Shown: in pieces, positions 1 to 64,000 of the stretch
How positions within the stretch are numbered: position 1 is the first letter of the stretch
How the letters are laid out: each line of letters begins with the position of its first letter
Assembly (NCBI GenBank): GCA_947625125.1
Contig: CANQNF010000001.1
Coordinates: forward strand, 124,001-188,000
Source: an uncultured Clostridia bacterium
GTDB lineage: Bacteria; Bacillota; Clostridia; Oscillospirales; Ruminococcaceae
Direction: 5' to 3'
Length of the DNA stretch: 64,000 nucleotides
Program-made: the position numbers and the translations under genes
Notes under the pieces: model-generated
Databases searched by the model: none
What the model saw: only the letters and a program-made list of their open reading frames with translations
Told to the model about the DNA's origin: nothing

Positions 1-642
1 GATTTGGGCATTTTGGGCAGGACTATAGGCGTAGCCCCCGTAGGATGCGCGGTTATGGCATACGACTATTTCTCCTGCGACATGGTAGAGGCCGCTCACG
101 GACGCGCTCCCGCAGTCGCCACGGGTCTTAAGAGAGCCCGCCCCGAAAACATAGTTTTCACCTATCAGGGCGACGGCGATTTAGCCTCCATCGGCATGGC
201 GGAGACCGTTCATGCCGCAACGAGAAATGAAAATATCACGGTAATATTTGTAAATAATGCGATTTACGGCATGACCGGCGGCCAGATGGCCCCCACGTCT
301 CTGCCGGGCCAGGTCACACAGACTTCCCCCTACGGCCGCGATGTAAAGACCGTGGGATACCCGATAAAGGTCTGCGAGCTTTTGTCCGCCCTTGACGCTC
401 CTTATTATATAGAGAGAGTCGCCGTGAACAATGTCAAAAACGTCATGAGCGCCAAAAAGGCGATAAAGAGGGCGTTTCAGAACCAGGTCGACGGCAAGGG
501 CTTCTCGCTTATCGAAGTAGTATCGAGCTGCCCGACGAACTGGGGCATGACCCCCGAAAAGGCTCTTAAATGGGTGGAGACCGACATGATACCCTACTAT
601 CCTTTGGGAGTTTACCGCGACAAGTCAAAGGAGGCCGAGTGA
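1..642 (+). CDS. 2-oxoacid:ferredoxin oxidoreductase, beta (TPP) subunit, 5'-truncated
   Basis: The frame is open at the left edge, so the N-terminus lies outside the window. The product is the thiamine-pyrophosphate-binding subunit that decarboxylates a 2-oxoacid and passes electrons to ferredoxin. The TPP/Mg motif is seen as YQGDGDLASIG followed by NNAIYGMTGGQ, which is typical of the KorB/VorB family. The gamma subunit follows after one base, so the two are co-transcribed, and alpha (and ferredoxin) subunits are expected upstream. The branched-chain aminotransferase downstream makes a branched-chain 2-oxoacid a plausible substrate, but 2-oxoglutarate cannot be excluded from the sequence. 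Confidence 0.93.
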   Translation, partial: DLGILGRTIGVAPVGCAVMAYDYFSCDMVEAAHGRAPAVATGLKRARPENIVFTYQGDGDLASIGMAETVHAATRNENITVIFVNNAIYGMTGGQMAPTSLPGQVTQTSPYGRDVKTVGYPIKVCELLSALDAPYYIERVAVNNVKNVMSAKKAIKRAFQNQVDGKGFSLIEVVSSCPTNWGMTPEKALKWVETDMIPYYPLGVYRDKSKEAE

Positions 643-643
643 T

Positions 644-1183
644 ATGGCATACACACAGATTCTGATTGCCGGATTCGGCGGACAGGGCGTGCTTTTCGCC
701 GGAAAGGTCTTAGCTTATAAGGGCCTTGAGGAGGATAAGCAGATCTCCTGGCTTCCGTCCTACGGTCCCGAAATGAGAGGCGGCACGGCCAACTGCTCGG
801 TGATTATTTCCGACACGCCCGTCGGCTCGCCGATAGTTTCCGAGCCGGACATTCTTATCGCGATGAATCTGCCGTCGCTGGATAAATACGAAAATTCGGT
901 CGTTTCCGGCGGCAAGGTGTTTATCGATTCGTTCCTCATCGACCGCAAGATAACGAGGACAGATATAGAGGCGCACTATGTTCCGGCGACGAAGATCGCC
1001 CGCGAGATGGGACTGCCGACGCTTGCCAACATGGTGCTTTTGGGCAAGGTCATCGACAAGACCGGCGCGGTCTCAAAGGAGGGCCTCAAGGAAGCGCTCG
1101 CCAAGACCGTATCGGCAAAGCATCCCGAACTGTTGGAAGCAAATCTCAAGGCTATCCAGGCCGGGATGGAGTATGAGGAATAA
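644..1183 (+). CDS. 2-oxoacid:ferredoxin oxidoreductase, gamma subunit
   Basis: A 179-residue protein of the pyruvate/ketoisovalerate oxidoreductase gamma family, in which this subunit helps form the CoA-binding region of the complex. The N-terminal glycine-rich segment [14 protein letters not shown] and the later [13 protein letters not shown] segment are family hallmarks, and the length is normal. It starts one base after the beta subunit stop, so translation is probably coupled. No terminator-like hairpin follows immediately; the next 280 bases hold a GC-rich repeat and the ilvE promoter. Confidence 0.94.
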
Positions 1184-1240
1184 CCGCGCAGCCGATAATC
1201 CGATAGCTTACATCCGATCGCGGCGGCTTCTGCGCGCACC

Positions 1241-1295
1241 CGGTGGGCGAAGCCCCGCCGCCGTAAGGCGGCGCCGACCGGGGCTTCGCCCCGCA
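1241..1295. repeat. GC-rich cloverleaf-type repeat, copy A (short form)
   Basis: The outer stem GCGAAGCCCCG pairs with CGGGGCTTCGC and encloses one inner hairpin, CCGCCGCCGTAAGGCGGCG. This is the shortest of eight related elements in the window; the other seven carry three inner hairpins. The rest of the 1184-1464 gap shows only GC-rich sequence and the ilvE promoter. Confidence 0.7.
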
Positions 1296-1397
1296 CAAGC
1301 CGGAGGTTTCATCGCCCCCACGGCTCCTATCTCGCCGCCTGCCGCCGCCATCGGAAGCTCTCGCCCCATGCTCATAAAGAAAAATTTCAAAAAAGTG

Positions 1398-1426
1398 TTG
1401 CATTTTTCGTGGTAAAGCGTTATAAT
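1398..1426 (+). promoter_or_regulatory. ilvE promoter (sigma-A type)
   Basis: TTGCAT (-35) and TATAAT (-10) are separated by 17 bases, 39 bases upstream of the ilvE start. No T-box or other leader structure was recognised between promoter and gene. Confidence 0.75.
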
Positions 1427-1464
1427 ATCAACGAATTAAATCTTTAACACAGGAGGGCATTTTT

Positions 1465-2532
1465 ATGCTTGACATTAAAATTCAGAAAACCTCCGAGCCC
1501 AAGCCCATCCCGAAAAAGGGAGAGCCTTTAGGATTCGGGCACATCTTCACCGACCATATGTTCATCATGAACTATACCGAGGGCAAGGGCTGGCACGACC
1601 CGAGGATAGTCCCGTTCGGCGACATCACCTTAAGCCCCGCCGCCATGGTCCTGCACTACGGCCAGGAGATGTTTGAGGGCTTAAAGGCGTACAGAGGCGA
1701 CAACGGCGACGTATATCTCTTCCGCCCCGACATGAACGCAAAGCGCGCAAATAATTCCAACGAGCGCCTCTGCATCCCGAAGATACCCGAGGATGATTTT
1801 GTTCAGGCTGTAAAGGCCGTCGTTGACGTCGACCGCGACTGGGTCCCGTATGAGGAGGGGACGTCCCTTTACATCCGTCCGTTTGTCATCTCGACCGACC
1901 CGCACCTCGGCGTTGCGCCCTCCAAGACTTATATGTTTATCATCATTCTTTCCCCGTCCGGAGCATATTACGAGAGCGGTCTTGCTCCCGTCGGCATCTG
2001 GATAGAGGACGAGTATGTAAGAGCCGTGCGAGGCGGCATGGGGTATGCCAAGACCGGCGGTAACTACGCCGCTTCACTGGCCGCACAGGTCAAAGCTCAT
2101 GACAGCGGCTATTCGCAGGCTCTGTGGCTTGACGGAGTTGAGAGGAAGTACATTGAAGAAGTAGGGTCTATGAACATCATGTTCAAAATTTCCGGCAAGG
2201 TCGTCACGCCTATGCTGAACGGCTCTATTCTCCCCGGGATCACGAGAAACTCCATCCTGCACCTTTGCAGAGACTGGGGCTATGAGGTCGAGGAGAGAAG
2301 AATTTCGGTCGACGAACTCATCGAGGCCGCAAGAAAAGGCACTCTCGAAGAGGTCTTCGGCACCGGCACCGCGGCCGTCGTTTCGCCTGTCGGAAAACTC
2401 AGGTACAAGGACGAGGTCATCGAGATCGGCGGCGGAAAGATAGGCGAGCTCACCCAGAAGCTCTACGACGAGCTTACCGGCATTCAGTGGGGCAAAAAAC
2501 CCGACCCCTACGGCTGGAGAGTTACCGTCTGA
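1465..2532 (+). CDS. ilvE: Branched-chain amino acid aminotransferase (class II BCAT)
   Basis: A PLP-dependent enzyme interconverting Leu/Ile/Val and their 2-oxoacids. It has 355 residues, the usual size for the longer bacterial/eukaryotic-type BCAT. The Schiff-base lysine is K196 in GYAKTGGNYAASL, and the phosphate-cup region GTGTAAVVSPV is near the C-terminus. It has a strong promoter and RBS (AGGAGG) and is closed by a strong terminator, so it is probably monocistronic. Its position after the 2-oxoacid oxidoreductase suggests linked branched-chain catabolism. Confidence 0.95.
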   Translation: MLDIKIQKTSEPKPIPKKGEPLGFGHIFTDHMFIMNYTEGKGWHDPRIVPFGDITLSPAAMVLHYGQEMFEGLKAYRGDNGDVYLFRPDMNAKRANNSNERLCIPKIPEDDFVQAVKAVVDVDRDWVPYEEGTSLYIRPFVISTDPHLGVAPSKTYMFIIILSPSGAYYESGLAPVGIWIEDEYVRAVRGGMGYAKTGGNYAASLAAQVKAHDSGYSQALWLDGVERKYIEEVGSMNIMFKISGKVVTPMLNGSILPGITRNSILHLCRDWGYEVEERRISVDELIEAARKGTLEEVFGTGTAAVVSPVGKLRYKDEVIEIGGGKIGELTQKLYDELTGIQWGKKPDPYGWRVTV

Positions 2533-2546
2533 CAGTAAAAAACAAG

Positions 2547-2576
2547 AAGCAGCAGTCCGAAAACTGCTGCTTTTTC
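2547..2576 (+). terminator. Intrinsic terminator of ilvE
   Basis: GCAGCAGT pairs with ACTGCTGC around a 6-base loop and is followed by a T-run. Confidence 0.85.
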
Positions 2577-2626
2577 TTATACCGTACACGCTTCGCCTCC
2601 GGCCGCGGCCCCGAAGCCGTACCTCC

Positions 2627-2730
2627 TGCCTCCGCGGAGCCCCGCCGGCCCCCTTTTTGGGGGGCCGGGCCCGACGGCTTCGCCGTCGGGACTCGCGTCA
2701 GCGAGCCGGGGCTCCGCCACGCACTCCGTA
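2627..2730. repeat. GC-rich cloverleaf-type repeat, copy B
   Basis: The outer stem GCGGAGCCCCG/CGGGGCTCCGC encloses three hairpins: a GGCC stem with a T-rich loop, CCCGACGGCTTCGCCGTCGGG, and CTCGC/GCGAG. It lies between the convergent ilvE and sigF genes. Confidence 0.75.
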
Positions 2731-2774
2731 AAGACTTCCGCAGAAGCCCCTTACCCGCCGGGGCGGGCCGCGGT

Positions 2775-3452
2775 CTACCCCTCCAAAAGCTGTCTCAGAG
2801 TCCCGAGCAGCTTTTTTTCACGCCGTGAGACCTGCACCTGGGTCATCCCGAGCCGCTTTGCGGTCTGCTGCTGGGTCCGGCAGAGAAAATACCGAAGATA
2901 TATGAGCAGCCTGTCTTTCGGCTCAAGGGTCCCAAGCGCCTGCTCAAGGGCTATGCTGTCGGTGATTTTTTCATCGGGAGGCTCGACCGGAATATCCCGT
3001 ATCTCGTCGCCGTCGTCCCCGGAGACGGTAAGGCTCACGACCGGCTGCATAACGCATACCGCCTCCGCCACATCCTCCGGCTCAAGCCCCGTCGCCTCGC
3101 TCAGCTCTTTTACGGTAGGCTCCCGCCCAAGCTCCGCTTCGAGCCTTTCCGACTCCCGCGATAGCCTCATCGCCCGCTCCTTAAGCCCACGCGAGACCTT
3201 TACCGACCCGCCGTCCCGGAACAGCCGCTTTATCTCCCCCAATATCACCGGCACCGCGTATGTCGAAAACCTCACGCCTCTGCTGCCGTCAAAGGCTTTC
3301 ACCGCTTTCACAAGCCCCATGCAGCCCGCGCTGTAAAGTTCCTCATACTCTATCCCTCTGCCGCGAAATCGTCCGGCGCAGAGCCTCACAAGCCCCAAAT
3401 TCGCCTCTACCGAGACCTCCGTATCGGAATAGGATCTATTCTGCGTAAACAA
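2775..3452 (-). CDS. sigF: Sporulation sigma factor sigma-F
   Basis: A 225-residue sigma-70 family protein. Region 2 (YEELYSAGCMGLVKAVKAFD, then RFSTYAVPVILGEIKR) and the region 4 helix-turn-helix (QQQTAKRLGMTQVQVSRREKK) are clear. It is the last gene of a spoIIAA-spoIIAB-sigF set, which identifies it as the forespore sigma factor. The only in-frame start near an AGGAGG is TTG at 3452, 12 bases after it. The 33-base gap to spoIIAB supports one operon. SpoIIAB would hold it inactive until SpoIIAA is dephosphorylated. Confidence 0.95.
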   Translation of the reverse strand: MFTQNRSYSDTEVSVEANLGLVRLCAGRFRGRGIEYEELYSAGCMGLVKAVKAFDGSRGVRFSTYAVPVILGEIKRLFRDGGSVKVSRGLKERAMRLSRESERLEAELGREPTVKELSEATGLEPEDVAEAVCVMQPVVSLTVSGDDGDEIRDIPVEPPDEKITDSIALEQALGTLEPKDRLLIYLRYFLCRTQQQTAKRLGMTQVQVSRREKKLLGTLRQLLEG

Positions 3453-3485
3453 TTTTTTACAGACCCTCCTTTTTATATGTACGGC

Positions 3486-3929
3486 TTATTTGAGGAGGCT
3501 GCGCTTTCCCAATTTTTTGGTCAGAGTTACCGTCGTACCCGAACCGGGGCGGCTTTTTACCGAAACGCTGTCGCAGAAGCTCTCCATCACCGAGAACCCG
3601 AGCCCGGAGCGCTCTTCGTCGGGCAGGGTAGTGTAAAGAGGCTCCATGGCCTTTTTCACGTCCTCTATCCCGCAGCCCGTGTCCCTGACCTTGACGACGA
3701 CCTCGTCGCCGTAGAGCCTTGCGCTCAGCTCTATCGTCCCTATGCAGTCCCGATAGGCGTGCACTATGCAGTTTGTGACGGCCTCGCTGACCGCGGTCTT
3801 AAGGTCGCCCAGCTCGTCTATCCTCGGGTCTTTTGACGCTATGAACCCGCCCACGGCGCTCCTTGCAAATCTCTCGTTCTCCGACAGGCTTAAAAAAATA
3901 ATCTTCATCGCGTTGTCCGGCTTTTTCAT
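3486..3929 (-). CDS. spoIIAB: Anti-sigma-F factor / serine kinase SpoIIAB
   Basis: A GHKL-fold ATP-binding anti-sigma factor that binds sigma-F and phosphorylates SpoIIAA. The N box (AVSEAVTNCIVHAY), G1 box (DTGCGI) and G2 box (RSGLGFSVM) are all present. The ATG at 3929 is preceded by GAGGTG and gives 147 residues, normal for the family; a longer frame to 4037 overlaps spoIIAA and is rejected. The gene starts 5 bases after spoIIAA stops. Confidence 0.95.
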   Translation of the reverse strand: MKKPDNAMKIIFLSLSENERFARSAVGGFIASKDPRIDELGDLKTAVSEAVTNCIVHAYRDCIGTIELSARLYGDEVVVKVRDTGCGIEDVKKAMEPLYTTLPDEERSGLGFSVMESFCDSVSVKSRPGSGTTVTLTKKLGKRSLLK

Positions 3930-3934
3930 TTTTT

Positions 3935-4243
3935 TCACCTCTTCCCGTCGAGGAGCCTGTCCATCCCGGCAAGGCTCATCACTTTCTGTATATATTCCGG
4001 CATGTTGACAAGCTCCAGCTTTCCGCCTCTCTCGCACATATTCTTATATCTTCCCATGACGAGCCCGACCCCCGAGCTGTCCATAAAGCTTACCCCCGAA
4101 AAATCAAGCCTTAACTCTTTCGGCGAGCTGTCGTTGATAGCGGTATCTATGTCCATCCTTAACCAGCGGGAGGTGTGGTGGTCTATCTCCCCTGTGAGCC
4201 TTGCGGTCATCTTTCCTCCGCTTTCGGTAATATATACCGGCAC
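3935..4243 (-). CDS. spoIIAA: Anti-sigma-F factor antagonist SpoIIAA
   Basis: A 102-residue STAS-domain protein. The segment FMDSSGVGLVMGRYK contains the DSSG motif, whose serine is the one phosphorylated by SpoIIAB in this family. The start is GTG at 4243, 9 bases after an AAAGGA. It is the first gene of the sigma-F operon and is divergent from the HrcA operon. A sigma-H promoter is expected from other endospore formers, but a clear one was not identified here. Confidence 0.94.
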   Translation of the reverse strand: MPVYITESGGKMTARLTGEIDHHTSRWLRMDIDTAINDSSPKELRLDFSGVSFMDSSGVGLVMGRYKNMCERGGKLELVNMPEYIQKVMSLAGMDRLLDGKR

Positions 4244-4355
4244 ACTTTATCATTCCTTTCAGAAAACTCTTTTTTATAATCTATCTCCATGACGACGAAA
4301 ACTTTGTCAAAACCGGGCCGCCGAAAAATTTTTTTGAAAAAATTTTAAAAACCTC

Positions 4356-4414
4356 TTGACATATTCAAAAAAAGGGGTATACTATAATTAGCACTCAAGA
4401 AAAATGAGTGCTAA
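4356..4414 (+). promoter_or_regulatory. dnaK operon promoter with CIRCE operator
   Basis: TTGACA and TATACT are spaced by 16 bases. A perfect CIRCE element, TTAGCACTC-N9-GAGTGCTAA (4388-4414), lies just downstream. It is the binding site of HrcA, encoded by the first gene, so the operon is autoregulated by heat shock. Confidence 0.95.
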
Positions 4415-4465
4415 CAGTTTGAGGTTCGGATTGCTAATAAGGATCGCTCACGGAGGTGAGATCTT

Positions 4466-5500
4466 TTGGACGACAGAAAGCTCAGGATTTTGCAGGCGGT
4501 AGTCGACGAGTACATCGTGACCGGCGAACCGGTGGGCTCAAAGGCGATAATGAAGTATGTGGGAGCCTCGAGCGCCACGATAAGAAACGAGATGGCGGAG
4601 CTCGAAAAGCAGGGCTATCTGGAGCAGCCCCACACCTCTGCCGGCAGGATACCCACCTACAACGGCTATCGGCTCTATGTAGACGAGCTGCTGACGACAA
4701 ACCCTCTTTCTTTGGAGGAAAAGCGGCTTTTGGACGAAATGCTACCAAAGGACGAATATTCCGAGGAGGGGATAGTGAAGTCCGCCTCCAACGCTTTGGC
4801 CGAGCTAACGAACACCGCTTCTTTCGTGTCGAGCGAGACCCCGAAGTTTTCGGTCATCTCAAAGGTCGAGGTCATCCCGACCGGGAAAAGGCTCTATGTG
4901 CTTTTGCTCATAGCCTCCGACGGCAAGATAAAAAACCGCACCTGCCGCGTCGAAATAGACCTCACGCAGGAAAACCTCGATTATTTCTCCGCATTTTTAA
5001 AGGAGAATTTGGAGGGCGTTCCGATAAATCTTCTTTCGGAGGAGATGCTCGAGCGGCTTGAGACGGCTCTCGGCACCTATCTTCTGACCCTGTCGCCGCT
5101 TATCAGAGGGGTATTTGACATGACGAGGGAGATGACCCAGCGTGAGATAAACGTCGCAGGCGTCGGAAATCTTCTGACCTGCCGGGATATTGACCAGGGC
5201 GAGATAATCTCGTTTTTAGACCATCGCGACGACCTTAAAAACCTTATCGATTCGAGCTTTTCGGGACTGCACGTCCTGTTTTCCGACGAGGACGACGGGT
5301 TCGTGATAGGAAATTCGAGCATAATAAGCTCCGGGTTTTCCAAAAACGGCCACGTCGCAGGCCATCTCGGACTGATAGGGCCGATGAGAATAGACTATAA
5401 AAAAGTGATCCCATACGTCGAGTATTTTGCGGAGAAGATAACCGAGCTTCTTTCCGAAGAGCCCGACGTCGGGGAAGATGAGAGCGAGGATAAACAATGA
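4466..5500 (+). CDS. hrcA: Heat-inducible transcription repressor HrcA
   Basis: A 344-residue repressor of CIRCE-controlled chaperone genes. It opens with the winged helix (LRILQAVVDEYIVTGEPVGS, then ASSATIRNEMAELEKQGYLE) and ends with the HrcA-type dimerisation region including GPMRIDYKKVIPYVEY. The start is TTG at 4466, seven bases after GGAGGTGAG. Its stop overlaps the grpE start (ATGA), indicating coupling. It should also control the hsp20 gene at 61411, which has its own CIRCE sites. Confidence 0.96.
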   Translation: MDDRKLRILQAVVDEYIVTGEPVGSKAIMKYVGASSATIRNEMAELEKQGYLEQPHTSAGRIPTYNGYRLYVDELLTTNPLSLEEKRLLDEMLPKDEYSEEGIVKSASNALAELTNTASFVSSETPKFSVISKVEVIPTGKRLYVLLLIASDGKIKNRTCRVEIDLTQENLDYFSAFLKENLEGVPINLLSEEMLERLETALGTYLLTLSPLIRGVFDMTREMTQREINVAGVGNLLTCRDIDQGEIISFLDHRDDLKNLIDSSFSGLHVLFSDEDDGFVIGNSSIISSGFSKNGHVAGHLGLIGPMRIDYKKVIPYVEYFAEKITELLSEEPDVGEDESEDKQ

Positions 5501-6078
5501 GCGAAGAAGAAAAGACAGCCATGAACGAAGAGGCCGAAAAGCCGGAGGAGACCGCGACCGACGAGCAGCCCGAGGAGATGACTTCCGAGGAAGCGGCAGA
5601 TACCGAGGACGAGAAAAAATCTCAGCCCGAGGAGCCGTCCGAGGAGGAAAAGCTCAGGGCCGAGAACGCCGACTTAAAAGACAAGTATCTGAGGCTTTTG
5701 GCGGAGTTTGACAACTACCGCAAGAGAAGCGTCAAGGAACGGGGAGAGATATATCCCGAGGCAACGGCAAGGGCCGTCGAAGCGTTTTTGCCGATGGCGG
5801 ACAATTTCGAGAGAGCAGCCGCCGCCGATTGCTCCGACGACAAGTATAAAGAGGGCGTTATGATGATAATGCAGCAGCTGCAAAACGCTTTCAAAAAGCT
5901 CGGCGTCGAGGAGATAAGCCGCGTGGGCGAGACCTTTGACCCGTCGCTTGAAAACGCTGTGAGCCAAATCGAGGATGATAATTTGGGCGAGAACGCCGTC
6001 GCGCAGGTATACCAAAAGGGCTATAAGCTGGGCGACAAGATAATCCGCCACGCGACCGTCGTAGTCGCAAACTGCTGA
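5497..6078 (+). CDS. grpE: Nucleotide exchange factor GrpE
   Basis: The DnaK nucleotide exchange factor, 193 residues. The N-terminal 50 residues are highly acidic, followed by the long helix (ENADLKDKYLRLLAEFDNYR) and the beta domain ending in GDKIIRHATVVVANC, both characteristic of GrpE. It overlaps hrcA by four bases. Confidence 0.96.
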   Translation: MSEEEKTAMNEEAEKPEETATDEQPEEMTSEEAADTEDEKKSQPEEPSEEEKLRAENADLKDKYLRLLAEFDNYRKRSVKERGEIYPEATARAVEAFLPMADNFERAAAADCSDDKYKEGVMMIMQQLQNAFKKLGVEEISRVGETFDPSLENAVSQIEDDNLGENAVAQVYQKGYKLGDKIIRHATVVVANC

Positions 6079-6151
6079 GAATGGACCGCCCTCGGGCGTT
6101 TCAGATATACAAAAAACATCAACTTACATTTTATAAAAGGAGAAATTGAAT

Positions 6152-7984
6152 ATGTCTAAAATTATAGGTATCGACTTAGGTACAACCAACTCCTGCGTAG
6201 CCGTCATGGAGGGCGGCGAGGCAGTCGTCATCCCCAACAGCGAGGGCGCAAGGACCACACCGTCCGTCGTCGGCGTTTCCAAGAACGGCGACAGGCTCGT
6301 CGGACAGGTAGCAAAGCGTCAGGCGGTCGTCAACTATGACAACACCGTCATCTCCATCAAGCGCCACATGGGCTCCGATTATAAGGCCACTATGGGCGGC
6401 AAGCAGTACACACCCCAGGAGATCTCCGCGATGATACTCCAGAAATTAAAGACCGACGCTGAGGCATACCTCGGCGAAAAGGTCACAGAGGCCGTCATCA
6501 CCGTCCCCGCATACTTCACCGACTCCCAGCGCCAGGCCACCAAGGACGCCGGACAGATCGCCGGTCTTAATGTCAGAAGAATCATCAACGAACCGACTGC
6601 GGCGGCGCTTTCCTACGGAATAGACAAGGAAGAGGACCAGAAAGTCATGGTTTATGACTTGGGCGGCGGCACGTTCGATGTTTCTATCATCGAGATGGGC
6701 GACGGCGTTACCGAGGTTTTGGCGACTGCCGGCAACAACCGCTTGGGCGGCGACGACTTCGACCAGAGGATAATTGATCTTTTGGTATCCGAATTCAAAA
6801 AGAACGAGGGAATCGACCTTTCCACCGATAAGATGGCGATGCAGAGGCTCAAGGAGGCCGCCGAGAAAGCCAAGATAGAGCTTTCAAACGTTCCGACCTC
6901 TAACATCAACCTGCCGTTCATCACTGCCGACGCGACCGGCCCTAAGCACCTTGACTACACTCTCACTCAAGCCAAGTTCAACGAACTGACGGCAGATCTT
7001 GTAGAGGCGACGATGGGCCCCGTTAAGCAGGCGCTCTCCGACTCCGGACTTTCGGCGTCCCAGCTCAATAAGGTGCTGATGGTCGGCGGTTCTTCAAGAA
7101 TTCCGGCAGTTGTTGAAGCCGTAAGAAAAATAACCGGCAAGGAGCCTTTCAAGGGCATCAACCCGGACGAATGCGTTGCCTTGGGAGCGGCTATCCAGGG
7201 CGGTATCATGAACCGCGATATCGATTCGAGCCTCGTCTTAAACGACGTAACTCCGCTGTCCTTGGGCCTTGAGACCCTTGGCGGCATCTGCACCAAGATA
7301 ATCGAGAGAAACACCACCATCCCCTGCAACCGCAAGCAGATATTCTCGACCGCTGCCGACAATCAGCCGGCCGTCGATATCGTCGTTTTACAGGGCGAGA
7401 GAGAATTTGCAAAGGACAATAAGCAGCTCGGCATGTTCAAGCTTGACGGCATTGCGCCTGCTCCGAGAGGCGTTCCGCAGATCGAGGTCAGCTTCGATAT
7501 CGATACTAACGGTATCGTTCACGTCTCCGCCAAGGACTTAGGCACCGGCAAGGAGCAGAATATCACTATCACATCTTCCTCGAATATGTCCAAGGAGGAT
7601 ATAGATAAGGCTGTCCGCGAGGCCGAGCAGTATGCCGCCGAGGACAAGAAGAAGAGAGACGACGTCGACGCGAGAAACCAGGCAGATCAGATGGTGTTCC
7701 AGTGCAGGAAATCCCTCGAGGACTTCGGCGACAAGGTGAACGCCTCCGACAAGGCGGACGTAGAATCCAAGATAACGGCTCTCGAGGAAGCTCTCAAGGG
7801 CAGCGATATCGAGAACATCAAGGCCAAGCAGAAAGAGCTTGAGACCGCTTTCGGAGCAGTCGCCACCAAGGTCTACCAGCAGGCTAACCCGAACCAGGGC
7901 AACCCCGGCCAGGGCGGCTTCAACCCCGGTCAGGGCGGCAACCCCGGCGACGACGGATACGTCGACACGAATTTTAACAACTAA
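6152..7984 (+). CDS. dnaK: Molecular chaperone DnaK (Hsp70)
   Basis: A 610-residue Hsp70 ATPase. The N-terminus [20 protein letters not shown], the phosphate-2 motif [13 protein letters not shown] and the substrate-binding domain are intact. The C-terminal tail is rich in Gly, Asn and Gln ([14 protein letters not shown]). The ATG at 6152 is chosen over the TTG two codons upstream because AAAGGAGAAA sits 8 bases before it. A terminator-like structure separates it from dnaJ. Confidence 0.97.
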
Positions 7985-8025
7985 CGCGCCGATGACGCGG
8001 GATAGGGGAGGACGTGCAAAAGGAC

Positions 8026-8114
8026 GGCGATTCGGGAGGGGCTGCCTTTGATATGACTTTTACCGTCATCGCCCCGCCCTCCCACCCCACCCGCCCCTCC
8101 CGAATCGCCTTTTT
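8026..8114 (+). terminator. Large dnaK-dnaJ intergenic hairpin
   Basis: A perfect 17-bp stem (GGCGATTCGGGAGGGGC at 8026-8042 and its complement at 8093-8109) encloses about 50 bases and is followed by TTTTT. It probably terminates part of the transcripts or processes the mRNA, lowering dnaJ relative to dnaK. Confidence 0.7.
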
Positions 8115-8161
8115 AAGGCGCTCGGGTTATGATCCCATATTATAAATAACGGAGTAAACAT

Positions 8162-9313
8162 ATGGCAGACAAAAAAGATTACTACGAAGTCTTAGGCGTT
8201 CAGAAAGGATGCTCCGACGACGAGCTCAAAAAGGCCTACCGAGCGATGGTAAAAAAATACCACCCCGATCTTCACCCCGACGACAAGGACGCAGAGGCGA
8301 AGATGAAAGAGGTCAACGAGGCGTACGACGTCCTGTCCGATAAGGATAAGCGCGCAAAGTACGATCAGTTCGGCTTTGCGGGCGTCGACCCGTCATATGC
8401 GGGAGGCGCGGGCGGCTATTCCGGCGGCGGGTTCTCCGGCAACTTCTCGGGCTTTGGAGATATCGGAGATATTTTTGACAGCTTCTTCGGCGGCGGCATG
8501 GGCGGCTTCGGGGGCAGCAGAGCTAACCCGAACGCTCCGAGAAAGGGCCAGGATATCCGCACTCAGGTCCAGGTGTCGTTTCTTGAGGCATGCAAGGGCA
8601 CCGGCGTGGATATAAGGGTCAACCGCCTGGAGAAGTGTCCGCAATGCGGAGGAAGCGGCGCTAAATCGGGAACCTCTCCCGAGACATGCCCCGACTGCCG
8701 AGGTTCGGGTCAGGTAAGGGTCAGCCAGCGCACGCCTCTCGGAGTTTTCCAGACAACGAAGACATGCGACAGGTGCGGCGGCTCCGGCCGAATAATAAGA
8801 GACCCATGCCCCGCTTGTTCCGGACAGGGCAGAGTAAGAAAGGTACTGCAAAAAAACGTCTCTATTCCCCAGGGCATTGACGACGGGCAATCCTTAAGAA
8901 TAACCGGCGAGGGCGACTGCGGCGTGAACGGCGGCCCTAACGGCGACCTTATCATAAGGGTTTCCGTTAAGCAGGACGACGTTTTCGAGCGCGAGGGCTT
9001 TGACATCTACACCGAGATACCTATTTCGTATATGCAGGCGGCGCTTGGCGACGAGCTGATGATACCGACGATAGACGGAAAGGTCAAGTATCGCATCCCC
9101 GCCGGAACCCAGAACGGCGACAGCTTTGTTCTTCGCGGGCAGGGCGTTCCGAGGCTTTATCGCTCCGGCAGGGGAGACCACCACGTCAGCGTGCGAGTCG
9201 AGGTTCCGAGAAATCTCACAAAGAAGCAGGCGGACCTGCTGAAAGCGTTTGACGACTCTCTCGACGACCGCAACGACGCAGGACGAAAGAGCTTCTTCGA
9301 CAGGTTTAAATAA
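8162..9313 (+). CDS. dnaJ: Chaperone DnaJ (Hsp40)
   Basis: A 383-residue type I Hsp40. The J domain carries the HPD motif (KKYHPDLHPDD), followed by a Gly/Phe-rich linker and four CxxCxGxG zinc repeats (CPQCGGSG, CPDCRGSG, CDRCGGSG, CPACSGQG). The C-terminal substrate-binding domains have normal length. It is the last gene of the HrcA operon and is closed by a terminator. Confidence 0.97.
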   Translation: MADKKDYYEVLGVQKGCSDDELKKAYRAMVKKYHPDLHPDDKDAEAKMKEVNEAYDVLSDKDKRAKYDQFGFAGVDPSYAGGAGGYSGGGFSGNFSGFGDIGDIFDSFFGGGMGGFGGSRANPNAPRKGQDIRTQVQVSFLEACKGTGVDIRVNRLEKCPQCGGSGAKSGTSPETCPDCRGSGQVRVSQRTPLGVFQTTKTCDRCGGSGRIIRDPCPACSGQGRVRKVLQKNVSIPQGIDDGQSLRITGEGDCGVNGGPNGDLIIRVSVKQDDVFEREGFDIYTEIPISYMQAALGDELMIPTIDGKVKYRIPAGTQNGDSFVLRGQGVPRLYRSGRGDHHVSVRVEVPRNLTKKQADLLKAFDDSLDDRNDAGRKSFFDRFK

Positions 9314-9320
9314 ATTTTTC

Positions 9321-9352
9321 AGAGGACAGCCGGAGGGGCTGTCTTCTTTTTT
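9321..9352 (+). terminator. Terminator after dnaJ
   Basis: AGGACAGCC pairs with GGCTGTCTT, followed by a run of T. Confidence 0.85.
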
Positions 9353-9429
9353 TATCGGCATTTATATGAAATCCGGGACGGGTCACAAGGCGGCAGGGGC
9401 AATGGAGCCGTACCTTGTGCGCATGAAAA

Positions 9430-9562
9430 CGGCCATCTGCCTCCCGCTGCCTTGGCGAAGCCCCGTCGGCCTGCCGGCCGACGAACCGGCGGTCAACCGC
9501 CGGTCGGGTTCAGCGAAGCTGAACCCGGAGCTTCGCCCCGCAAGCGGGATGCGGATGGCCGT
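9430..9562. repeat. GC-rich cloverleaf-type repeat, copy C
   Basis: The outer flanks pair (ACGGCCATCTGC at the left, GCGGATGGCCGT at the right). The core stem GCGAAGCCCCG closes three hairpins: GTCGGCC/GGCCGAC, ACCGGCGGTCAACCGCCGGT and CGGGTTCAGCGAAGCTGAACCCG in shortened form. It fills most of the 9314-9601 gap. Confidence 0.75.
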
Positions 9563-9601
9563 ATGGCAGCGCAGAAAGCCACAACTGCGGACTGCCCTCC
9601 C

Positions 9602-9838
9602 TTACCTCCTCCTCCGATAGACCCGATGGTTATTTTTCCCACCGTCGGCCTTTTCAATGTTCGGCAGGCGGCCCGCAGCTACCTCTCGCGCAAAAAACTT
9701 CCCGAAATCCGTGCGGACCCCAAACGGCTCCCGCTCCCATTCCTCGCCGAAAAGCTCCCGAAGCTCGAAAATCCCGCCGACAGGAATTTTTTGGGAAATT
9801 GCCTCCAACGCCGCCTCTAACCTCTTATGATGTTCCAC
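9602..9838 (-). CDS. Small DUF1413-like protein
   Basis: A 78-residue soluble protein. The central segment IPVGGIFELRELFGEEWE, then FGKFFAREV, resembles DUF1413 proteins (F-x-L-x-x-L-F and G-x-x-F patterns), a family of unknown function often seen beside small DNA-binding proteins. The GTG at 9838 is preferred because AAGGAGG lies 8 bases upstream. It is divergent from a ribbon-helix-helix gene across an AT-rich palindrome, an arrangement like toxin-antitoxin or regulator-target pairs. The function is not established. Confidence 0.7.
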   Translation of the reverse strand: MEHHKRLEAALEAISQKIPVGGIFELRELFGEEWEREPFGVRTDFGKFFAREVAAGRLPNIEKADGGKNNHRVYRRRR

Positions 9839-9865
9839 GTCTTTTTCCTCCTTGTAATACAAAAT

Positions 9866-9908
9866 GTCATATAATTATATATTATATTGTAGCATATAAT
9901 AATATGAC
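9866..9908. promoter_or_regulatory. AT-rich palindrome between divergent genes
   Basis: GTCATATAATTATAT (9866-9880) is mirrored by ATATAATAATATGAC (9894-9908), with 14 of 15 positions complementary. It lies between the two divergent starts and is a good candidate operator for the ribbon-helix-helix protein. Confidence 0.55.
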
Positions 9909-9946
9909 TTGTCAATGTATAATGTATATAAAAGGAGGAGATTTTT

Positions 9947-10132
9947 ATGGATCATGAGCCTCTGCGGATCAAAAAGCGCGGCGAGGACGGGTCGCGGGTC
10001 ATAAGCATACGGATCGGGGTGGAGCTTTTAGATGAGCTCGACCGGACGGCGGCCGAGTGCAATTATTCACGCAACGAGCTGATAAACCTGCTCTTGGAGC
10101 ATGGCGTAAAGGATCTTATAATCGAGGAATAG
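9947..10132 (+). CDS. Ribbon-helix-helix (CopG/Arc-type) DNA-binding protein
   Basis: A 61-residue protein. A short basic N-terminus and a beta strand (SRVISIRIGVELLDELD) are followed by two helices (RTAAECNYSRNELINLLLEH), the ribbon-helix-helix layout. The ATG at 9947 follows AAAGGAGG. It is likely a repressor of itself and of the divergent DUF1413-like gene through the palindrome between them. Whether this is an antitoxin is inference. Confidence 0.75.
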   Translation: MDHEPLRIKKRGEDGSRVISIRIGVELLDELDRTAAECNYSRNELINLLLEHGVKDLIIEE

Positions 10133-10170
10133 GGCATTTTTCGTCATGCGCGCACAATTCATGCTTTCAA

Positions 10171-10259
10171 GAATGTAGCATAATTTACTAATTTTAAATC
10201 CGTCGCATTAGTGCCCCCTTGAAATTCCGACATCTGATTTCTCATTTCTGTCTTCTTAC
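10171..10259 (+). repeat. Dispersed ~100 bp repeat R, copy 1 (degenerate)
   Basis: It shares a run of blocks with copies at 21352, 46668 (inverted) and 55763, for example CCCCCTTGAAATTC followed by CATCTGATTTCT. It ends just before the ktrB promoter. Confidence 0.6.
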
Positions 10260-10267
10260 TTGCTTGC

Positions 10268-10296
10268 TTGACATCCTCGGTAAAAAGTAGTAAAAT
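10268..10296 (+). promoter_or_regulatory. ktrB promoter
   Basis: TTGACA and TAAAAT are separated by 17 bases, about 50 bases upstream of ktrB. Confidence 0.75.
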
Positions 10297-10346
10297 ATAG
10301 TGTAGCTTCCACAAATGGGGGCAATCTCGTTTTTGCGGGGCGCGAT

Positions 10347-11669
10347 ATGAAAAAAATTCAGCTTTCAACCTCCCAAATAATTATTTTGGGATTTGCCGCG
10401 GCGATTTTGCTCGGCAGCCTTATACTTGCCCTGCCGATCTCGACTGCCGACGGAAAGGGCGCTTCTTTCCCCGACGCTCTTTTTACGGCGACATCTGCCA
10501 TCTGCGTGACCGGGCTCGTGGTTCGCGACACCGCCACATACTGGTCCGCTTTCGGCCAGAGCGCGATTCTTGCCATGATACAGATAGGCGGCATGGGCGT
10601 GGTCACGGTCGCGGTGGCGCTCACGATGATATCCGGCAAAAAAATCAGCCTCAAGACCCGCACCACCATGCAGGAAGCGATTTCTGCGCATCACGTCGGC
10701 GGCGTGGTCCATCTCACCGGCTTTATAATTCGGGGGACGGCCGCTATAGAGCTTTTGGGCGCGCTTCTTTTAATGCCGGCGTTTATCCCGAAATTCGGCG
10801 TTTTAAAGGGCATTTGGTACAGCGTGTGGCACTCTGTCTCGGCATTCTGCAACGCGGGCTTTGATCTCATGGGCGTTCGGGGAGAGTTCTCCTCATTGAC
10901 GACCGAGGCGTTTGACCCGCTTATAAATATCGTTATCATGCTTCTTATCGTCGTCGGCGGCGTCGGTTTTCTGACATGGGAAGACATAATTACAAACAAA
11001 TGGCATTTCAAAAAGTACCGTATGCAGTCAAAGATAATCCTGACGACGTCTTTGCTTCTTATATTTGTCCCGGCGGCGATATTTTTCTTCACGGAATTCA
11101 AGGACCTGACCGTCGGCGAGAGGATATTTGCATCGTTATTCCAGTCCGTGACGGCGAGGACCGCGGGCTTCAACACGGTCGATCTCGGGCTTTTCAGCGG
11201 TTCGGGATTGGTTATTATGATCGCATTGATGCTCATTGGCGGCTCGCCCGGCTCCACTGCCGGCGGAATGAAAACGACGACGTTTGCGACGATGCTCTCG
11301 ACGGCTCTTTCGGTTTTCAGGAGCCGCGAGCACACCCACTTCTTCGGCCGAAGAATAGGCGACGATACGGTAAGGCAGGCCGGAAGCATCCTCACGATGT
11401 ACTTAACGCTCTTTCTTACCGGCGGCTGCATAATCTCTCGAGTGGAGGGCCTGCCGCTGAAAGAATGTTTATTTGAGACGGCCTCCGCGATAGGCACTGT
11501 CGGCGTGACCCTCGGTATCACCCCCCAGCTCGGCGGGCTTTCGAGAATGATACTTATACTTTTGATGTATTTCGGCAGGGTAGGCGGCCTCACGCTTATA
11601 TTTGCCGCTCTTTCAAATAAGCAGACCCCTCCGTCCACCCTCCCGCAGGAGAAACTAACGGTGGGATGA
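10347..11669 (+). CDS. ktrB: Ktr/Trk potassium transporter membrane subunit
   Basis: A 440-residue polytopic membrane protein of the TrkH/KtrB family that imports K+. It has repeated selectivity-filter-type segments (ATSAICVTGL, SAFCNAGFDL, SVTARTAGFNTVD, ASAIGTVGVTLG), four in all, as expected for four pore regions. The cytoplasmic partner KtrA is encoded two genes downstream in the same operon. The stop overlaps the start of the following methyltransferase. Confidence 0.93.
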   Translation: MKKIQLSTSQIIILGFAAAILLGSLILALPISTADGKGASFPDALFTATSAICVTGLVVRDTATYWSAFGQSAILAMIQIGGMGVVTVAVALTMISGKKISLKTRTTMQEAISAHHVGGVVHLTGFIIRGTAAIELLGALLLMPAFIPKFGVLKGIWYSVWHSVSAFCNAGFDLMGVRGEFSSLTTEAFDPLINIVIMLLIVVGGVGFLTWEDIITNKWHFKKYRMQSKIILTTSLLLIFVPAAIFFFTEFKDLTVGERIFASLFQSVTARTAGFNTVDLGLFSGSGLVIMIALMLIGGSPGSTAGGMKTTTFATMLSTALSVFRSREHTHFFGRRIGDDTVRQAGSILTMYLTLFLTGGCIISRVEGLPLKECLFETASAIGTVGVTLGITPQLGGLSRMILILLMYFGRVGGLTLIFAALSNKQTPPSTLPQEKLTVG

Positions 11670-12463
11670 TGAGGCGAAATATGAATTATCTTGAAGAATA
11701 TTACAACAATTATGACGAAGAAGGCCGCCTTCTTTCACGCCACGGCCGGGTCGAATACCTGACGACTGTTAAATATATTAACGAATGTTTATCCGGCATT
11801 CCCGACCCCGAGATTTTAGAAGTCGGCGCAGGCACAGGCAGGTACAGCGTGAGCCTTGCAAAGCAGGGATACAGCGTGACTGCGGTCGAGCTTATTCCCC
11901 ATAATCTTGAAATTTTAAAATCAAAACTCAGCGGAACCGAGCGCCTTGAAGCCATGCAGGGGAACGCCATGGACCTTTCCGCGCTTTCCGACAGCGCATA
12001 TGATCTCACGATGCTTTTGGGACCGATGTATCATCTCTACACGCGGGAAGACAAGCTCAAAGCCCTTTCCGAAGCGGTTCGGGTCACGAAGCCGGGAGGG
12101 TATATTCTTGTCGCATACTGCATGAACGAGCCGACGGTCATACAGTACGTCTTTGGGCTCAACAAGCTGCATGAGGTGATGGACTTAAAAATGCTCACCC
12201 CGGATTGGCACTGCATAAGCGAGCCCAAGGATTTGTTTGAACTGGTTCGCACGGAGGATATCGCCGCACTTGATGAGAAAGTCCCGATCGAACGCATAAA
12301 ACTTGTCGCCACGGACGGCGCTGCGAATTATATGCGGGAATATATCGACGCCATGGACGACGAGACTTTTGAGAAGTGGATGGACTATCATTTCGCGATA
12401 TGCGAGCGCTCCGACCTTATCGGCGCTTCCCATCACACGCTCGATATTCTCCGCAAGATTTGA
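11666..12463 (+). CDS. SAM-dependent class I methyltransferase
   Basis: A 265-residue protein with motif I VGAGTGRYSVSLAKQGYSVTA, the acidic strand VEL and the post-motif QGNAMDLS, a standard Rossmann methyltransferase core. The C-terminal half (about residues 150-265) is family-specific. The substrate is unknown. The ATG at 11666 overlaps the ktrB stop; an ATG at 11681 is also possible. It is held between ktrB and ktrA, so it is co-expressed with potassium uptake, but no functional link is known. Confidence 0.85.
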   Translation: MMRRNMNYLEEYYNNYDEEGRLLSRHGRVEYLTTVKYINECLSGIPDPEILEVGAGTGRYSVSLAKQGYSVTAVELIPHNLEILKSKLSGTERLEAMQGNAMDLSALSDSAYDLTMLLGPMYHLYTREDKLKALSEAVRVTKPGGYILVAYCMNEPTVIQYVFGLNKLHEVMDLKMLTPDWHCISEPKDLFELVRTEDIAALDEKVPIERIKLVATDGAANYMREYIDAMDDETFEKWMDYHFAICERSDLIGASHHTLDILRKI

Positions 12464-12511
12464 TTAACCGAATTTAATACCTAAGATCATGATAAATCAG
12501 GAGGCCTGAAA

Positions 12512-13159
12512 ATGAAATCGATACTTTTGATAGGCGTCGGCCGCTTCGGCCGCCATGTTGCAAAAAAACTCAACGAGCTCGGCCACGAGGTCATGGCCGT
12601 CGACAAGAGCGAGGAGAGGATAAACGCGGTCCTGCCGATAGTCACGAACGCCCAGATAGGCGACTCGACCAACAAGGCGTTTCTTGAGTCGCTCGGAGTC
12701 CGAAACTACGACTCCTGCATAGTCACCATCGGCGACGATTTCCAGAGCTCCCTCGAGACCACGTCGCTTTTGAAAGAACTCGGCGCAAAGACCGTAATTT
12801 CGCGTGCTTCACGGGGCGTTCAGGAAAAATTCCTCCTGCGAAACGGAGCCGACCGCGTGGTTTATCCCGAGAAGCAGCTCGCCTCCTGGACCGCGATAAG
12901 ATGCACCTCCGACCACATCCTCGACTATATCGAGCTCGACGGCGACATCGACATCTTCGAGCTTGAAGTCCCGAGCGACTGGCAGGGGAGGACGGTAATA
13001 GACCTCGACGTGCGCAAAAAACACGGAATCAACATTTTAGCAGTGCGTGAAAACGGCGTTTTGAATATGCACGTCGGCCCCGACACGGTGATGGACGTCT
13101 CGAAGCCGATACTCGTTTTGGCGACGCTTAAGTCGATACAGAAGTGCTTCAGAATATGA
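12512..13159 (+). CDS. ktrA: Ktr potassium uptake regulatory subunit
   Basis: A 215-residue RCK protein. The N-terminal nucleotide-binding Rossmann fold starts ILLIGVGRFGRHVAKKLNELG and is followed by a C-terminal TrkA_C-type domain (about residues 135-215). It gates KtrB in response to nucleotide. It starts 48 bases after the methyltransferase behind AGGAGG, and the operon ends at a terminator just downstream. Confidence 0.92.
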   Translation: MKSILLIGVGRFGRHVAKKLNELGHEVMAVDKSEERINAVLPIVTNAQIGDSTNKAFLESLGVRNYDSCIVTIGDDFQSSLETTSLLKELGAKTVISRASRGVQEKFLLRNGADRVVYPEKQLASWTAIRCTSDHILDYIELDGDIDIFELEVPSDWQGRTVIDLDVRKKHGINILAVRENGVLNMHVGPDTVMDVSKPILVLATLKSIQKCFRI

Positions 13160-13184
13160 CGATATGTTAATTATCATAAAAAAT

Positions 13185-13219
13185 CGGCAGGGCTTTTCTT
13201 CCCTGCCGTAATTTATTTT
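13185..13219. terminator. Bidirectional terminator between ktrA and metH
   Basis: CGGCAGGG pairs with CCCTGCCG around an 8-base loop. T-rich sequence follows on the plus strand and an A-run precedes the stem, so it can serve both convergent operons. Confidence 0.8.
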
Positions 13220-13227
13220 TTTGATCA

Positions 13228-15576
13228 TTATCTCTCCGCCAACAGCGCCGAATCGAGAGTTTTTGCCATTTCGAGGGCGTCTGCGGTGTAATAGTCGGCC
13301 CCGATTTTTTCTGCGGTCTCGGGGTTGAGGACTGCTCCCCCGACAAAAATTTTTGCCTTGCACCCCGCCTCTCGCAGAGCCCCTATCGTTTCTTTCATGT
13401 TCGGCACGGTGGTAGTCATCAGCGCCGAAAGTCCCACAGCAAAGGGCTCAAATTTTTTAACTGCATTAACTACATCCGACGGCGGCACGTCTTTCCCGAG
13501 ATCGATTACCTCCCATCCGTAGGACTGCACCACTACCTTGACGATATTTTTCCCAATATCGTGGACGTCGCCTTTCACGGTCGCCAAAACGACTCTGCCC
13601 TTTTTGGCCGAGCTGTCCGGAAGTCTTGCCGTAACCTCGGCAAACGCCGATTTTGCGGCCTCTGCCGATGATATAAGCTGAGGCAGAAACAGCTTTCCCT
13701 GCTCGTAAAGCTGTCCCACATCGTTAAGCGCTTTAATCAAAATGTCATTCACGACCTCCATCGGCGGCCTGTGCTCAAGTTCTTTTTTCGCAAGCTCCGA
13801 AGCCCTGTTTTTAAGCCCCGAGCGCACGCAGTCATAAAGCGTGTCAGCGGATTTTTCCTCTTTTTTTGCAGATAACGTCCCGCTTGCCGCCGGGACAAAA
13901 TCCTTATAAATCGAGATATAATTTTCTGAGTTTTTATCAATTCCCGATAGCAGCTCGAACGCCCTCACCGTCCCGACCATCTCGGAATCGGACGGGTTCA
14001 TGATGGGCATATTCAGCCCCTGCCCGAGCGCCATCGCCAAAAATGTCCTGTTCAGAAGCGGCCGATTCGGCAGCCCGAACGACACGTTCGAGACCCCGAG
14101 CGCAGTCTTTACGCCGAGCGCGCTGACGAGCCCGACCGCCTTAAGCGTTTCCCGGACAAGCTCCTGCTCGGCCGATGCCGTCACGACGAGCGCGTCTATC
14201 ATGATTTTTTCCGGCGGTATCCCGTAGTCGCCGGCCCTTTTTATGATTCTTTTTGCTATCTCAAGGCGCTCTTCGGCCGTTTTCGGCACGCCGTTTTCAT
14301 CCATCGCGAGCCCTAAAACGACCGCTCCGTACTTCTTTGCCACCGGGAACACCCTCGCCATGACCGCCTCGTCGCCGTTCACGCTGTTGATGAGCGGAAT
14401 GCCGTTGCAGACCCTTGCGGCGGCCTCGATGGCGGCCGAGTCTGACGAGTCGATTTGTATCGGCAGGTCGCAGAATTCCTGGAGCTTTTTTATCAGCCTC
14501 GGCATTAACGTTTTCTCATCTATCTGCGGCAGCCCGCAGTTTAGATCCAAAAGATCCGCGCCGTTCTCCTGCTGATTTAACGCCTCCGAGACAATATAGT
14601 CGAAGTCCTCGTTTATAAGCGCTTCCTTAAGCTTTTTCTTGCCTGTCGGGTTGAGCCTTTCTCCGCATATCTTCACCCCGTCAAGGCTGCAAATAATGCT
14701 TTGCGAGCATACCGCTGTGAGAGGCTTGTGCTCATGCTCTTTAACGTTTTGTCCTGAAAAAACGGAGAGCTTTTTTATAAACTCGGGAGTCGTCCCGCAG
14801 CACCCGCCAACGACCGAGACGCCCATTTTGACCATCTCCGAAACAGCCTCAAAAAACTCGTCCGAGCTCATGCTGTAGACGGTTTTGCCGTTTTTAAGCT
14901 CCGGCAGGCCTCTGTTCGGCTGGACGATGACCGGAAGCTTTGTCGAGGACAGGAGCCGCCCGACTATAGGGGTCAGCTCTTTCGGGCCGAGCGAGCAGTT
15001 TACCCCGAGCGCGTCGACCCCAAGCCCCTCGAGCGTGTATGCGACTATCTCGGGGGTCGAGCCCGTCAGGGTCCGGCCGCTTTGGTCGAACGTCATCGTC
15101 GCAAAAATCGGCAGGTCGGTGTTCTCCTTAAATGCCAAAATTGCGGCCTTAAGTTCGTAAATATCTGTAAAAGTTTCCAGAATATAACCGTCACATATAT
15201 CCCGCGAAATCTCGGCGACGGTCTTGTAGGCTTCATAAGCCTCCTCGAATTTCAGGCTCCCCATCGGCTCCATCATCGCGCCCGTCGGGCCTACGTCGAA
15301 AAACACCGTTTTTCCGGCTTTTTTTGCATTTTCACAGGCTGCTGCGGCGACTTCTTCTAAGCCGTAACGGCCGTGATATTTTATCGGGTTGAGGCCGAAT
15401 GTGTTAGTCGAAATTATGTCGGCGCCTGCGTTCGCGTAGGAAATGTGGATGGAAGATATAGCCTCCGGAGCGGTGATATTAAGGTCCTCGGGGACGTCCC
15501 CAAGAAGCCCGAGGCGCTCAAGCTCGCTGCCGAAGCCGCCGTCGAAAACAAGAATTTTTTTGCCTAAGCGTAGCAC
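13228..15576 (-). CDS. metH: Cobalamin-dependent methionine synthase lacking the reactivation domain
   Basis: It transfers a methyl group from methyltetrahydrofolate to homocysteine through cobalamin. At 782 residues it has the homocysteine-binding barrel (zinc cysteines in VVGGCCGTTPE), the pterin-binding barrel starting at ICGERLNPTGKKK, the helical cap (GKLFLPQLISSAEAAK) and the B12 Rossmann domain with DVHDIGKNIV, whose His is the cobalt ligand. The C-terminal S-adenosylmethionine reactivation domain of longer MetH proteins is absent. A separate gene overlapping the start (15564) supplies a matching domain. Confidence 0.94.
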   Translation of the reverse strand: MLRLGKKILVFDGGFGSELERLGLLGDVPEDLNITAPEAISSIHISYANAGADIISTNTFGLNPIKYHGRYGLEEVAAAACENAKKAGKTVFFDVGPTGAMMEPMGSLKFEEAYEAYKTVAEISRDICDGYILETFTDIYELKAAILAFKENTDLPIFATMTFDQSGRTLTGSTPEIVAYTLEGLGVDALGVNCSLGPKELTPIVGRLLSSTKLPVIVQPNRGLPELKNGKTVYSMSSDEFFEAVSEMVKMGVSVVGGCCGTTPEFIKKLSVFSGQNVKEHEHKPLTAVCSQSIICSLDGVKICGERLNPTGKKKLKEALINEDFDYIVSEALNQQENGADLLDLNCGLPQIDEKTLMPRLIKKLQEFCDLPIQIDSSDSAAIEAAARVCNGIPLINSVNGDEAVMARVFPVAKKYGAVVLGLAMDENGVPKTAEERLEIAKRIIKRAGDYGIPPEKIMIDALVVTASAEQELVRETLKAVGLVSALGVKTALGVSNVSFGLPNRPLLNRTFLAMALGQGLNMPIMNPSDSEMVGTVRAFELLSGIDKNSENYISIYKDFVPAASGTLSAKKEEKSADTLYDCVRSGLKNRASELAKKELEHRPPMEVVNDILIKALNDVGQLYEQGKLFLPQLISSAEAAKSAFAEVTARLPDSSAKKGRVVLATVKGDVHDIGKNIVKVVVQSYGWEVIDLGKDVPPSDVVNAVKKFEPFAVGLSALMTTTVPNMKETIGALREAGCKAKIFVGGAVLNPETAEKIGADYYTADALEMAKTLDSALLAER

Positions 15577-16178
15577 CTTTTTCCCTCCTTTAGGTAGTGG
15601 CAGCTCTTTGCCATAAAGCAGTCCCGGCAGGACTTCTCCGCCCTTTTCCCGACGGCGACGACCCCGGCCAGAGATTTCGACGGGAGCATGAACATGCTCG
15701 GGGTCAGCTCCATGCCGATTTTTTCGGGATGTAAAATGTCGAAAATATATTTAATGTCATTAACTGAGCTTCCGCCGTAGCCCGGGCAGAATCTGTAGGA
15801 AAGGTCGTCGCCGAGGGTCTTTTCAAATCTGTCCGAAAGAAATTCTATATATGCGCTTGCGCAGCAATCCGCCACTGCGGCCTTAGCCGGGTCTGACACG
15901 AAAAGCCGCTTTACAAGCCTGTCTGCGCCGATTCCTAAAGTCGAAGCGGTGACTATCACGCCCTTTGAGCCGGAAAGAAATTCGCGGTACGGCTCGGCAT
16001 TCAAAAACTCCGGGGGAGCGTCGAAAAATTTATACAGGCAGTTAAACTGTGCCGCCTCCTCAACTTCTTTAAGGCATGCCCATATCATCTCCTCAACTCC
16101 CGGGTCGCCGTCCGCGCCCCTGAAGCCGAGGTAGTTAAGTATCTGAGGCTTTAAAAATTCATACTCGGAAGAGTTCAT
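15564..16178 (-). CDS. Stand-alone MetH reactivation-domain protein
   Basis: A 204-residue protein matching the vitamin B12-dependent methionine synthase activation domain. The segment YRFCPGYGGSSVNDIK corresponds to the conserved R-x-x-PGY region that binds S-adenosylmethionine in MetH. The N-terminal half also fits (VIVTASTLGIGADRLVKRL). A four-Cys cluster near the C-terminus (CRDCFMAKSCHYLKEGKRC) could bind a metal, a feature absent from the fused domain. It overlaps metF upstream and metH downstream, so all three are coupled. It presumably restores oxidised cob(II)alamin in the short MetH. Confidence 0.85.
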   Translation of the reverse strand: MNSSEYEFLKPQILNYLGFRGADGDPGVEEMIWACLKEVEEAAQFNCLYKFFDAPPEFLNAEPYREFLSGSKGVIVTASTLGIGADRLVKRLFVSDPAKAAVADCCASAYIEFLSDRFEKTLGDDLSYRFCPGYGGSSVNDIKYIFDILHPEKIGMELTPSMFMLPSKSLAGVVAVGKRAEKSCRDCFMAKSCHYLKEGKRCYA

Positions 16179-17031
16179 CGAACACCGTCTCCAGACGTCC
16201 GTAGATATTTTTTGCCGTGTCGGCCTTGTTCATGATATAAAGATGTATTCCGGGCGCGCCCTTTGCGATAAGGTCGATTATCTGATAAACAGCGTAATTA
16301 AGCCCTATTTCACGCATGACCGCCGGCCTTGACGAGTAGCTTTCTATCATGTTCCGAAAATCAAGGGGGATGGTAGAACCGCACATCGATTTTATCCTCG
16401 GGATATTTTTCGAGCTCACAAGCGGCATTATCCCCGGGATTATCGGCACCGTCACGCCGAGTTTTCTTGCCTCGTTCACGAGCCGGTAGTAGTAGGAGTT
16501 GTCGTAAAAGATCTGCGTGATTAAAAATCCGGCGCCGCAGTCCTGTTTTTTCTTAAGATTTAAAATATCGTCTCTAAGAGTCTCGCATTCGGCGTGGCCC
16601 TCGGGGTAGCACGCCCCTCCTATGCAGAACCTGCCGCCGATATACTCCATCAGGTCAGTCGCGTGCTTGAAGTATTTGCAGTATTCGTCGCTGTAGTCCA
16701 AAGGCCGGTCGCCCCTGAGCGCAAGGACGTTTTCGACCCCGTATTCTTTAAGCCTTTTGCATACCCTGTCGATGTCTTCGGGACTGCTCGGGCCGCCGGT
16801 TATATGGGCGAGCGGCTCGATTCCTGCGGATTTAATGAACCCCGAGATCTCTACGGCCTCGCCGGCGTTGGTGCCGCCTGCGCCGTATGTCACGCTTATA
16901 AAATCGGGGGACAGCTCCTTAAGCTCGATTATCGTCCTTTCAAGCGCGTCCTTTTCTTCTCCGCCCTTTTTCGGGGGGAAGACTTCAAAGGAAAGGGTCC
17001 GCTTTTTTGACAGAGTCTCGGAAATTTTCAT
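16159..17031 (-). CDS. metF: 5,10-methylenetetrahydrofolate reductase
   Basis: A 290-residue flavoprotein that makes methyltetrahydrofolate for MetH. It shows SFEVFPPKKGGEEKDALERT at the N-terminus, VTYGAGG, LALRGD and the QIFYD segment, all MetF hallmarks. It overlaps the reactivation-domain gene by 20 bases and starts 24 bases after the ECF-type membrane gene. Confidence 0.95.
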   Translation of the reverse strand: MKISETLSKKRTLSFEVFPPKKGGEEKDALERTIIELKELSPDFISVTYGAGGTNAGEAVEISGFIKSAGIEPLAHITGGPSSPEDIDRVCKRLKEYGVENVLALRGDRPLDYSDEYCKYFKHATDLMEYIGGRFCIGGACYPEGHAECETLRDDILNLKKKQDCGAGFLITQIFYDNSYYYRLVNEARKLGVTVPIIPGIMPLVSSKNIPRIKSMCGSTIPLDFRNMIESYSSRPAVMREIGLNYAVYQIIDLIAKGAPGIHLYIMNKADTAKNIYGRLETVFDELFRV

Positions 17032-17055
17032 GGCACAGCTCCTTACAGGAATTTT

Positions 17056-17754
17056 TTATCGTCCGCCGTACTTTTTCATTGCGGCCGTCAGCGGCATAAA
17101 CAGCACGAATACGCTCATCACCGCGCAGACCGCCTGCGGCAGCATCGCCAAAAACCCGCCGTAGAAATAGGCCGCAGCCGCCTCGCGGGAATACCGATAT
17201 ATCAGCGGCGTGATGACGTCGTCCAAAAGCGTGAAAAATACCGTCATGACTGCGGCGGTCGAGCTGACGTTAAAAAGCAGGATACGGTCGCCGTTTTCCC
17301 TGCCCCAATGGCATACGACCGCCCAAAATATCAGCAGCGCAGCAAATTCTGCGCAAAGCGCCCAAAACATAACCCGAACCCTGAGCTGATACGCGGCGCT
17401 TATTTTCAGGCCCGTGACCCCTAAAATCGCGGACAGAACGCATGCCGATAAAATCAGCCCCGGCAGGAGATATTCAGGCGGGGATTTTTTTGCCAGCAGT
17501 CCGAAAACCGCCGCAAAGAGCGGGTAATAGATAAGATACAGTAAAATCACGCTCGGCGAAAATCCGAATATAATGCACCGTAAAAGTGAGAACGCCACGG
17601 CCGTCAGCACGCCGCAGCGAATGCCGCATACATAGCAGTACGCTGCAAAGACCGCCGTCACGAGCTCGACTCCGCTGACAAATCCCAGCGCAAACTGGAC
17701 GGCTATCAGCAGGGCCGTCATCACCCCGCAGCGCGCAAGCTCCTTTGCTTTCAT
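17056..17754 (-). CDS. Putative ECF transporter S-component
   Basis: A 232-residue, very hydrophobic protein with about six predicted membrane segments. The opening KELARCGVMTALLIAVQFAL resembles the first helix of ECF S-components (small solute-binding membrane proteins that use a shared energising module). Its ATG overlaps the DUF4430 stop (TGATG). The substrate is not shown by the sequence; its place in an operon with B12-dependent methionine synthesis points to cobalamin or a precursor. Confidence 0.65.
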   Translation of the reverse strand: MKAKELARCGVMTALLIAVQFALGFVSGVELVTAVFAAYCYVCGIRCGVLTAVAFSLLRCIIFGFSPSVILLYLIYYPLFAAVFGLLAKKSPPEYLLPGLILSACVLSAILGVTGLKISAAYQLRVRVMFWALCAEFAALLIFWAVVCHWGRENGDRILLFNVSSTAAVMTVFFTLLDDVITPLIYRYSREAAAAYFYGGFLAMLPQAVCAVMSVFVLFMPLTAAMKKYGGR

Positions 17755-18191
17755 CAGTAGCTTTCGAGCACCAAAGCGTAAAGCTCTCCCTCGACTGCGG
17801 GAAGTCCCGAAACGCCGTAGGACGCGCTTGCAAGGGTCTTTCCGTCATAGTCGTATGTCCCGAATTCCGAGGACGAATAGACTACCCCGTCAAGCTCTCC
17901 GAGGGTCGTGTAGACTGCCCAGTACTGATTTGCGGACGGGTCTGCGGAGGTTCCGTTTACAGATTCTACAAAGAACCCGTATTCGCTCTCGGAGCCGGAA
18001 AATTCAAGCTCTCCGGCCTCCTGCAACGATACCATCAGATCGTAAAGCGTGCCGGAGGTCTCCCCGGCCTTGATGACTAAAGAATCCGGGCCGGAGGCTT
18101 CAACGCTTCCCGAGCCGGCAGCGCTCCCGCATGAGCAAAGAATCATAGTAAAAACGGTAAGAATTGCGAAAATTTTTGCGAATTTTTTCAT
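17754..18191 (-). CDS. DUF4430 lipoprotein, possible cobalamin-related binder
   Basis: A 145-residue exported lipoprotein. Its signal peptide ends in a lipobox (MILCSC; Cys lipidated), followed by a Ser/Gly-rich linker and one DUF4430 domain (SGTLYDLMVSLQ ... YGFFVESVNGT ... YWAVYTTLGE). DUF4430 resembles the C-terminal domain of transcobalamin/intrinsic factor. The ATG at 18191 follows AGGAGGG. It is the first gene of the operon with the ECF-type protein, metF and metH, so a role in capturing B12 is a reasonable inference. Confidence 0.75.
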   Translation of the reverse strand: MKKFAKIFAILTVFTMILCSCGSAAGSGSVEASGPDSLVIKAGETSGTLYDLMVSLQEAGELEFSGSESEYGFFVESVNGTSADPSANQYWAVYTTLGELDGVVYSSSEFGTYDYDGKTLASASYGVSGLPAVEGELYALVLESY

Positions 18192-18317
18192 AATATGCCC
18201 TCCTATAAAAATATACAAATAGTATACTATAGACTGTGAAAAAATGCAAGAAAATTTTTATACAAAATCTTTCGGCAAAATTTTGCCGATGTTGTAAATT
18301 AAAATCCCCCCAACAAA

Positions 18318-18503
18318 GCCCCTCTTCCATAAGAAAACAAGCCCGCATAATCTGACTCAAAGCCGTCATCTTCATCGTTGGCGGCTCTTGCATTCCACAA
18401 AGGAGTGCGCGCGAGCCGCCGCCTTGAATCTGACGGCCTTGAGCGACTATGTGGTGCTTCGCAGCGTCCGCCGGACGCTCTTGTTTTCTTATCTCAGAGG
18501 GGC
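18318..18503. repeat. 186-bp imperfect palindrome
   Basis: The ends GCCCCTCT (18318) and AGAGGGGC (to 18503) are complementary. Pairing continues inward through ATAAGAAAACAAG, CTCAAAGCCGTCA and GGCGGCTC, closing at GCATTCC-acaaa-GGAGTGC. The right arm has an extra ~30 bases including a small GCGTCC/GGACGC hairpin. No transposase is present. It lies between the GH30 stop and the DUF4430 promoter region and could be a MITE-like remnant or RNA element. Confidence 0.65.
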
Positions 18504-18518
18504 AATGGGGAAAATAAG

Positions 18519-20375
18519 TTATTCAAGGTCGAGGATTATCGTATTCACGGTGTTCTTTCTTATTGTGAATTTGCAGCCGTCCTTGAAGCCTCCGCTGAGC
18601 TTCAAGGTCTTCATGTACCTGTTCTGCGACTGCTCCTTGGCGGGGTCGGTCGTCGAAACGGTAGAGCGCACGACCGTCGTTTTCTTGACCTTTGCGCCGA
18701 AGTTGAACTGCAATTTCTCATCGCTTTGAGTGTCGTTCACGGCGACGATGACGAGCCTCTTGCCGTCGGGGGATTTGAATGCGACGGACTTTGTCGAGCA
18801 TGCGTATTCGTCGCAGTCGACTCTTATGTAGCCGGGCCTTATGTAGCGCGAGAACTGCTCCATGATAAAGTGGTTGCCTCTTCTTGAGATGGGCGAATTC
18901 GGCGAGTAGTTGTCCATCTGTATCAGGCAGTTCGCGTCGTCGGGTATCCAGAGGCCGTCCCAGTAGAGATAGGCGTTCAGGTTCTCGTTTTCAAGCTCGT
19001 TTACCATCACAGAAGCATGGTCCAAGAAGTTGTTGTTGTACCATTCGGTCTGCCAGAGCGTGTATTTGTCGGAATACTGCTCGGAAATTTTTGCGAAGTT
19101 TGCCGAAGTGAGGGAGCTGCCGTAAAGATGGTGCGCCACGTCGGTCACGCTCTCGGGGCATTCCTTTATTATCGGGTCGATGTATTTTTTCAGAAGATCC
19201 GGGTTCGCGGCCATGGTCTCGGCAGCCAAAAGCTTGGGAGCGTTCTCTCCGAAAGCCTTTTGGAATGCTTTATAAACCGCGATATAGGCTTTGGCATAGG
19301 AGCAGTAGTATTTTGTCTCGGTGGTGCCCAAGAAGAAGCCGGCGCTATCCTTGGCGTTGCCCTTTTCGTCGACTCTGTACTGCTGCAGTTCGACTTCGTT
19401 GGAGATCGAGAAGTAGTCTACGGGGATGCCCGCGTCGATAAAGAGCTGCACCGATTTTACGCAGAACTTCGCAAGGTCGTCATAGCGATACTTGCCGTTT
19501 TTGTCCTTTTTGAGAGTGTAGAACTCGTTGCCCTCGGCGTCTTTTGAGAGAGTGCACCAGTCGGCCTCGGTGTACTGTCCCCAGCTCGTGACTATGACGA
19601 TGGGGTCAATGCCGCGCTTGACGGCGGCGTCGTAGTATGCCTTATATGCGGGATATTTCGTATTCTCCCATGCCCCGCCGTAGGCCCTTACGAGCTGAAG
19701 ATCGCGGAACCTGATGATATTGAATTTGCAGTCGTTGAATATCCAATCAAAGACCGTCTCTTTTTTATTTGTCATCAGTATCCAGTCGCCGTACCAGGTG
19801 TAGGAGGCTCCGAAGCCCACCATTTCCTGGTGCTCCTTTTTAAGGTCGACGTTTATTGCGGGACTGCCCTTGAACGTCCACTTTACCTTGACGGTTTTTA
19901 CGGTGTTGCCCTCTCCGCCGACGCCGAAATTCAAAACATTGTCAAGCCTTAAATTTGAGTTGTCGTCAGGATGCTTGACGGCGGTATAGCTGTTTATCAG
20001 TCCCTTGGCGTCGAACGTCGCGACCTTGTTTGAGCCGCTTGTCGACGATTTATAATTGCTGTAGCTTGCGTGAGGATATTTCTGCGAGCCGTCCTTTACG
20101 GGATAGCTCTGAAGCAGCAGAGACGGCGAAGCCGAGCCTGTGTAGACTATCTCTATCACGGCGTTTTCATGCTGAATGGCCTCGATAAAGCCGTCCATCT
20201 TGGCGGGGTCCATGTACTGAGTGATGAACGAGGGGTACCAGCCCTCGATCTTCTGCGAGCCGGAAAAAACCGTATACTCGGCAGCGGTGTCCGCAAAGGC
20301 TGTCAGCCCGAGGGATAAAATAAGCGTTATCCCTGCAAGAGCCGCCGCCAAAGCGCGCATTAAAGCTTTTTTCAT
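18519..20375 (-). CDS. Secreted glycoside hydrolase family 30 enzyme
   Basis: A 618-residue secreted enzyme, probably a xylanase or beta-glycanase. The signal peptide (about 1-28) is followed by an N-terminal beta-rich domain (about 35-175), then the GH30 barrel and its C-terminal beta domain. The acid/base Glu is about E327 in FSISNEVELQQ and the nucleophile about E444 in TLWQTEWYNN. The ATG at 20375 is chosen because AAAGGAAC lies 7 bases upstream. An MBL-fold gene ends 19 bases before it, so the two are co-transcribed. The exact substrate cannot be read from the sequence. Confidence 0.85.
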   Translation of the reverse strand: MKKALMRALAAALAGITLILSLGLTAFADTAAEYTVFSGSQKIEGWYPSFITQYMDPAKMDGFIEAIQHENAVIEIVYTGSASPSLLLQSYPVKDGSQKYPHASYSNYKSSTSGSNKVATFDAKGLINSYTAVKHPDDNSNLRLDNVLNFGVGGEGNTVKTVKVKWTFKGSPAINVDLKKEHQEMVGFGASYTWYGDWILMTNKKETVFDWIFNDCKFNIIRFRDLQLVRAYGGAWENTKYPAYKAYYDAAVKRGIDPIVIVTSWGQYTEADWCTLSKDAEGNEFYTLKKDKNGKYRYDDLAKFCVKSVQLFIDAGIPVDYFSISNEVELQQYRVDEKGNAKDSAGFFLGTTETKYYCSYAKAYIAVYKAFQKAFGENAPKLLAAETMAANPDLLKKYIDPIIKECPESVTDVAHHLYGSSLTSANFAKISEQYSDKYTLWQTEWYNNNFLDHASVMVNELENENLNAYLYWDGLWIPDDANCLIQMDNYSPNSPISRRGNHFIMEQFSRYIRPGYIRVDCDEYACSTKSVAFKSPDGKRLVIVAVNDTQSDEKLQFNFGAKVKKTTVVRSTVSTTDPAKEQSQNRYMKTLKLSGGFKDGCKFTIRKNTVNTIILDLE

Positions 20376-20394
20376 AAACAATGTTCCTTTCAGA

Positions 20395-21078
20395 TTATTT
20401 GTCGCACAAAAACGTCGCCGTTTTCATGTCGTACGAAACGATTTTTCTCCCGAAGACTTCTTCTTCGGTGCCCGAGGCATTTCCCGCAAGGATTTCCTCC
20501 GCCGCTTTTTTCAGCTTCGGCAGGATATCCGCCTTAAGCGGATAGGAGCTGTGAGACGGGTATATCTCGTCAAACTCTCCGGAAAGCCCGATGAGTCTTT
20601 CAACGCTCGCGGTATATGCCTGCATATTCCTGTACGGCCCGAACATGAAAATTCTTCCGTCCTGAACCGGGTCGCCGGTAAAAATTCTGCGGTTATTTAT
20701 ATCGAGGACGGCTATGCTTCCCGGAGTGTGGCCGGGGGTCTCGATTATTTTAAGAGGTCTGCCGCCCAAATCTATGACGTCGTGGTCGTATACCGGGCAG
20801 AGCTTGCCTCCGCGTCCGTTCGAGAAGTAGTTTACGCACTCGGCCGGATGCATATAAAACTCCGCGAACTGCACCCACGAGCCCGTGTGGTCCATGTCGG
20901 CATGAGTGTAGATGAGTTTTATCGGCAGGGGAGTGGTCTCAACCGCAAGATCCAAGGCGTTTTTTGTGCTCATCCCGCAGTCTATCAAAAGCGCGTCGGT
21001 CTCTCCCTCAAGCAGGAAAAACCGCACTCCGCCCTCGTCGAAAACCCATGTGCCCTTGCCTATTTCAATTTTGTTCAT
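20395..21078 (-). CDS. MBL-fold metallo-hydrolase
   Basis: A 227-residue cytoplasmic metallo-beta-lactamase-fold hydrolase. Metal ligands are seen in YTHADMDHTGSW, ETPGHTPGSIAV and the later FTGDPV. The ATG at 21078 is behind GGGAGGAAAAG; the longer frame adds only 14 unconvincing residues. It has no signal peptide although its operon partner is a secreted GH30 enzyme. The substrate is unknown. Confidence 0.85.
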   Translation of the reverse strand: MNKIEIGKGTWVFDEGGVRFFLLEGETDALLIDCGMSTKNALDLAVETTPLPIKLIYTHADMDHTGSWVQFAEFYMHPAECVNYFSNGRGGKLCPVYDHDVIDLGGRPLKIIETPGHTPGSIAVLDINNRRIFTGDPVQDGRIFMFGPYRNMQAYTASVERLIGLSGEFDEIYPSHSSYPLKADILPKLKKAAEEILAGNASGTEEEVFGRKIVSYDMKTATFLCDK

Positions 21079-21187
21079 ATCTTTTCCTCCCGTTCCAGCA
21101 TAATAGGTCACAATAATCAATTATAATTATTATAGCATACTTCAAAGCAAAATGCAACCGGGATATACTATATTATTCCGACTTCCT

Positions 21188-21325
21188 ACACCCCTCTCGG
21201 TCGGCCTCCCCCTCCTGCGGAGCCCCGCCGGCCCTTCGGGCCGGCCGACGGCTTCGCCGTCGGGCTCGCTCACGCGAGCCGGGGCTCTGCCCGCACTCCG
21301 CAGGCCTGCGGCAGGCGTGCCGGAA
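21188..21325. repeat. GC-rich cloverleaf-type repeat, copy D
   Basis: Nearly identical, in the same orientation, to copy H at 53838. The outer stem GCGGAGCCCCG/CGGGGCT encloses GCCGGCC/GGCCGGC, CCGACGGCTTCGCCGTCGG and GGCTCGC/GCGAGCC hairpins. The flanks CTCCTGCGGAG and CTCCGCAGG also pair. Confidence 0.75.
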
Positions 21326-21351
21326 TCCGCTCTGCCATCTCTCACCCGGGA

Positions 21352-21459
21352 GTGTCTGAATCGCCCGCATTATTCACTATTTTAAAAATCGTCGCCGCAG
21401 GCGACCCCCCTTGAAATTCTGTCATCTGATTTCTGACATCTGTATTCTTGATGAGGCCT
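21352..21459 (+). repeat. Dispersed repeat R, copy 2
   Basis: About 105 bases shared with 55763-55886 and, inverted, 46668-46788. Blocks include ATCGCCCGCATTATTCAC, a GTCGCCGCAGGCGAC hairpin and CATCTGATTTCTGACATCTG. It ends 8 bases before the GH5 promoter. Confidence 0.75.
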
Positions 21460-21466
21460 TTTTGTA

Positions 21467-21495
21467 TTGACAAATCCCTGCGGATATTGTAAAAT
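21467..21495 (+). promoter_or_regulatory. GH5 gene promoter
   Basis: TTGACA and TAAAAT with 17-base spacing, 34 bases before the GH5 start. It uses the same hexamers and spacing as the ktrB and GH39 promoters. Confidence 0.75.
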
Positions 21496-21528
21496 TATAT
21501 TATACTTGCATCCTGAAAGGAGATCACC

Positions 21529-22941
21529 ATGAAAAAGATAATTTGCGCGATACTTTCGGCGGTCCTGCTGCTGACGCTTATCCCCTCGGCGGTCTTTGCC
21601 GACGGTATCGCATCCGTAAAAGCCGACTCTGACGGCACCACCGTCACCGTTTCCTGGGAAAAAATATCGGGCGCAAAGGAATACACCGTCCTCTACAAGC
21701 GCTCCGATTCCTCCGCCGACTTTAAAAAGCTCGGCACGTTCAAATCCTCCAAGCTTAAGGTCAAAAAGCTCGCCTCCGGCGTGTCCTATGATTTTAAGGT
21801 CAGGCCGGACAGCGGCGACGAAAGCCCGGTAGTGACGATAACCCCCGTCACCGGAAAGAAAAACACCGCTTCCGCAAAGGCCGCTGAGACTCCCAAGGCG
21901 GAATTCGAGACTGCTTCCGAGGCGGTCAAAAACTTCGGCGCAGGAATAAACATCGGCAACTCGTTCGACTCCTGCGGCAGCTGGCTTCCCAAGAACGCTA
22001 CCGTCAAGCAGTTTGAGGAGGCATGGGGCAATCCCCAGATAACCCGCGCTCATATCAAGGCCATCAAGGACGCCGGCTTCGGCGCAGTACGTCTTCCCGT
22101 GACATGGAACTACGTCTCCGACTCGAGCGGTAATATCCGCGACGACTGGATGGACCGCGTTCAGGAAGTCGTCGACTGGATACTTGACGAGGACCTTTAC
22201 TGCATAATAAACGTCCACCACGACACCGGCACCGACGGCTGGATACACGCCTCCGACAGCTCCTACAATAAGGGCAAAAACCGCTTTAAGAAGATTTGGG
22301 AGCAGGTCGCCGAGCGCTTCAAGGACTATGACGAAAAGCTTCTTTTTGAGTGCATGAACGAGACCCTCAACGACGCAAACGACTGGAACTCCACCAATTC
22401 AAACGACTATAAGGTCATCAAGAAATGGCAGCAGGTCTTTGTTGACGTCGTGAGAAATTCCGGCGGCAACAACGCCCGGAGAAATATCGTCCTGAACACC
22501 TATGCAGGCTCGTCCAACCCCGGCATCATCAATTCGTTCGAGCTTCCCGACAACTGCGTCACCGAGCACACCGTTTTACAGGTCCACAATTACGACCCCC
22601 AGGGCTTCACATGGAAGAATGTAGGATATGATACCGAGCGCTCGACATGGGGCACCGCTCAGGACAAAAAGAACATGGAAAACTTTATTAACACTCTTTC
22701 GGCACGCGCCAACAAGCTCGGAGTGGCTGCGATAGTCGGCGAATTCAGCTCCGACAATAAAAACAACGAGTCCGAAAGGGCAGAGCATGCCGAGTATATG
22801 TACAAGACCGCCCATGCCAAAAATATAGCTGTCTTCTGGTGGGACAACGGTGACCACAACGGCTGCCGGATATTCGACCGCAAGACCGGCGAGCAGACCA
22901 TGCCGAAAATAATCAAAGCTATAATCGGCGCGGTAAAATGA
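21529..22941 (+). CDS. Secreted GH5 endoglucanase-type enzyme with N-terminal fibronectin III domain
   Basis: A 470-residue secreted hydrolase. It has a signal peptide (1-24), a fibronectin type III domain (about 26-106), a linker, then a GH5 barrel from about residue 130 (AGINIGNSFDSCGSW). Catalytic residues are E278 (LLFECMNETL) and E405 (AIVGEFSSDN). It likely cleaves beta-1,4-glucan such as cellulose or mixed-linkage glucan. FN3 at the N-terminus is less common than a C-terminal position. No dockerin or anchor is seen. Confidence 0.9.
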   Translation: MKKIICAILSAVLLLTLIPSAVFADGIASVKADSDGTTVTVSWEKISGAKEYTVLYKRSDSSADFKKLGTFKSSKLKVKKLASGVSYDFKVRPDSGDESPVVTITPVTGKKNTASAKAAETPKAEFETASEAVKNFGAGINIGNSFDSCGSWLPKNATVKQFEEAWGNPQITRAHIKAIKDAGFGAVRLPVTWNYVSDSSGNIRDDWMDRVQEVVDWILDEDLYCIINVHHDTGTDGWIHASDSSYNKGKNRFKKIWEQVAERFKDYDEKLLFECMNETLNDANDWNSTNSNDYKVIKKWQQVFVDVVRNSGGNNARRNIVLNTYAGSSNPGIINSFELPDNCVTEHTVLQVHNYDPQGFTWKNVGYDTERSTWGTAQDKKNMENFINTLSARANKLGVAAIVGEFSSDNKNNESERAEHAEYMYKTAHAKNIAVFWWDNGDHNGCRIFDRKTGEQTMPKIIKAIIGAVK

Positions 22942-23070
22942 TTTCGGGACTGGTTTATTATCTTTTGTTATTTTAATATGTTAAAACATCAAAAATCCGA
23001 AGGCAAACTTGCGTAAAATCAGAAATTTGTTGCATTACTACAAGAAAAATCGTTTATTTCCGCATTTTGC

Positions 23071-23099
23071 TTGACATTATTCCCGAAGTATGGTAGAAT
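23071..23099 (+). promoter_or_regulatory. Promoter of the first anchored-protein gene
   Basis: TTGACA and TAGAAT with a 17-base spacer. The leader downstream contains GGATTC...GAATC, the same hairpin found before the second copy at 23859. Confidence 0.7.
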
Positions 23100-23155
23100 A
23101 CTAAGCAAGGATTCATTTATAAGAATCTTAAAATGGAATTAGGAGGTCATTTGAA

Positions 23156-23839
23156 ATGACAAAGAAAATTCTTGCAGCTGTCGTAGCCGTTATGATGGTT
23201 ATGGCGCTCAGCGTAGTCGCTTTTGCCGACGTCGACGTCACCGCCGACCTGGCTCTTAACGGCGACGGAACCGTTTACTCCTGCGCTATCCCTGCCGGAA
23301 TCGATGTTTCCAACGGAGCTACCGTTACTCTTCATGTTAAGGGTACCTCTAACAACGAGGCCATCAGATTCTATCTCACCGACGCTTCCGATAACGCCCG
23401 TGTTACCGCCTGCGACGTTGCTACCGGCGACGGCTGCGTTACTGTTGCCGACGGTGCTTTCGAGGGCACTATCGATCTCGAAATCGACACCTCCGGAGCT
23501 ATTCAGGGCACCGCAGAGCCTACCACCCTTATCGTTAAGGCTCAGTCTTGGGGCGTTGCCTTTGACAACACCACCTTTGAGGTCGTTGAGTTTGTAGGCG
23601 GCGACGCCGCTGAGGAAGCTCCCGCTGAGACCGAGGCTGAGGCTGACGCTCCCGCAGAGGCTGAGGAAGCTCCTGCCGAGACTGAGGCTCCCGCTGAGGC
23701 TGAGGCCGAAGCTCCTGCCGAGGCTCCCGCTGCTGAGGCTCCCGCCGAGACTGCCGAGGCTCCTGCCACCGGTTTAGCTCTTGCTGTTATCCCGGCTGTC
23801 ATGGCTCTTGCAGTTGCCGCTGTTTCCAAGAAGCACTGA
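23156..23839 (+). CDS. Putative wall-anchored surface protein, paralogue 1
   Basis: 227 residues: a signal peptide (1-24), a beta-rich domain of about 125 residues, a Glu/Ala/Pro repeat stalk (about 150-200) and a C-terminal sorting-type signal APATG plus a hydrophobic segment and SKKH. The C-terminal 60 residues are almost identical to those of the next gene, while the N-terminal domains differ. The PxTG motif departs from classic LPxTG, so anchoring by a sortase is inference. The promoter and RBS are strong, suggesting an abundant product. Function unknown. Confidence 0.8.
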   Translation: MTKKILAAVVAVMMVMALSVVAFADVDVTADLALNGDGTVYSCAIPAGIDVSNGATVTLHVKGTSNNEAIRFYLTDASDNARVTACDVATGDGCVTVADGAFEGTIDLEIDTSGAIQGTAEPTTLIVKAQSWGVAFDNTTFEVVEFVGGDAAEEAPAETEAEADAPAEAEEAPAETEAPAEAEAEAPAEAPAAEAPAETAEAPATGLALAVIPAVMALAVAAVSKKH

Positions 23840-23858
23840 TTTAAGCGAAAAAGTTCTC

Positions 23859-23912
23859 CGCTTGGTAGAATACCAAGCAAGGATTCATTTTCAGGAATCC
23901 TAAAACGGAATT
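23859..23912 (+). promoter_or_regulatory. Duplicated leader hairpins before paralogue 2
   Basis: GCTTGGTA-GAA-TACCAAGC forms a perfect hairpin at 23859-23877. GGATTC-N7-GAATCC follows, then AGGAGG. The same elements occur at 23090-23132 with a changed but still paired GAATC arm. It overlaps a TAGAAT -10 sequence but lacks a TTGACA, so it may act as a processing or stability element, or as a weak promoter. Confidence 0.5.
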
Positions 23913-23927
23913 AGGAGGTCTTTTGAA

Positions 23928-24659
23928 ATGACAAAGAAAATTCTTGCAATCGCCCTTGCGGCAATGCTTGCAGTTGCTCTTTGTGTAAACGTTTTCGCGG
24001 CTGAGGCCACTGTAAGCGGTTCATTCACCGTTACTTTCACCGATAACGATTACGACAGCGCGATCACCACGGGCACTTACACCTCCGACGAGATCGCCTC
24101 TATCGACGGTTACGGCACCCAGTTTGCCGAGCTCGCTTCCCTTATTGAAACCGTCGCCCCCATCGACAAGGTTACCCACGTCGATGTAACCGTTAAGGCC
24201 GGCAATACCGACCCTTGTTGGAATGGCGCGGGCCAGAAGGTTGAGCTTATCCAGAATGAGAGAACCGGCACCCAGCTCGCCGTTGTCGACTTTGTCGATG
24301 GCGAAGCCGTCATTTCCGCCGACATTCCCGCCGGCACTACCAAGCTTGTTCTCAATCCTTATGCTTTCTCCTCTACTGCCGGTGAGATCACTTTCGACGT
24401 TGAGGTCAAGGTGATCGGCGACTTCGAGGCTGCCGCTGCTCCCGCCGAGACCGAGGCTGAAGCTGAGGCTCCCGCAGAGGCTGAGGAAGCTCCTGCCGAG
24501 ACTGAGGCTCCCGCTGAGGCCGAGGCCGAAGCTCCTGCCGAGGCTCCTGCTGCTGAGGCTCCCGCCGAGACTGCCAAGGCTCCTGCTACCGGTTTAGCTC
24601 TTGCTGTTATCCCGGCCGTCATGGCTCTTGCGGTTGCCGCTGTTTCCAAGAAGCACTAA
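23928..24659 (+). CDS. Putative wall-anchored surface protein, paralogue 2
   Basis: 243 residues with the same plan: a signal peptide (1-23), a beta-rich domain of about 145 residues unlike that of paralogue 1, a stalk of Ala/Glu/Pro repeats and a C-terminal APATG, hydrophobic segment and SKKH. The stalk and anchor match paralogue 1 almost base for base, indicating recent duplication or gene conversion of the 3' part. It is closed by a terminator. Function unknown; it may display a binding domain on the cell surface. Confidence 0.8.
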   Translation: MTKKILAIALAAMLAVALCVNVFAAEATVSGSFTVTFTDNDYDSAITTGTYTSDEIASIDGYGTQFAELASLIETVAPIDKVTHVDVTVKAGNTDPCWNGAGQKVELIQNERTGTQLAVVDFVDGEAVISADIPAGTTKLVLNPYAFSSTAGEITFDVEVKVIGDFEAAAAPAETEAEAEAPAEAEEAPAETEAPAEAEAEAPAEAPAAEAPAETAKAPATGLALAVIPAVMALAVAAVSKKH

Positions 24660-24682
24660 TTTAAGCATGACCTAAAACAAAA

Positions 24683-24707
24683 AGCGCTCCACTCGGGGCG
24701 CTTTTTC
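24683..24707 (+). terminator. Terminator after the surface-protein pair
   Basis: AGCGCTCC pairs with GGGGCGCT around a 4-base loop, followed by TTTTT. Confidence 0.85.
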
Positions 24708-24739
24708 TTTGCATGTTTTTTTCGGTCATATTTTCACTC

Positions 24740-24768
24740 TTGCATTTTTGATTCATCCGTGCTATAAT
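24740..24768 (+). promoter_or_regulatory. metY promoter
   Basis: TTGCAT and TATAAT spaced by 17 bases, 32 bases before the start. No SAM riboswitch was recognised in the short leader. Confidence 0.75.
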
Positions 24769-24800
24769 ATCCCTTAACACAATTGAAAGGAAATGATCTA

Positions 24801-26078
24801 ATGTCAAAAATCGATACCGTCTGCGTACAGGGCGGTTACACTCCCGGGAACGGCGAGCCCCGGCAGATCCCTATAGTACAGTCAACTACCTTTAAATATT
24901 CGACCGGCGAGGAGATGGCGAAGCTTTTCGACCTCGAGGCTTCGGGATATTTCTACTCCCGCCTGCAAAACCCCACCTGCGACACGGTAGCCGCCAAGCT
25001 TGCGGCCTTAGAGGGCGGTACGGCCGCTATGCTCACGTCTTCCGGCCAGGCCGCGAACTTCTTTGCCGTTTTTAACATTGCTTCCTGCGGCGACCATGTC
25101 GTAGCCGAGTCGTCCATCTACGGCGGAACGTTCAATCTGTTTTCGGTGACGATGAAGAAGATGGGCGTCGATTTTACATTCGTAGCGCCCGACTGTTCCG
25201 ACGAAGAACTTGAGGCGGCATTTAAGCCCAACACCAAGGCGGTTTTCGGAGAGACTATCGCCAACCCGGCATTGCGCGTTTTAGATATTGAAAGGTTTGC
25301 CAAGGCCGCTCATGCCCATGGCGTACCTCTTATCGTAGACAACACATTCGCCACGCCCATCAACTGCCGGCCGATAGAATTCGGAGCGGATATCGTCACC
25401 CACTCCACAACAAAATACATGGACGGCCACGGGGCATGCGTAGGCGGCGCAATAATCGACTCGGGCAAATTCGACTGGCTGGCCCATAGGGACAAATTCC
25501 CCGGGCTTACGACCCCCGACGACAGCTACCACGGCGTTACATATGCCGAAAAATTCGGCCTCGGCGGAGCCTATATAACCAAGGCCACCGCACAGCTTAT
25601 GCGTGATTTCGGTTCCACGCCCTCGCCCATGAGCGCGTATATCTTAAATCTCGGACTTGAAAGCCTCCATGTCAGGATGAAGCGCCACTGCGAGAACGCG
25701 ATGGCCGTCGCAAAATATCTCGAGAGTGACCCGCGAATCTCCTGGGTATTCTATCCCGATTTAGAGAGCAATCCCGATTACAAGCTATGCAAAAAATACC
25801 TGCCGAACGGCTCCTGCGGAGTCATCAGTTTCGGCGTTAAGGGCGGCAGGTCCGCCGCTGAAAAATTCATGTCGAATCTTAAGCTTTGCGCCATAGAGAC
25901 CCACGTCGCCGACGCCAGGACCTGCTGTCTGCACCCGGCGTCCACCACCCACCGCCAGATGTCCGACCCCGAGCTTGAGGCCGCCGGCGTTTCCGCCGAC
26001 CTTATAAGGCTTTCCTGCGGCATCGAGAGCGCCGATGACCTTATCGCCGACGTGAAGCAGGCGCTCGACAGCCTCTGA
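24801..26078 (+). CDS. metY: O-acetylhomoserine sulfhydrylase
   Basis: A 425-residue PLP enzyme of the Cys/Met metabolism family, forming homocysteine from O-acetylhomoserine and sulfide. The PLP lysine lies in THSTTKYMDGHG, and the N-terminal QGGYTPGNGEPRQIPIVQST is typical. The ATG at 24801 has AAAGGA upstream; an upstream start adds six doubtful residues. The length fits the MetY branch better than the ~380-residue MetB/MetC branch. metA follows and carries the residue expected for acetyl-CoA use, which supports this assignment. Confidence 0.9.
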   Translation: MSKIDTVCVQGGYTPGNGEPRQIPIVQSTTFKYSTGEEMAKLFDLEASGYFYSRLQNPTCDTVAAKLAALEGGTAAMLTSSGQAANFFAVFNIASCGDHVVAESSIYGGTFNLFSVTMKKMGVDFTFVAPDCSDEELEAAFKPNTKAVFGETIANPALRVLDIERFAKAAHAHGVPLIVDNTFATPINCRPIEFGADIVTHSTTKYMDGHGACVGGAIIDSGKFDWLAHRDKFPGLTTPDDSYHGVTYAEKFGLGGAYITKATAQLMRDFGSTPSPMSAYILNLGLESLHVRMKRHCENAMAVAKYLESDPRISWVFYPDLESNPDYKLCKKYLPNGSCGVISFGVKGGRSAAEKFMSNLKLCAIETHVADARTCCLHPASTTHRQMSDPELEAAGVSADLIRLSCGIESADDLIADVKQALDSL

Positions 26079-26110
26079 TCGAGCTTCCGATGATCTGACC
26101 CAGTACCGTG

Positions 26111-26254
26111 GTGCGGGCGCCCCGTAAAAGGCTGCTGCCGGCGGCCGGCGGAGCCCCCGGCCCTCCGGGCCGGGCCCGACGGCTTCGCCGTCGGGGGCTC
26201 GCATTCGCGAGCCGGGGCTCCGCCCCCGCACCGACCCGGTTTTACGGGGCGCCG
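26111..26254. repeat. GC-rich cloverleaf-type repeat, copy E
   Basis: A perfect outer stem GGCGCCCCGTAAAA / TTTTACGGGGCGCC is unique to this copy and surrounds the shared core (GCGGAGCCCCCGG/CCGGGGCTCCGC, CCCGACGGCTTCGCCGTCGGG, CTCGC/GCGAG). It fills the metY-metA gap. Confidence 0.75.
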
Positions 26255-26279
26255 AACTAACTTCAAAGGAGAATAACCC

Positions 26280-27200
26280 TTGCCGATAAAGATACCGAAT
26301 TCACTTCCGGCAGCAAAGACGCTTGCCGATGAAAATATCTTCGTAATGACCGAGACCCGGGCACAGACCCAGGATATCCGGCCCTTGAGGATACTGATAC
26401 TTAATCTCATGCCGACCAAAATAGCCACCGAGACCCAGCTTGCACGGCTTTTGGGAAATACGCCCTTACAGGTCGAGGTCGAGCTTATAAGGACCGCTTC
26501 GCATGAGTCAAAAAACACCTCCCAGGAGCATCTTCTGAGCTTCTACAAGACCTTTGACGAGGTGAAAAACGACCGCTTCGACGGCATGATAATAACCGGC
26601 GCGCCGGTCGAGCATCTCGAGTTCGAGGACGTCGAGTATTGGGACGAGCTCTGCGAAATTTTCGAGTGGAGCAAATCCCACGTCCACTCTACGCTTCACA
26701 TCTGCTGGGGAGCGCAGGCAGGGCTGTATTACCACTTCGGCGTGAAAAAAATACCCCTTGAAAAGAAGCTTTTCGGCATTTTCGAGCATACCGTCGACTA
26801 CAAAAACCCCATCCTTTTCAGGGGCTTCGACGACGTATTCTACGCGCCCCATTCCCGTAATTCGACGGTCGACCCGGCCGAGGTAAAAGCGGTAAAGGAG
26901 CTTAAAGTCCTCGCCACGAGCAAGGAAGCCGGAATTTACGCATGCATGACCGAAAAGGGGAGGCAGATCTTTATCACCGGGCATTCCGAGTACGACTCCG
27001 ACACTCTCGCCAAGGAGTATTTCAGAGATCTCAACAAGGGCCTGCCGATAGACGTTCCGAAAAATTATTTCCCGAACGACGATCCCCAGAACCCGCCGAG
27101 GGTCACATGGCGCGCCCATGCAAATCTTCTGTTTTCAAACTGGCTTAACTACTTCGTCTACCAAACCACCCCCTACGACGTCCACGCCATAAGAGAATAA
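26280..27200 (+). CDS. metA: Homoserine O-acetyltransferase (MetA family)
   Basis: A 306-residue MetA-fold enzyme activating homoserine. The start is TTG at 26280 behind AAAGGAG. The nucleophile C142 (HICWGAQAG) and the pair H235/E237 (TGHSEYD) are in the standard positions. Residue 111 is Glu ([13 protein letters not shown]); in this family Glu at 111 has been shown to favour acetyl-CoA, whereas Gly favours succinyl-CoA. An acetyltransferase therefore fits, and so does the adjacent metY. A terminator follows directly. Confidence 0.93.
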
Positions 27201-27208
27201 CAAAAATA

Positions 27209-27236
27209 GCTGCGTCCTTTTGGAACGCAGCTTTTC
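27209..27236 (+). terminator. Terminator after metA
   Basis: GCTGCGT pairs with ACGCAGC, followed by TTTT. Confidence 0.8.
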
Positions 27237-27269
27237 TAATCTCTAATTTCTAATCATCTATCACCTATG

Positions 27270-27302
27270 AGGGGGGTCTCCCGTTTCCGAGGACCCCCTT
27301 TA
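27270..27302 (-). terminator. Hairpin at the end of the giant transglutaminase-like gene
   Basis: GGGGGTC pairs with GACCCCC around a 13-base loop, 7 bases beyond the minus-strand stop. It may act in both directions. Confidence 0.6.
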
Positions 27303-27308
27303 GATTTT

Positions 27309-30300
27309 TTATCTCACATTTTCGGCAGTCTCATAAGCTCTGTGGGCCTGCTGAGGAACGTCTATCTCCTCATAGCCCGAGAAGTCGTTGACTACTGCGA
27401 AGTAGTGGTACCCGTCGATGAGAGCGGCGTCGACGGTAAATTCGACATACTCACCGTCCACGGTCATGCCGCAGTTTTTAAGCTCCTCCCATTCGTCGCG
27501 GATAAGGACCTTGGAATTGATGGTCGCTCCGGGAGCATGTACCCTGACTCTTACTAAATCTCCCGCCTTGAAGCCGGTGCCGTCGATGGAGACATAGTAG
27601 ACTCCTAAAATATCCGAAGCGACATCCGAGACCTCGCCGTATATGCTGTCGGAGGCCGAAACGTCGTCGACGGTAATGGAAGCGGGCTGCTTAGGAACAT
27701 ACTTATTCGAGGGTCTTCCGGTTCCGCCGGACGGGGAGGGAGTAGGCGTAGGCTCGGGATCCGGGTCGGGATCGGGCGTAGGAGCAGGCGCCGGCGTAGT
27801 TTTCTTTTCATATCCGCAGACGTCGCATATATCGTCGCCGCCGTAGACGTGAGGCGTTACCTCGGTCTTTTCTCCGCATACGCCGATTCCGGAGCCGTAG
27901 TCGAACTCGCAGACCCCGTAGTGGCCCTCGTCGCCGTTCGGATAGTATTCGAGATAGTCGGCGTGGTTGTGAGTGCTGGTGAACGCTCCGCAGACCTTGC
28001 AAACGCCCTGTTCGTCGTTGACGTGGGCATAATTCTCACTCTGCTGAGAGCAGGAAATTCCGTTTAAGGTAAACGTGCAGACGGTGTAGTGCTCGCCCTT
28101 GCCGTTGTCTTTCCAGAACTCCTTGCCGTCGGCTTCGGCATGGAAGACGTGCTCGTGAAGATTGAAGTTGAAGTATCCGCAGACCTTGCAGGTCAGAGTC
28201 TCGGAATCGTAATCGTGCTCTGAGTAGTCAAATTTCTCGGAGCATCCGGGGAATTCGCAGATGTAGTAGTGGCCCTGTTCGTCGACGTCGACCGCCTTAG
28301 CTTCGGCGGAATGCCTGTGCTTGTGCATATCGAAGTTAGAGTATCCGCATACCGTGCAGACCCCGTCGTCGTTATATGTATGATCCGAAAGCGCGGAGCG
28401 CGAGCCGCAGGTAGCGCAGGTCTGATAGTGTCCCAAAGCGCCGTCGGCTTTAAACACGCCGTCGTAATCGTGCTCCTTAAGCATGGTATATCCGCAGACC
28501 GTGCAGGTGTGATTTTCGTCATATTCATGCTCGCCGCTGCCCTCGATATATGTGCAGTGCGTGCCGTCCTTATTTATATGCAGGCAGACGTGATAGTGTC
28601 CGCTTTCGTCGGAATGCCAACCAGTCTCGACGTTGTGCTGATGTTTTGAATCATCGACATATCCGCAGACCGTGCATTTGCCCTCGGTATCGAAGCTGTG
28701 CGGCTGAACGGGTTCTTTTACATTGCAGCCCTTGCCGTCCTTATAGATGAACGTGCAGACCCTGGCATGCCCGTTTTCGTCGCTCGTCATCATATCCGTC
28801 CTGTCAAAGGAGTGGGTATGCTTTGTCTCGTCGATGTAGTAGCAGAGCTCGCAAACTCCCTTGGAATCGAAAACATGGGCTTCTATAGGCTTTACCTCGT
28901 CGCATCCCGAGCACTTTGCATGGTGTCCGGCTTCTCCGTCCGAAACATAGCCGGTGAAGCTGTGTATATGCTCTTCCTCGGAAGAAGCGGCGCGGACGGT
29001 GACGTTTACGGTGCGGGAGCTTACCGTCTCGGCGGTGGAGCTCTCGGCAATGGCTATAGCCTTGCAGTAGTATGTTCCGGAATCGGAAAGCTGAGCAGGG
29101 GAGATGGTAACGGTGCTGCCTGTACCAATCATCGAAGCGTTGTCGATACCCCTGACGGCGCGTTCCTTGTACCAGCGGTATGTGTAGGCGCTGTTCGGGT
29201 TAGCGACTGAAAGAACTATATCCTCGCCCTCGGTAACGCTTACGCTCTGGGAGCCGTAGGAGGAAATAATGAAGTCCTCGGGAGCGACCGCCTTGGCGAC
29301 AACCGGTTCGCCGGGCTGCTCATCGGCAATTTTTTTGTCTACGAATTTTGCGGAGACTATCGCGCTTCCGCTTTCGTCTATATCGTCGTAGCTGATGGTG
29401 AATACCGTAGCGTCGTTGCCGGTGTAGGTTTCTTTGGATGTGCCGGATACCGATACCGTGTCGACGTTATATCCCTCGTCGGGAGTGACCGAAACGCTCA
29501 CAGGCTGACTGCCCTTGGTGAGCGTGATAACGCTTGCAGTCTCGCCGTTTACGGTAACTTTTCCGCCCACGTCGGAGACGATGACGACGGTCTTATCCGC
29601 AGAAACGTCCTCGGCCTCAGCCTCGACAGCGGCTATCATGAACGGGGAGAACGACTTTACTTCGATAAGAAGTCCGTAAGGAGTTACGGTGCAGGGTATC
29701 TCCTCGATGCCGGTGATGTTTCCGGCAGAGTCCTTGATATAGTGGTATGCCTTAAAGGTGACTCCTGCGTCCTCGGGGCCGTAGCCTACGGGGAATCCGC
29801 AGGTAAGACGGATGGACATGCCGTCCTTGAGCTCGGCAAGCTGCTTGGCGCAGAGGGTAAGGTTGATGTTATAGGATGACGCCGAAAGAACGTTGTCCTT
29901 AAGAGTTTCCTCGGCCATCTCCTCCATGAGGTGGTTTTCTTTCTGGTTGGCGTCCTCGACTACGAGCATGAGCCTTGATTTGAGCTTTTCCTCAAAGGGA
30001 GTGCCCTGCGCGTTTGCGATTACGTCGTCAAGCTCTCCTAAAGACAGGTCGGAATCGGAAAGTATCTGGGGCTTGCCGAAGCAGTTGTAGTCAAATCCCA
30101 CTCTGCGGTAGCAGCATATAGCGCAGGGGTGCGCGCAGCCGTAGCCGAACGAGTTGGGGGCCTTGCCGCTCCATGCTCCTACAACTCCCTCAAGATAGAA
30201 GCTGTATAAGACGTTGTCGTCCGCCCACATCTCGGAGGGCTTGAAGTCAAATTCTATCGTGGTATAAGGCTTTCCGCCCTCCGGGAATGTATGATACATC

Positions 30301-32057
30301 GTGAGGTTTTTGGTCAGGTAATTGTAATCCTGCGACCTCGTGCCGCTCTCAAGGCCAACGCCGTAGTCGGTGACGAGCACTTTAAGCTTTACGTCGTCGA
30401 CGGTGGCGCGCCCGAGCTGGTTCATATAATCGGGATCGTCGATTTTTTCGTCCTTGCAGTAATTTTCATAGACCTCCGGCAGGACCAGAATATCGTCAAA
30501 CTGAGCGACGACGTGGTGGGACTGGCCGTTTATATCCATTCTTATATTCTGAAGCGGTCTTACTTTAAGGGCATACGGAGCTGAACGGTAGGTGCCGTTT
30601 TCGTTGTGCATCATTCCGCTGTCCGCCAAAAGAAGATTAGGGTCGCCGTGGAAGTAGAAGTCAAGGGCGGTCACGTCGGAGGTGTCGGCGGTGGTTCCGG
30701 ACATCGGTATATCGGTGACGCCGAACTCCACGAATTCAACGTGTGGCATCGGGAACACCGTCCAGTTTTTGCCGTCGATGGTCTCGTGCGTGACGGCGCT
30801 GTACAGCTCGGAGGTGACATAGTACCAGTCGGTGGTTATCCAGCCCTCGACGTTGTCATATATTTTATTCGTCATGACGAGGTAGTAGCCTTCTTTGCGC
30901 ATCTCCACGTCGTTCATGCCCATGTAGCTGACAAGATAGGTGCCGCTTGAGGCCTCGCCCTCGAAGCTTCTGACCTCATATCTGACCTGAAGAGGGGAGT
31001 TGGGGTCGGAGATGAGCTTAGTGGACTGGTTCTCGTCGTTCATTATCGGATAGCTGAACTCAAAGTTTGCCTCCGACATGATTCCGGCAGGGAAGTGCTG
31101 CATGGCCATTTTGCCCTCGCCGACCAAAAGATACTCGTGGTTCTCGTAGCCGTCCTCGCCCGTAGAGCTGTACTGAGTCTTTTTGTTTATCGGGTCGTCC
31201 ATCGTGACGTCCACGCCGTACCACTGTCCGTCTATCTCGACGGCGTTCCAGATATGCTGCTCGGGAACGCTGTCGGAGTGCTTATAAACGCCGTATATCA
31301 TCACGCAGGGTATGCCGAGTCTGTCCATGGCGGCCTTGAAAGCCCTTGTGTAGGACTCGCAGACTCCCTCGTGATTTACAAGACATCCGTAAGCGGTTCT
31401 AATCATGCCCACGCTGTCGGCGGCTTTTTTGATACCGCTTTTATACATCTCATAGAGCGTGACTTCGCTGCGGTAGGTGGTGGTCTTTGCGATATAGTCG
31501 TGGATAGCCGTGACCTTATCGGCGTCGGTGGAAAGACCCGCAGCCTGATTCACAAGATTATCAAGCGCGGCATTGTATTTTTCGATCGCAGCGTTTACCT
31601 GCTCGGCGCTTGTAAATCCCTCTGCATAGTATGTAGGATATCTGCCGGGGCCCATATAAAGATGGTAGCCCTTGGCGTCAGAGGTGATCCTTATTGTAAT
31701 TGCGCTGAAATCGACATAGAACACGCTCGGGTGGTCCATGTAGAATGCGTCGCGGCCGGCGCCGTATTCGCTGAGAAGATCTACCGAGCCGTCGATCTGG
31801 CCGGCGAGCGCCGCCTGACCGATCTCGTCGGTAAGTTCTATCGATTCAGTGCCTGTTTTTAGTCTGCCGTCCTCAAGCATATCCTCAAGGGCCTCATAGA
31901 AGACCCTCGATCTTGACGGAAGCTGACTGTAGAAGTAGCGGGAAACGTCCGCCCCCGCAGACAAAGCCGTCTGATAGGGCACAGCGAGCGCTTCAAGGGG
32001 TATTGCTGCGAACAAAAGACAAATCGCAAGGATAATTGACAATACTCTTTTTTTCAC
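27309..32057 (-). CDS. Giant secreted transglutaminase-like protein with Ig-like domain and seven Cys/His modules
   Basis: 1582 residues from a GTG start behind AAGGAGG. After a signal peptide comes a transglutaminase-like domain (about 180-310) with the triad in NHEGVCESY, PEQHIWN and GVDVTMDD. A long uncharacterised middle follows, then an Ig-like segment (about 930-1020, SDSGTYYCKA). Residues about 1027-1417 are seven modules of roughly 56 residues, each with a GH-x-C...C part and an H-x-F...C-x-x-C-G part, likely metal-binding. A Pro/Asp/Glu linker and a C-terminal beta domain complete it. No anchor motif is seen. It may crosslink or bind surface or matrix proteins; this is inference. Confidence 0.8.
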   Translation of the reverse strand: MKKRVLSIILAICLLFAAIPLEALAVPYQTALSAGADVSRYFYSQLPSRSRVFYEALEDMLEDGRLKTGTESIELTDEIGQAALAGQIDGSVDLLSEYGAGRDAFYMDHPSVFYVDFSAITIRITSDAKGYHLYMGPGRYPTYYAEGFTSAEQVNAAIEKYNAALDNLVNQAAGLSTDADKVTAIHDYIAKTTTYRSEVTLYEMYKSGIKKAADSVGMIRTAYGCLVNHEGVCESYTRAFKAAMDRLGIPCVMIYGVYKHSDSVPEQHIWNAVEIDGQWYGVDVTMDDPINKKTQYSSTGEDGYENHEYLLVGEGKMAMQHFPAGIMSEANFEFSYPIMNDENQSTKLISDPNSPLQVRYEVRSFEGEASSGTYLVSYMGMNDVEMRKEGYYLVMTNKIYDNVEGWITTDWYYVTSELYSAVTHETIDGKNWTVFPMPHVEFVEFGVTDIPMSGTTADTSDVTALDFYFHGDPNLLLADSGMMHNENGTYRSAPYALKVRPLQNIRMDINGQSHHVVAQFDDILVLPEVYENYCKDEKIDDPDYMNQLGRATVDDVKLKVLVTDYGVGLESGTRSQDYNYLTKNLTMYHTFPEGGKPYTTIEFDFKPSEMWADDNVLYSFYLEGVVGAWSGKAPNSFGYGCAHPCAICCYRRVGFDYNCFGKPQILSDSDLSLGELDDVIANAQGTPFEEKLKSRLMLVVEDANQKENHLMEEMAEETLKDNVLSASSYNINLTLCAKQLAELKDGMSIRLTCGFPVGYGPEDAGVTFKAYHYIKDSAGNITGIEEIPCTVTPYGLLIEVKSFSPFMIAAVEAEAEDVSADKTVVIVSDVGGKVTVNGETASVITLTKGSQPVSVSVTPDEGYNVDTVSVSGTSKETYTGNDATVFTISYDDIDESGSAIVSAKFVDKKIADEQPGEPVVAKAVAPEDFIISSYGSQSVSVTEGEDIVLSVANPNSAYTYRWYKERAVRGIDNASMIGTGSTVTISPAQLSDSGTYYCKAIAIAESSTAETVSSRTVNVTVRAASSEEEHIHSFTGYVSDGEAGHHAKCSGCDEVKPIEAHVFDSKGVCELCYYIDETKHTHSFDRTDMMTSDENGHARVCTFIYKDGKGCNVKEPVQPHSFDTEGKCTVCGYVDDSKHQHNVETGWHSDESGHYHVCLHINKDGTHCTYIEGSGEHEYDENHTCTVCGYTMLKEHDYDGVFKADGALGHYQTCATCGSRSALSDHTYNDDGVCTVCGYSNFDMHKHRHSAEAKAVDVDEQGHYYICEFPGCSEKFDYSEHDYDSETLTCKVCGYFNFNLHEHVFHAEADGKEFWKDNGKGEHYTVCTFTLNGISCSQQSENYAHVNDEQGVCKVCGAFTSTHNHADYLEYYPNGDEGHYGVCEFDYGSGIGVCGEKTEVTPHVYGGDDICDVCGYEKKTTPAPAPTPDPDPDPEPTPTPSPSGGTGRPSNKYVPKQPASITVDDVSASDSIYGEVSDVASDILGVYYVSIDGTGFKAGDLVRVRVHAPGATINSKVLIRDEWEELKNCGMTVDGEYVEFTVDAALIDGYHYFAVVNDFSGYEEIDVPQQAHRAYETAENVR

Positions 32058-32121
32058 TTTTAAGTCCTCCTTAATCCTGTCGGATACTAAACCTGATTAA
32101 AATTTAATCCGGGTCGGATAC

Positions 32122-32150
32122 ATTATACTACAAATGTTCATTCTTGTCAA
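32122..32150 (-). promoter_or_regulatory. Promoter of the giant transglutaminase-like gene
   Basis: Consensus TTGACA and TATAAT with a 17-base spacer on the minus strand. The leader between it and the start holds two copies of GTATCCGAC followed by GGATTAA. Confidence 0.85.
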
Positions 32151-32196
32151 CAATATTTTTTATGATTTTATGCGGAAATAAAGGCGTTTGCGGGTA

Positions 32197-32225
32197 TTGA
32201 CAAAGAGAGGAAAATCGTGTAAAAT
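32197..32225 (+). promoter_or_regulatory. GH39 gene promoter
   Basis: TTGACA and TAAAAT spaced by 17 bases. About 150 bases of leader follow, holding a GC-rich hairpin (32262-32325). Confidence 0.7.
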
Positions 32226-32261
32226 CAGAAAGTGAAAACGGGGCGTGAACCGGCAGCTTTC

Positions 32262-32325
32262 TGCGACCTCCCCCCTCGCTCGCGACTCCTGCCGGATTCG
32301 CTCGCTCGGGGCCTTTTGCAAAGCT
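32262..32325. repeat. GC-rich hairpin repeat, related to 46905-46950
   Basis: CTCGCTCGCGACTCCTGCCG followed by GATTCGCTCGCTCGGGG forms an imperfect hairpin. Most of it is shared with 46905-46950 (same CTCGCTCGCGACTCC-TGCC core). It lies inside the GH39 leader. Confidence 0.6.
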
Positions 32326-32375
32326 TTGTCTTCCTGCCCCGCCGCATAAACCCCATCACTCAAAGGAGGCACACC

Positions 32376-33893
32376 ATGAACATCACAAAAAAATACCGCG
32401 TCGACCCTCAGTCAAAGGTCCCGTTCAACAACAACGTCGATTTCTGCGTAGGAACCGGCAGGATGGGCCTGGCCCTGCAAAAAGAATACCAGGACCAGCT
32501 TGAATTCGTCCAGAGCTATATCGGCTTTAAGCACATCCGCGGCCACGGCCTCTTCCACGACGACATGGCCATTTACCAGGAAAACCGCGAGAACTTCTTC
32601 GACCCCGAGAGCCCCGTGCACATCGAGTATAATTTCACCTATCTCGACCTCGTCATGGACTCCTACAAGCGCCTCGGGATAAAGCCGTTTCTGGAACTCG
32701 GATTCATGCCGAAAAAGCTTGCAAAGGGCGATAACAGGGTATTTTATTGGCAGGGGCACACGTCTCCCCCAAAGGACTACGAGGGCTGGAAAAAGCTTGT
32801 AAAGGCTACTCTTTCCCATCTTTTGGAGCGCTACGGCGAGGAAGCCCTGACATACCCGGTCGAGGTCTGGAACGAGCCGAATCTCCCGGGATTTTGGGAA
32901 AACGCAGATATGCAGGAGTATTTCCGACTCTTTGACGAGAGCTTTGCAGCCGTTAAAGAGGTCGACGAGCGGTTCAGGGTAGGCGGACCGGCCATCTGCG
33001 GCGTAAACGACGCATTTTGGATAGACAGCTTTTTGAAGCATTGCCGTGAAAAGGGCATTAGACCCGACTTCATCACCCGCCACCACTACACGACCGAGCA
33101 GCCGGAGCGCAAGGGGCACTATGTATATCAGGAACTCATGGACCCCGAAAAAGGGTTTGAGAACCTAAAGTCCACGCGTGACATCGTCGACAGCTACCCA
33201 GAATTCAAGGGCCTCGAAATACATATCACCGAGTTTAACACCTCCTACAGCCCCGACAACCCCCTCCACGACACGAACCGAAACGCGGCGTTTCTCTGCC
33301 ACCAGCTCTCACGCCTCGGCGATGTGAACGAGAGCTACTCCTACTGGACTTTCGGCGACATTTTCGAGGAGAACGGCGTGCCCTATTCGCCGTTTTACGG
33401 GGGCTTCGGCCTTGTTGCGAACGGCTGCATCCCCAAGCCGACTTTCTGGAGTTTTGTATTTTTCAAGGATCTTAAAGCAGGGGACTGCGTTCTCAAAACT
33501 GACGAGTGCGCGGTCGTGAAAACAAAGGACGGCTACCGCGGGGTGGTCTGGAACGCTTCAAGAGACCGTAAAGGTACATGCCTTGACATCTCGCTGGAAT
33601 TTTCTCTCAGCGGCGACTATTGCATGGTCACGAAATCGGTCGACGAAAAGACATGCAATCCGTTAAAAATTTGGCATGATTTAGGCGAACCGAGAAGCCT
33701 GAGCCCCGATCAAAAGGCGCTTTTACAGGCCTCGGCATACCCGTTTATCGAGACTAAGAGAATAAGTGCAAACAGCGTCGCGGAGATAAAGCTTGAGGTC
33801 CCGGAATTCGGTGTAAAGTACTTTGACATTACACCCGCCCCCATCAATTCCGACCGCGGCTACGACTACGCCCGCGCCGAACAGATGGACTGA
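32376..33893 (+). CDS. GH39 beta-xylosidase-type enzyme, cytoplasmic
   Basis: A 505-residue GH39 enzyme that likely releases xylose from short xylo-oligosaccharides. The acid/base is E167 (VEVWNEPNLPGFW) and the nucleophile E286 (EIHITEFNTSYSP). No signal peptide is present, which fits intracellular processing of imported oligosaccharides. The ATG at 32376 follows AAAGGAGG; upstream in-frame sequence is the GC-rich hairpin leader. A PfkB-family kinase gene follows after 19 bases. Confidence 0.88.
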   Translation: MNITKKYRVDPQSKVPFNNNVDFCVGTGRMGLALQKEYQDQLEFVQSYIGFKHIRGHGLFHDDMAIYQENRENFFDPESPVHIEYNFTYLDLVMDSYKRLGIKPFLELGFMPKKLAKGDNRVFYWQGHTSPPKDYEGWKKLVKATLSHLLERYGEEALTYPVEVWNEPNLPGFWENADMQEYFRLFDESFAAVKEVDERFRVGGPAICGVNDAFWIDSFLKHCREKGIRPDFITRHHYTTEQPERKGHYVYQELMDPEKGFENLKSTRDIVDSYPEFKGLEIHITEFNTSYSPDNPLHDTNRNAAFLCHQLSRLGDVNESYSYWTFGDIFEENGVPYSPFYGGFGLVANGCIPKPTFWSFVFFKDLKAGDCVLKTDECAVVKTKDGYRGVVWNASRDRKGTCLDISLEFSLSGDYCMVTKSVDEKTCNPLKIWHDLGEPRSLSPDQKALLQASAYPFIETKRISANSVAEIKLEVPEFGVKYFDITPAPINSDRGYDYARAEQMD

Positions 33894-33912
33894 AACGCTC
33901 CAGGAGGCCCTT

Positions 33913-34845
33913 ATGATAACGACTCTGACTCTTAGCCCGTGCTTAGACAAGACCGTGACCGTCGGGAATTTTTACCTCGACCGCCTCAACCGTGCCGAGG
34001 AGGTCCGCCTCGACCCGGGCGGAAAGGGAATCAACGTGAGCCTTGCTCTTTCGGCTCTCGGCGAGCCGTCCCTGGCGCTCGGGCTGATGTTCGACGGCGG
34101 CGAAATAATTACGGCGGCGCTCGATTCTGCTGGAATATCCCACCGCTTCACACATTGTCCCGGTCGGCTTCGCACGAACACAAAAATCTACGTCCGTGAG
34201 ACTAAAAACACAATTGAGCTGAACGAACAGAACCCTGCCATATCGGAAAAAAGCCTTGATGAGCTAAAAGCCTCGCTCAGAAAAGCCTCCTTAGAAAGCG
34301 GCGAAAACGGCATTTTCGTCCTTTCCGGCAGCGTTCCTCCGGGGGCTTCCGACGGCGTTTATTTTGATTTGATTTCGGTCATAAGGCATGCCGCGCCCTC
34401 TGCGAAAATTCTTTTGGACTGCGACGGAAAAGCCCTATTAAAGGGCCTCGAGGGTTCGCCGTACATGATAAAACCGAACGTCGAGGAGCTCGAGCGGACT
34501 TTTTCACGGCGCATTGACTCCGACGAAACGGCGGTAAATGTCTCGCGGGAGATAATCAAAAAAAACGGCGTCGGGCTGGTTTTGGTCTCAAAGGGTTCGG
34601 ACGGCGCGCTTGCTGTCACGGCTGACGAATTTTATGTCATGGACGCCCTGAAAATTTCCGCAAAGAGCGCCCAGGGAGCCGGCGACGCCATGGTCGCGGG
34701 GGCCTGTCTGGCGCTTTCCGAGGGGCTTTCGGCGCGCGATGTTTTGCGATACGGGACATGCGCTTCCGCAGGTGCGGTCGAGCTCGAGGGAACGGCTTTT
34801 TGCACTCGTGAAAGGTTCGCCCGGCTTCTTGACATGGCGCGGTAG
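33913..34845 (+). CDS. 1-phosphofructokinase / PfkB-family sugar kinase
   Basis: A 310-residue ribokinase-fold kinase. The N-terminus TLTLSPCLDKTV, the glycine pair region DPGGKGINVSLAL and the C-terminal AQGAGDAMVAG (catalytic Asp) match the 1-phosphofructokinase/tagatose-6-phosphate kinase branch. The ATG at 33913 has CAGGAGG upstream. No fru phosphotransferase gene is in the window, so a role with the neighbouring GH39 or in hexose-phosphate metabolism is unresolved. Confidence 0.85.
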   Translation: MITTLTLSPCLDKTVTVGNFYLDRLNRAEEVRLDPGGKGINVSLALSALGEPSLALGLMFDGGEIITAALDSAGISHRFTHCPGRLRTNTKIYVRETKNTIELNEQNPAISEKSLDELKASLRKASLESGENGIFVLSGSVPPGASDGVYFDLISVIRHAAPSAKILLDCDGKALLKGLEGSPYMIKPNVEELERTFSRRIDSDETAVNVSREIIKKNGVGLVLVSKGSDGALAVTADEFYVMDALKISAKSAQGAGDAMVAGACLALSEGLSARDVLRYGTCASAGAVELEGTAFCTRERFARLLDMAR

Positions 34846-34928
34846 GGGAGCGCATGCAAAAATTTTCTGCCGCTCATGATGCGGACGGTGCGGCATTAAA
34901 TGCGGAAAATCCGGATTTGGAGCGAAAA

Positions 34929-35456
34929 ATGATAATAGAAACGAAAAGACTGATATTAAGAGAATATAATTTTGAAGATTTTAACACTTTGTATGAGATT
35001 CTTTCCGATAAGGAAACTATGGAACATTATCCCGAGCCTTGTGATGAAAAAGCGGTCAGAGGATGGATTCAATGGAATATTGAAAATTATGAAAAATACG
35101 GATTCGGACTTTGGGCTGTTGTTCTGAAGGAAACGGGTAAGATGATAGGCGACTGCGGAATTACGATTCAAAATATTGACGGTGATTTGCTTCCGGAAAT
35201 AGGGTATCATATACATAAGAATTATTGGAGAAACGGATTCGGAAGCGAAGCCGCAATGGCAGTCAGAGATTGGGCGTTTGAAAATACGGAATATGACCGT
35301 TTGTATTCTTATATGAAATATACAAATATCGGGTCGTATTCTACGGCAAGCGCAATCGGAATGAAAAAGGTCAAAGAATATCATGACGAAATAAATAGCG
35401 TTTCATATGTTTACGCAATAACACAGAAAGAATGGGAAGCATTAAAAAATAAATAA
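34929..35456 (+). CDS. GNAT family N-acetyltransferase
   Basis: A 175-residue acetyltransferase of the RimJ/RimL-like type: ETKRLILREYNFEDF at the N-terminus, WRNGFGSEAAMAVRDWAF for acetyl-CoA binding and YTNIGSYSTASAIGMKKV near the end. The ATG at 34929 is preferred; an earlier start would add 25 residues encoded by GC-rich DNA unlike the rest. The coding sequence is clearly more AT-rich than its neighbours, which suggests recent acquisition together with the GrpB gene. The target is unknown. Confidence 0.82.
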   Translation: MIIETKRLILREYNFEDFNTLYEILSDKETMEHYPEPCDEKAVRGWIQWNIENYEKYGFGLWAVVLKETGKMIGDCGITIQNIDGDLLPEIGYHIHKNYWRNGFGSEAAMAVRDWAFENTEYDRLYSYMKYTNIGSYSTASAIGMKKVKEYHDEINSVSYVYAITQKEWEALKNK

Positions 35457-35514
35457 TATGCAAAAAATCACTCCATGCGCCTGCTTTTTGCATATATAAT
35501 ATTTGTACGGATGA

Positions 35515-36036
35515 GTGAAAATGGTTGCAAAACATGTTATAGTCCTGCCCTATGATAAGGTCTGGGAACAGAATTATATAAAAATAAAAGATGAGATTCA
35601 AAATGCTCTCGGCAAATTGTCATTGGGTATTGAGCATGTCGGCAGCACTTCTGTGCGAGGTCTGTCTGCAAAACCGATCATCGATATTGACGTTATCATA
35701 AGAGATTACTCTTTATTTGATGACGCAGCTGCCGCCCTGAACAGTATCGGTTACCGCCATGAAGGAAATCTCGGCATTATCGGGCGGGAAGCGTTCGATT
35801 ATGACGGTAAAGAACATTTGCAGAAACACCATTTATATGTCTGTCCGCAAGATTCAGAAGAACTAAAAAGGCACATTGCTTTCAGGGACTATTTGCGTTC
35901 CCATCCCGAGGCCGTATGTGAATACAGCCGCGTCAAAGAAGAGGGGGCAGCGCTCTATCCGTATGATATGGAGAAATATATTGAATACAAGTCTCCGTTT
36001 ATTGAGAGAATTTACAGGGAAATAGGGATATGGTAA
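35515..36036 (+). CDS. GrpB family (UPF0157) nucleotidyltransferase-like protein, copy 1
   Basis: A 173-residue protein. The nucleotidyltransferase-fold signature IEHVGSTSVRGLSAKPIIDIDV is clear, followed by HHLYVCPQDSEELKRHIAFRD. Members are sometimes fused to CoaE; the cellular role is not settled. The start is GTG at 35515 or ATG at 35521. It differs from copy 2 at six of 173 residues, so the duplication is recent. It ends in a strong terminator. Confidence 0.85.
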   Translation: MKMVAKHVIVLPYDKVWEQNYIKIKDEIQNALGKLSLGIEHVGSTSVRGLSAKPIIDIDVIIRDYSLFDDAAAALNSIGYRHEGNLGIIGREAFDYDGKEHLQKHHLYVCPQDSEELKRHIAFRDYLRSHPEAVCEYSRVKEEGAALYPYDMEKYIEYKSPFIERIYREIGIW

Positions 36037-36076
36037 ACCCCGATTTATCCGCTGAAAATCGAACACTTGTGTAAGC

Positions 36077-36106
36077 AAAAAGCAGGCCTATCGGTCTGCT
36101 TTTTGC
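36077..36106 (+). terminator. Terminator of grpB copy 1
   Basis: AAAAGCAGGCC pairs with GGTCTGCTTTT around TATC. The same structure is found at copy 2. Confidence 0.85.
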
Positions 36107-36160
36107 TCGCACAACCTCGCGCTTTCACTTCCCCAACCCCTACCTTTTTCCCTCACCCCC

Positions 36161-36285
36161 GCGGGCGGTCGCCTACTGCTTGCGCGAAGCCCCGTCGGCC
36201 TCACGGCCGACGCCCCCGGCTTCGCCGGGGGCCGCCCTCGCTCCGCTCGGGCCGGGGCTTCGCCCCGCAGTATCCTCCCGCCCGC
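36161..36285. repeat. GC-rich cloverleaf-type repeat, copy F
   Basis: The outer arms GCGGGCGG...TACTGC and GCAGTA...CCCGCCCGC pair. The core stem GCGAAGCCCCG/CGGGGCTTCGC encloses GTCGGCCTCACGGCCGAC, GCCCCCGGCTTCGCCGGGGGC (shortened) and a CCTCGCTCCGCTCGGG hairpin. Confidence 0.75.
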
Positions 36286-36288
36286 TTT

Positions 36289-37308
36289 TTAATCCCCATC
36301 TGCCTCAACTATCTCCACCCCGTCGAAATAGTGCTCAAGTATCTCCCGATAGCTCTTGCCCTGAGACGCCATTACCGCGGCTCCTCTCTGACTCATCCCG
36401 CAGAGGCTCCCCGAGCCGGAGACGGTGAAAGTAAACCGGTCGGTCGCTTTGCTGTACCGAAACGTGAACCTTGCCGACGGCAGATTCAGAAGCCTTGAGA
36501 CTTCGCTCCCCGAAACGATGAACCTCGAATCAAGATAGACCTCTTTGACATATCCGTTGGCGGCTGCGTCCTTTATTTTTATCCATCCGTCCGGGTCGCC
36601 CAAGAGAATGTACCCGTCGGGGGAAGTCGTGAGCCTCGCAAAGACCTCCTCCGAGGTGTACGCGACGGTTGTGTAGAACTCGTCCGGTTCATATGTCGCA
36701 GCCTCTTTCAGATATGGCACGTCCACACCCAGGACGGTTTTTGCGCTCTCGGTAGACGAGCCTGCCGAGCGGCAGTACGCCACGGCTATCGGCTCGCCCG
36801 CGTATGCGCAGTAAACGCCCTCGACTTCCTTTGCGATTTTTCTGTATGCGGACAGGTCCAAAGTTTCTTCATCCCCAAGGAGCATGGTCGGGTATTTCGA
36901 GCGGTCGGTGCTCACCAAACACCCGTAAAGCTCCGGGGTAGGGGACTCGGCCTCGTCCGCCATCCGCCTTAAAATATATGTATACATAAGAACCGCCTGC
37001 GCCTTAAGAAGCTCCGGGTCGCAGTCGGGCGACAGCTGAGCCGCAAGTGCAGAGGCAACGTATTCTTCGGCCGTGAGAACGATCTCTCTGCGTGTAGCTT
37101 CGTCGTAAACTCTTACTTCGGTAATCGGTTTGGTTTCGGCATTTTTTTCATCATTTTCATCATCTTCTGCGCCGCTTTTTTGCACGGTAATTTCGGCTGC
37201 GGCCGGGACCGTTTCCTGTGATGAAACGGCGCCGATCATCCACGGCACCGCCGGAAAAATCAGAAGCGCGAGGGTTATGACCGTAAGTCCTTTAAAAAAG
37301 TTTTTCAT
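36289..37308 (-). CDS. spoIID: Stage II sporulation protein D-like
   Basis: A 339-residue membrane-anchored SpoIID-family protein (N-terminal membrane segment about 8-28). The family acts as a lytic transglycosylase in the septal wall during engulfment. The domain is seen as LTAEEYVASALAAQLSP, ELLKAQAVLMYTYILRR, the GYVKEV segment and CGMSQRGAAVMASQGKSY. The usual AAEMP sequence reads AAQLSP, so the position normally holding the catalytic Glu is Gln (Q91). It may be inactive or use another residue. The ATG at 37308 is chosen over 37326 by its GGGGA ribosome site. Confidence 0.85.
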   Translation of the reverse strand: MKNFFKGLTVITLALLIFPAVPWMIGAVSSQETVPAAAEITVQKSGAEDDENDEKNAETKPITEVRVYDEATRREIVLTAEEYVASALAAQLSPDCDPELLKAQAVLMYTYILRRMADEAESPTPELYGCLVSTDRSKYPTMLLGDEETLDLSAYRKIAKEVEGVYCAYAGEPIAVAYCRSAGSSTESAKTVLGVDVPYLKEAATYEPDEFYTTVAYTSEEVFARLTTSPDGYILLGDPDGWIKIKDAAANGYVKEVYLDSRFIVSGSEVSRLLNLPSARFTFRYSKATDRFTFTVSGSGSLCGMSQRGAAVMASQGKSYREILEHYFDGVEIVEADGD

Positions 37309-37406
37309 ATCCTTGTCCCCAATCATATAGAGTCAAGGAAATTATACCTCTCTCACTTTGCACTTTCAGTCGAAATGTGGAAAACGCCCATGCATTGCAT
37401 GAGCGC

Positions 37407-37594
37407 AAAAAAATCCGCTTTGCCGTTGTCTACAGACATAAAACCCGCACGAAGCAGGGTGGGTAAAACGCCCCGGATGTTTCGCGCTCCCTTCGTCCGG
37501 CATGAGCCGGGAGGTCTGCATCCCGCGTCCGGAGGACGAATCCCTTAAATTATGTGTTGGATTTAAAAAACTGTAGACTATCGAACAAAGCAGA
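37407..37594 (-). ncRNA. Candidate 6S-like RNA
   Basis: On the minus strand the ends TCTGCTTTG (37594-37586) and CAAAGCGGA (37422-37414) pair. An inner helix GTCTACAG/CTGTAGAC follows, then a large mostly unpaired bubble, then a terminal stem closed by TTCGTCC/GGACGAA. A T7 run follows the 3' end (37413-37407). Length (about 188 nt), closing stem, central bubble and poly-U end match 6S RNA architecture. The call rests on structure only. It lies between spoIID and a DUF1292 gene, and no ORF fits the gap. Confidence 0.5.
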
Positions 37595-37628
37595 AGCTTT
37601 ATCGTTATTATTTCCGTTTTCGGGGGAG

Positions 37629-37982
37629 TTATTCCTCTCCGTCCTCGCCGTCGTAATCGTCGCCGTCGAATTCCTCGTCATCGCCGTCGCCGCCGTCATA
37701 GAAATTTTCAAGGCGCTTTAAGAATATGCTCCCAATGCGATAATATTCCTCGTCGTCGTCGATGGTGATAAGCCCGGAATCGGGGTCGCTCGGGTCCTCG
37801 ATCTTTAATATGACAAGGTCGGAGCTTTCCTCAAGGCTCTTTGAAGGGTCGTCGACGTAGGGGACAAGCGCAAAATAGAGATTTTCGCCGTCCTCAAGGT
37901 TATCAAGTATCTCAAAGGTCTGGTTCACGCCGTCCTCGTCCTCAAGCGTTAAAAGCTCCGGTTCGAAGTTATCGTCCGCCAT
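37629..37982 (-). CDS. DUF1292 (UPF0473) protein
   Basis: A 117-residue acidic cytoplasmic protein. ELLTLEDEDGVNQTFEILDNLE and YFALVPY match the DUF1292 family, common in Firmicutes and of unknown function. The last 20 residues are nearly all Asp, Glu and Gly. It is divergent from the unusual transcript unit at 38125-38605. Confidence 0.85.
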   Translation of the reverse strand: MADDNFEPELLTLEDEDGVNQTFEILDNLEDGENLYFALVPYVDDPSKSLEESSDLVILKIEDPSDPDSGLITIDDDEEYYRIGSIFLKRLENFYDGGDGDDEEFDGDDYDGEDGEE

Positions 37983-38124
37983 TCAAAAGCCTCCTTTACC
38001 TCATCAAACAGGCCCTTTTCAGACCCGCAACAATTTTAGTATATACTATTTTCACGAATATGTCAAGTATTTAATTGTAAATAAAATGTTAAATAATTTC
38101 TTTTAAATTTTTTTAAAAAAACTA

Positions 38125-38153
38125 TTGACATTTCACAAAAAGTATGTTATATT
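38125..38153 (+). promoter_or_regulatory. Strong promoter of the mini-ORF transcript unit
   Basis: TTGACA and TATATT with a 17-base spacer in an AT-rich stretch. Transcription should begin near 38160. Confidence 0.8.
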
Positions 38154-38159
38154 ATAGAC

Positions 38160-38578
38160 ACAGAAAGAGATAAGACAAACCGAGGCAGACAACCTCACCA
38201 AAAAACAAGTCAGTAATAAATCCTTAGAAAAGGGGACGATTCCAATGAAGAGGCATCGTGAACAGTAACAAAAAACTGCTGAAAGAATGTGATTCTCATG
38301 AAACTCGCAAGATCCTGGATTTAAAACCGAAATAAACCGAAAGAGGTGAGTCCGGCATACAGTTAAGGATTTCTTCAGAAAGATTCATACGACAAAAGAC
38401 TTTAGAATAATCCCACGGAGATGATTCCGATGAATGTTATCAGTGAAAACAAACACAAAATTCTATAAAAGCTTTTGAAAGGCGTGGATCCAATGAACAG
38501 GCGAATGACCGCATAGCGGTTGAATCAAGAATTACAAAAAATTTACATATAAATAAGGAGCAAGAAATTGCTCCTTTT
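38160..38578 (+). other. Transcript unit with five repeated RBS-start-mini-ORF segments
   Basis: There is no normal gene between a consensus promoter and tandem terminators. Five imperfect repeats fit GAAAGRNGTGATTCCNATGAA. Each has a purine tract, GATTCC or a variant, and a start-like codon leading a tiny frame: MKRHREQ (38245-38268), MKLARSWI (38298-38324), MNVISENKHKIL (38430-38468) and MNRRMTA (38493-38516). In the third repeat the start reads ATA (38357, 17 codons), and a GTG at 38346 gives another short frame. Repeats are 53-75 bases apart. The unit may encode micropeptides or be a structured or sponge-like RNA. No known RNA family was recognised. Confidence 0.6.
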
Positions 38579-38605
38579 TATTTTGCCCGAAAGGGGCTTT
38601 TTTAA
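38555..38605 (+). terminator. Tandem terminators of the mini-ORF unit
   Basis: AAGGAGCAA-gaaa-TTGCTCCTT plus T-run (38555-38580) is followed by GCCC-gaaa-GGGGC plus TTTTTT (38585-38603). Confidence 0.85.
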
Positions 38606-38692
38606 TTTGCGGAATATTTTCTTCTAACCCGGGGTCAAGCCGCATATATTATCTCAGCAGAAAAAATTTCTTTTGTTTTTTGTGGAGGTACT

Positions 38693-40225
38693 ATGGATTA
38701 CAAACTTTCAAGGGAAACCTTTACGACCCGCGAGCAGCTTCTGGACATATCCTCCGAGCAGGCCGTGGAGCTCGACTACGTTTTGCCCGATTACTGTCCC
38801 GAGATATTCAAGGTCTTATGCTGCAAGATCATCCCGAGCATATCCGAGAGAAACTTAAGCGGCACTAAGCTCTCCTACGGCTTAAACGTCCTCGTCAGGG
38901 TCAGCTACGTCTCCGAATCGGGGGAAATATCCGCCGTCGAGCAGACTCTTTCCTACGACAAGACCGCGGAGCTTCCGAAAGCGCCTAACGCCCCGGTCGT
39001 GCACATCCTGCCGTTTTGTTCGGCAAAAAGCTGCCGGGTCGTCAACAAGCGAAGAATAGACGTTAGGGGAGTCGTTTCGGTCATGCTCAAGGTCCTCGGC
39101 GACTGCCAGACCCAGGCCGTCAGCGGGGCAATGGGAGGGGGATTGCAGCTCAGAAAAACGCTCATCACCTACCCGTCCCGCCGAATCTGCATAACCAAGC
39201 GGGTCAGCGTGGTCGACGAGGTCGAGATAATCTCCTCGAAGCCTCCCATAGGGGTGGTCCTCGGCACCGAAGCCGGGGTATCGTCCTGCGACAAAAAAGT
39301 ACTTTCGGGCAAGCTTCTGACAAAGGGCGAGGCCGAGGTCACTGTCCTGTACGTTCCAGAGGGCGGGGGAGACCCCGAAAAAATAAGCTTCGAGCTTCCA
39401 TTTTCCCAGGTATCGGACGTCGAGGGCCTTGACGAGCGCTGTGAAATTTTCGCAGACGCTTCTGTGGCATGCTGTGAGATAAGACCGCTTCCCAAGAGCG
39501 AGCCCGCCAAGCTTGAGTGCGAGCTTAAAATCGACATCAGCTGCCTTGCATTAAAATTTGAGAGCGCGAGGCTTGCCGACGACGTTTTTTCCACCGAATT
39601 CGAGGCCTCGGCAGACAGGACCGAATGCCGGGTAGAGTGCGCGCCGTCGCCCGTAAACGAATCGCATCGTGTAAAATCCGTCCTGACATACAGCGAGGGC
39701 GAGATAAAAACCGTGCTCTCGGCCTCCTGCGAGCCGGTGGGGCCGCTTGAGATAATCAAGAAACAGAACGGCGAGAGCGCCGTCTCTGGCAGGGTATGCA
39801 TAACGGTGTACGCCAAAAACGAGAGCGGAAAGCCGGTCTGCCTTGAGAGCGAGGTCAGGTATGAGCATACGCTTCCCGACCTGGTCGGCGACTGCGCAGG
39901 CTCCGACTTAAGGGCGGTTTCCGGCACGGCCGCATATAATCTTTCCGGCTCTAACGCGATAGAAGTTACCGCCGATATAAAGCTTCGGGGATATATCTGC
40001 GAAGCGAAGCCAAAAAGCTTTATAAGCGACGTGAGACTTGACGAGTCAAAGCCCGTAGGAAGGGACAGGGAGTGCTCGCTTAAGCTTTACTATTCCGAGC
40101 CGGGGGAGAGCGCCTGGGACATCGCCAAAAGAACAAAGGCGAGTTTGCAGGGGATTCTTGACGAGAACGAAATAGACGGCGAGGGCCCGGACTGCGGCAG
40201 GATGCTGCTCATACCCATCGACTGA
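38693..40225 (+). CDS. sipL: SipL-like spore coat morphogenesis protein (DUF3794 repeats plus LysM)
   Basis: A 510-residue protein with repeated SPOCS/DUF3794 regions (for example YVLPDYCPEIFKVLCCKIIP and the DVRGVVSVMLKVL segment) and a C-terminal LysM-type domain (SEPGESAWDIAKRTKASLQG). In Clostridia this domain pair is typical of SipL, the partner that brings SpoIVA to the forespore. spoIVA lies 19 bases downstream, which strongly supports the assignment. The ATG at 38693 follows GGAGG. Expression in the mother cell during sporulation is expected from the family. Confidence 0.88.
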   Translation: MDYKLSRETFTTREQLLDISSEQAVELDYVLPDYCPEIFKVLCCKIIPSISERNLSGTKLSYGLNVLVRVSYVSESGEISAVEQTLSYDKTAELPKAPNAPVVHILPFCSAKSCRVVNKRRIDVRGVVSVMLKVLGDCQTQAVSGAMGGGLQLRKTLITYPSRRICITKRVSVVDEVEIISSKPPIGVVLGTEAGVSSCDKKVLSGKLLTKGEAEVTVLYVPEGGGDPEKISFELPFSQVSDVEGLDERCEIFADASVACCEIRPLPKSEPAKLECELKIDISCLALKFESARLADDVFSTEFEASADRTECRVECAPSPVNESHRVKSVLTYSEGEIKTVLSASCEPVGPLEIIKKQNGESAVSGRVCITVYAKNESGKPVCLESEVRYEHTLPDLVGDCAGSDLRAVSGTAAYNLSGSNAIEVTADIKLRGYICEAKPKSFISDVRLDESKPVGRDRECSLKLYYSEPGESAWDIAKRTKASLQGILDENEIDGEGPDCGRMLLIPID

Positions 40226-40244
40226 CATCTTAGGAGGAAAAGAA

Positions 40245-41720
40245 ATGAACGCAAACGTATACAAGAGCATTGCCGAGCGCACGGGCGGAGATATCTATAT
40301 CGGCGTGGTGGGCCCCGTCAGAAGCGGAAAATCCACGTTTATCCGCAGGTTCATGGAGGAGCTGGTCATACCGAACATCTCCGAGCAGTACATGAGAGAG
40401 CGGGCCGTAGACGAACTGCCGCAGGCCTCCGCGGGCAGGACCATAATGACGACCGAACCGAAATTTATCCCCGAGGAGGCGGTAAATATCACGCTCGACG
40501 GCGCGGCTTCGGTAAATATCAGGCTGATAGACTGCGTGGGCTACATAATCCCGTCCGCCTCGGGATATATCGAAAACGACGCCCCAAGAATGGTGAGAAC
40601 GCCGTGGTTCGACGAAGAGGTTCCGTTTAACATGGCCGCCGAGATAGGCACTCAAAAGGTCATTACCGACCACTCCACGGTCGGCATAGTAGTGACGACC
40701 GACGGCAGCGTTTCGGGTCTTGACAGGGATGAATACGAGGAATGCGAGCAGCGCGTGATAGGGGAGCTCAAAGAACTCGGAAAGCCCTTTGTAGTGCTGA
40801 TGAACACCGTCGACGAAGCCTCAGAGAGAACGGAAGCGCTCTGCGAATCGATGAGGGAAAAATACGGCGTGGAGGTCCTGCCGGTGAACTGTCTGACGAT
40901 GACATCCGACGACATACAGTCGATTTTAACGTCGCTTCTCTACGCTTTCCCGGTAAAGGAGATCGGTATAGCCATGCCGAGATGGGTAAACGTCCTGCCC
41001 AAAGGCCACTGGTTAAAGGATGAGATTTTCGGAAGCATCCGCCGCTCTGCCGAGAATGTAAAATATCTCAGGGACATCAGGGAGCTTTGCGGCGATATAA
41101 CAGGCTGCGAGCACGTTTTAAGCTCCTGCGTCTCCGAAATTAACCTCGGAACGGGCGCATGCCGCATAAAGGTCGAACTCGACGGCAGTCTGTTCTTTAA
41201 GGTCCTGAGCGAAGAATCGGGGCTTGACATCTCGGGCGACGACGAGCTTATGCCGACGATTTTGGAGCTTGTGAGATTCAAGCGCAGGTTTGAAAAGTTT
41301 TCGGGAGCTTTGGAGCAGGTCGAGAAGATAGGCTACGGGATAGTCATGCCCGAAGAGGGCGAACTGGTTCTTGACGAGCCGGAGATCATACGTCAGGGCG
41401 GAAAATACGGCGTGCGGCTAAAGGCCAACGCCCCGTCCATCCACCTTATACGCGCAGATATTTCGGCCGAGGTCGAGCCGATAGTCGGTTCAGAGAAGCA
41501 GAGCGAGGAACTGATAAACTACCTCATGAACGACTTCGACCGCGACCCCGAGAAGATATGGGACACGAATATTTTCGGCAAGAGCCTGTCGGAGCTTGTC
41601 AGCGAGGGCCTGCAATCCAAGCTTTCGAGGCTCCCCGAGGACGCCCGCTCGAAGCTCCGCGAAGCCGTGGAGCGGATAATCAACGAGGGCTGCTCCGGCC
41701 TCATCTGTCTGCTGATTTGA
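40245..41720 (+). CDS. spoIVA: Stage IV sporulation protein A (coat morphogenetic ATPase)
   Basis: A 491-residue ATPase that polymerises on the forespore and forms the base of the spore coat. The Walker A motif GPVRSGKSTFIRRFM is at about residues 24-38, the LIDCVGY segment follows at about 88, and the remaining length is standard. AGGAGG precedes the ATG. It sits with sipL in what looks like a two-gene operon. Confidence 0.96.
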   Translation: MNANVYKSIAERTGGDIYIGVVGPVRSGKSTFIRRFMEELVIPNISEQYMRERAVDELPQASAGRTIMTTEPKFIPEEAVNITLDGAASVNIRLIDCVGYIIPSASGYIENDAPRMVRTPWFDEEVPFNMAAEIGTQKVITDHSTVGIVVTTDGSVSGLDRDEYEECEQRVIGELKELGKPFVVLMNTVDEASERTEALCESMREKYGVEVLPVNCLTMTSDDIQSILTSLLYAFPVKEIGIAMPRWVNVLPKGHWLKDEIFGSIRRSAENVKYLRDIRELCGDITGCEHVLSSCVSEINLGTGACRIKVELDGSLFFKVLSEESGLDISGDDELMPTILELVRFKRRFEKFSGALEQVEKIGYGIVMPEEGELVLDEPEIIRQGGKYGVRLKANAPSIHLIRADISAEVEPIVGSEKQSEELINYLMNDFDRDPEKIWDTNIFGKSLSELVSEGLQSKLSRLPEDARSKLREAVERIINEGCSGLICLLI

Positions 41721-41729
41721 CAGCGCCCG

Positions 41730-41858
41730 CTCGCCGGGCTTCTGCTGCCCCGGCGAAGCCCGCCCCCGGCCTTGCGGCCGGGGGCCGTCGGCAGTTCCTG
41801 CCGACGGGGGGACCTGCGAAGCAGGTCCCGCGGGCTTCGCCCGCAGCATAGCCCGGCT
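41730..41858. repeat. GC-rich cloverleaf-type repeat, copy G
   Basis: The outer arms GCCGGGCT..TGCTGC and GCAGCATAGCCCGGC pair. The core stem GGCGAAGCCCG/CGGGCTTCGCC encloses CCCCCGGCC/GGCCGGGGG, CCGTCGGCAG/CTGCCGACGG and GGGACCTGC/GCAGGTCCC hairpins. Confidence 0.75.
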
Positions 41859-41986
41859 TTTTGCTGCAAAAATTTTATACCCATAAAAAAGCAGCCCTCA
41901 GGCAGCCCCGCATATAACAACAATACAAAAATTTTATTGCGGCGGTCTGCCAAAAGGGTGCAAAACTAATTTCATTAGTTTACACA

Positions 41987-42020
41987 AAGCCATATCCGAG
42001 CAATCGGGTATGGCTTTCTT
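41987..42020. terminator. Hairpin between convergent spoIVA and MATE genes
   Basis: AAGCCATATCCGA pairs with TCGGGTATGGCTT, followed by TCTT on the plus strand. It may serve either gene. Confidence 0.6.
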
Positions 42021-42093
42021 ATCATATTTAACAAATCGCATTTTTCGAACGATTGCCTATACGGGACTTCACCGGAAAAATCCCGGAGAATTT

Positions 42094-43539
42094 TTACGCC
42101 TCCGCAACTGCTTTCTCATCCTCTTCGGAAATCTCGCCCCCGCTCTTTTTGCGGGCGATCTTATAGAACACGATAAAGCATCCGAGATGCACCAAAAACG
42201 CCATCGCCCAGCTTATCGGGTAGGAGATGTAAAGAATCGTAAGGCAGTCCTTGGGGTCGGCTCCGGTCGCCTTATATGCGGCAAAATATGTGAATATCCA
42301 GAGTATCCTGAAGCCGCAGACGCAGAGTATAGAGTCTATCGTAGGGATGAGCGAGCGGCCTATGCCCCTTAAAAGTCCCACCATGACGTCCATCATTCCG
42401 CAGGTAAAATATGTAAGGCATATCACGTTCATTCTCACGGTGCCGTAGAATATTTCCTCCGGCTTGCTGGTGTAGATGCCGAGAAGCTGAGTCGAGAATA
42501 TCTTTGCGATAACGCCGAGCCCGAAGCCCACGCAGAAAACTATCGCCACGCACTCAAACGCCACGGCTTTTATCCTCTTGAATTTCTTTGCGCCGTAGTT
42601 CTGACCTGTGAACGTGATGGCGGCCTGATAGACCGAGTTCATAGCATTGTAGATGAAGCCCTCGATGTTAGCGGCAGCGCCGTTTCCGCCGATTATCGTA
42701 GACATTCCGAAGCCGTTAATGGAGCTCTGGATGATGACGTTGGAGATGGAAAAGACCGAGCCCTGGATGCCGGCGGGAAGACCCACGGCAAGAATTTTTC
42801 CGAGCTTTGACCAGTGGATTTTTATTTTTTTGACATATAGCCGCACCGGCCCGTCAGAATGGAGCAGGCAGAGTATGATCAAAACTGCCGAAATGATCTG
42901 GGAAATTATAGTAGCAAGAGCGACGCCTGCCACGTCGAGACCCAAAACGATGACGAAAATAAGGTTTAAAACGACGTTCACAACGCCCGAGAACATCAGG
43001 TAATAGAGCGGGCGTTTAGTGTCGCCGACGGCTCTTAAAATGGCCGCTCCGAAGTTATAGAGCATGTTTGCGGGCGAGCCGAGGAAGAAAATTTTTACAT
43101 ATATCGTCGACAGGCCGATGACGTCCTCCGGCGAGTCCATCAGCTCAAGCATGCCCCTTGAGGCGAAGAAGCCGAAAATACCGACGACTATGCCGCTTAT
43201 AAGGGCGATGGCTATAGAGGTGTGGACGGCGTCGCTCACGTCTTTGCGACGGTTAGCGCCGAAGCTCTGGGCCACGAGTACCGACGAGCCTATCGAAAGT
43301 CCCATAAAGACGTTGACGATAAGGTTTATGAGGGCTCCCGTCGAGGAGACCGCGGCAAGAGCCGTGTCGCTTCCGAATTTGCCGACGACGATTATATCGG
43401 CGGCGTTGTAGAGAAGCTGGAGAGTGCCGGTGAGAATGAGGGGCAAGGTGTATTTTACGATGTTCATGAAAATCGGACCCTGGGTCATATCCATGGTAGC
43501 CGACGACCTTCTTGGCCTTTGAAGTTTCAAAGCAAACAT
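42094..43539 (-). CDS. MATE family efflux transporter
   Basis: A 481-residue protein with twelve likely membrane segments. TLQLLYNAADIIVVGKFG, FFLGSPANMLYNFGAAILRAVGDT and the central QGSVFSISNVIIQSSIN segment are typical of Na+- or H+-driven multidrug (MATE) exporters. The ATG at 43539 is very close to AAAGG; the internal ATG at 43494 (MDMTQGPIF) matches the usual family N-terminus and may be the true start. The leader contains a long inverted repeat. Substrate unknown. Confidence 0.88.
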   Translation of the reverse strand: MFALKLQRPRRSSATMDMTQGPIFMNIVKYTLPLILTGTLQLLYNAADIIVVGKFGSDTALAAVSSTGALINLIVNVFMGLSIGSSVLVAQSFGANRRKDVSDAVHTSIAIALISGIVVGIFGFFASRGMLELMDSPEDVIGLSTIYVKIFFLGSPANMLYNFGAAILRAVGDTKRPLYYLMFSGVVNVVLNLIFVIVLGLDVAGVALATIISQIISAVLIILCLLHSDGPVRLYVKKIKIHWSKLGKILAVGLPAGIQGSVFSISNVIIQSSINGFGMSTIIGGNGAAANIEGFIYNAMNSVYQAAITFTGQNYGAKKFKRIKAVAFECVAIVFCVGFGLGVIAKIFSTQLLGIYTSKPEEIFYGTVRMNVICLTYFTCGMMDVMVGLLRGIGRSLIPTIDSILCVCGFRILWIFTYFAAYKATGADPKDCLTILYISYPISWAMAFLVHLGCFIVFYKIARKKSGGEISEEDEKAVAEA

Positions 43540-43594
43540 CCTTTCTGAAAATTTAGGGAAGAGTGACGGTTAAAATGTTTTTAGGATAAATTTC

Positions 43595-43637
43595 AAAGCT
43601 ATTGTACTCCTTTAAAATATATTTTGCAATAGCTTTT
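43595..43637 (-). promoter_or_regulatory. Inverted repeat in the MATE gene leader
   Basis: AAAGCTATTG and CAATAGCTTT are separated by 22 bases. The minus-strand loop carries AAAGGAG followed 11 bases later by TTG and an 8-codon frame, so an operator or a leader-peptide attenuator is possible. Confidence 0.4.
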
Positions 43638-43867
43638 TTGACATTCTAACTATAAGTCAAACATCCCCGCTTTTTCCCGCATTTTTTAGTCGTTTTTGCA
43701 AAAAGGGGGGAGGAAAATGGGACATAAGTCGCACGGCTGTGTTTCTCTTATATAGTATACATATCACTATATGCTCTATATGCTCCAGGCGACCGTCGTC
43801 TGAACCATAGCGGAACGCTCTCTTGAAAAATCGGTGTAAAAATCCCTTATATAAACGCTCCGCCCCC

Positions 43868-43935
43868 TGTAACCCCTCTGTAACTTGTGATTGAAACTGT
43901 AATCAAAATGTAACCAATTGTAACCTCTCTGTTCT
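43868..43935 (+). promoter_or_regulatory. Phased TGTAAC direct repeats, likely OmpR/PhoB-type operator
   Basis: TGTAAC or close variants begin at 43868, 43879, 43898, 43909, 43919 and 43930. Spacing is 11, 19, 11, 10 and 11 bases, and the last repeat abuts the -35 hexamer. Direct repeats with 11-base phasing are the usual target of OmpR/PhoB-family response regulators, including PhoP/PhoB boxes. Confidence 0.6.
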
Positions 43936-43962
43936 TGAATTTTGCGGGAGGGATGGTATAAT
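43935..43962 (+). promoter_or_regulatory. Promoter of the NlpC/P60-like lipoprotein gene
   Basis: TTGAAT and TATAAT spaced by 16 bases, directly after the phased TGTAAC repeats. Confidence 0.7.
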
Positions 43963-43996
43963 AAAATCACAGAATCAATAAAAGGGAGGTACGGCG

Positions 43997-44614
43997 ATGA
44001 ACAAGTACAGTCTTTCGATAATCAATTCACTGCTTGCGGCGATTTTAATTTGCGGTATGCTTGCGGCATGCGGAGCTGCGGAGAAAAGCTTCGCCGCACC
44101 CAAGAACATCTCCGAAACTGTTTCGGAGAACGTCCCAGCCAACATTTCAAATACTGTCGAGCAGCCTGCGCCCGAGCTCTCTCCCGAAGTTCCCGAAGAG
44201 TCTTTTGAGGAAGAGCCTGCGGCAGGCCAAACAGAAAAAACCGACGCCGAAATGATAATCGAAACCGCTAAGGAAAACCTCGGCGTCAAGTATGCCTCAA
44301 ACGAATGCACGCCCGAAAAGGGCTTTGATTCGTCGGGATTTGTGTATTACTGCTTCAAGGAGCAGGGCATAGATATCCCGAGACGCGTCAAGGACCAGAT
44401 CAAGGCGGGCGAGGAGGTCTCGTACGACGAGCTAAAGCCTGGAGACGTGGCGTTCTTCTCTGCCGAAGAGGGCGGCAAGGCCAACTTCTGCGGGATCTAT
44501 GCCGGCGGAGGGCTTATAATCTACTCTCCGGCACCCGGCGGCGCCGTCAAGACCTCGAATATAACGACGTCCTACTGGACCGCAAGGTTCGTTTCGGGCG
44601 CAAGATTTATCTGA
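43997..44614 (+). CDS. NlpC/P60-like lipoprotein with replaced catalytic residues
   Basis: A 205-residue lipoprotein: a signal peptide with lipobox (LAAC, Cys25), an acidic Pro/Glu-rich linker (about 30-82), then an NlpC/P60-fold domain (about 84-205). The family active-site DCSG reads DSSG (Ser112 in place of Cys), HVGIY reads FCGIY (Phe164 in place of His), and the later IHA reads IYS (Tyr176). All three catalytic positions are changed, so it is probably a cell-wall binder, not a peptidase. It is controlled by a promoter with PhoB-type repeats. Confidence 0.82.
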   Translation: MNKYSLSIINSLLAAILICGMLAACGAAEKSFAAPKNISETVSENVPANISNTVEQPAPELSPEVPEESFEEEPAAGQTEKTDAEMIIETAKENLGVKYASNECTPEKGFDSSGFVYYCFKEQGIDIPRRVKDQIKAGEEVSYDELKPGDVAFFSAEEGGKANFCGIYAGGGLIIYSPAPGGAVKTSNITTSYWTARFVSGARFI

Positions 44615-44652
44615 CAACTCCTTTCCTCCTTACTTTCATTTTTCATAAAAGT

Positions 44653-44687
44653 CGCGGAGCCGATACCCCGGCTCCGTTGCTTTTTTG
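44653..44687 (+). terminator. Terminator after the lipoprotein gene
   Basis: CGGAGCCG pairs with CGGCTCCG, then a T-run. Confidence 0.8.
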
Positions 44688-44730
44688 CAGGACGATTTTT
44701 TACATCGATCCCCGCCATGCATAAAGCACC

Positions 44731-45330
44731 AAAAGCAGGCCGATAGGCCTGCTTTTTGCTTACATAAGTGTTCGGTTTTTTAGCGGATAACTCGGGGTTT
44801 ACCATATCCCTATTTCCCTGTAAATTCTCTCGATAAACGGAGACTTATATTCAATATATTTCTCCATATCATACGGATAGAGCGCTGCCCCCTCTTCTTT
44901 GACGCGGCTGTATTCACATACGGCCTCGGGATGGGAACGCAAATAGTCCCTGAAAGCAATGTGCCTTTTTAGTTCTTCTGAATCTTGCGGACAGACATAT
45001 AAATGGTGTTTCTGCAAATGTTCTTTACCGTCATAATCGAACGCTTCCCGCCCGATAATGCCAAGATCTCCTTCATGGCGGTAATCGATACTGTTCAGGG
45101 CGGCAGCTGCGTCATCAAAAAAAGAGTAATCTTTTATGATAACGTCAATATCGATGATCGGTTTTGCAGACAGACCTCGCACAGAAGTGCTGCCGACATG
45201 CTCAATGCCCAGAGACAATTTGCCGAGAGCATTTTGGATCTCATCTTTTATTTTTATATAATTCTGTTCCCAGAGCTTATCATAGGGCAGAACTATAACA
45301 TGTTTTGCAATCATTTTCACTCATACGTAC
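44731..45330 (-). repeat. Duplicated grpB segment, copy 2 (inverted partner at 35505-36107)
   Basis: Contains the second grpB gene and its terminator. With copy 1 it forms an inverted repeat of about 600 bases flanking 8.6 kb that includes spoIID, sipL and spoIVA. Confidence 0.85.
44799..45320 (-). CDS. GrpB family (UPF0157) nucleotidyltransferase-like protein, copy 2
   Basis: A 173-residue near twin of the gene at 35515, with six differences (three conservative V/I, V/L and R/K; L/F; and two to Asp). The signature IEHVGSTSVRGLSAKPIIDIDV is unchanged. It starts with GTG at 45320 and ends in the same type of terminator. Both copies are intact, so either could be functional. Confidence 0.85.
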   Translation of the reverse strand: MKMIAKHVIVLPYDKLWEQNYIKIKDEIQNALGKLSLGIEHVGSTSVRGLSAKPIIDIDVIIKDYSFFDDAAAALNSIDYRHEGDLGIIGREAFDYDGKEHLQKHHLYVCPQDSEELKRHIAFRDYLRSHPEAVCEYSRVKEEGAALYPYDMEKYIEYKSPFIERIYREIGIW

Positions 45331-45376
45331 TAACGATTTATCGCATTTCCCGCCATGCCCTCAAGCGTTCTGCGTT

Positions 45377-46591
45377 TTATTCCTCGATAAATCTCTTCAT
45401 CAGTTCGTGGCCGGGGGCTCTTAAGATACCCGTCGAAGCGGCGTCACGCTCGGAGAATTTCTCGGTGCCTGAGGTATTTGCGGCGCTGCTGCTCCTGTAA
45501 ATAAGATAGGGCACAGGGTCGTTCGTGTGGGTCTTTAGCTCAAGCGGCGTGGGATGGTCGGGAAGAATCATTATCTTGTAATCGCCCATGCCGTCGAGCG
45601 CCGCCTTTACCGGCTTAAGGATCTTTTCATCGATAAGTTCGATCGAGCGAACCTTGTTTTCGATCTCGTATCTGTGGCCGCACTCGTCGGGGGCTTCGAC
45701 GTGGATGTAGACAAAGTCCTGACCGCTTTTGAACTCGTCGATAGCGGCCTGAGCCTTGCCTTCAAAGTTGGTGTCAAGGTATCCGGTCGCGCCGGGAACG
45801 TTCACGACCCTCATTCCGGCGAACTTGCCGATACCCTTTAACAGGTCGACTGCCGAAATCATAGAGCTCTTTACGCCGTATTTTTCTTCAAAATTCATGA
45901 GCGGCTTGCGCACGCCCTCGCCCCAGAACCACATTGAGTTAGCGGGGTTTTTGCCCTGCGCTATCCTCTCTTTGTTGAGGGGATGGTCCTTTAAAACGTC
46001 GTAGCTCTTTTTCATCATCTCATAGAGTTTTTTGGCATTAGGATGCTCGGGCAGATGTCCTCTTATGGGCTTGCCGGTTATATCGTGAGGCGGCGTCAGA
46101 GTGCCGAGGTCCAAGGTGCCGTTGTTCCAGATAAGGCAGTGGCGGTAGCTGACCCCTGCATAAAGCGTGAATTCGTCATTGTCAAAGACTTCCTTTAAGG
46201 AATCCACGATTATTTTGGCGTCGGCGGTCGAGATGTCGCCTGCGCAGTAGTCTATTATGGTCTTGTCGTCGTATTCCGGCTCATCGGAAAGAGTGACGAG
46301 GTTGCATCTTAAGGATACGTCTGTGGGCTTCATGTCTATGCCGATAGAACCTGCCTCAAGAGGGGAGCGCCCGGAGTAGTAGAGGGCGGGGTCATACCCC
46401 AAAACAGAGAGATTAGCGACGTCGCTTCCCGGCTTAAGCCCGTCTGCAACGGTCTTTACAAGACCAGTCTCGGAGTGCCTGACAAGCTCATCCATAGTCG
46501 GTTTATTCGCCTTTTGCATAGGCGTCAAGTTTCCGAGCTCCGGGACCGGACGGTCGGCCATCCCGTCGCATAAAAGTACAAGATATTTCAT
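45377..46591 (-). CDS. apgM: Cofactor-independent phosphoglycerate mutase (archaeal type)
   Basis: A 404-residue alkaline-phosphatase-superfamily enzyme interconverting 2- and 3-phosphoglycerate. The metal-binding start LLCDGMADRPVPELGNLTP, the phospho-serine region SDVANLSVLGYDP and the C-terminal HVEAPDECGH and LPDHPTP are all present. This short form is known as aPGAM and also appears near threonine metabolism as a homoserine-kinase-like form (ThrH type), which cannot be excluded. It has its own start after a long non-coding gap. Confidence 0.88.
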   Translation of the reverse strand: MKYLVLLCDGMADRPVPELGNLTPMQKANKPTMDELVRHSETGLVKTVADGLKPGSDVANLSVLGYDPALYYSGRSPLEAGSIGIDMKPTDVSLRCNLVTLSDEPEYDDKTIIDYCAGDISTADAKIIVDSLKEVFDNDEFTLYAGVSYRHCLIWNNGTLDLGTLTPPHDITGKPIRGHLPEHPNAKKLYEMMKKSYDVLKDHPLNKERIAQGKNPANSMWFWGEGVRKPLMNFEEKYGVKSSMISAVDLLKGIGKFAGMRVVNVPGATGYLDTNFEGKAQAAIDEFKSGQDFVYIHVEAPDECGHRYEIENKVRSIELIDEKILKPVKAALDGMGDYKIMILPDHPTPLELKTHTNDPVPYLIYRSSSAANTSGTEKFSERDAASTGILRAPGHELMKRFIEE

Positions 46592-46667
46592 AGTTAAGCT
46601 CCTTTGGAAAAAATCTTACTATAATATATCACAAATCCTTTGAAAATGCAATAGGAAATTCCGAAAA

Positions 46668-46788
46668 GATGTGGCCTAATCGACCACATCAAGAATACAG
46701 AGGTCAGAAATCAGATGTCAGAACTTCAAGGCGTCGCCAAGGCGACGGTTTTAAAATAGTGAATAAATGCGGGCGATTTAGACGCTCC
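46668..46788 (-). repeat. Dispersed repeat R, copy 3 (inverted)
   Basis: The reverse complement closely matches 55763-55886, including the GATGTGG/CCACATC end hairpin, the GTCGCC/GGCGAC hairpin and the GCGTCTAAATCGCCCGCATT end. It lies upstream of apgM, beyond its start. Confidence 0.8.
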
Positions 46789-46904
46789 TTTCCGAAACTT
46801 TCGGGCATGAGCGAGAAATTTTGGGCATTTCAAAGAGCGCGGCCATCGCTTGCAATCGCCCCCAAAAGTGCTGTAATCTGCTTTCCGAAATCTTCTGCTC
46901 CTCC

Positions 46905-46950
46905 CTCCCCTCGCTCGCGACTCCTGCCGGAGTCGCTCGCGAGGGGGCTT
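46905..46950. repeat. GC-rich hairpin repeat, related to 32262-32325
   Basis: CCCTCGCTCGCGACTCC and GGAGTCGCTCGCGAGGG pair around TGCC. With repeat R copy 3 it accounts for much of the 46592-47044 gap; no gene is seen there. Confidence 0.65.
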
Positions 46951-47044
46951 GCGCAGCTCTCCTGCCTCGCGCTTCCCCACCGTATCCCCGAAAAACCCCG
47001 CTTGCATTTTGCAAACGAGGTCGGAATCATCCTATATCACGCTT

Positions 47045-48568
47045 TTACAGCGCCGCCAAGTCCTTATAGCAGGCCTTGAGCGCCGGATAAATCTCGGTGT
47101 AAAGCTTGTAGAAATCGTCGTAGGGCTTGATGTTTTCCTTGATGGGCTCCTGGACCTTGTCGGTCTTGACGACCTCGCGGCATGCTTCCGGCACGCTCGA
47201 GTAGATGCCCGTTCCGACGGCCGCCAAAAGCGCTACGCCGAGTGCCGGGCCCTCTTTCGAGGAAGCGGTCTTGACCGGGCAGGCGTAGAGGTCCGCCAGC
47301 ATCTGCCTCCAAAGCGGCGAGGAGCCGCCTCCTCCGCAGGCCATCATATCGCTGACATTTATATCCATCTGCTTGAACACCTCAACGCAGTCTCTGAGGC
47401 TGTAGGAAACGCCCTCCATGACGGCCCTTAAGAGGTCTTTTTTCTGGTGCATTGCCGAAAGCCCGAAGAATACGCCTCTCGCGTCGGGGTCGAGGTGCGG
47501 GGTGCGCTCGCCCATCAGATAGGGGAGATATAACAGCCTGTTCGAGCCTATCGGAACGCTTCCGGCCTCTTTATCCATCAGGTAATAAGGGTCGACGCCA
47601 ATCTGCGAAGCCGTCTCTTTTTCGGCGTTGCAGAAGTTGTCCCTGAACCATTTTAAGGACAGTCCCGCGCCCTGGGTAACGCCCATGACGTGCCATGCTC
47701 CCGGAACGGCGGCGCAGCAGGTGTGGACTCTGCCCAATTTATCTATTGAAATTTTTGAGGTATGGGCAAAGACAACGCCGGAGGTGCCGATGGTGGTGAA
47801 AGCCTTGCCGTCCTCGACGACTCCGGTGCCGACGGCTGCGGCAGCGTTATCTCCCGCTCCTCCGACGACGGGAGTGCCCTCGCAGAGCCCCACCATATCG
47901 GCTATCTCGTCAGTCAGGCCGCCGGTAACTTCGCAGGACTCATAGACCTTTCCGAGCATGGATTTATCAAGCTCGAGGCCGTTTATAATTTCATCCGACC
48001 AGTCGCGCCCGGGGACGTTTAAGAGCTGCATGCCCGAGGCGTCCGAGACTTCGGTCGCGTACTCGTGGGTCAGGACGAATCTTATGTAGTCTTTCGGCAG
48101 GAGAATGTGGCGGCACTTTTCATAGTTCTCCGGCTCATTGTTCTTGACCCAGAGAATTTTTGCGGCGGTCCATCCGGTAAGAGCAGGGTTAGCGGTTATC
48201 TCGATGAGCTTATCTCTGCCGAGCTTAGCGTTCATCTCGTCCACTTCCTTAGCGGTCCTCTGGTCGCACCAGATGATGGAGCGGCGGATGACGTTGTTGT
48301 CCTTGTCGAGCATGACGAGCCCGTGCATCTGTCCCGAAAGGCCGATGCCCTTGACGTCCTCTTTCTTGACTCCGCTTTCGGCGACGACCGCCTTGATGGT
48401 CTGGATGGCGGCGTTTGCCCAGTCGGCAGGGTCCTGCTCGGCATATCCGTTTTTCGGCTGATACATCGGGTACTCTATCGTCTTAGAGGCGATCACCGTT
48501 CCTTTCTCGTCGAACAAAACGGTTTTCGTGCCGCTTGTTCCAATATCCACGCCTATTACATAAGCCAT
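47045..48568 (-). CDS. xylB: Xylulokinase
   Basis: A 507-residue FGGY-family kinase phosphorylating D-xylulose. The phosphate-1 start YVIGVDIGTSGTKTVLFD, the substrate loop GIGLSGQMHGLVMLD, the GGAGDNAAAAVGTG segment and the C-terminal ACGGGGSSPLWRQMLADLY are typical; Gln-Met-His is characteristic of xylulokinases. It fits the xylan-degrading enzymes elsewhere in the window. A gene of unknown function ends 50 bases upstream and may share its transcript. Confidence 0.93.
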   Translation of the reverse strand: MAYVIGVDIGTSGTKTVLFDEKGTVIASKTIEYPMYQPKNGYAEQDPADWANAAIQTIKAVVAESGVKKEDVKGIGLSGQMHGLVMLDKDNNVIRRSIIWCDQRTAKEVDEMNAKLGRDKLIEITANPALTGWTAAKILWVKNNEPENYEKCRHILLPKDYIRFVLTHEYATEVSDASGMQLLNVPGRDWSDEIINGLELDKSMLGKVYESCEVTGGLTDEIADMVGLCEGTPVVGGAGDNAAAAVGTGVVEDGKAFTTIGTSGVVFAHTSKISIDKLGRVHTCCAAVPGAWHVMGVTQGAGLSLKWFRDNFCNAEKETASQIGVDPYYLMDKEAGSVPIGSNRLLYLPYLMGERTPHLDPDARGVFFGLSAMHQKKDLLRAVMEGVSYSLRDCVEVFKQMDINVSDMMACGGGGSSPLWRQMLADLYACPVKTASSKEGPALGVALLAAVGTGIYSSVPEACREVVKTDKVQEPIKENIKPYDDFYKLYTEIYPALKACYKDLAAL

Positions 48569-48618
48569 AAAAATTTCCTCTCTTTCGTTTTTATATTTTA
48601 TCGGGTATTCCCGAAAAT

Positions 48619-49167
48619 TTACTTTCCGTCGGCATACATCCCGGCGTCTATGAGGTTGTTGAGCATCTCAATATATGTCTCGTCGTCCGATTCGACGTTT
48701 ACGCATTCTCCCGGATTGTCCGCCGAGATAATATCCCAAAGAAGCTTAGCGGACTGATTTTTTGCATACCCCTGTTTTTCGAGGATCTTTTGGTATTCCT
48801 CCGGCTTTTTTGAGTAAACGCTTACGGTCTGGTATTCCTGCATATATATCTCGTCGCCGGTTTTATGAGAGCCGAATCCCCACCGTATCACCCCGTCGTT
48901 ATAGAGAATGCCGCCGTATCGCTTAAGGATTGCCGACGCCACCGGCTTTGTGCATTCAAGATAGTAGGTGCGGAAACTGTCGTTGTCGGCGGGTATCTCC
49001 AAAAAGAAAAACATCGGCTCCGAAAGAATTTTAACTGCCGACGTGAAAAAATCACGGTAGTCCTCGGCCGAGAGACTGCACAAAAGCCCGTCCTTTTTCG
49101 ACCGGTATTCCTTTTTCATTTCTCCAATATCTGGAATAAAAGCGCCGGAAATCAGGGAAAATGACAT
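48619..49167 (-). CDS. Uncharacterised 182-residue protein
   Basis: No family was recognised. The protein is soluble, with no signal peptide or membrane segment, and contains alternating acidic and aromatic stretches (FFLEIPADNDSFRTYYLEC, RWGFGSHKTGDEIYMQEYQT). The ATG at 49167 has AAGGAGA six bases upstream; a longer frame adds 19 residues without support. It could be an intracellular immunity- or SUKH-like protein, but that is a guess. It lies before xylB on the same strand. Confidence 0.6.
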   Translation of the reverse strand: MSFSLISGAFIPDIGEMKKEYRSKKDGLLCSLSAEDYRDFFTSAVKILSEPMFFFLEIPADNDSFRTYYLECTKPVASAILKRYGGILYNDGVIRWGFGSHKTGDEIYMQEYQTVSVYSKKPEEYQKILEKQGYAKNQSAKLLWDIISADNPGECVNVESDDETYIEMLNNLIDAGMYADGK

Positions 49168-49216
49168 AATATTCTCCTTGGAGTACAATTTTTCGGACTC
49201 GTTCGAGCGTCTTTTC

Positions 49217-49230
49217 ACGGACAAGTCCGT
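49217..49230. promoter_or_regulatory. Palindrome between divergent genes
   Basis: ACGGACAAGTCCGT is a perfect 14-base inverted repeat (two-base centre) between the divergent genes at 49167 and 49303; a possible operator. Confidence 0.4.
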
Positions 49231-49302
49231 ATTTTTGGACAGATGATGAAATATAATGTAGACAAGAAAACCAAACCGCGACCGTGAAAAGGAGATGCGA
49301 AT

Positions 49303-49470
49303 ATGCTGTTCTACATTTTGATTCTTGCCCTCGGACTTATGTTCATCTACACTCTTCGTGACGCTCTTTTAGAGCTTCAGAACAGGCGTGACGCCAAAGC
49401 CGAGGCCTTAAAACTTCATACCGATTATATTATAATACATAACGGAGAAAATTGCAAGAGAGCAGGATAA
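49303..49470 (+). CDS. 55-residue single-span membrane protein
   Basis: MLFYILILALGLMFIYTLRD is a clear membrane segment, followed by a charged cytoplasmic tail (LLELQNRRDAKAEALKLH) and a short C-terminus. AAAAGGAGA is eight bases before the ATG. It ends two bases before the next gene, so the two are translationally coupled. No family was recognised; it may anchor or regulate the ATPase that follows. Confidence 0.7.
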   Translation: MLFYILILALGLMFIYTLRDALLELQNRRDAKAEALKLHTDYIIIHNGENCKRAG

Positions 49471-49472
49471 AA

Positions 49473-50222
49473 ATGTTTGATTTTCGGGGGAATTTTATAA
49501 CCGAGGTCTCCCTGAAGCAGGCCCTGCCGAAAGAAAGCTACTTAAAATCAGTCCCGGCTGTACGGCATTTGGAGCGCGGACCGATACCCTTAAACAGCGC
49601 CGTTACGGTGTTTGTCGGCGAAAACGGCTCGGGAAAGTCGACGCTTATAGAGGGGATCGCCGTCGCATTCGGCTTTAATCCCGAGGGCGGCAGTCTCAAC
49701 TACTGCTTTGAAACGAACCCCACCCATTCCGAGCTGCACCGGTATCTTAAGCTGTCAAAAGTTTTCAGGCCCAAAGACGGGTTTTTCCTGCGTGCCGAGA
49801 GCTTTTACAACGCCCTGAGCTATATCGACGAGCTGGACAGGATACAGTCCCCGGCGCCGAAGATAATAGGCGGCTACGGCGGCGTGTCGCTTCATGAAAT
49901 GAGCCATGGCGAGGCGTTTTTAAAACTTGTGCAGAAAAGATTTTCCGGCAGGGGACTCTATATTTTGGACGAGCCGGAGGCCGCTCTTTCGCCTATGAGG
50001 TGCATGACCTTGCTTGCCGAGATCGACCGTCTTGCCAAAGAGGGTTCGCAGTTTATAATTTCCACACATTCCCCGATTCTGATGGCATTGCCGGGAGCCG
50101 ATGTGATGGAGATAACCGACGGCGGTATATCCCGGACCGACTGGCGCTTGACGGAGCACGCCGCCGTAATGAGGGAATTTTTAACACATCCCGAAAAAAT
50201 TCTCGGCGAACTTTTAAAATAG
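49473..50222 (+). CDS. AAA/ABC-type ATPase (COG3910-like)
   Basis: A 249-residue ATPase. Walker A is VGENGSGKSTLIEGIA, the signature-like region is LHEMSHGEAFLKLVQKRF, Walker B is LYILDEPEAALSP and the switch His is in ISTHSPILM. It resembles predicted single-domain ATPases of the COG3910 type, whose role is unknown. The ATG at 49473 is used; the upstream frame overlaps the 55-residue membrane protein. A terminator follows. Confidence 0.82.
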   Translation: MFDFRGNFITEVSLKQALPKESYLKSVPAVRHLERGPIPLNSAVTVFVGENGSGKSTLIEGIAVAFGFNPEGGSLNYCFETNPTHSELHRYLKLSKVFRPKDGFFLRAESFYNALSYIDELDRIQSPAPKIIGGYGGVSLHEMSHGEAFLKLVQKRFSGRGLYILDEPEAALSPMRCMTLLAEIDRLAKEGSQFIISTHSPILMALPGADVMEITDGGISRTDWRLTEHAAVMREFLTHPEKILGELLK

Positions 50223-50248
50223 AAATCAACATCTTCCATATCTTAAAA

Positions 50249-50282
50249 AACGCCCGGGCGAGCCTCGTCCGAGCGTTTTACT
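50249..50282. terminator. Bidirectional terminator
   Basis: AAACGCCCGGGCGAG pairs with CGTCCGAGCGTTTT with small mismatches; A- and T-rich ends lie on both sides of the stem. Confidence 0.7.
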
Positions 50283-50298
50283 TTGTGTAAATCAAAAA

Positions 50299-50925
50299 TC
50301 AAGCTATATCGATGTTTTCGCCGACAAGGCCGACATAGGCGCCGTTTTTGGCTTCGGAGCTGTCGGCATGAGCGATGAGCCACTTGTTTCTTGCAGTGAG
50401 GAGAGTGTCCTCGAACGACTTGGGCTCGAAAGCGGGTTTTTCGGTGTTGGTGCCCTTGGGCAGGACGACCGCTACCCTGAAGCCTGCCTCAGCGTCGACG
50501 TGGCAGGGGGCATAGTGCAGAGAAGTGGCATATACCTCGACGGGAACGCCCGCGGGAGCCCTGAACGCCTTGACCTTGGAGGTGTCTAATTTTTTGTCGA
50601 CGATATCCTCCATTTTTGCAAGAAGCAGGACGAAGTCTCCCTCGCCGACGTTTACCTCGCTGTCGCGGTGATATTCAAGGCAGTTGAGCTTGGTATTGCG
50701 GCCCCAGCACATGCCTATCTGTACCGGCAGACCGGCATAGGCCCTGTTCTGGAATTCGCCGAACGAGCAGGTCGCTTCGAGCACGGGAATGCTCGGCTCA
50801 TAGGCGGTGCCCTCCTCGGGAAGAGCGATGGTCTTCATGGCCTTTACGAGGCAGGTCGTGTCGTAGCCGTCCAGAACCTTGCCGTAAGGTGCGAACTCAG
50901 CGTCATAGACAGAATAAATTTTCAT
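50299..50925 (-). CDS. DUF4867 family protein
   Basis: A 208-residue protein, beta-rich and cupin-like in character (CLEYHRDSEVNVGEGDFVLLLA, PAGVPVEVYATSLHYAPCHV). DUF4867 proteins are found in gut Firmicutes and their reaction is not established; a sugar-isomerase-like role is possible. The ATG at 50925 follows GAAAGGA. The promoter region carries a near-perfect palindrome. Confidence 0.75.
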   Translation of the reverse strand: MKIYSVYDAEFAPYGKVLDGYDTTCLVKAMKTIALPEEGTAYEPSIPVLEATCSFGEFQNRAYAGLPVQIGMCWGRNTKLNCLEYHRDSEVNVGEGDFVLLLAKMEDIVDKKLDTSKVKAFRAPAGVPVEVYATSLHYAPCHVDAEAGFRVAVVLPKGTNTEKPAFEPKSFEDTLLTARNKWLIAHADSSEAKNGAYVGLVGENIDIA

Positions 50926-50956
50926 AAAATCAGTCCTTTCAGAGATGTTAGGAATA

Positions 50957-50987
50957 TTATAGCATAAAGCGAAGCTTTGTGCTATAA
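50957..50987 (-). promoter_or_regulatory. Palindromic operator-like site at the DUF4867 promoter
   Basis: TTATAGCATAAAGC-gaa-GCTTTGTGCTATAA is a near-perfect inverted repeat. Its left end overlaps a minus-strand TATAAT. No good -35 is seen, so activator or repressor binding is plausible. Confidence 0.45.
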
Positions 50988-51188
50988 TTAGCCATCTTTT
51001 GCGGTTCCCGGCGAAGCCGGGGAGCAAAAGGGCGACTAAAATAAAATATAATAATCGCTTGAGATTATTATAGCATTTATTTGGTTTATCGTCAAGAACT
51101 TTTATCCGTTCCGAAACCATTTTTGCGAAATATTCGGATATTCTTCCGCAGAAAGCGCCTTAAAATTCCGACCCCTTTTGCTTGGCCT

Positions 51189-51839
51189 TTACATCTCCCT
51201 CTTATTATAAAAGTGCACGGACAGCGCGTGAGAGCAGGCAAATATTACCATGCTCACCGCGAACACTACTGCGAGGATGACGCCGCCGTGGGCGCTCAGA
51301 TTTGTCATAAATCCCGCGATAAAGTCTTCATCTGCGAAAAGGTTAAAGCATATCGCTCCTCCGCCGCCGCATATGCCGCCGAAAATCATAAACACATACC
51401 TGCCCTTTTCGGCTCCGAGCTTGAACATGAACGGCATTATCGCCGACAGGACCCCGAGAAAAATGCCGAAAAGCACTATGCACAGAGGAATCGACTTAAG
51501 CCCGGTCATGTCCTTGAACCCGGTTATCGCCATGTTTATAAGCACGCCGACCGCCGAGAGAATGCAAAAACCGACGTAAAATATTATCATCGACAGGTAC
51601 TTCACATCGACCGTCTGCTTTCTTGTGACGGGTAAGGACAGGCTGTACTGGGCCCACTTGTACTTTTCGTCATACGCAAAGCTCGAACTCGCCAGCATCA
51701 GCGTCATAAGATATGCAAAAAACATCATGAACGGGTTTCCGTCGCCGACTACGCATGCAAAAAAGCAGAGTATCAATATAAGATATACAACCGCGTTTGC
51801 CTTGTAAAAATATAATTCCTTTAAAATAAGACCTTTCAT
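51189..51839 (-). CDS. ABC-2 type transporter permease (second)
   Basis: A 216-residue membrane protein with about six membrane segments. The N-terminus MKGLILKELYFYKANAVVY and the cytoplasmic SLSLPVTRKQTVDVKYLS loop are typical of the small ABC-2 permeases of YtrA-controlled operons. It is the last gene of a regulator-ATPase-permease-permease set, 12 bases after the first permease. Substrate unknown; related systems respond to cell-wall stress. Confidence 0.82.
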   Translation of the reverse strand: MKGLILKELYFYKANAVVYLILILCFFACVVGDGNPFMMFFAYLMTLMLASSSFAYDEKYKWAQYSLSLPVTRKQTVDVKYLSMIIFYVGFCILSAVGVLINMAITGFKDMTGLKSIPLCIVLFGIFLGVLSAIMPFMFKLGAEKGRYVFMIFGGICGGGGAICFNLFADEDFIAGFMTNLSAHGGVILAVVFAVSMVIFACSHALSVHFYNKREM

Positions 51840-51851
51840 CTTTATTCCTCC

Positions 51852-52496
51852 TCAGACGATTATTGCCGACGTTTTTTTCGGCTGTAAATGTTTTTTTGAC
51901 AATATGCAGCTCAGCGCCGCCGAAGATATGTAGAGAAAAACAGCTGCCAGAAAAACTATTGCGGCCGCGGTCAGGGACTTTTCCCCGGGTAAATTTATGC
52001 GTTCGCTGTAGAGGGCGCTCTGCCATATATACAACGGGATCGCCATGACGGCCGAAAACGAGAAGATAAAGAGCCCGAACCCGGACAGCCCGAACGCAAG
52101 TGCCGACGGTATCGTGACGGCCGAATAACCCGTTACTATAAGAATATCTATGGCGGCAAAAAGTATTATCCTCTCGGGCATAAACGGCGCCGACCCGCCT
52201 TTTATATTTATCTGCAAAGCGTACACGGCGAGCCTTAAAACCGCTGCGGATAAGCCTAATGCCGCTCCGATAATGTATTTTGAAAGGGCGTAGACGCTTT
52301 CTTTTCTCGGCAGTATTTTTGAGTATTCTCCCCAGCCCGACCGCATATCCGAGATCATTATCGCAGCCGGGATATAGCCGGCGTAAAGAGCTGCAAGATT
52401 AAGAGGTTTTTGTAAAAATGCCGCCGCGGCTGCAATCAGATAAAGCGCCCAAAACCGCCTCAAAAGGTAACAGTCCTTTAAAAGCTCGGCTTTCAT
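51852..52496 (-). CDS. ABC-2 type transporter permease (first)
   Basis: A 214-residue membrane protein with about six membrane segments and the same plan as the next gene (MKAELLKDCYLLRRFWALYL; SKILPRKESVYALSKY). It overlaps the ATPase gene by four bases. The two permeases probably form a heterodimer. Confidence 0.78.
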   Translation of the reverse strand: MKAELLKDCYLLRRFWALYLIAAAAAFLQKPLNLAALYAGYIPAAIMISDMRSGWGEYSKILPRKESVYALSKYIIGAALGLSAAVLRLAVYALQINIKGGSAPFMPERIILFAAIDILIVTGYSAVTIPSALAFGLSGFGLFIFSFSAVMAIPLYIWQSALYSERINLPGEKSLTAAAIVFLAAVFLYISSAALSCILSKKHLQPKKTSAIIV

Positions 52497-53347
52497 TTTT
52501 CGGTCTCTCCCTCTTTTCTCACCATGAAGATAAAGAGCTGTTCGATATCCACAACGCCCGCCTCAAGCCCATCCGGGACGGAGTCTCGCCTTACTATCGC
52601 TTCTCCGCCGTATGGCGTGAATTTTTTGCCGATGGAGTTTTCATCGGGAATGCTTAAAATCTGCTCCCGTGTGCCCCTTACGAAGCTGTATTCGTCCTTT
52701 AAAACGTCCTTTTCTTCACAGAGCATAAGCCTGCCCTTGTGCAGAAACGCGATATAGTCGCATATCTTTTCGAGATCGCTCACAATATGCGACGAAATCA
52801 AAATGGAGTGGTTCTCGTCGCGTGTGAATTCCATGAACATCCCGACGACCTCGTCGCGGATCACCGGGTCAAGGCCGCTCGTCGCCTCGTCGAGAATAAG
52901 CAGCTTCGGGTCGTGGGACAGGGCGATGGCTATGCCCAGCTTCATCTTCATGCCCTTTGAAAACTCCTTGAATTTCTTTTTCATGGGCAGTCCGAGCTTT
53001 TCGATAAGCGCACCGTACTTTTCATCGCTCCAGTTTTTATAGCATAGCTTCATGACCTTTCCGACCTGATATGCGTTCATGTACTCCGGCAGACCTATCT
53101 CGTCCGGCACGACTCCTATATCTTCTTTAATGATATTAAAGTCCTTTTTATTGTCCCTGCCCAAAACTTTTATCTCCCCGCCGTCGCGGTTTATCATGTC
53201 CAAAATAAGCTTGATGGTGGTGGATTTTCCCGCGCCGTTTTCGCCTATAAGACCCATTATGCAGCCCGAGGGCAGGGTAAGCGAGAGGTTGTCGAGAGAA
53301 AAATCGTTATAAATTTTGGTGAGATTTTTTATTTCAATAGCGTTCAT
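52493..53347 (-). CDS. ABC transporter ATP-binding protein
   Basis: A 284-residue ATPase: Walker A GLIGENGAGKSTTIKLIL, signature FSKGMKMKLGIAIAL, Walker B LLILDEATSGLDP and the switch His ISSHIVSDLE. It energises the two ABC-2 permeases downstream. It overlaps the regulator gene by four bases and the permease by four. Confidence 0.94.
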   Translation of the reverse strand: MNAIEIKNLTKIYNDFSLDNLSLTLPSGCIMGLIGENGAGKSTTIKLILDMINRDGGEIKVLGRDNKKDFNIIKEDIGVVPDEIGLPEYMNAYQVGKVMKLCYKNWSDEKYGALIEKLGLPMKKKFKEFSKGMKMKLGIAIALSHDPKLLILDEATSGLDPVIRDEVVGMFMEFTRDENHSILISSHIVSDLEKICDYIAFLHKGRLMLCEEKDVLKDEYSFVRGTREQILSIPDENSIGKKFTPYGGEAIVRRDSVPDGLEAGVVDIEQLFIFMVRKEGETEK

Positions 53348-53721
53348 TTTTCATCCTCCGTCAAACTGTCAAGAATTGTGATTATTTCATCTTTTGAGAT
53401 CCCCGCCGGCGACGCAAGCCTTAAGACCTCTCCGAGCTTTTCTTCGATCGCGACAAGGTGAGCCTCTCTTATAAGCTCGGTATTTTTCGGCGCGACAAAG
53501 CTGCCCTTGGCCGCCACCGTGTAGATAAACCCCTCGCGCTCAAGCTCTTCGTATGCGCGCTTTGTCGTGATAACGCTTATCCTTAAGTCTTTGGCGAGAT
53601 TTCTTATCGACGGCAGGGGTTCGTCCTCTTTTAAAGCGCCCGAGATTATCTGGTCGCGAATCTGGCTGACTATCTGGTCGTAGATAGGCTTTCCGCTCCG
53701 GTTGTCGATTATGACGTTCAC
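53344..53721 (-). CDS. GntR-family regulator, YtrA subfamily
   Basis: A 125-residue repressor: the winged helix KPIYDQIVSQIRDQIISGAL through SVITTKRAYEELEREGFIY is followed by a short C-terminal dimerisation region, the compact YtrA form. GTG at 53721 with AAAGGAG upstream is the best start; a longer frame runs through the promoter. It is the first gene of the ABC operon and should repress it through the palindrome overlapping the -10. Confidence 0.9.
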   Translation of the reverse strand: MNVIIDNRSGKPIYDQIVSQIRDQIISGALKEDEPLPSIRNLAKDLRISVITTKRAYEELEREGFIYTVAAKGSFVAPKNTELIREAHLVAIEEKLGEVLRLASPAGISKDEIITILDSLTEDEK

Positions 53722-53750
53722 TTCATCACTCCTTTGAAAAGGTTCAGTCA

Positions 53751-53792
53751 ACTGTATATCTACAGTATACACAGTAATCACGGATTTGTCAA
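53751..53792 (-). promoter_or_regulatory. Promoter and operator of the YtrA-type ABC operon
   Basis: TTGACA (53787-53792) and TATACT (53764-53769) are spaced by 17 bases on the minus strand. ACTGTGTATA and GATATACAGT form an imperfect palindrome over the -10 (53751-53775), the arrangement expected for repression. Confidence 0.75.
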
Positions 53793-53837
53793 TAGGCTTG
53801 GGGGAATTTTTTTCACAGATCATTTTTTGCCTCCTAC

Positions 53838-53975
53838 ATTCCTCTCGGTCGGCCTCCCCCTCCCGCGGAGCCCCGCCGGCCCTTGGGGCCGGCCGACGGC
53901 TTCGCCGTCGGGCTCGCTCACGCGAGCCGAGGCTCCGTCCGCACTCCGCAAGCCCGCGGCAGGCGTGCCCGGAGT
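53838..53975. repeat. GC-rich cloverleaf-type repeat, copy H
   Basis: Nearly identical to copy D over about 130 bases including the flanks (TCTCGGTCGGCCTCCCCCTC at the left, CACTCCGCA and GGCAGGCGTGCC at the right). The same three inner hairpins are present. Confidence 0.8.
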
Positions 53976-54017
53976 CCCCATCCTCCCCATCCTCCCCGAA
54001 TTTTTCCCCGGTTCTCC

Positions 54018-54046
54018 TTGACTTTTTCCGGCTTCGGTGCTATACT
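54018..54046 (+). promoter_or_regulatory. ilvA promoter
   Basis: TTGACT and TATACT spaced by 17 bases, 32 bases upstream of ilvA. Confidence 0.75.
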
Positions 54047-54077
54047 CATTGTTACTACATAAAAAGGGAGTCTTAAA

Positions 54078-55283
54078 ATGCCGACAGAAACCATGAGCCT
54101 TGACAACGTCTACCGTGCGCGCTACGCTTTAAAGGATGTCGCTATTCAGACGGACGTTCTGAAAGCGCCGAAGCTTGCGCCCGGTGTGGACCTCTATCTC
54201 AAAACCGAAAACCTACAGACCACGGGTTCCTTTAAACTCAGGGGAGCCTACTATAAAATGTCCCGTCTTTCCGACGACGAAAAAGCCCGAGGGGTCATTG
54301 CCTGTTCGGCAGGAAATCACGCCCAGGGCGTCGCGCTTGCCGCACAGAAAAACGGCATTAAAGCGGTCATCTGCCTGCCGGACAGCGCGCCCATCTCCAA
54401 GGTAGAGGCGACCAAAAGCTATGGCGCAGAGATATGCCTTGTCGAGGGCGTTTATGATGACGCATACAAAAAAGCCCTGCAATTAAGAGATGAAAAGGGC
54501 TATACTTTTATTCATCCGTTCAACGACCCCGACGTTATAGCGGGGCAGGGGACCATCGCTTTGGAGCTTGCCGAGCAGATACCCGATATGGACGCGGTCA
54601 TCGTCCCCATCGGCGGCGGCGGACTTATTTCGGGCATTGCCTATACTATAAAAAATCTCAATCCCGAAATAAAAGTTTACGGCGTACAGGCTTCCGGCGC
54701 GCCGTCGATGCTACAATCAATTAAGGACCATAAAATCGAGACCTTGGACAGCGTTTTCACCATCGCCGACGGCATTGCAGTAAAAGAGCCGGGCAGCATG
54801 ACATATGAACTGTGCGAAAAATACGTCGACGAGATAGCGACGGTAAATGATGATGAAATATCGGCCGCAATTTTAGCGCTTATGGAGAAGCATAAGCTTG
54901 TCACCGAGGGCGCGGGCGCTGTTGCGGTTGCGGCGGCAATGTTCAACAAATTCGATTTAAAGGGCAAAAAGACCGTCTGCCTGCTTTCGGGCGGCAACAT
55001 CGACGTCACCATTCTTTCGAGGGTCATCACCCGAGGACTTCTCATGTCGGGCAGAAACTGCCAGCTTAAAATCGAACTCGTCGACAAGCCGGGCCAGCTG
55101 ATGAACGTCTCAAGAATCATTGCCGAGCAGGGCGGAAACGTCACGGCTGTGTTCCATGAGCATTCCGGTGCAGGTGCGGACGTCAACGGCTGCTATTTAA
55201 GGCTTACGCTCGAGACAAGAAACTTCGAGCATATCGAGCAGATAAGGTCCGCCCTTATCAATGAGGGCTTCAGGCTTCTGTAA
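54078..55283 (+). CDS. ilvA: Threonine ammonia-lyase
   Basis: A 401-residue PLP enzyme deaminating threonine to 2-oxobutyrate. The PLP lysine lies in TGSFKLRGAYYK and the glycine loop is VPIGGGGLISG. A C-terminal ACT domain (about 325-401, LKIELVDKPGQLMNVSRIIA) is present, typical of the ~400-residue form. RidA follows and would remove the reactive enamine product. Confidence 0.93.
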   Translation: MPTETMSLDNVYRARYALKDVAIQTDVLKAPKLAPGVDLYLKTENLQTTGSFKLRGAYYKMSRLSDDEKARGVIACSAGNHAQGVALAAQKNGIKAVICLPDSAPISKVEATKSYGAEICLVEGVYDDAYKKALQLRDEKGYTFIHPFNDPDVIAGQGTIALELAEQIPDMDAVIVPIGGGGLISGIAYTIKNLNPEIKVYGVQASGAPSMLQSIKDHKIETLDSVFTIADGIAVKEPGSMTYELCEKYVDEIATVNDDEISAAILALMEKHKLVTEGAGAVAVAAAMFNKFDLKGKKTVCLLSGGNIDVTILSRVITRGLLMSGRNCQLKIELVDKPGQLMNVSRIIAEQGGNVTAVFHEHSGAGADVNGCYLRLTLETRNFEHIEQIRSALINEGFRLL

Positions 55284-55310
55284 AAATTATCAATGAAAGG
55301 AAGATATATC

Positions 55311-55685
55311 ATGTCAGAAAAGGTTAAAACATCAAAGGCGCCGGCCGCCATCGGCCCATATTCTCAGGCAGTCAGGACGGGAAATTTGGTATTCACATCG
55401 GGTCAGATAGCGCTCGACCCCGAGACCGGAAATATAGTTCCGGGCGGAATAGTCGAGCAGGCCGAGCAGGTCATGAAGAATCTTGCGGAGGTGCTCAAAG
55501 CCGCCGGAACAGGATTTGACAAGGCCGTAAAAACCGTGTGTTTTCTTGCGGATATAGGGGATTTTGCGGTATTTAACGAGGTTTACGGCAAGTATATCAC
55601 ATCCGCCCCGGCAAGAAGCTGCGTGGCGGTAAAATCCCTGCCCAAAGGCGCCCTCTGCGAAGTCGAAGTAATAGCGGAGGTGTGA
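55311..55685 (+). CDS. ridA: Reactive intermediate/imine deaminase RidA
   Basis: A 124-residue RidA/YjgF protein that hydrolyses 2-aminoacrylate-type enamines released by PLP dehydratases. The N-terminal APAAIGPYSQAV and the C-terminal PARSCVAVKSLPKGALCEVEV, including the key Arg, are conserved. The ATG at 55311 follows AAAGGAAG, 27 bases after ilvA. The pairing with ilvA is functionally consistent. Confidence 0.94.
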   Translation: MSEKVKTSKAPAAIGPYSQAVRTGNLVFTSGQIALDPETGNIVPGGIVEQAEQVMKNLAEVLKAAGTGFDKAVKTVCFLADIGDFAVFNEVYGKYITSAPARSCVAVKSLPKGALCEVEVIAEV

Positions 55686-55762
55686 AAAGGGGCGGTCTCA
55701 GCCTGAGATTTTCAAGCGCAGGTGACGCCTTCTAATTCTGATTTCTCATTCCTCTTTTCTCT

Positions 55763-55886
55763 GGAAGCGTCTAAATCGCCCGCATTATTCACAATTTTTT
55801 AAATCGTCGCCATAGGCGACACCTTGAAGTTCTGACATCTGACTTCTGACTTCTGTATTCTTGATGTGGCCGCCTTGGCCACATCT
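55763..55886 (+). repeat. Dispersed repeat R, copy 4
   Basis: GCGTCTAAATCGCCCGCATT, a GTCGCCATAGGCGAC hairpin, CATCTGACTTCTGACTTCTG and a terminal GATGTGGCC/GGCCACATC hairpin. It ends 15 bases before the galE promoter. Confidence 0.8.
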
Positions 55887-55901
55887 TTTTCTCTGCACCC
55901 C

Positions 55902-55930
55902 TTGCATTTTTCTCGCCGATGTGCTATACT
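55902..55930 (+). promoter_or_regulatory. galE promoter
   Basis: TTGCAT and TATACT spaced by 17 bases. Confidence 0.75.
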
Positions 55931-55960
55931 ATCCCCATAAATCATGAAAGGAAGTTTCGT

Positions 55961-56995
55961 ATGTCAGTTTTGGTCACCGGCGGCGCCGGATATATAGGCT
56001 CTCACACCGTTTTGCAGCTTCTTGAAGCGGGCGACGAGGTCGTAGTTTTCGACAACCTTTCCAACTCGAGCGAAGAGGCTCTCAAACGCGTAGAGAAAAT
56101 TACCGGAAAATCCGTAAAATTTTACAAGGCGGACATGTGCTGCCCCGAAGATCTCGAGAAGATTTTTTCCGAGAATCCCGATATAACCTCCGTCATTCAC
56201 TTTGCCGGTCTTAAGGCAGTCGCGGTCTCCGTTTCCCAGCCTGTCGAGTATTACAAAAACAACATCGGCGGCACTTTGAATCTCATTGAAGCCATGAAAA
56301 AGCACGGCGTCAAAAACTTCATTTTCTCGTCATCGGCAACGGTTTACGGCACTCCCGCCGAGCTTCCCATCACTGAAAACTGCCCGAAAGGCGTCTGCAC
56401 CAACCCCTACGGCTGGACGAAGTGGATGATCGAGCAGATCTTGACGGACGTACAGACCGCCAACCCCGACTGGAACGTCATACTCCTAAGATATTTCAAT
56501 CCCGTAGGAGCGCATGAGAGCGGCATGATAGGGGAGGACCCCCAGGGCGTTCCCAACAATCTGACCCCCTATATCGCTCAGGTTGCCGTCGGCCGCAGGC
56601 CTCACCTCAATGTCAACGGCAACGACTACAACACCCCCGACGGCACCGGAGTCCGCGACTATATCCACGTCGTCGACCTCGCAGCCGGCCACCTCAAGGC
56701 TCTTGAGAAGATAAAGACCATGTCGGGAGGAGTCAAGGTCTACAACCTCGGCACCGGCAAGGGCTCCTCGGTCATGGACGTTCTGCACGCCTATGAGCGC
56801 GCCGTCGGCCACGAGCTCCCCTATGTCATCGCCCCCCGCAGACCCGGCGATATCGACGCTTGCTGGGCTGACGCGACGCTTGCCGAAAAGGAACTCGGCT
56901 GGAAAGCGAATCTCGATCTTGACGATATGTGCCGGGACAGCTGGAACTGGCAGTCCCAAAACCCCTACGGATATTCCGGCAAAAGTGACGATTAA
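55961..56995 (+). CDS. galE: UDP-glucose 4-epimerase
   Basis: A 344-residue short-chain dehydrogenase-like enzyme converting UDP-glucose and UDP-galactose. The NAD-binding VTGGAGYIGSH, the catalytic serine region FSSSATVYG, the Tyr-x-x-x-Lys (YGWTK) and ILLRYFNPVGAHESG are conserved. The ATG at 55961 has AAAGGAAG upstream. It stands alone behind its own promoter. Confidence 0.96.
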   Translation: MSVLVTGGAGYIGSHTVLQLLEAGDEVVVFDNLSNSSEEALKRVEKITGKSVKFYKADMCCPEDLEKIFSENPDITSVIHFAGLKAVAVSVSQPVEYYKNNIGGTLNLIEAMKKHGVKNFIFSSSATVYGTPAELPITENCPKGVCTNPYGWTKWMIEQILTDVQTANPDWNVILLRYFNPVGAHESGMIGEDPQGVPNNLTPYIAQVAVGRRPHLNVNGNDYNTPDGTGVRDYIHVVDLAAGHLKALEKIKTMSGGVKVYNLGTGKGSSVMDVLHAYERAVGHELPYVIAPRRPGDIDACWADATLAEKELGWKANLDLDDMCRDSWNWQSQNPYGYSGKSDD

Positions 56996-57194
56996 AAAGG
57001 AAAATATTTCCAAATTATTAACAAAAAATTAACAAAGTCACTGCAATATAATAAATTTTAGCGCAGTTTTGCCTAAAATGTAGATAAATATTAAGAAAAC
57101 ATTGTTAATTTTGGCTATAGTAAATCGGGATAAAGTCATGTATAATATATACATCAAGAAGCGTAGAACCGCTTTAAATTAAGGAGGTACAATT

Positions 57195-57464
57195 ATGAAG
57201 AAATTACTTGCAATGCTTCTCGCTCTCGCCATGGTTCTTTCCATGATGACTGTTGCTGTATTTGCCCAGGGCACCGAGAACGACACCGAAGAAGAGGACG
57301 TCGACGACAACACCCCTGAGGTAGATGTTGAAGAGGAAGGCGAGACTCCCGAGCCTGCTCCCGTTGAGGAGACCAAGGACGAGAACCCCGGTACCGGCGT
57401 TGCTTTAGCAGTTGTTCCCGCTATGGTCGCCGCTGCTGCCGCTGTCGTCACAAAGAAGCACTGA
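57195..57464 (+). CDS. Small secreted protein with NPGTG-type C-terminal signal
   Basis: 89 residues: a signal peptide (1-24), an acidic spacer of about 40 residues and a C-terminus NPGTG, hydrophobic stretch, TKKH. The C-terminal signal matches that of the two surface proteins at 23-24.6 kb, while the remainder is only an acidic linker. It looks like a minimal anchored protein with no globular domain, or a truncated paralogue. It has AGGAGG at the start and a strong terminator. Confidence 0.75.
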   Translation: MKKLLAMLLALAMVLSMMTVAVFAQGTENDTEEEDVDDNTPEVDVEEEGETPEPAPVEETKDENPGTGVALAVVPAMVAAAAAVVTKKH

Positions 57465-57486
57465 TTTCCGAATAATGATAAAGATA

Positions 57487-57512
57487 CCCCGGCAGGTCCG
57501 GGGCTTTCTTTT
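57487..57512 (+). terminator. Terminator after the small anchored protein
   Basis: CCCCGG-cagg-TCCGGGG followed by CTTTCTTTTT. Confidence 0.8.
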
Positions 57513-57574
57513 TGTCAAAAAATCTTCAAATACCGCCTTTAAACTATTAAATCCTACAATCTTGAAAAAAGCGG

Positions 57575-57603
57575 TTGACTTTATTTTAAAGCGGTGTTAA
57601 TAT
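57575..57603 (+). promoter_or_regulatory. fhs promoter
   Basis: TTGACT and TAATAT with a 17-base spacer, 40 bases before the gene. Confidence 0.65.
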
Positions 57604-57643
57604 CATATTACAGATACACGAAGCAATATAAGGAGGAACTATC

Positions 57644-59317
57644 ATGGCACTTTCCGACATTGAGATCGCACAGTCGACCAAGCTCAGACCCATAACCGAG
57701 ATCGCTGAAAAAGCGGGCGTCGACCCCGAGCACATCGAGCTCTACGGCCGATATAAGGCCAAGCTCGACAGCCGTCTTATTTTGAAATCAGAGCGCAAAA
57801 ACGGCAAACTCGTCCTTGTCACGGCCATCACCCCGACCCCTGCCGGCGAGGGCAAGACCACCACGACGATAGGCCTTGCCGACGGTTTGAGAAAGATAGG
57901 CAAAAACTCGGTAGTGGCGTTAAGAGAGCCGTCCCTCGGGCCTGTTTTCGGCGTTAAGGGAGGAGCTGCCGGAGGCGGCTACGCACAGGTCGTCCCGATG
58001 GAGGACATAAACCTCCACTTCACCGGCGACTTCCACGCCATCGGCGCCGCAAACAATCTCTTGGCAGCCATGCTCGACAACCATATTTATCAGGGCAACG
58101 CCCTCAACATCGACCCGAGAAAGATAACCTGGAAGCGCTGCGTCGACATGAACGACCGTCAGCTTCGCTTTGTCGTCGACGGTCTCGGCGGCAAGGCCAA
58201 CGGCACTCCCCGTGAGGACGGCTACGACATTACGGTCGCGAGCGAAATTATGGCGGTATTCTGCCTTGCCAAGGACATCGACGACCTCAAGGACAGACTT
58301 TCCAAGATAATCGTCGGCTATACATACGACGACAAGCCGGTCACGGCGGGCGACCTTAAAGCCGTCGGCGCAATGACCGCGCTCTTAAAGGACGCCATCA
58401 AGCCGAATCTTGTGCAGACTCTCGAGGGCACTCCCGCTATAGTCCACGGCGGTCCCTTTGCAAACATCGCCCACGGCTGCAACTCGATAATCGCCACGAG
58501 GACCGCAATGAAGCTCGGCGACTACGCCATAACCGAGGCAGGTTTCGGCGCGGATTTAGGCGCTGAAAAGTTTCTTGACATCAAGTGCCGCATGGCCGGC
58601 CTTACCCCCGACGCGGTCGTCATAGTCGCTACGGTCAGAGCGCTCAAGATGCATGGCGGCGTTCCCAAGACCGAGCTTTCCGGCGAGAATTTAGAGGCTC
58701 TTGAAAAGGGTCTGCCGAATCTTCTGAGGCATGTTTCCAACATCAAAAACGTCTACGGCCTGCCGGCGGTCGTAGCGGTGAACCGTTTCCCGACCGACAC
58801 CGACGCCGAGGTAGAGCTTGTCATCAAAAAGTGCGCGGAATTAGGCGTTAAAGCGATACTTTCGGACGTATGGGCCAAGGGCGGCGACGGGGGAGTGGAA
58901 CTCGCAAACGAGGTGGTGCGCCTCTGTGAGGAGGAAAAGCCCGACTTCAGGTTCTCCTACGAACTCGATCTGCCGATAGAAAAGAAGATAGAGGCGGTCG
59001 TCAAAAGAGTTTACGGCGGCGCAGGCATAAACGTCACCCCGGCCGCACAAAAAGAGATAGCGCGGCTTACATCGCTCGGGTTTGACAAATGCCCGGTCTG
59101 CATAGCAAAGACCCAGTACAGCTTCTCCGATGACCCGACGAAATTAGGCGCGCCCGAGGGCTTCACGGTGACGGTAAAGACGGTCAAGGTCTCGGCAGGC
59201 GCAGGACTTGTCGTAGTGCTCACGGGAGATATTCTCACCATGCCGGGGCTGCCCAAGGTCCCCGCAGCCGAAAAGATCGACGTCGACTCCGACGGCGTGA
59301 TTTCGGGATTGTTCTGA
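57644..59317 (+). CDS. fhs: Formate--tetrahydrofolate ligase
   Basis: A 557-residue ATP-dependent ligase forming 10-formyltetrahydrofolate. The N-terminal P-loop [20 protein letters not shown] and the following [23 protein letters not shown] (split here at the Gly-rich region) are family-defining. It feeds the one-carbon pool used by MetF and MetH at 13-17 kb. AGGAGG precedes the ATG and a terminator follows. Confidence 0.97.
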
Positions 59318-59341
59318 TGATTTTAAATATTGATATATTGA

Positions 59342-59370
59342 AAAATCCCTCGGAAATCCGGGGGATTTTT
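59342..59370 (+). terminator. Terminator after fhs
   Basis: AAATCCC pairs with GGGGATTT around a loop, followed by TTTTT. Confidence 0.8.
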
Positions 59371-59436
59371 GACTATTTAATCAAATTACCTACATTGGCA
59401 GATCGATTATTACATTTTTCCTTTCAAATTGTCAAT

Positions 59437-59799
59437 TCAAATCTTTGTATTCCAGAAGTCGGGGATGATTTCGTTTACGCCCTCCTTGAAGTTAAGGTGT
59501 AAAACGTCAATGCCCCTGATATATGTGCGGTTGAGTTCAGCATAAATATCATCGCCGAGGACATACATGTTGAATCCGCAGCCGGTGTGGTCGCTGCACG
59601 AGAGGAAATAATCGTTTACCGGGTCTCCGTTTTTTATGGGACGGAAGATAAGCTCGCCCCCGTGGCATTTCGGGCACACTGAAATTACGTCGCCCGTCTT
59701 GAAACCTCCGGCCGACTCGGGGGCGACCGCCGCGCCGGACATCATTGTGACTGCCGCAATGACAAGCACGATTGCGGCTATCCTGCTTAACATTTTCAT
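59437..59799 (-). CDS. Secreted zinc-ribbon-like protein of unknown function
   Basis: 120 residues with a signal peptide (1-24, ending near SGAAVA) and a four-Cys pattern, VCPKCHGGELIF ... FLSCSDHTGCGFNMYV, typical of a zinc ribbon. The ATG at 59799 has AAAGGAG eight bases upstream; an ATG six bases earlier is too close to it. A zinc ribbon in an exported protein is unusual and recalls the Cys/His modules of the secreted proteins at 27.3 and 63.3 kb. No family was recognised. Confidence 0.65.
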   Translation of the reverse strand: MKMLSRIAAIVLVIAAVTMMSGAAVAPESAGGFKTGDVISVCPKCHGGELIFRPIKNGDPVNDYFLSCSDHTGCGFNMYVLGDDIYAELNRTYIRGIDVLHLNFKEGVNEIIPDFWNTKI

Positions 59800-59971
59800 A
59801 GCCATATCTCCTTTATTTAGAATCTTTCTTTCCTGCCGGCGTATTTTATTATATTTTATCACATCCCCGCGATAAAGTCAACTGTTTTCTTTGAAATAAT
59901 TCGCTCAGGGCGGGGCGCTTTTTTGTACTTGTATTCTCGGTTTGGTTTAAATATAAACAATCAATTGATGA

Positions 59972-60006
59972 TAGACATTCGGGTATCGGGCTGATATAAT
60001 TATATC
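59972..60006 (+). promoter_or_regulatory. Promoter and palindrome of the XRE regulator gene
   Basis: TAGACA and TATAAT are 17 bases apart. GATATAATTATATC (59993-60006) is a perfect palindrome covering the -10, and GAACCGGTTC lies just after. Both suggest autoregulation. Confidence 0.6.
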
Positions 60007-60039
60007 GGAACCGGTTCAATACAAAATACGGAGGTAAAG

Positions 60040-61215
60040 ATGAATATTACGATTGGAGAAAAGATAAGGGAACTGCGCCTCGGGTCGGGAGTTACGCAAA
60101 CGGAACTCGCGGAGGCGCTCGGAGTATCGCCGCAGGCGGTGAGCCGTTGGGAGAACGGCACGACATATCCCGACCTTGAGCTTCTGCCGCCGATAGCGAA
60201 CTATTTCGGGGTGACGATAGACGGTCTTTTCGGCTGCGAGAGCGACCGGGAGGCGAAGGTCGCGGCAATTATCGCCGAGGCGGCTTCTCTTGCAAAATAT
60301 GACAATGGCGTTGACGTCAACATCGAAAAAAGGTTGACCCTTTTAAGAAACGGACTTGTCGAGTTCCCGAAAAACGAGAGGCTGGTCTATGAGCTTGCTT
60401 CGACCCTCTCGAACGCGGGCTGGGCGAGGCTTGGGGAGCACATCGAATATGTCGGAGGTTTTTTGGTACATTCTGCCGACAACTGCGATAACGAATACTG
60501 GCAGGAGGCGATAAAGCTTTATGAAGCGCTTCTTTCCGAAGCAAAGGACTCGCGGCTAATCGGCAACGCGACATATGAGCTCATACTGCTTTACAAAAAT
60601 ATGGGACAGTCGGAAAAGGGGATTGCGCTTGCCGAAAAAGCCCTGCCGCTCTGCTACGGCCGCGAGATGCTCATGGAGGCCGCGTCGGACGGCGAAGAGC
60701 GGCATGAATACTTGGGCAGGGCGGTTTTAAAGCTCGCGGATCTTATTGCCGAAACGGCGGTCCAGCTTCTTATGAGCAAGGAATCGAATTTTGAGGGCGA
60801 ACTTGCAATAAAGACGGTCTTAGGTATCGTTGCACTTTTTGAAACGCTCATCGGCGACGGAAATTTCGGGCCGTATCATCAAAGAATCTGCGATTTGTAT
60901 CTGTATCTGTCGGAGCATTTGTGGCGTGCGGGGCGGCATGACGAGGCTTTTGAAGCCCTTGACAAGGCTCTTGAACATTCAAAGGAGATAGATCGGCTTT
61001 TGCAGGATAACGTGGAGGAGCCGAAATACACGTCAAGGCTTCTTGACGGGGTCTCGATGGAAAAGAATCTCTGGGCAGGGCGGCCGTCATATACCTCGCG
61101 CCTGCCGGAGGACTGGCCGATGTGGATGAAGCCCGATTTTGACGACGTCAAAGGCGAGATGACCAAAGACCCCCGCTGGCAGGACTGGGCGAGGCGGGCA
61201 AGGGGTGATTTTTAG
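60040..61215 (+). CDS. XRE-family regulator with TPR-like C-terminal region
   Basis: 391 residues. The N-terminal helix-turn-helix (IREKIREL-type start, then VTQTELAEALGVSPQAVSRWENG) covers residues 1-65. The C-terminal 320 residues are helical and repeat-like (NATYELILLYKNMGQSEKGIALAEKAL; RAGRHDEAFEALDKALEHSKE), as in peptide-sensing or stress regulators. AAATACGGAGG precedes the ATG. Its target may be itself; the CIRCE sites just downstream belong to hsp20. Confidence 0.85.
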   Translation: MNITIGEKIRELRLGSGVTQTELAEALGVSPQAVSRWENGTTYPDLELLPPIANYFGVTIDGLFGCESDREAKVAAIIAEAASLAKYDNGVDVNIEKRLTLLRNGLVEFPKNERLVYELASTLSNAGWARLGEHIEYVGGFLVHSADNCDNEYWQEAIKLYEALLSEAKDSRLIGNATYELILLYKNMGQSEKGIALAEKALPLCYGREMLMEAASDGEERHEYLGRAVLKLADLIAETAVQLLMSKESNFEGELAIKTVLGIVALFETLIGDGNFGPYHQRICDLYLYLSEHLWRAGRHDEAFEALDKALEHSKEIDRLLQDNVEEPKYTSRLLDGVSMEKNLWAGRPSYTSRLPEDWPMWMKPDFDDVKGEMTKDPRWQDWARRARGDF

Positions 61216-61261
61216 CACTCAATTTGTCAGATTGTTAGCACTCCACATGATAGACTGCTAA
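61212..61261 (+). promoter_or_regulatory. Tandem overlapping CIRCE-like elements upstream of hsp20
   Basis: TTAGCACTC-N9-GATTGTTAG (61212-61238, weak right arm) overlaps TTAGCACTC-N9-GACTGCTAA (61235-61261, one mismatch to CIRCE). HrcA is encoded in the window and should bind here. The elements begin at the stop codon of the XRE gene, about 150 bases before hsp20. A short RBS plus five-codon frame at 61345 lies in the leader. Confidence 0.75.
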
Positions 61262-61410
61262 TTTTTAACGAATCATAACCGTTTTATCACTGAATCTTCA
61301 CATAAGGGGTATATATTGATAATTGTCAAAGGAGAGCAGAAAAGATGCCCCAAGACAAATAAAAAGTTCAAAACCACATACAATATAGTATCCTGAAGGA
61401 GGAAAAAATT

Positions 61411-61845
61411 ATGTTAGTACCTTATGTCAGAAGAAATCTTTCGTCATTCGATCCGTTCCGTGAGCTTGATGAGCTTGAGAGAGCGTTCTTCGGCAACCCT
61501 GCCGAGAACAAGGGCGCCCAGTTCTCCACCGATATCCGCGACAACGGCGACGAGTATGTTTTGGAGGCAGACCTGCCGGGAGTCAAGAAAGAGGACATCC
61601 AGCTCGATTTGAGCGACAATATCCTGACGATCACGGCCGAGCGCCATTCCGAGTATGAGCAGAAAGACAAGAAAGGCAACTACGTCCGCTGTGAGAGAAG
61701 CTTCGGCTCGTATCAGAGAAGCTTTGACACGACCGGCATCGACGTTGACAAGATCGACGCCGAGTTTAAGGACGGAGTTTTAACGCTCAAGATGCCGAAG
61801 CTTGTCGAGCAAAAACCCGAGCCGAAGAAGCTCACGATCAGGTAA
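61411..61845 (+). CDS. Small heat-shock protein, Hsp20/alpha-crystallin family
   Basis: A 144-residue holdase chaperone. The alpha-crystallin domain covers about 42-136: ADLPGVKKEDIQLDLSDNIL, the RSFGSYQRSF segment and DGVLTLKMPK are the usual landmarks, and the C-terminal KKLTIR replaces the I-x-I tail. It follows GAAGGAGG. It is probably repressed by HrcA through the CIRCE pair upstream, placing it in the dnaK regulon. Confidence 0.93.
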   Translation: MLVPYVRRNLSSFDPFRELDELERAFFGNPAENKGAQFSTDIRDNGDEYVLEADLPGVKKEDIQLDLSDNILTITAERHSEYEQKDKKGNYVRCERSFGSYQRSFDTTGIDVDKIDAEFKDGVLTLKMPKLVEQKPEPKKLTIR

Positions 61846-61864
61846 AAAGTAAAAAGAAAAAAAG

Positions 61865-61892
61865 TCCCTTGCCCCCGGCAGGGGATTTTTTG
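61865..61892 (+). terminator. Terminator after hsp20
   Basis: TCCCTTGCC pairs with GGCAGGGGA, followed by TTTTTT. Confidence 0.8.
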
Positions 61893-61971
61893 TTATATTT
61901 TTGGGCATGGCGTGAGCGCGCAAGCCCTGAGCGAGAAAAAACTAAAAGTTTTCGCTCAAGCCTTTTTCAAG

Positions 61972-62157
61972 TACAAGCTGGTTTTGTAGCTGCGGGACTG
62001 CCCTCGGCAAGCAAAGCGTTAAAACTTGCTTTTCGCTTTCCCTCGGCAAGAACGACCGCCTCGGTCAGCTCAAAGAGTTTTAATCGCGTTGTTTAACGAC
62101 CGATTCGGTTGTCCCGCAGACAAAACCCCGCGTGTTCCGGCCGCAGTAACTTGTACG
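61972..62157. repeat. About 186-bp imperfect palindrome
   Basis: GTACAAG and CTTGTAC mark the ends. Inward, GGTTTTGT/ACAAAACC, CTGCGGGAC/GTCCCGCAG and GCGTTAAAACT/AGTTTTAATCGC-type arms pair with insertions on one side. No ORF of quality is present. It may be a decayed mobile or RNA element. Confidence 0.45.
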
Positions 62158-62194
62158 AACAAAGTTTAATAGAGCAAAAACTAAAAAGTTCGCC

Positions 62195-62576
62195 AGCCTT
62201 TCAAGGCTGCAGGGGACTCGGGGGCGGAGCCACCGAGTCGCAGCCCGCAGGCTGCGAAATTCCCCGCCTCCGAAAAGGATGCCGTCAGGCATCGTTTTCG
62301 GAGGCTTAATCCGAAAAAAGATCAGGAGGGTAGCCCAAACAGTCCGGTGGACTGTTTGGGCATAGGGGACCCTATCAAGGGGACCCCTATGCGGCGAGCG
62401 CGAATGCGCGAGCCGCACCTCGGAAAAGGGTTCGGGGGAAACCGTCAGGGTTTCCCCCGAAAGCTCCCGCCCCGCACAAGTCCCGAGCGAGCGAACGCGG
62501 CAGCGTTCGCGAGCGAGGGGCGGCAGAGGAGCAAAGGTGAAAGTCAGCAGGAGCTCCCCTCCCTTGGGGGAGGGGC
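62195..62576. repeat. Cluster of ten consecutive hairpins
   Basis: Perfect or near-perfect inverted repeats sit at 62195-62208, 62215-62239, 62239-62256, 62266-62305, 62333-62361, 62361-62391, 62391-62416, 62431-62461, 62485-62516 and 62556-62576. Examples are GCCCAAACAGTCC-GGT-GGACTGTTTGGGC (in part) and TTCGGGGGAAACC-GTCA-GG. Several are end to end with no gap. No gene is seen. Confidence 0.8.
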
Positions 62577-62593
62577 CGGGGGGTGGGGGAATT

Positions 62594-63050
62594 TTAAATA
62601 GCATGAGCGCGCAGCGCGAATACCTTTTTTCCCGTGGGTCGAGCCGGGAGGGTATATTAAAATCCGTATCAATTTCCGCAAGGAAATGATACGGATTTTT
62701 CACTAAAGTGTGGTCGACAGACCCCCTCCTTGAGGAGGGGGTCAGGGGGTGGTGACTTAAAATAGCATGAGCGCGCAGCGCGAATACCTTTCCCCGCGGG
62801 ACGGGCGCGGAGGGTACATTAAAATCCGTATCATTTTCCGCAAGGAAATGATACGGATTTTTTGCCAAGGTTCGTGCGACATCCCCCTCCTCGAGGAGGG
62901 GGTAAGGGGGAGGTGACTAAAAATAGCATGAGCGAAGCGCGAATACCTTTTCCCCACAGGACGGGCTCAGAGGGTTAGCAAACAGTCATCTCAACAACCG
63001 TTAGGTTTTGAGATGACTGTTCCCGGCAAGGTTCGTGCAACATCCCCTCC
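62594..63050. repeat. Three tandem ~162 bp repeat units, each with a terminator-like hairpin
   Basis: ATAGCATGAGCG starts units at 62598, 62762 and 62923 (periods 164 and 161). Each unit has a CGAATACCTT block and a hairpin; units 1 and 2 use AAATCCGTATCA.TTTCC with its complement and a T-run, and unit 3 has a different sequence (ACAGTCATCTCAA/TTGAGATGACTGT). Units 1 and 2 then carry a CCCCCTCCT-GAGGAGGGGG stem. The 63050-63230 stretch is C- and T-rich with nothing recognised. Confidence 0.75.
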
Positions 63051-63232
63051 TTTTAATCTTAGTCGTCGCTGCCAGCATCGTAAAAAGCCATCTCAACCTC
63101 CGGTTTTGATATGCCGTTTTCTCGCTCTGTTCATTTCCCCCCCTTTCCCCCTCTTTCATTCTCACATCCCCCATCTTTTCCACATTCCGGCAAAGCCCCG
63201 CAATATTCCCCCACTTTTTTGTTAATTACCTA

Positions 63233-63261
63233 TTGCTTTTTCCTTTTTTATATGGTATAAT
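63233..63261 (+). promoter_or_regulatory. Promoter of the secreted protein gene at the right edge
   Basis: TTGCTT and TATAAT spaced by 17 bases. A leader of about 60 bases follows, ending in AGGAGG. Confidence 0.7.
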
Positions 63262-63325
63262 ATCACCGCTAATACATGGAAACGTTTAATTAGTTTAGCA
63301 AATTAACGCTTTACAGGAGGAAATT

Positions 63326-64000
63326 ATGGGCAACAGATTTAAAAGGCTGATATCTGTCGCACTGTGCGCCGCCATGCTGGCGACGTCCTTGGCGATGCCT
63401 ATTCATGCCGACGAAAAAGAAAGCTACGGCGTTTCGACCGTGGCGTCATATTCAGCGCCCGTCGTTGAGATAACCGGCGCGAAAGTTTATGACAAAATGT
63501 ACGTCTGCGAAGTGCCGACTATCAAGGTCACTTCCGACGCGGGACTCCAAAAGGTCCGCGTTTACGGAAGAAGTTACGGCACCAAGGAGGACAACTACAA
63601 GGTCACCGAGATCGACTACGACGTTAAAGAAAGCTTTGAAGATCTTCACAGCTACAGCTACACTGTCGACAGCGAAAATCAGGGCGCAATCTTTATTGAG
63701 GCGACCGACGTTCAGGGCAAGAAGACCACGAGCACTATTTTCTACGGTCATCTTCTCGGCATGCGCTCCTCGGTCATCGTTCCGCCCACCTGCCACGACA
63801 AAGGCTATACCGAGATGACTTATTACTGCAAGTATTGCAGCCGCCCCTACTACAGTTATAGGTACAGCGAGACCGCAACTAAGGAGCATACATATCCCGA
63901 TCAAATCGACAAAACCGTAAGCAGCCCCTGCGGCATGGACGGCGTCAACGTCACTCTTAACCAGAGAATGTGCACCGTCTGCGGCGAGGTCAAGACCGAC
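63326..64000 (+). CDS. Secreted Cys/His-rich protein, 3'-truncated by the window
   Basis: 225 codons are visible and the frame is still open at the edge. A signal peptide (1-28, ending MPIHADE) is followed by a beta-rich domain (about 35-145) and then paired cysteines in PTCHDKGYTEMTYYCKYC and a KEHTYPDQID ... SSPCGMDG ... RMCTVCGEV segment. The C-x-x-C and H-T-Y patterns resemble the modules of the giant protein at 27.3 kb. AGGAGG lies five bases before the ATG. Function unknown. Confidence 0.75.
   Translation, partial: MGNRFKRLISVALCAAMLATSLAMPIHADEKESYGVSTVASYSAPVVEITGAKVYDKMYVCEVPTIKVTSDAGLQKVRVYGRSYGTKEDNYKVTEIDYDVKESFEDLHSYSYTVDSENQGAIFIEATDVQGKKTTSTIFYGHLLGMRSSVIVPPTCHDKGYTEMTYYCKYCSRPYYSYRYSETATKEHTYPDQIDKTVSSPCGMDGVNVTLNQRMCTVCGEVKTD

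Follow-up and report, generated by a model that had tools for sequence, protein, structure and literature searches.

The stretch of DNA analysed here (64,000 nucleotides in full, the window) carries a short transcription unit at 38125-38605 that had been described in a sequence-only reading as running from promoter to terminator without an ordinary gene. That description was borne out: the promoter matches the consensus at 11 of 12 positions, the first terminator has a 9-bp stem, and the ORF listing contains no ORF of 60 aa or more across 38125-38605. The same reading had reported five imperfect repeats, which are present where it had placed them, with frames of 7, 8, 12 and 7 codons (found as MKRHREQ, MKLARSWI, MNVISENKHKIL and MNRRMTA) and with no ATG in the third element. 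It had judged, correctly, that the initiation region rather than the peptide is what is repeated. The window unit with its five repeated initiation regions is confirmed as real.

The repeats fall into three kinds of element. Kind I consists of GGAG, 4-5 bases, TCC, one base and ATG, and opens an ORF of 1-3 codons or longer. Kind II reads GGAGTGATGN...ATG and opens ORFs for peptides of about 8-13 aa, such as MKLARSWI. Kind III is AAGGNGTGAGTCC, with the start codon absent. The features of the locus are as follows.

37408-37599, minus strand: 6S RNA, behind the DUF1292 gene and on the same strand (RF00013, 59.9 bits)
37629-37982, minus strand: gene for a DUF1292 protein, the divergent conserved neighbour (PF06949, E 3.8e-13)
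38125-38153, plus strand: promoter TTGACA-N17-TATATT with an extended -10 (TGTTATATT), 11/12 consensus, TG before the -10
38230-38268, plus strand: element 1, kind I, AAGGGGACGATTCC-A-ATG; ORF MKRHREQ*, ATG at 38245
38281-38324, plus strand: element 2, kind II, GAAAGAATGTGATTCTC-ATG; ORF MKLARSWI*, ATG at 38298
38339-38366, plus strand: element 3, kind III, start-less, GAAAGAGGTGAGTCCGGCATACAGTTAA
38416-38468, plus strand: element 4, kind I, CGGAGATGATTCC-G-ATG; ORF MNVISENKHKIL*, ATG at 38430
38477-38516, plus strand: element 5, kind I, GAAAGGCGTGGATCC-A-ATG; ORF MNRRMTA*, ATG at 38493
38552-38584, plus strand: intrinsic terminator, 9-bp stem (38555-38576) plus T run, from the terminator scan
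38585-38604, plus strand: second short terminator-like hairpin plus T run, seen by eye and absent from the terminator scan output

About 420 transcribed bases lie between promoter and terminator. Two terminators had been proposed; the first was found by the scan and the second by eye only. The core of element 3, GTGAGTCC at 38346, has no ATG behind it. ORFs of mostly 1-13 codons, as in these arrays, are below the size normally considered in annotation.

Conservation of the array and its neighbours

Absence of the repeats from close relatives, which the sequence-only reading had named as an outcome that would count against it, did not occur: all but one of the 31 genus genomes carry the unit (30 of 31). 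Blastn against 60 genomes, the source genome among them, gave matches in 30, of which 29 belong to the genus of 31. The matches in G006, within the genus, and G056, outside it, cover the terminator only and were rejected as units, and the units of G011 and G012 were recovered via the DUF1292 neighbour, itself found in 29 of the 31 genus genomes. A regular expression for the promoter, TTGACA-N17-TAT(A/T)NT, matched in 30/30 genus units. The crude terminator search gave a match in 28 of 30 genus arrays, a count that is not a clean test because at least six of the matches (G010, G016, G017, G018, G022 and G028) lie past the array end.

About 13 of the 30 units share the five-element layout of the window: ten measure about 430 bases, and three are enlarged. 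The remaining units span about 600 to more than 2000 bases with more elements; G014 carries the first two elements three times in tandem. The ORF of element 1 has 7 codons in 7/11 units and reads MKR* in 4/11, with TAA, TGA and TAG all used as stops. Comparison of 11 units further showed that the ORF of element 4 reads MNVNKHKIL, and that of element 5 MNRC..., in most relatives.

The array is present in many bacteria of one order, gut Oscillospiraceae included; it varies in length, being longer or shorter in further genera of the family and in two of the order's other families. The element pattern was searched in a collection of 84,980 genomes and gave 28 stretches; viral contigs gave 0 matches to it, and phage carriage of the array was rejected on that count. 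L120, from another genus, is a tandem array of MDR, MN, ME, MAH and MR mini-ORFs. Within the family, a sequence-only model built from 40 elements matched 210 of 396 genomes at the threshold of E 0.5, at which many matches are due to chance; two or more matches on the same strand within 1.5 kb occurred in at least 30 of the 396 genomes, representing at least 14 genera (hand count among the matches listed). The exact pattern was too strict for the order (3/394 genomes), and model R1 was used instead, matching 43 of 345 genomes of the order sample at E 0.02 with about 7 expected by chance. Among ten order loci examined, L186 and L192 (both f24, outside the family) have DUF1292 and a promoter-like site. 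L185 (G057:C22; f23) is a short array at a different locus, flanked by rdgB-like and mraZ-like genes as judged by eye.

Examination of the flanking genes revealed DUF1292 beside the unit on the same contig in 28 of 30 genus units. In the window, the 6S RNA is the only gathering-level Rfam match within the 64 kb. DUF1292 is divergent in 14 of 20 family array loci examined, among which Rfam found 6S RNA alone (4 loci). In 20 longer upstream stretches, picked for arrays and from genomes largely those of the 20-locus set, DUF1292 was present in 19 and 6S RNA in 11, with 10 of the 11 on the strand of DUF1292. The exception is the match at L203 724-934 (-) in G967, where 6S RNA and DUF1292 are on opposite strands. 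At L166, L167 and L179, DUF1292 is not within 1.5 kb; the longer stretches show it in G1034 and G1065, not in G841. L177, L180 and L182, which showed no DUF1292, are probably chance matches. Several genera share the gene order 6S RNA, DUF1292, array. A SAM riboswitch was found close to the array in G254 (L210 1490-1610) and G178 (L145 2595-2715).

The sequence-only reading had noted the position of the unit between DUF1292 and the sporulation genes sipL-spoIVA. The DUF1292 side of that observation stood. The sporulation side is conserved only in part: 12 of 30 genus units, the window's among them, have sipL as a neighbor, and 7 more have spoIVA without sipL, at about 5-6 kb. The genes downstream vary, and include sipL, lipoprotein-like ORFs and, on the opposite strand, a queA-like gene, the last two identified by eye. 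Linkage to DUF1292 and 6S RNA extends further than linkage to sporulation genes.

Translation of the elements and pairing with the 16S rRNA tail

A check for synonymous codon bias had been suggested for these frames. Over 15 genome pairs, single-base codon changes in kind I were 24 synonymous and 19 nonsynonymous (19.5% synonymous expected, p 1.4e-7) and in kind II 35 and 54 (21.1% expected, p 7e-5), an excess in both, and the GTG frame of kind III showed none (4 and 19, 21.7% expected, p 0.77). These p values are rough because gapped ORFs were dropped, multi-base changes (11 in kind I, 38 in kind II and 9 in kind III) were set aside, and there is some dependence among the 15 genome pairs. Since synonymous changes are in excess, comparison supports kinds I and II as translated micro-ORFs, and the micropeptide array that had been one of the early proposals is backed by synonymous change and conserved stops. 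The peptide MKLARSWI is found in 16 copies in 13 genomes, and the differences among them are all synonymous (CTC/CTG/CTT, AGA/AGG, TCC/TCT/TCA/TCG, ATT/ATC and TAA/TGA). In all, 34 ORFs related to MKLARSWI occur across 30/30 genus units; the rest of the genus retains the Arg-Ser/Asn-Gly part in ORF2, some with CGY and AGY codons.

Among the candidate kind I ORFs, 65 of 126 have just 1-3 codons, MA being commonest, with MN, ME and M among the others. The first longer kind I ORF shares a pattern across genera (MATAEESQFSAEAVFSGSDNLYN, MEMTEQQFSESIVCGSCEV and MEMMEEQKSESISCGSFVAGL in L144 (G254), L148 (G184) and L146 (G236)), perhaps that of a longer conserved micropeptide. Ile is the last residue in 42 of 113 distinct kind II candidates, a set in which an ORF can appear with more than one start and some ORFs are probably false. 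The kind II sequences diverge widely from genus to genus.

In 32 arrays there are 76 exact copies of the core GTGAGTCC preceded by a purine tract, versus a mean of 0.05 in mononucleotide shuffles, a comparison that is not independent because 17 of the 32 arrays were found with a model of the same core. In 92 of 132 GTGAGTCC-type elements there is no ATG, GTG or TTG at the start position, which is mostly AAG, ACA, GCA, CCN or AAA; an ATG stands behind the word in 36 of the 132. Among 50 crudely predicted genes of the window, none has TGANTCC within 25 bases upstream or a TCCN directly in front of the start. Kind III looks to have been kept as RNA, as an initiation region without a start codon. 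Were its GTG the start, the SD would be just 0-2 nt off, and the frame has no synonymous excess, yet it stops early: a stop falls within 6 codons in 79% of 77 elements, versus 44% and 23% in the other frames. This hints that kind III elements may also be read. The distance from the kind II stop to the kind III GTG is 9 nt in 31 of the 63 pairs found.

Complementarity to the 16S 3' tail extends further in the leaders of the elements than in those of ordinary genes. In the pairing model, AAGG-N-G-TGA-x-TCC pairs with 16S GGAUCACCUCCUU, with x left unpaired. Median computed energies were -10.7 kcal/mol for genes, -13.4 for kind I, -12.15 for kind II and -15.8 for kind III (50 window genes, taking the best of up to 8 candidate starts each, and 103, 50 and 83 elements); the p values overstate this contrast because the elements were selected for their motif and a single window supplied the genes. 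The start-less element 3 pairs best of the five in the window, at -19.0 kcal/mol versus -10.7 for sipL and -10.2 for spoIVA. Stronger computed pairing than at ordinary sites is what would be expected of a ribosome-titrating RNA. The tail used for these energies is a sequence that we take to be that of the 16S rRNA, on an E. coli rRNA with a Clostridia-type end; the 16S 3' end GGTTGGATCACCTCCTT was seen in 0 of the 60 genomes searched, the one-contig genome included, so the collection is probably without rRNA and the host tail was not seen there.

Among 2266 E. coli rRNA windows, none paired better with 12 sampled kind III elements than the 16S tail (-16.8, against -15.7 for the runner-up); with 12 sampled kind I elements, the tail was outpaired by several 23S windows. 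GTGAGTCC is equalled in its pairing to the tail by 0.12-0.66% of random 8-mers and, among permutations, by 0.5-3.5%; the corresponding share of random 8-mers for the kind I cores is 4-16%. The core base that the model leaves unpaired, x, is the most variable, with 22 one-base variants. T2 is second with 12, though paired in the model, followed by G1 with 10; A4, C7 and C8 have none. By eye, the elements may resemble 23S rRNA in the sense direction; an Rfam scan found no LSU match among nine loci.

A conserved fold beyond the terminator was not supported by the aligned sequences, and the new structured RNA of the sequence-only reading was rejected. The RNAalifold covariation term over 10 units was -0.04, and just 5 of 53 predicted pairs had two-sided change, two of the five involving the 3' arm of the terminator. 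Pairing is possible between the last part of ORF2 (CUGGAUUUAAAACC) and element 3 (GGUGAGUCCGG) over 38311-38356; this predicted helix has no two-sided change and lies beyond the reach of covariation because it is mostly invariant in the 10 units. A single-sequence fold was better than shuffles (z -3.41), the folded stretch including the terminator. A sequestering helix for kind III was likewise rejected, the core being paired at 0.53 with the real and 0.52 with shuffled upstream sequence (78 elements, p 0.63).

Known systems and the function of the array RNA

No Rfam 15 family falls on the arrays in the window and 20 array loci, with only 6S RNA nearby, and permissive Rfam scans of the array gave no family near its gathering score. 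A literature search, with most subscription journals outside its range, found no such RNA described, the accessible text of PMC8708949 and PMC10192219 included. Judged by its sequence, the array is a new class of stand-alone RNA, previously undescribed, in many genera of one order.

Several known systems share features with it. Leader peptides and attenuators such as TnaC and ermC have short translated ORFs with strong sites, as does the array; unlike them, the array has no constant regulated gene in the same transcript, as the terminator closes the unit and the downstream genes vary, and no mutually exclusive conserved hairpins that would covary as a switch were found in the 10 units (covariation term -0.04). 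Dual-function sRNAs with a small ORF, such as RNAIII and SgrS, are stand-alone and partly translated, as the array appears to be; the array differs in its many ORFs, its repeated initiation regions and a fold that is not supported. The kind I ORFs, an SD plus an ORF of very few codons, have the make-up of bacterial minigenes, of which lambda bar is another case. According to the accessible text of PMC8708949, very short ORFs behind a strong SD can lead to reinitiation, peptidyl-tRNA drop-off with tRNA depletion, and growth inhibition; the two-codon minigene of its authors acted in cis and did not slow growth, and the minigenes axe-txe mg2 and EHEC LEE1 sit in the leader of a gene. Like bacterial minigenes, the array has strong SDs and 1-3 codon ORFs, for which reinitiation and drop-off would be expected; unlike axe-txe mg2 and EHEC LEE1 as described in that text, its elements are lined up in a transcript that has a promoter and a terminator of its own and lacks a constant target gene.

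We tentatively favor, as the most economical, the reading that the array is a stand-alone class of RNA, a row of ribosome-binding elements transcribed from a strong promoter and ended by a terminator, working by engaging ribosomes as a trap or a tuner. Initiation itself would be the content of this bacterial RNA class. A 30S subunit would dock through the extended pairing with the 16S tail, and the docked ribosome would make a peptide of 1-3 or about 10 residues, terminate, and be recaptured by the next element, a kind III element often lying exactly 9 nt past a kind II stop. Alternatively, the 30S subunit would dock at a start-less site where initiation is impossible. In many copies, the RNA could tie up part of the pool of 30S subunits together with initiator tRNA, or of peptidyl-tRNA that is slow to recycle; the array may hold ribosomes rather than make proteins. 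The start-less sites, the frames of 1-3 codons and the strong pairing with the 16S tail fit the ribosome decoy that had been proposed; comparison between genomes backs both the RNA class and its translation, and the decoy function itself we infer. The main difficulty for a pure sponge is that the kind II peptides are conserved as peptides, beyond a sponge's need.

A narrower form of this reading, possible but held with less confidence, is that of a natural ribosome trap, a dedicated and widely conserved RNA that would titrate 30S subunits by means of rows of super-strong sites, start-less or start-stop, and be paired genomically with 6S RNA, one locus setting the capacity for both transcription and translation. 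6S RNA holds RNA polymerase, and the array would hold 30S subunits as the 6S RNA encoded nearby holds the polymerase. The two share a neighboring locus, a stand-alone form and, as proposed, titration of a core machine; the array differs in that the RF00013 model does not match it and in that its proposed partner is the 30S subunit. Because 6S RNA is a frequent neighbor, a joint role in growth transitions would be attractive, and if the array titrates ribosomes, translation gains a counterpart to 6S RNA.

Since the conservation of the kind II peptides is true, a polycistronic micropeptide operon stays alive, if somewhat unlikely. The kind II peptides and the longer kind I ORFs would be the active products, for example as short cationic membrane- or ribosome-active peptides, with strong sites for high output and with kind III coupling translation; if so, the array would be an unusually dense micro-ORF operon. 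The purely synonymous differences among the 16 copies of MKLARSWI in 13 genomes, the switches between codon families for Arg and for Ser elsewhere in the genus, the coding constraint on kinds I and II, and the terminal Ile in 42/113 distinct kind II candidates all speak for it, but 65/126 candidate kind I ORFs are of just 1-3 codons (MA, MN, ME, M), the kind II sequences differ widely across genera, and 92/132 GTGAGTCC-type elements are start-less.

Improbable, in our view, is a translation-state sensor acting in cis, in which pausing on micro-ORFs (for example at ...Ile-stop) would set RNA stability, processing or termination, and the 3' part or fragments of the array RNA would act on targets. 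The 9-nt spacing from stop to element in 31/63 pairs and the frequency of Ile before kind II stops are in keeping with it, and minigenes have been proposed as mRNA protection from RNase in the accessible text of PMC8708949. Set against it are the lack of a constant downstream gene, with neighbors that differ, the absence of covarying alternative hairpins, and a kind III without constant pairing to upstream sequence.

We give still less weight to a sponge for an RNA-binding protein, or for a partner RNA other than 16S rRNA, that would read GTGAGTCC with the micro-ORFs secondary: the word is very constant (76 exact copies) and coding constraint is absent in kind III, but the word occupies the ribosome-site position and is followed by ATG in 36/132 elements. 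A decayed or chance repeat without function is hardly credible, for although tandem duplication does alter copy number (G014 and L120), many genera have retained the promoter, the core, the stops and the synonymous pattern.
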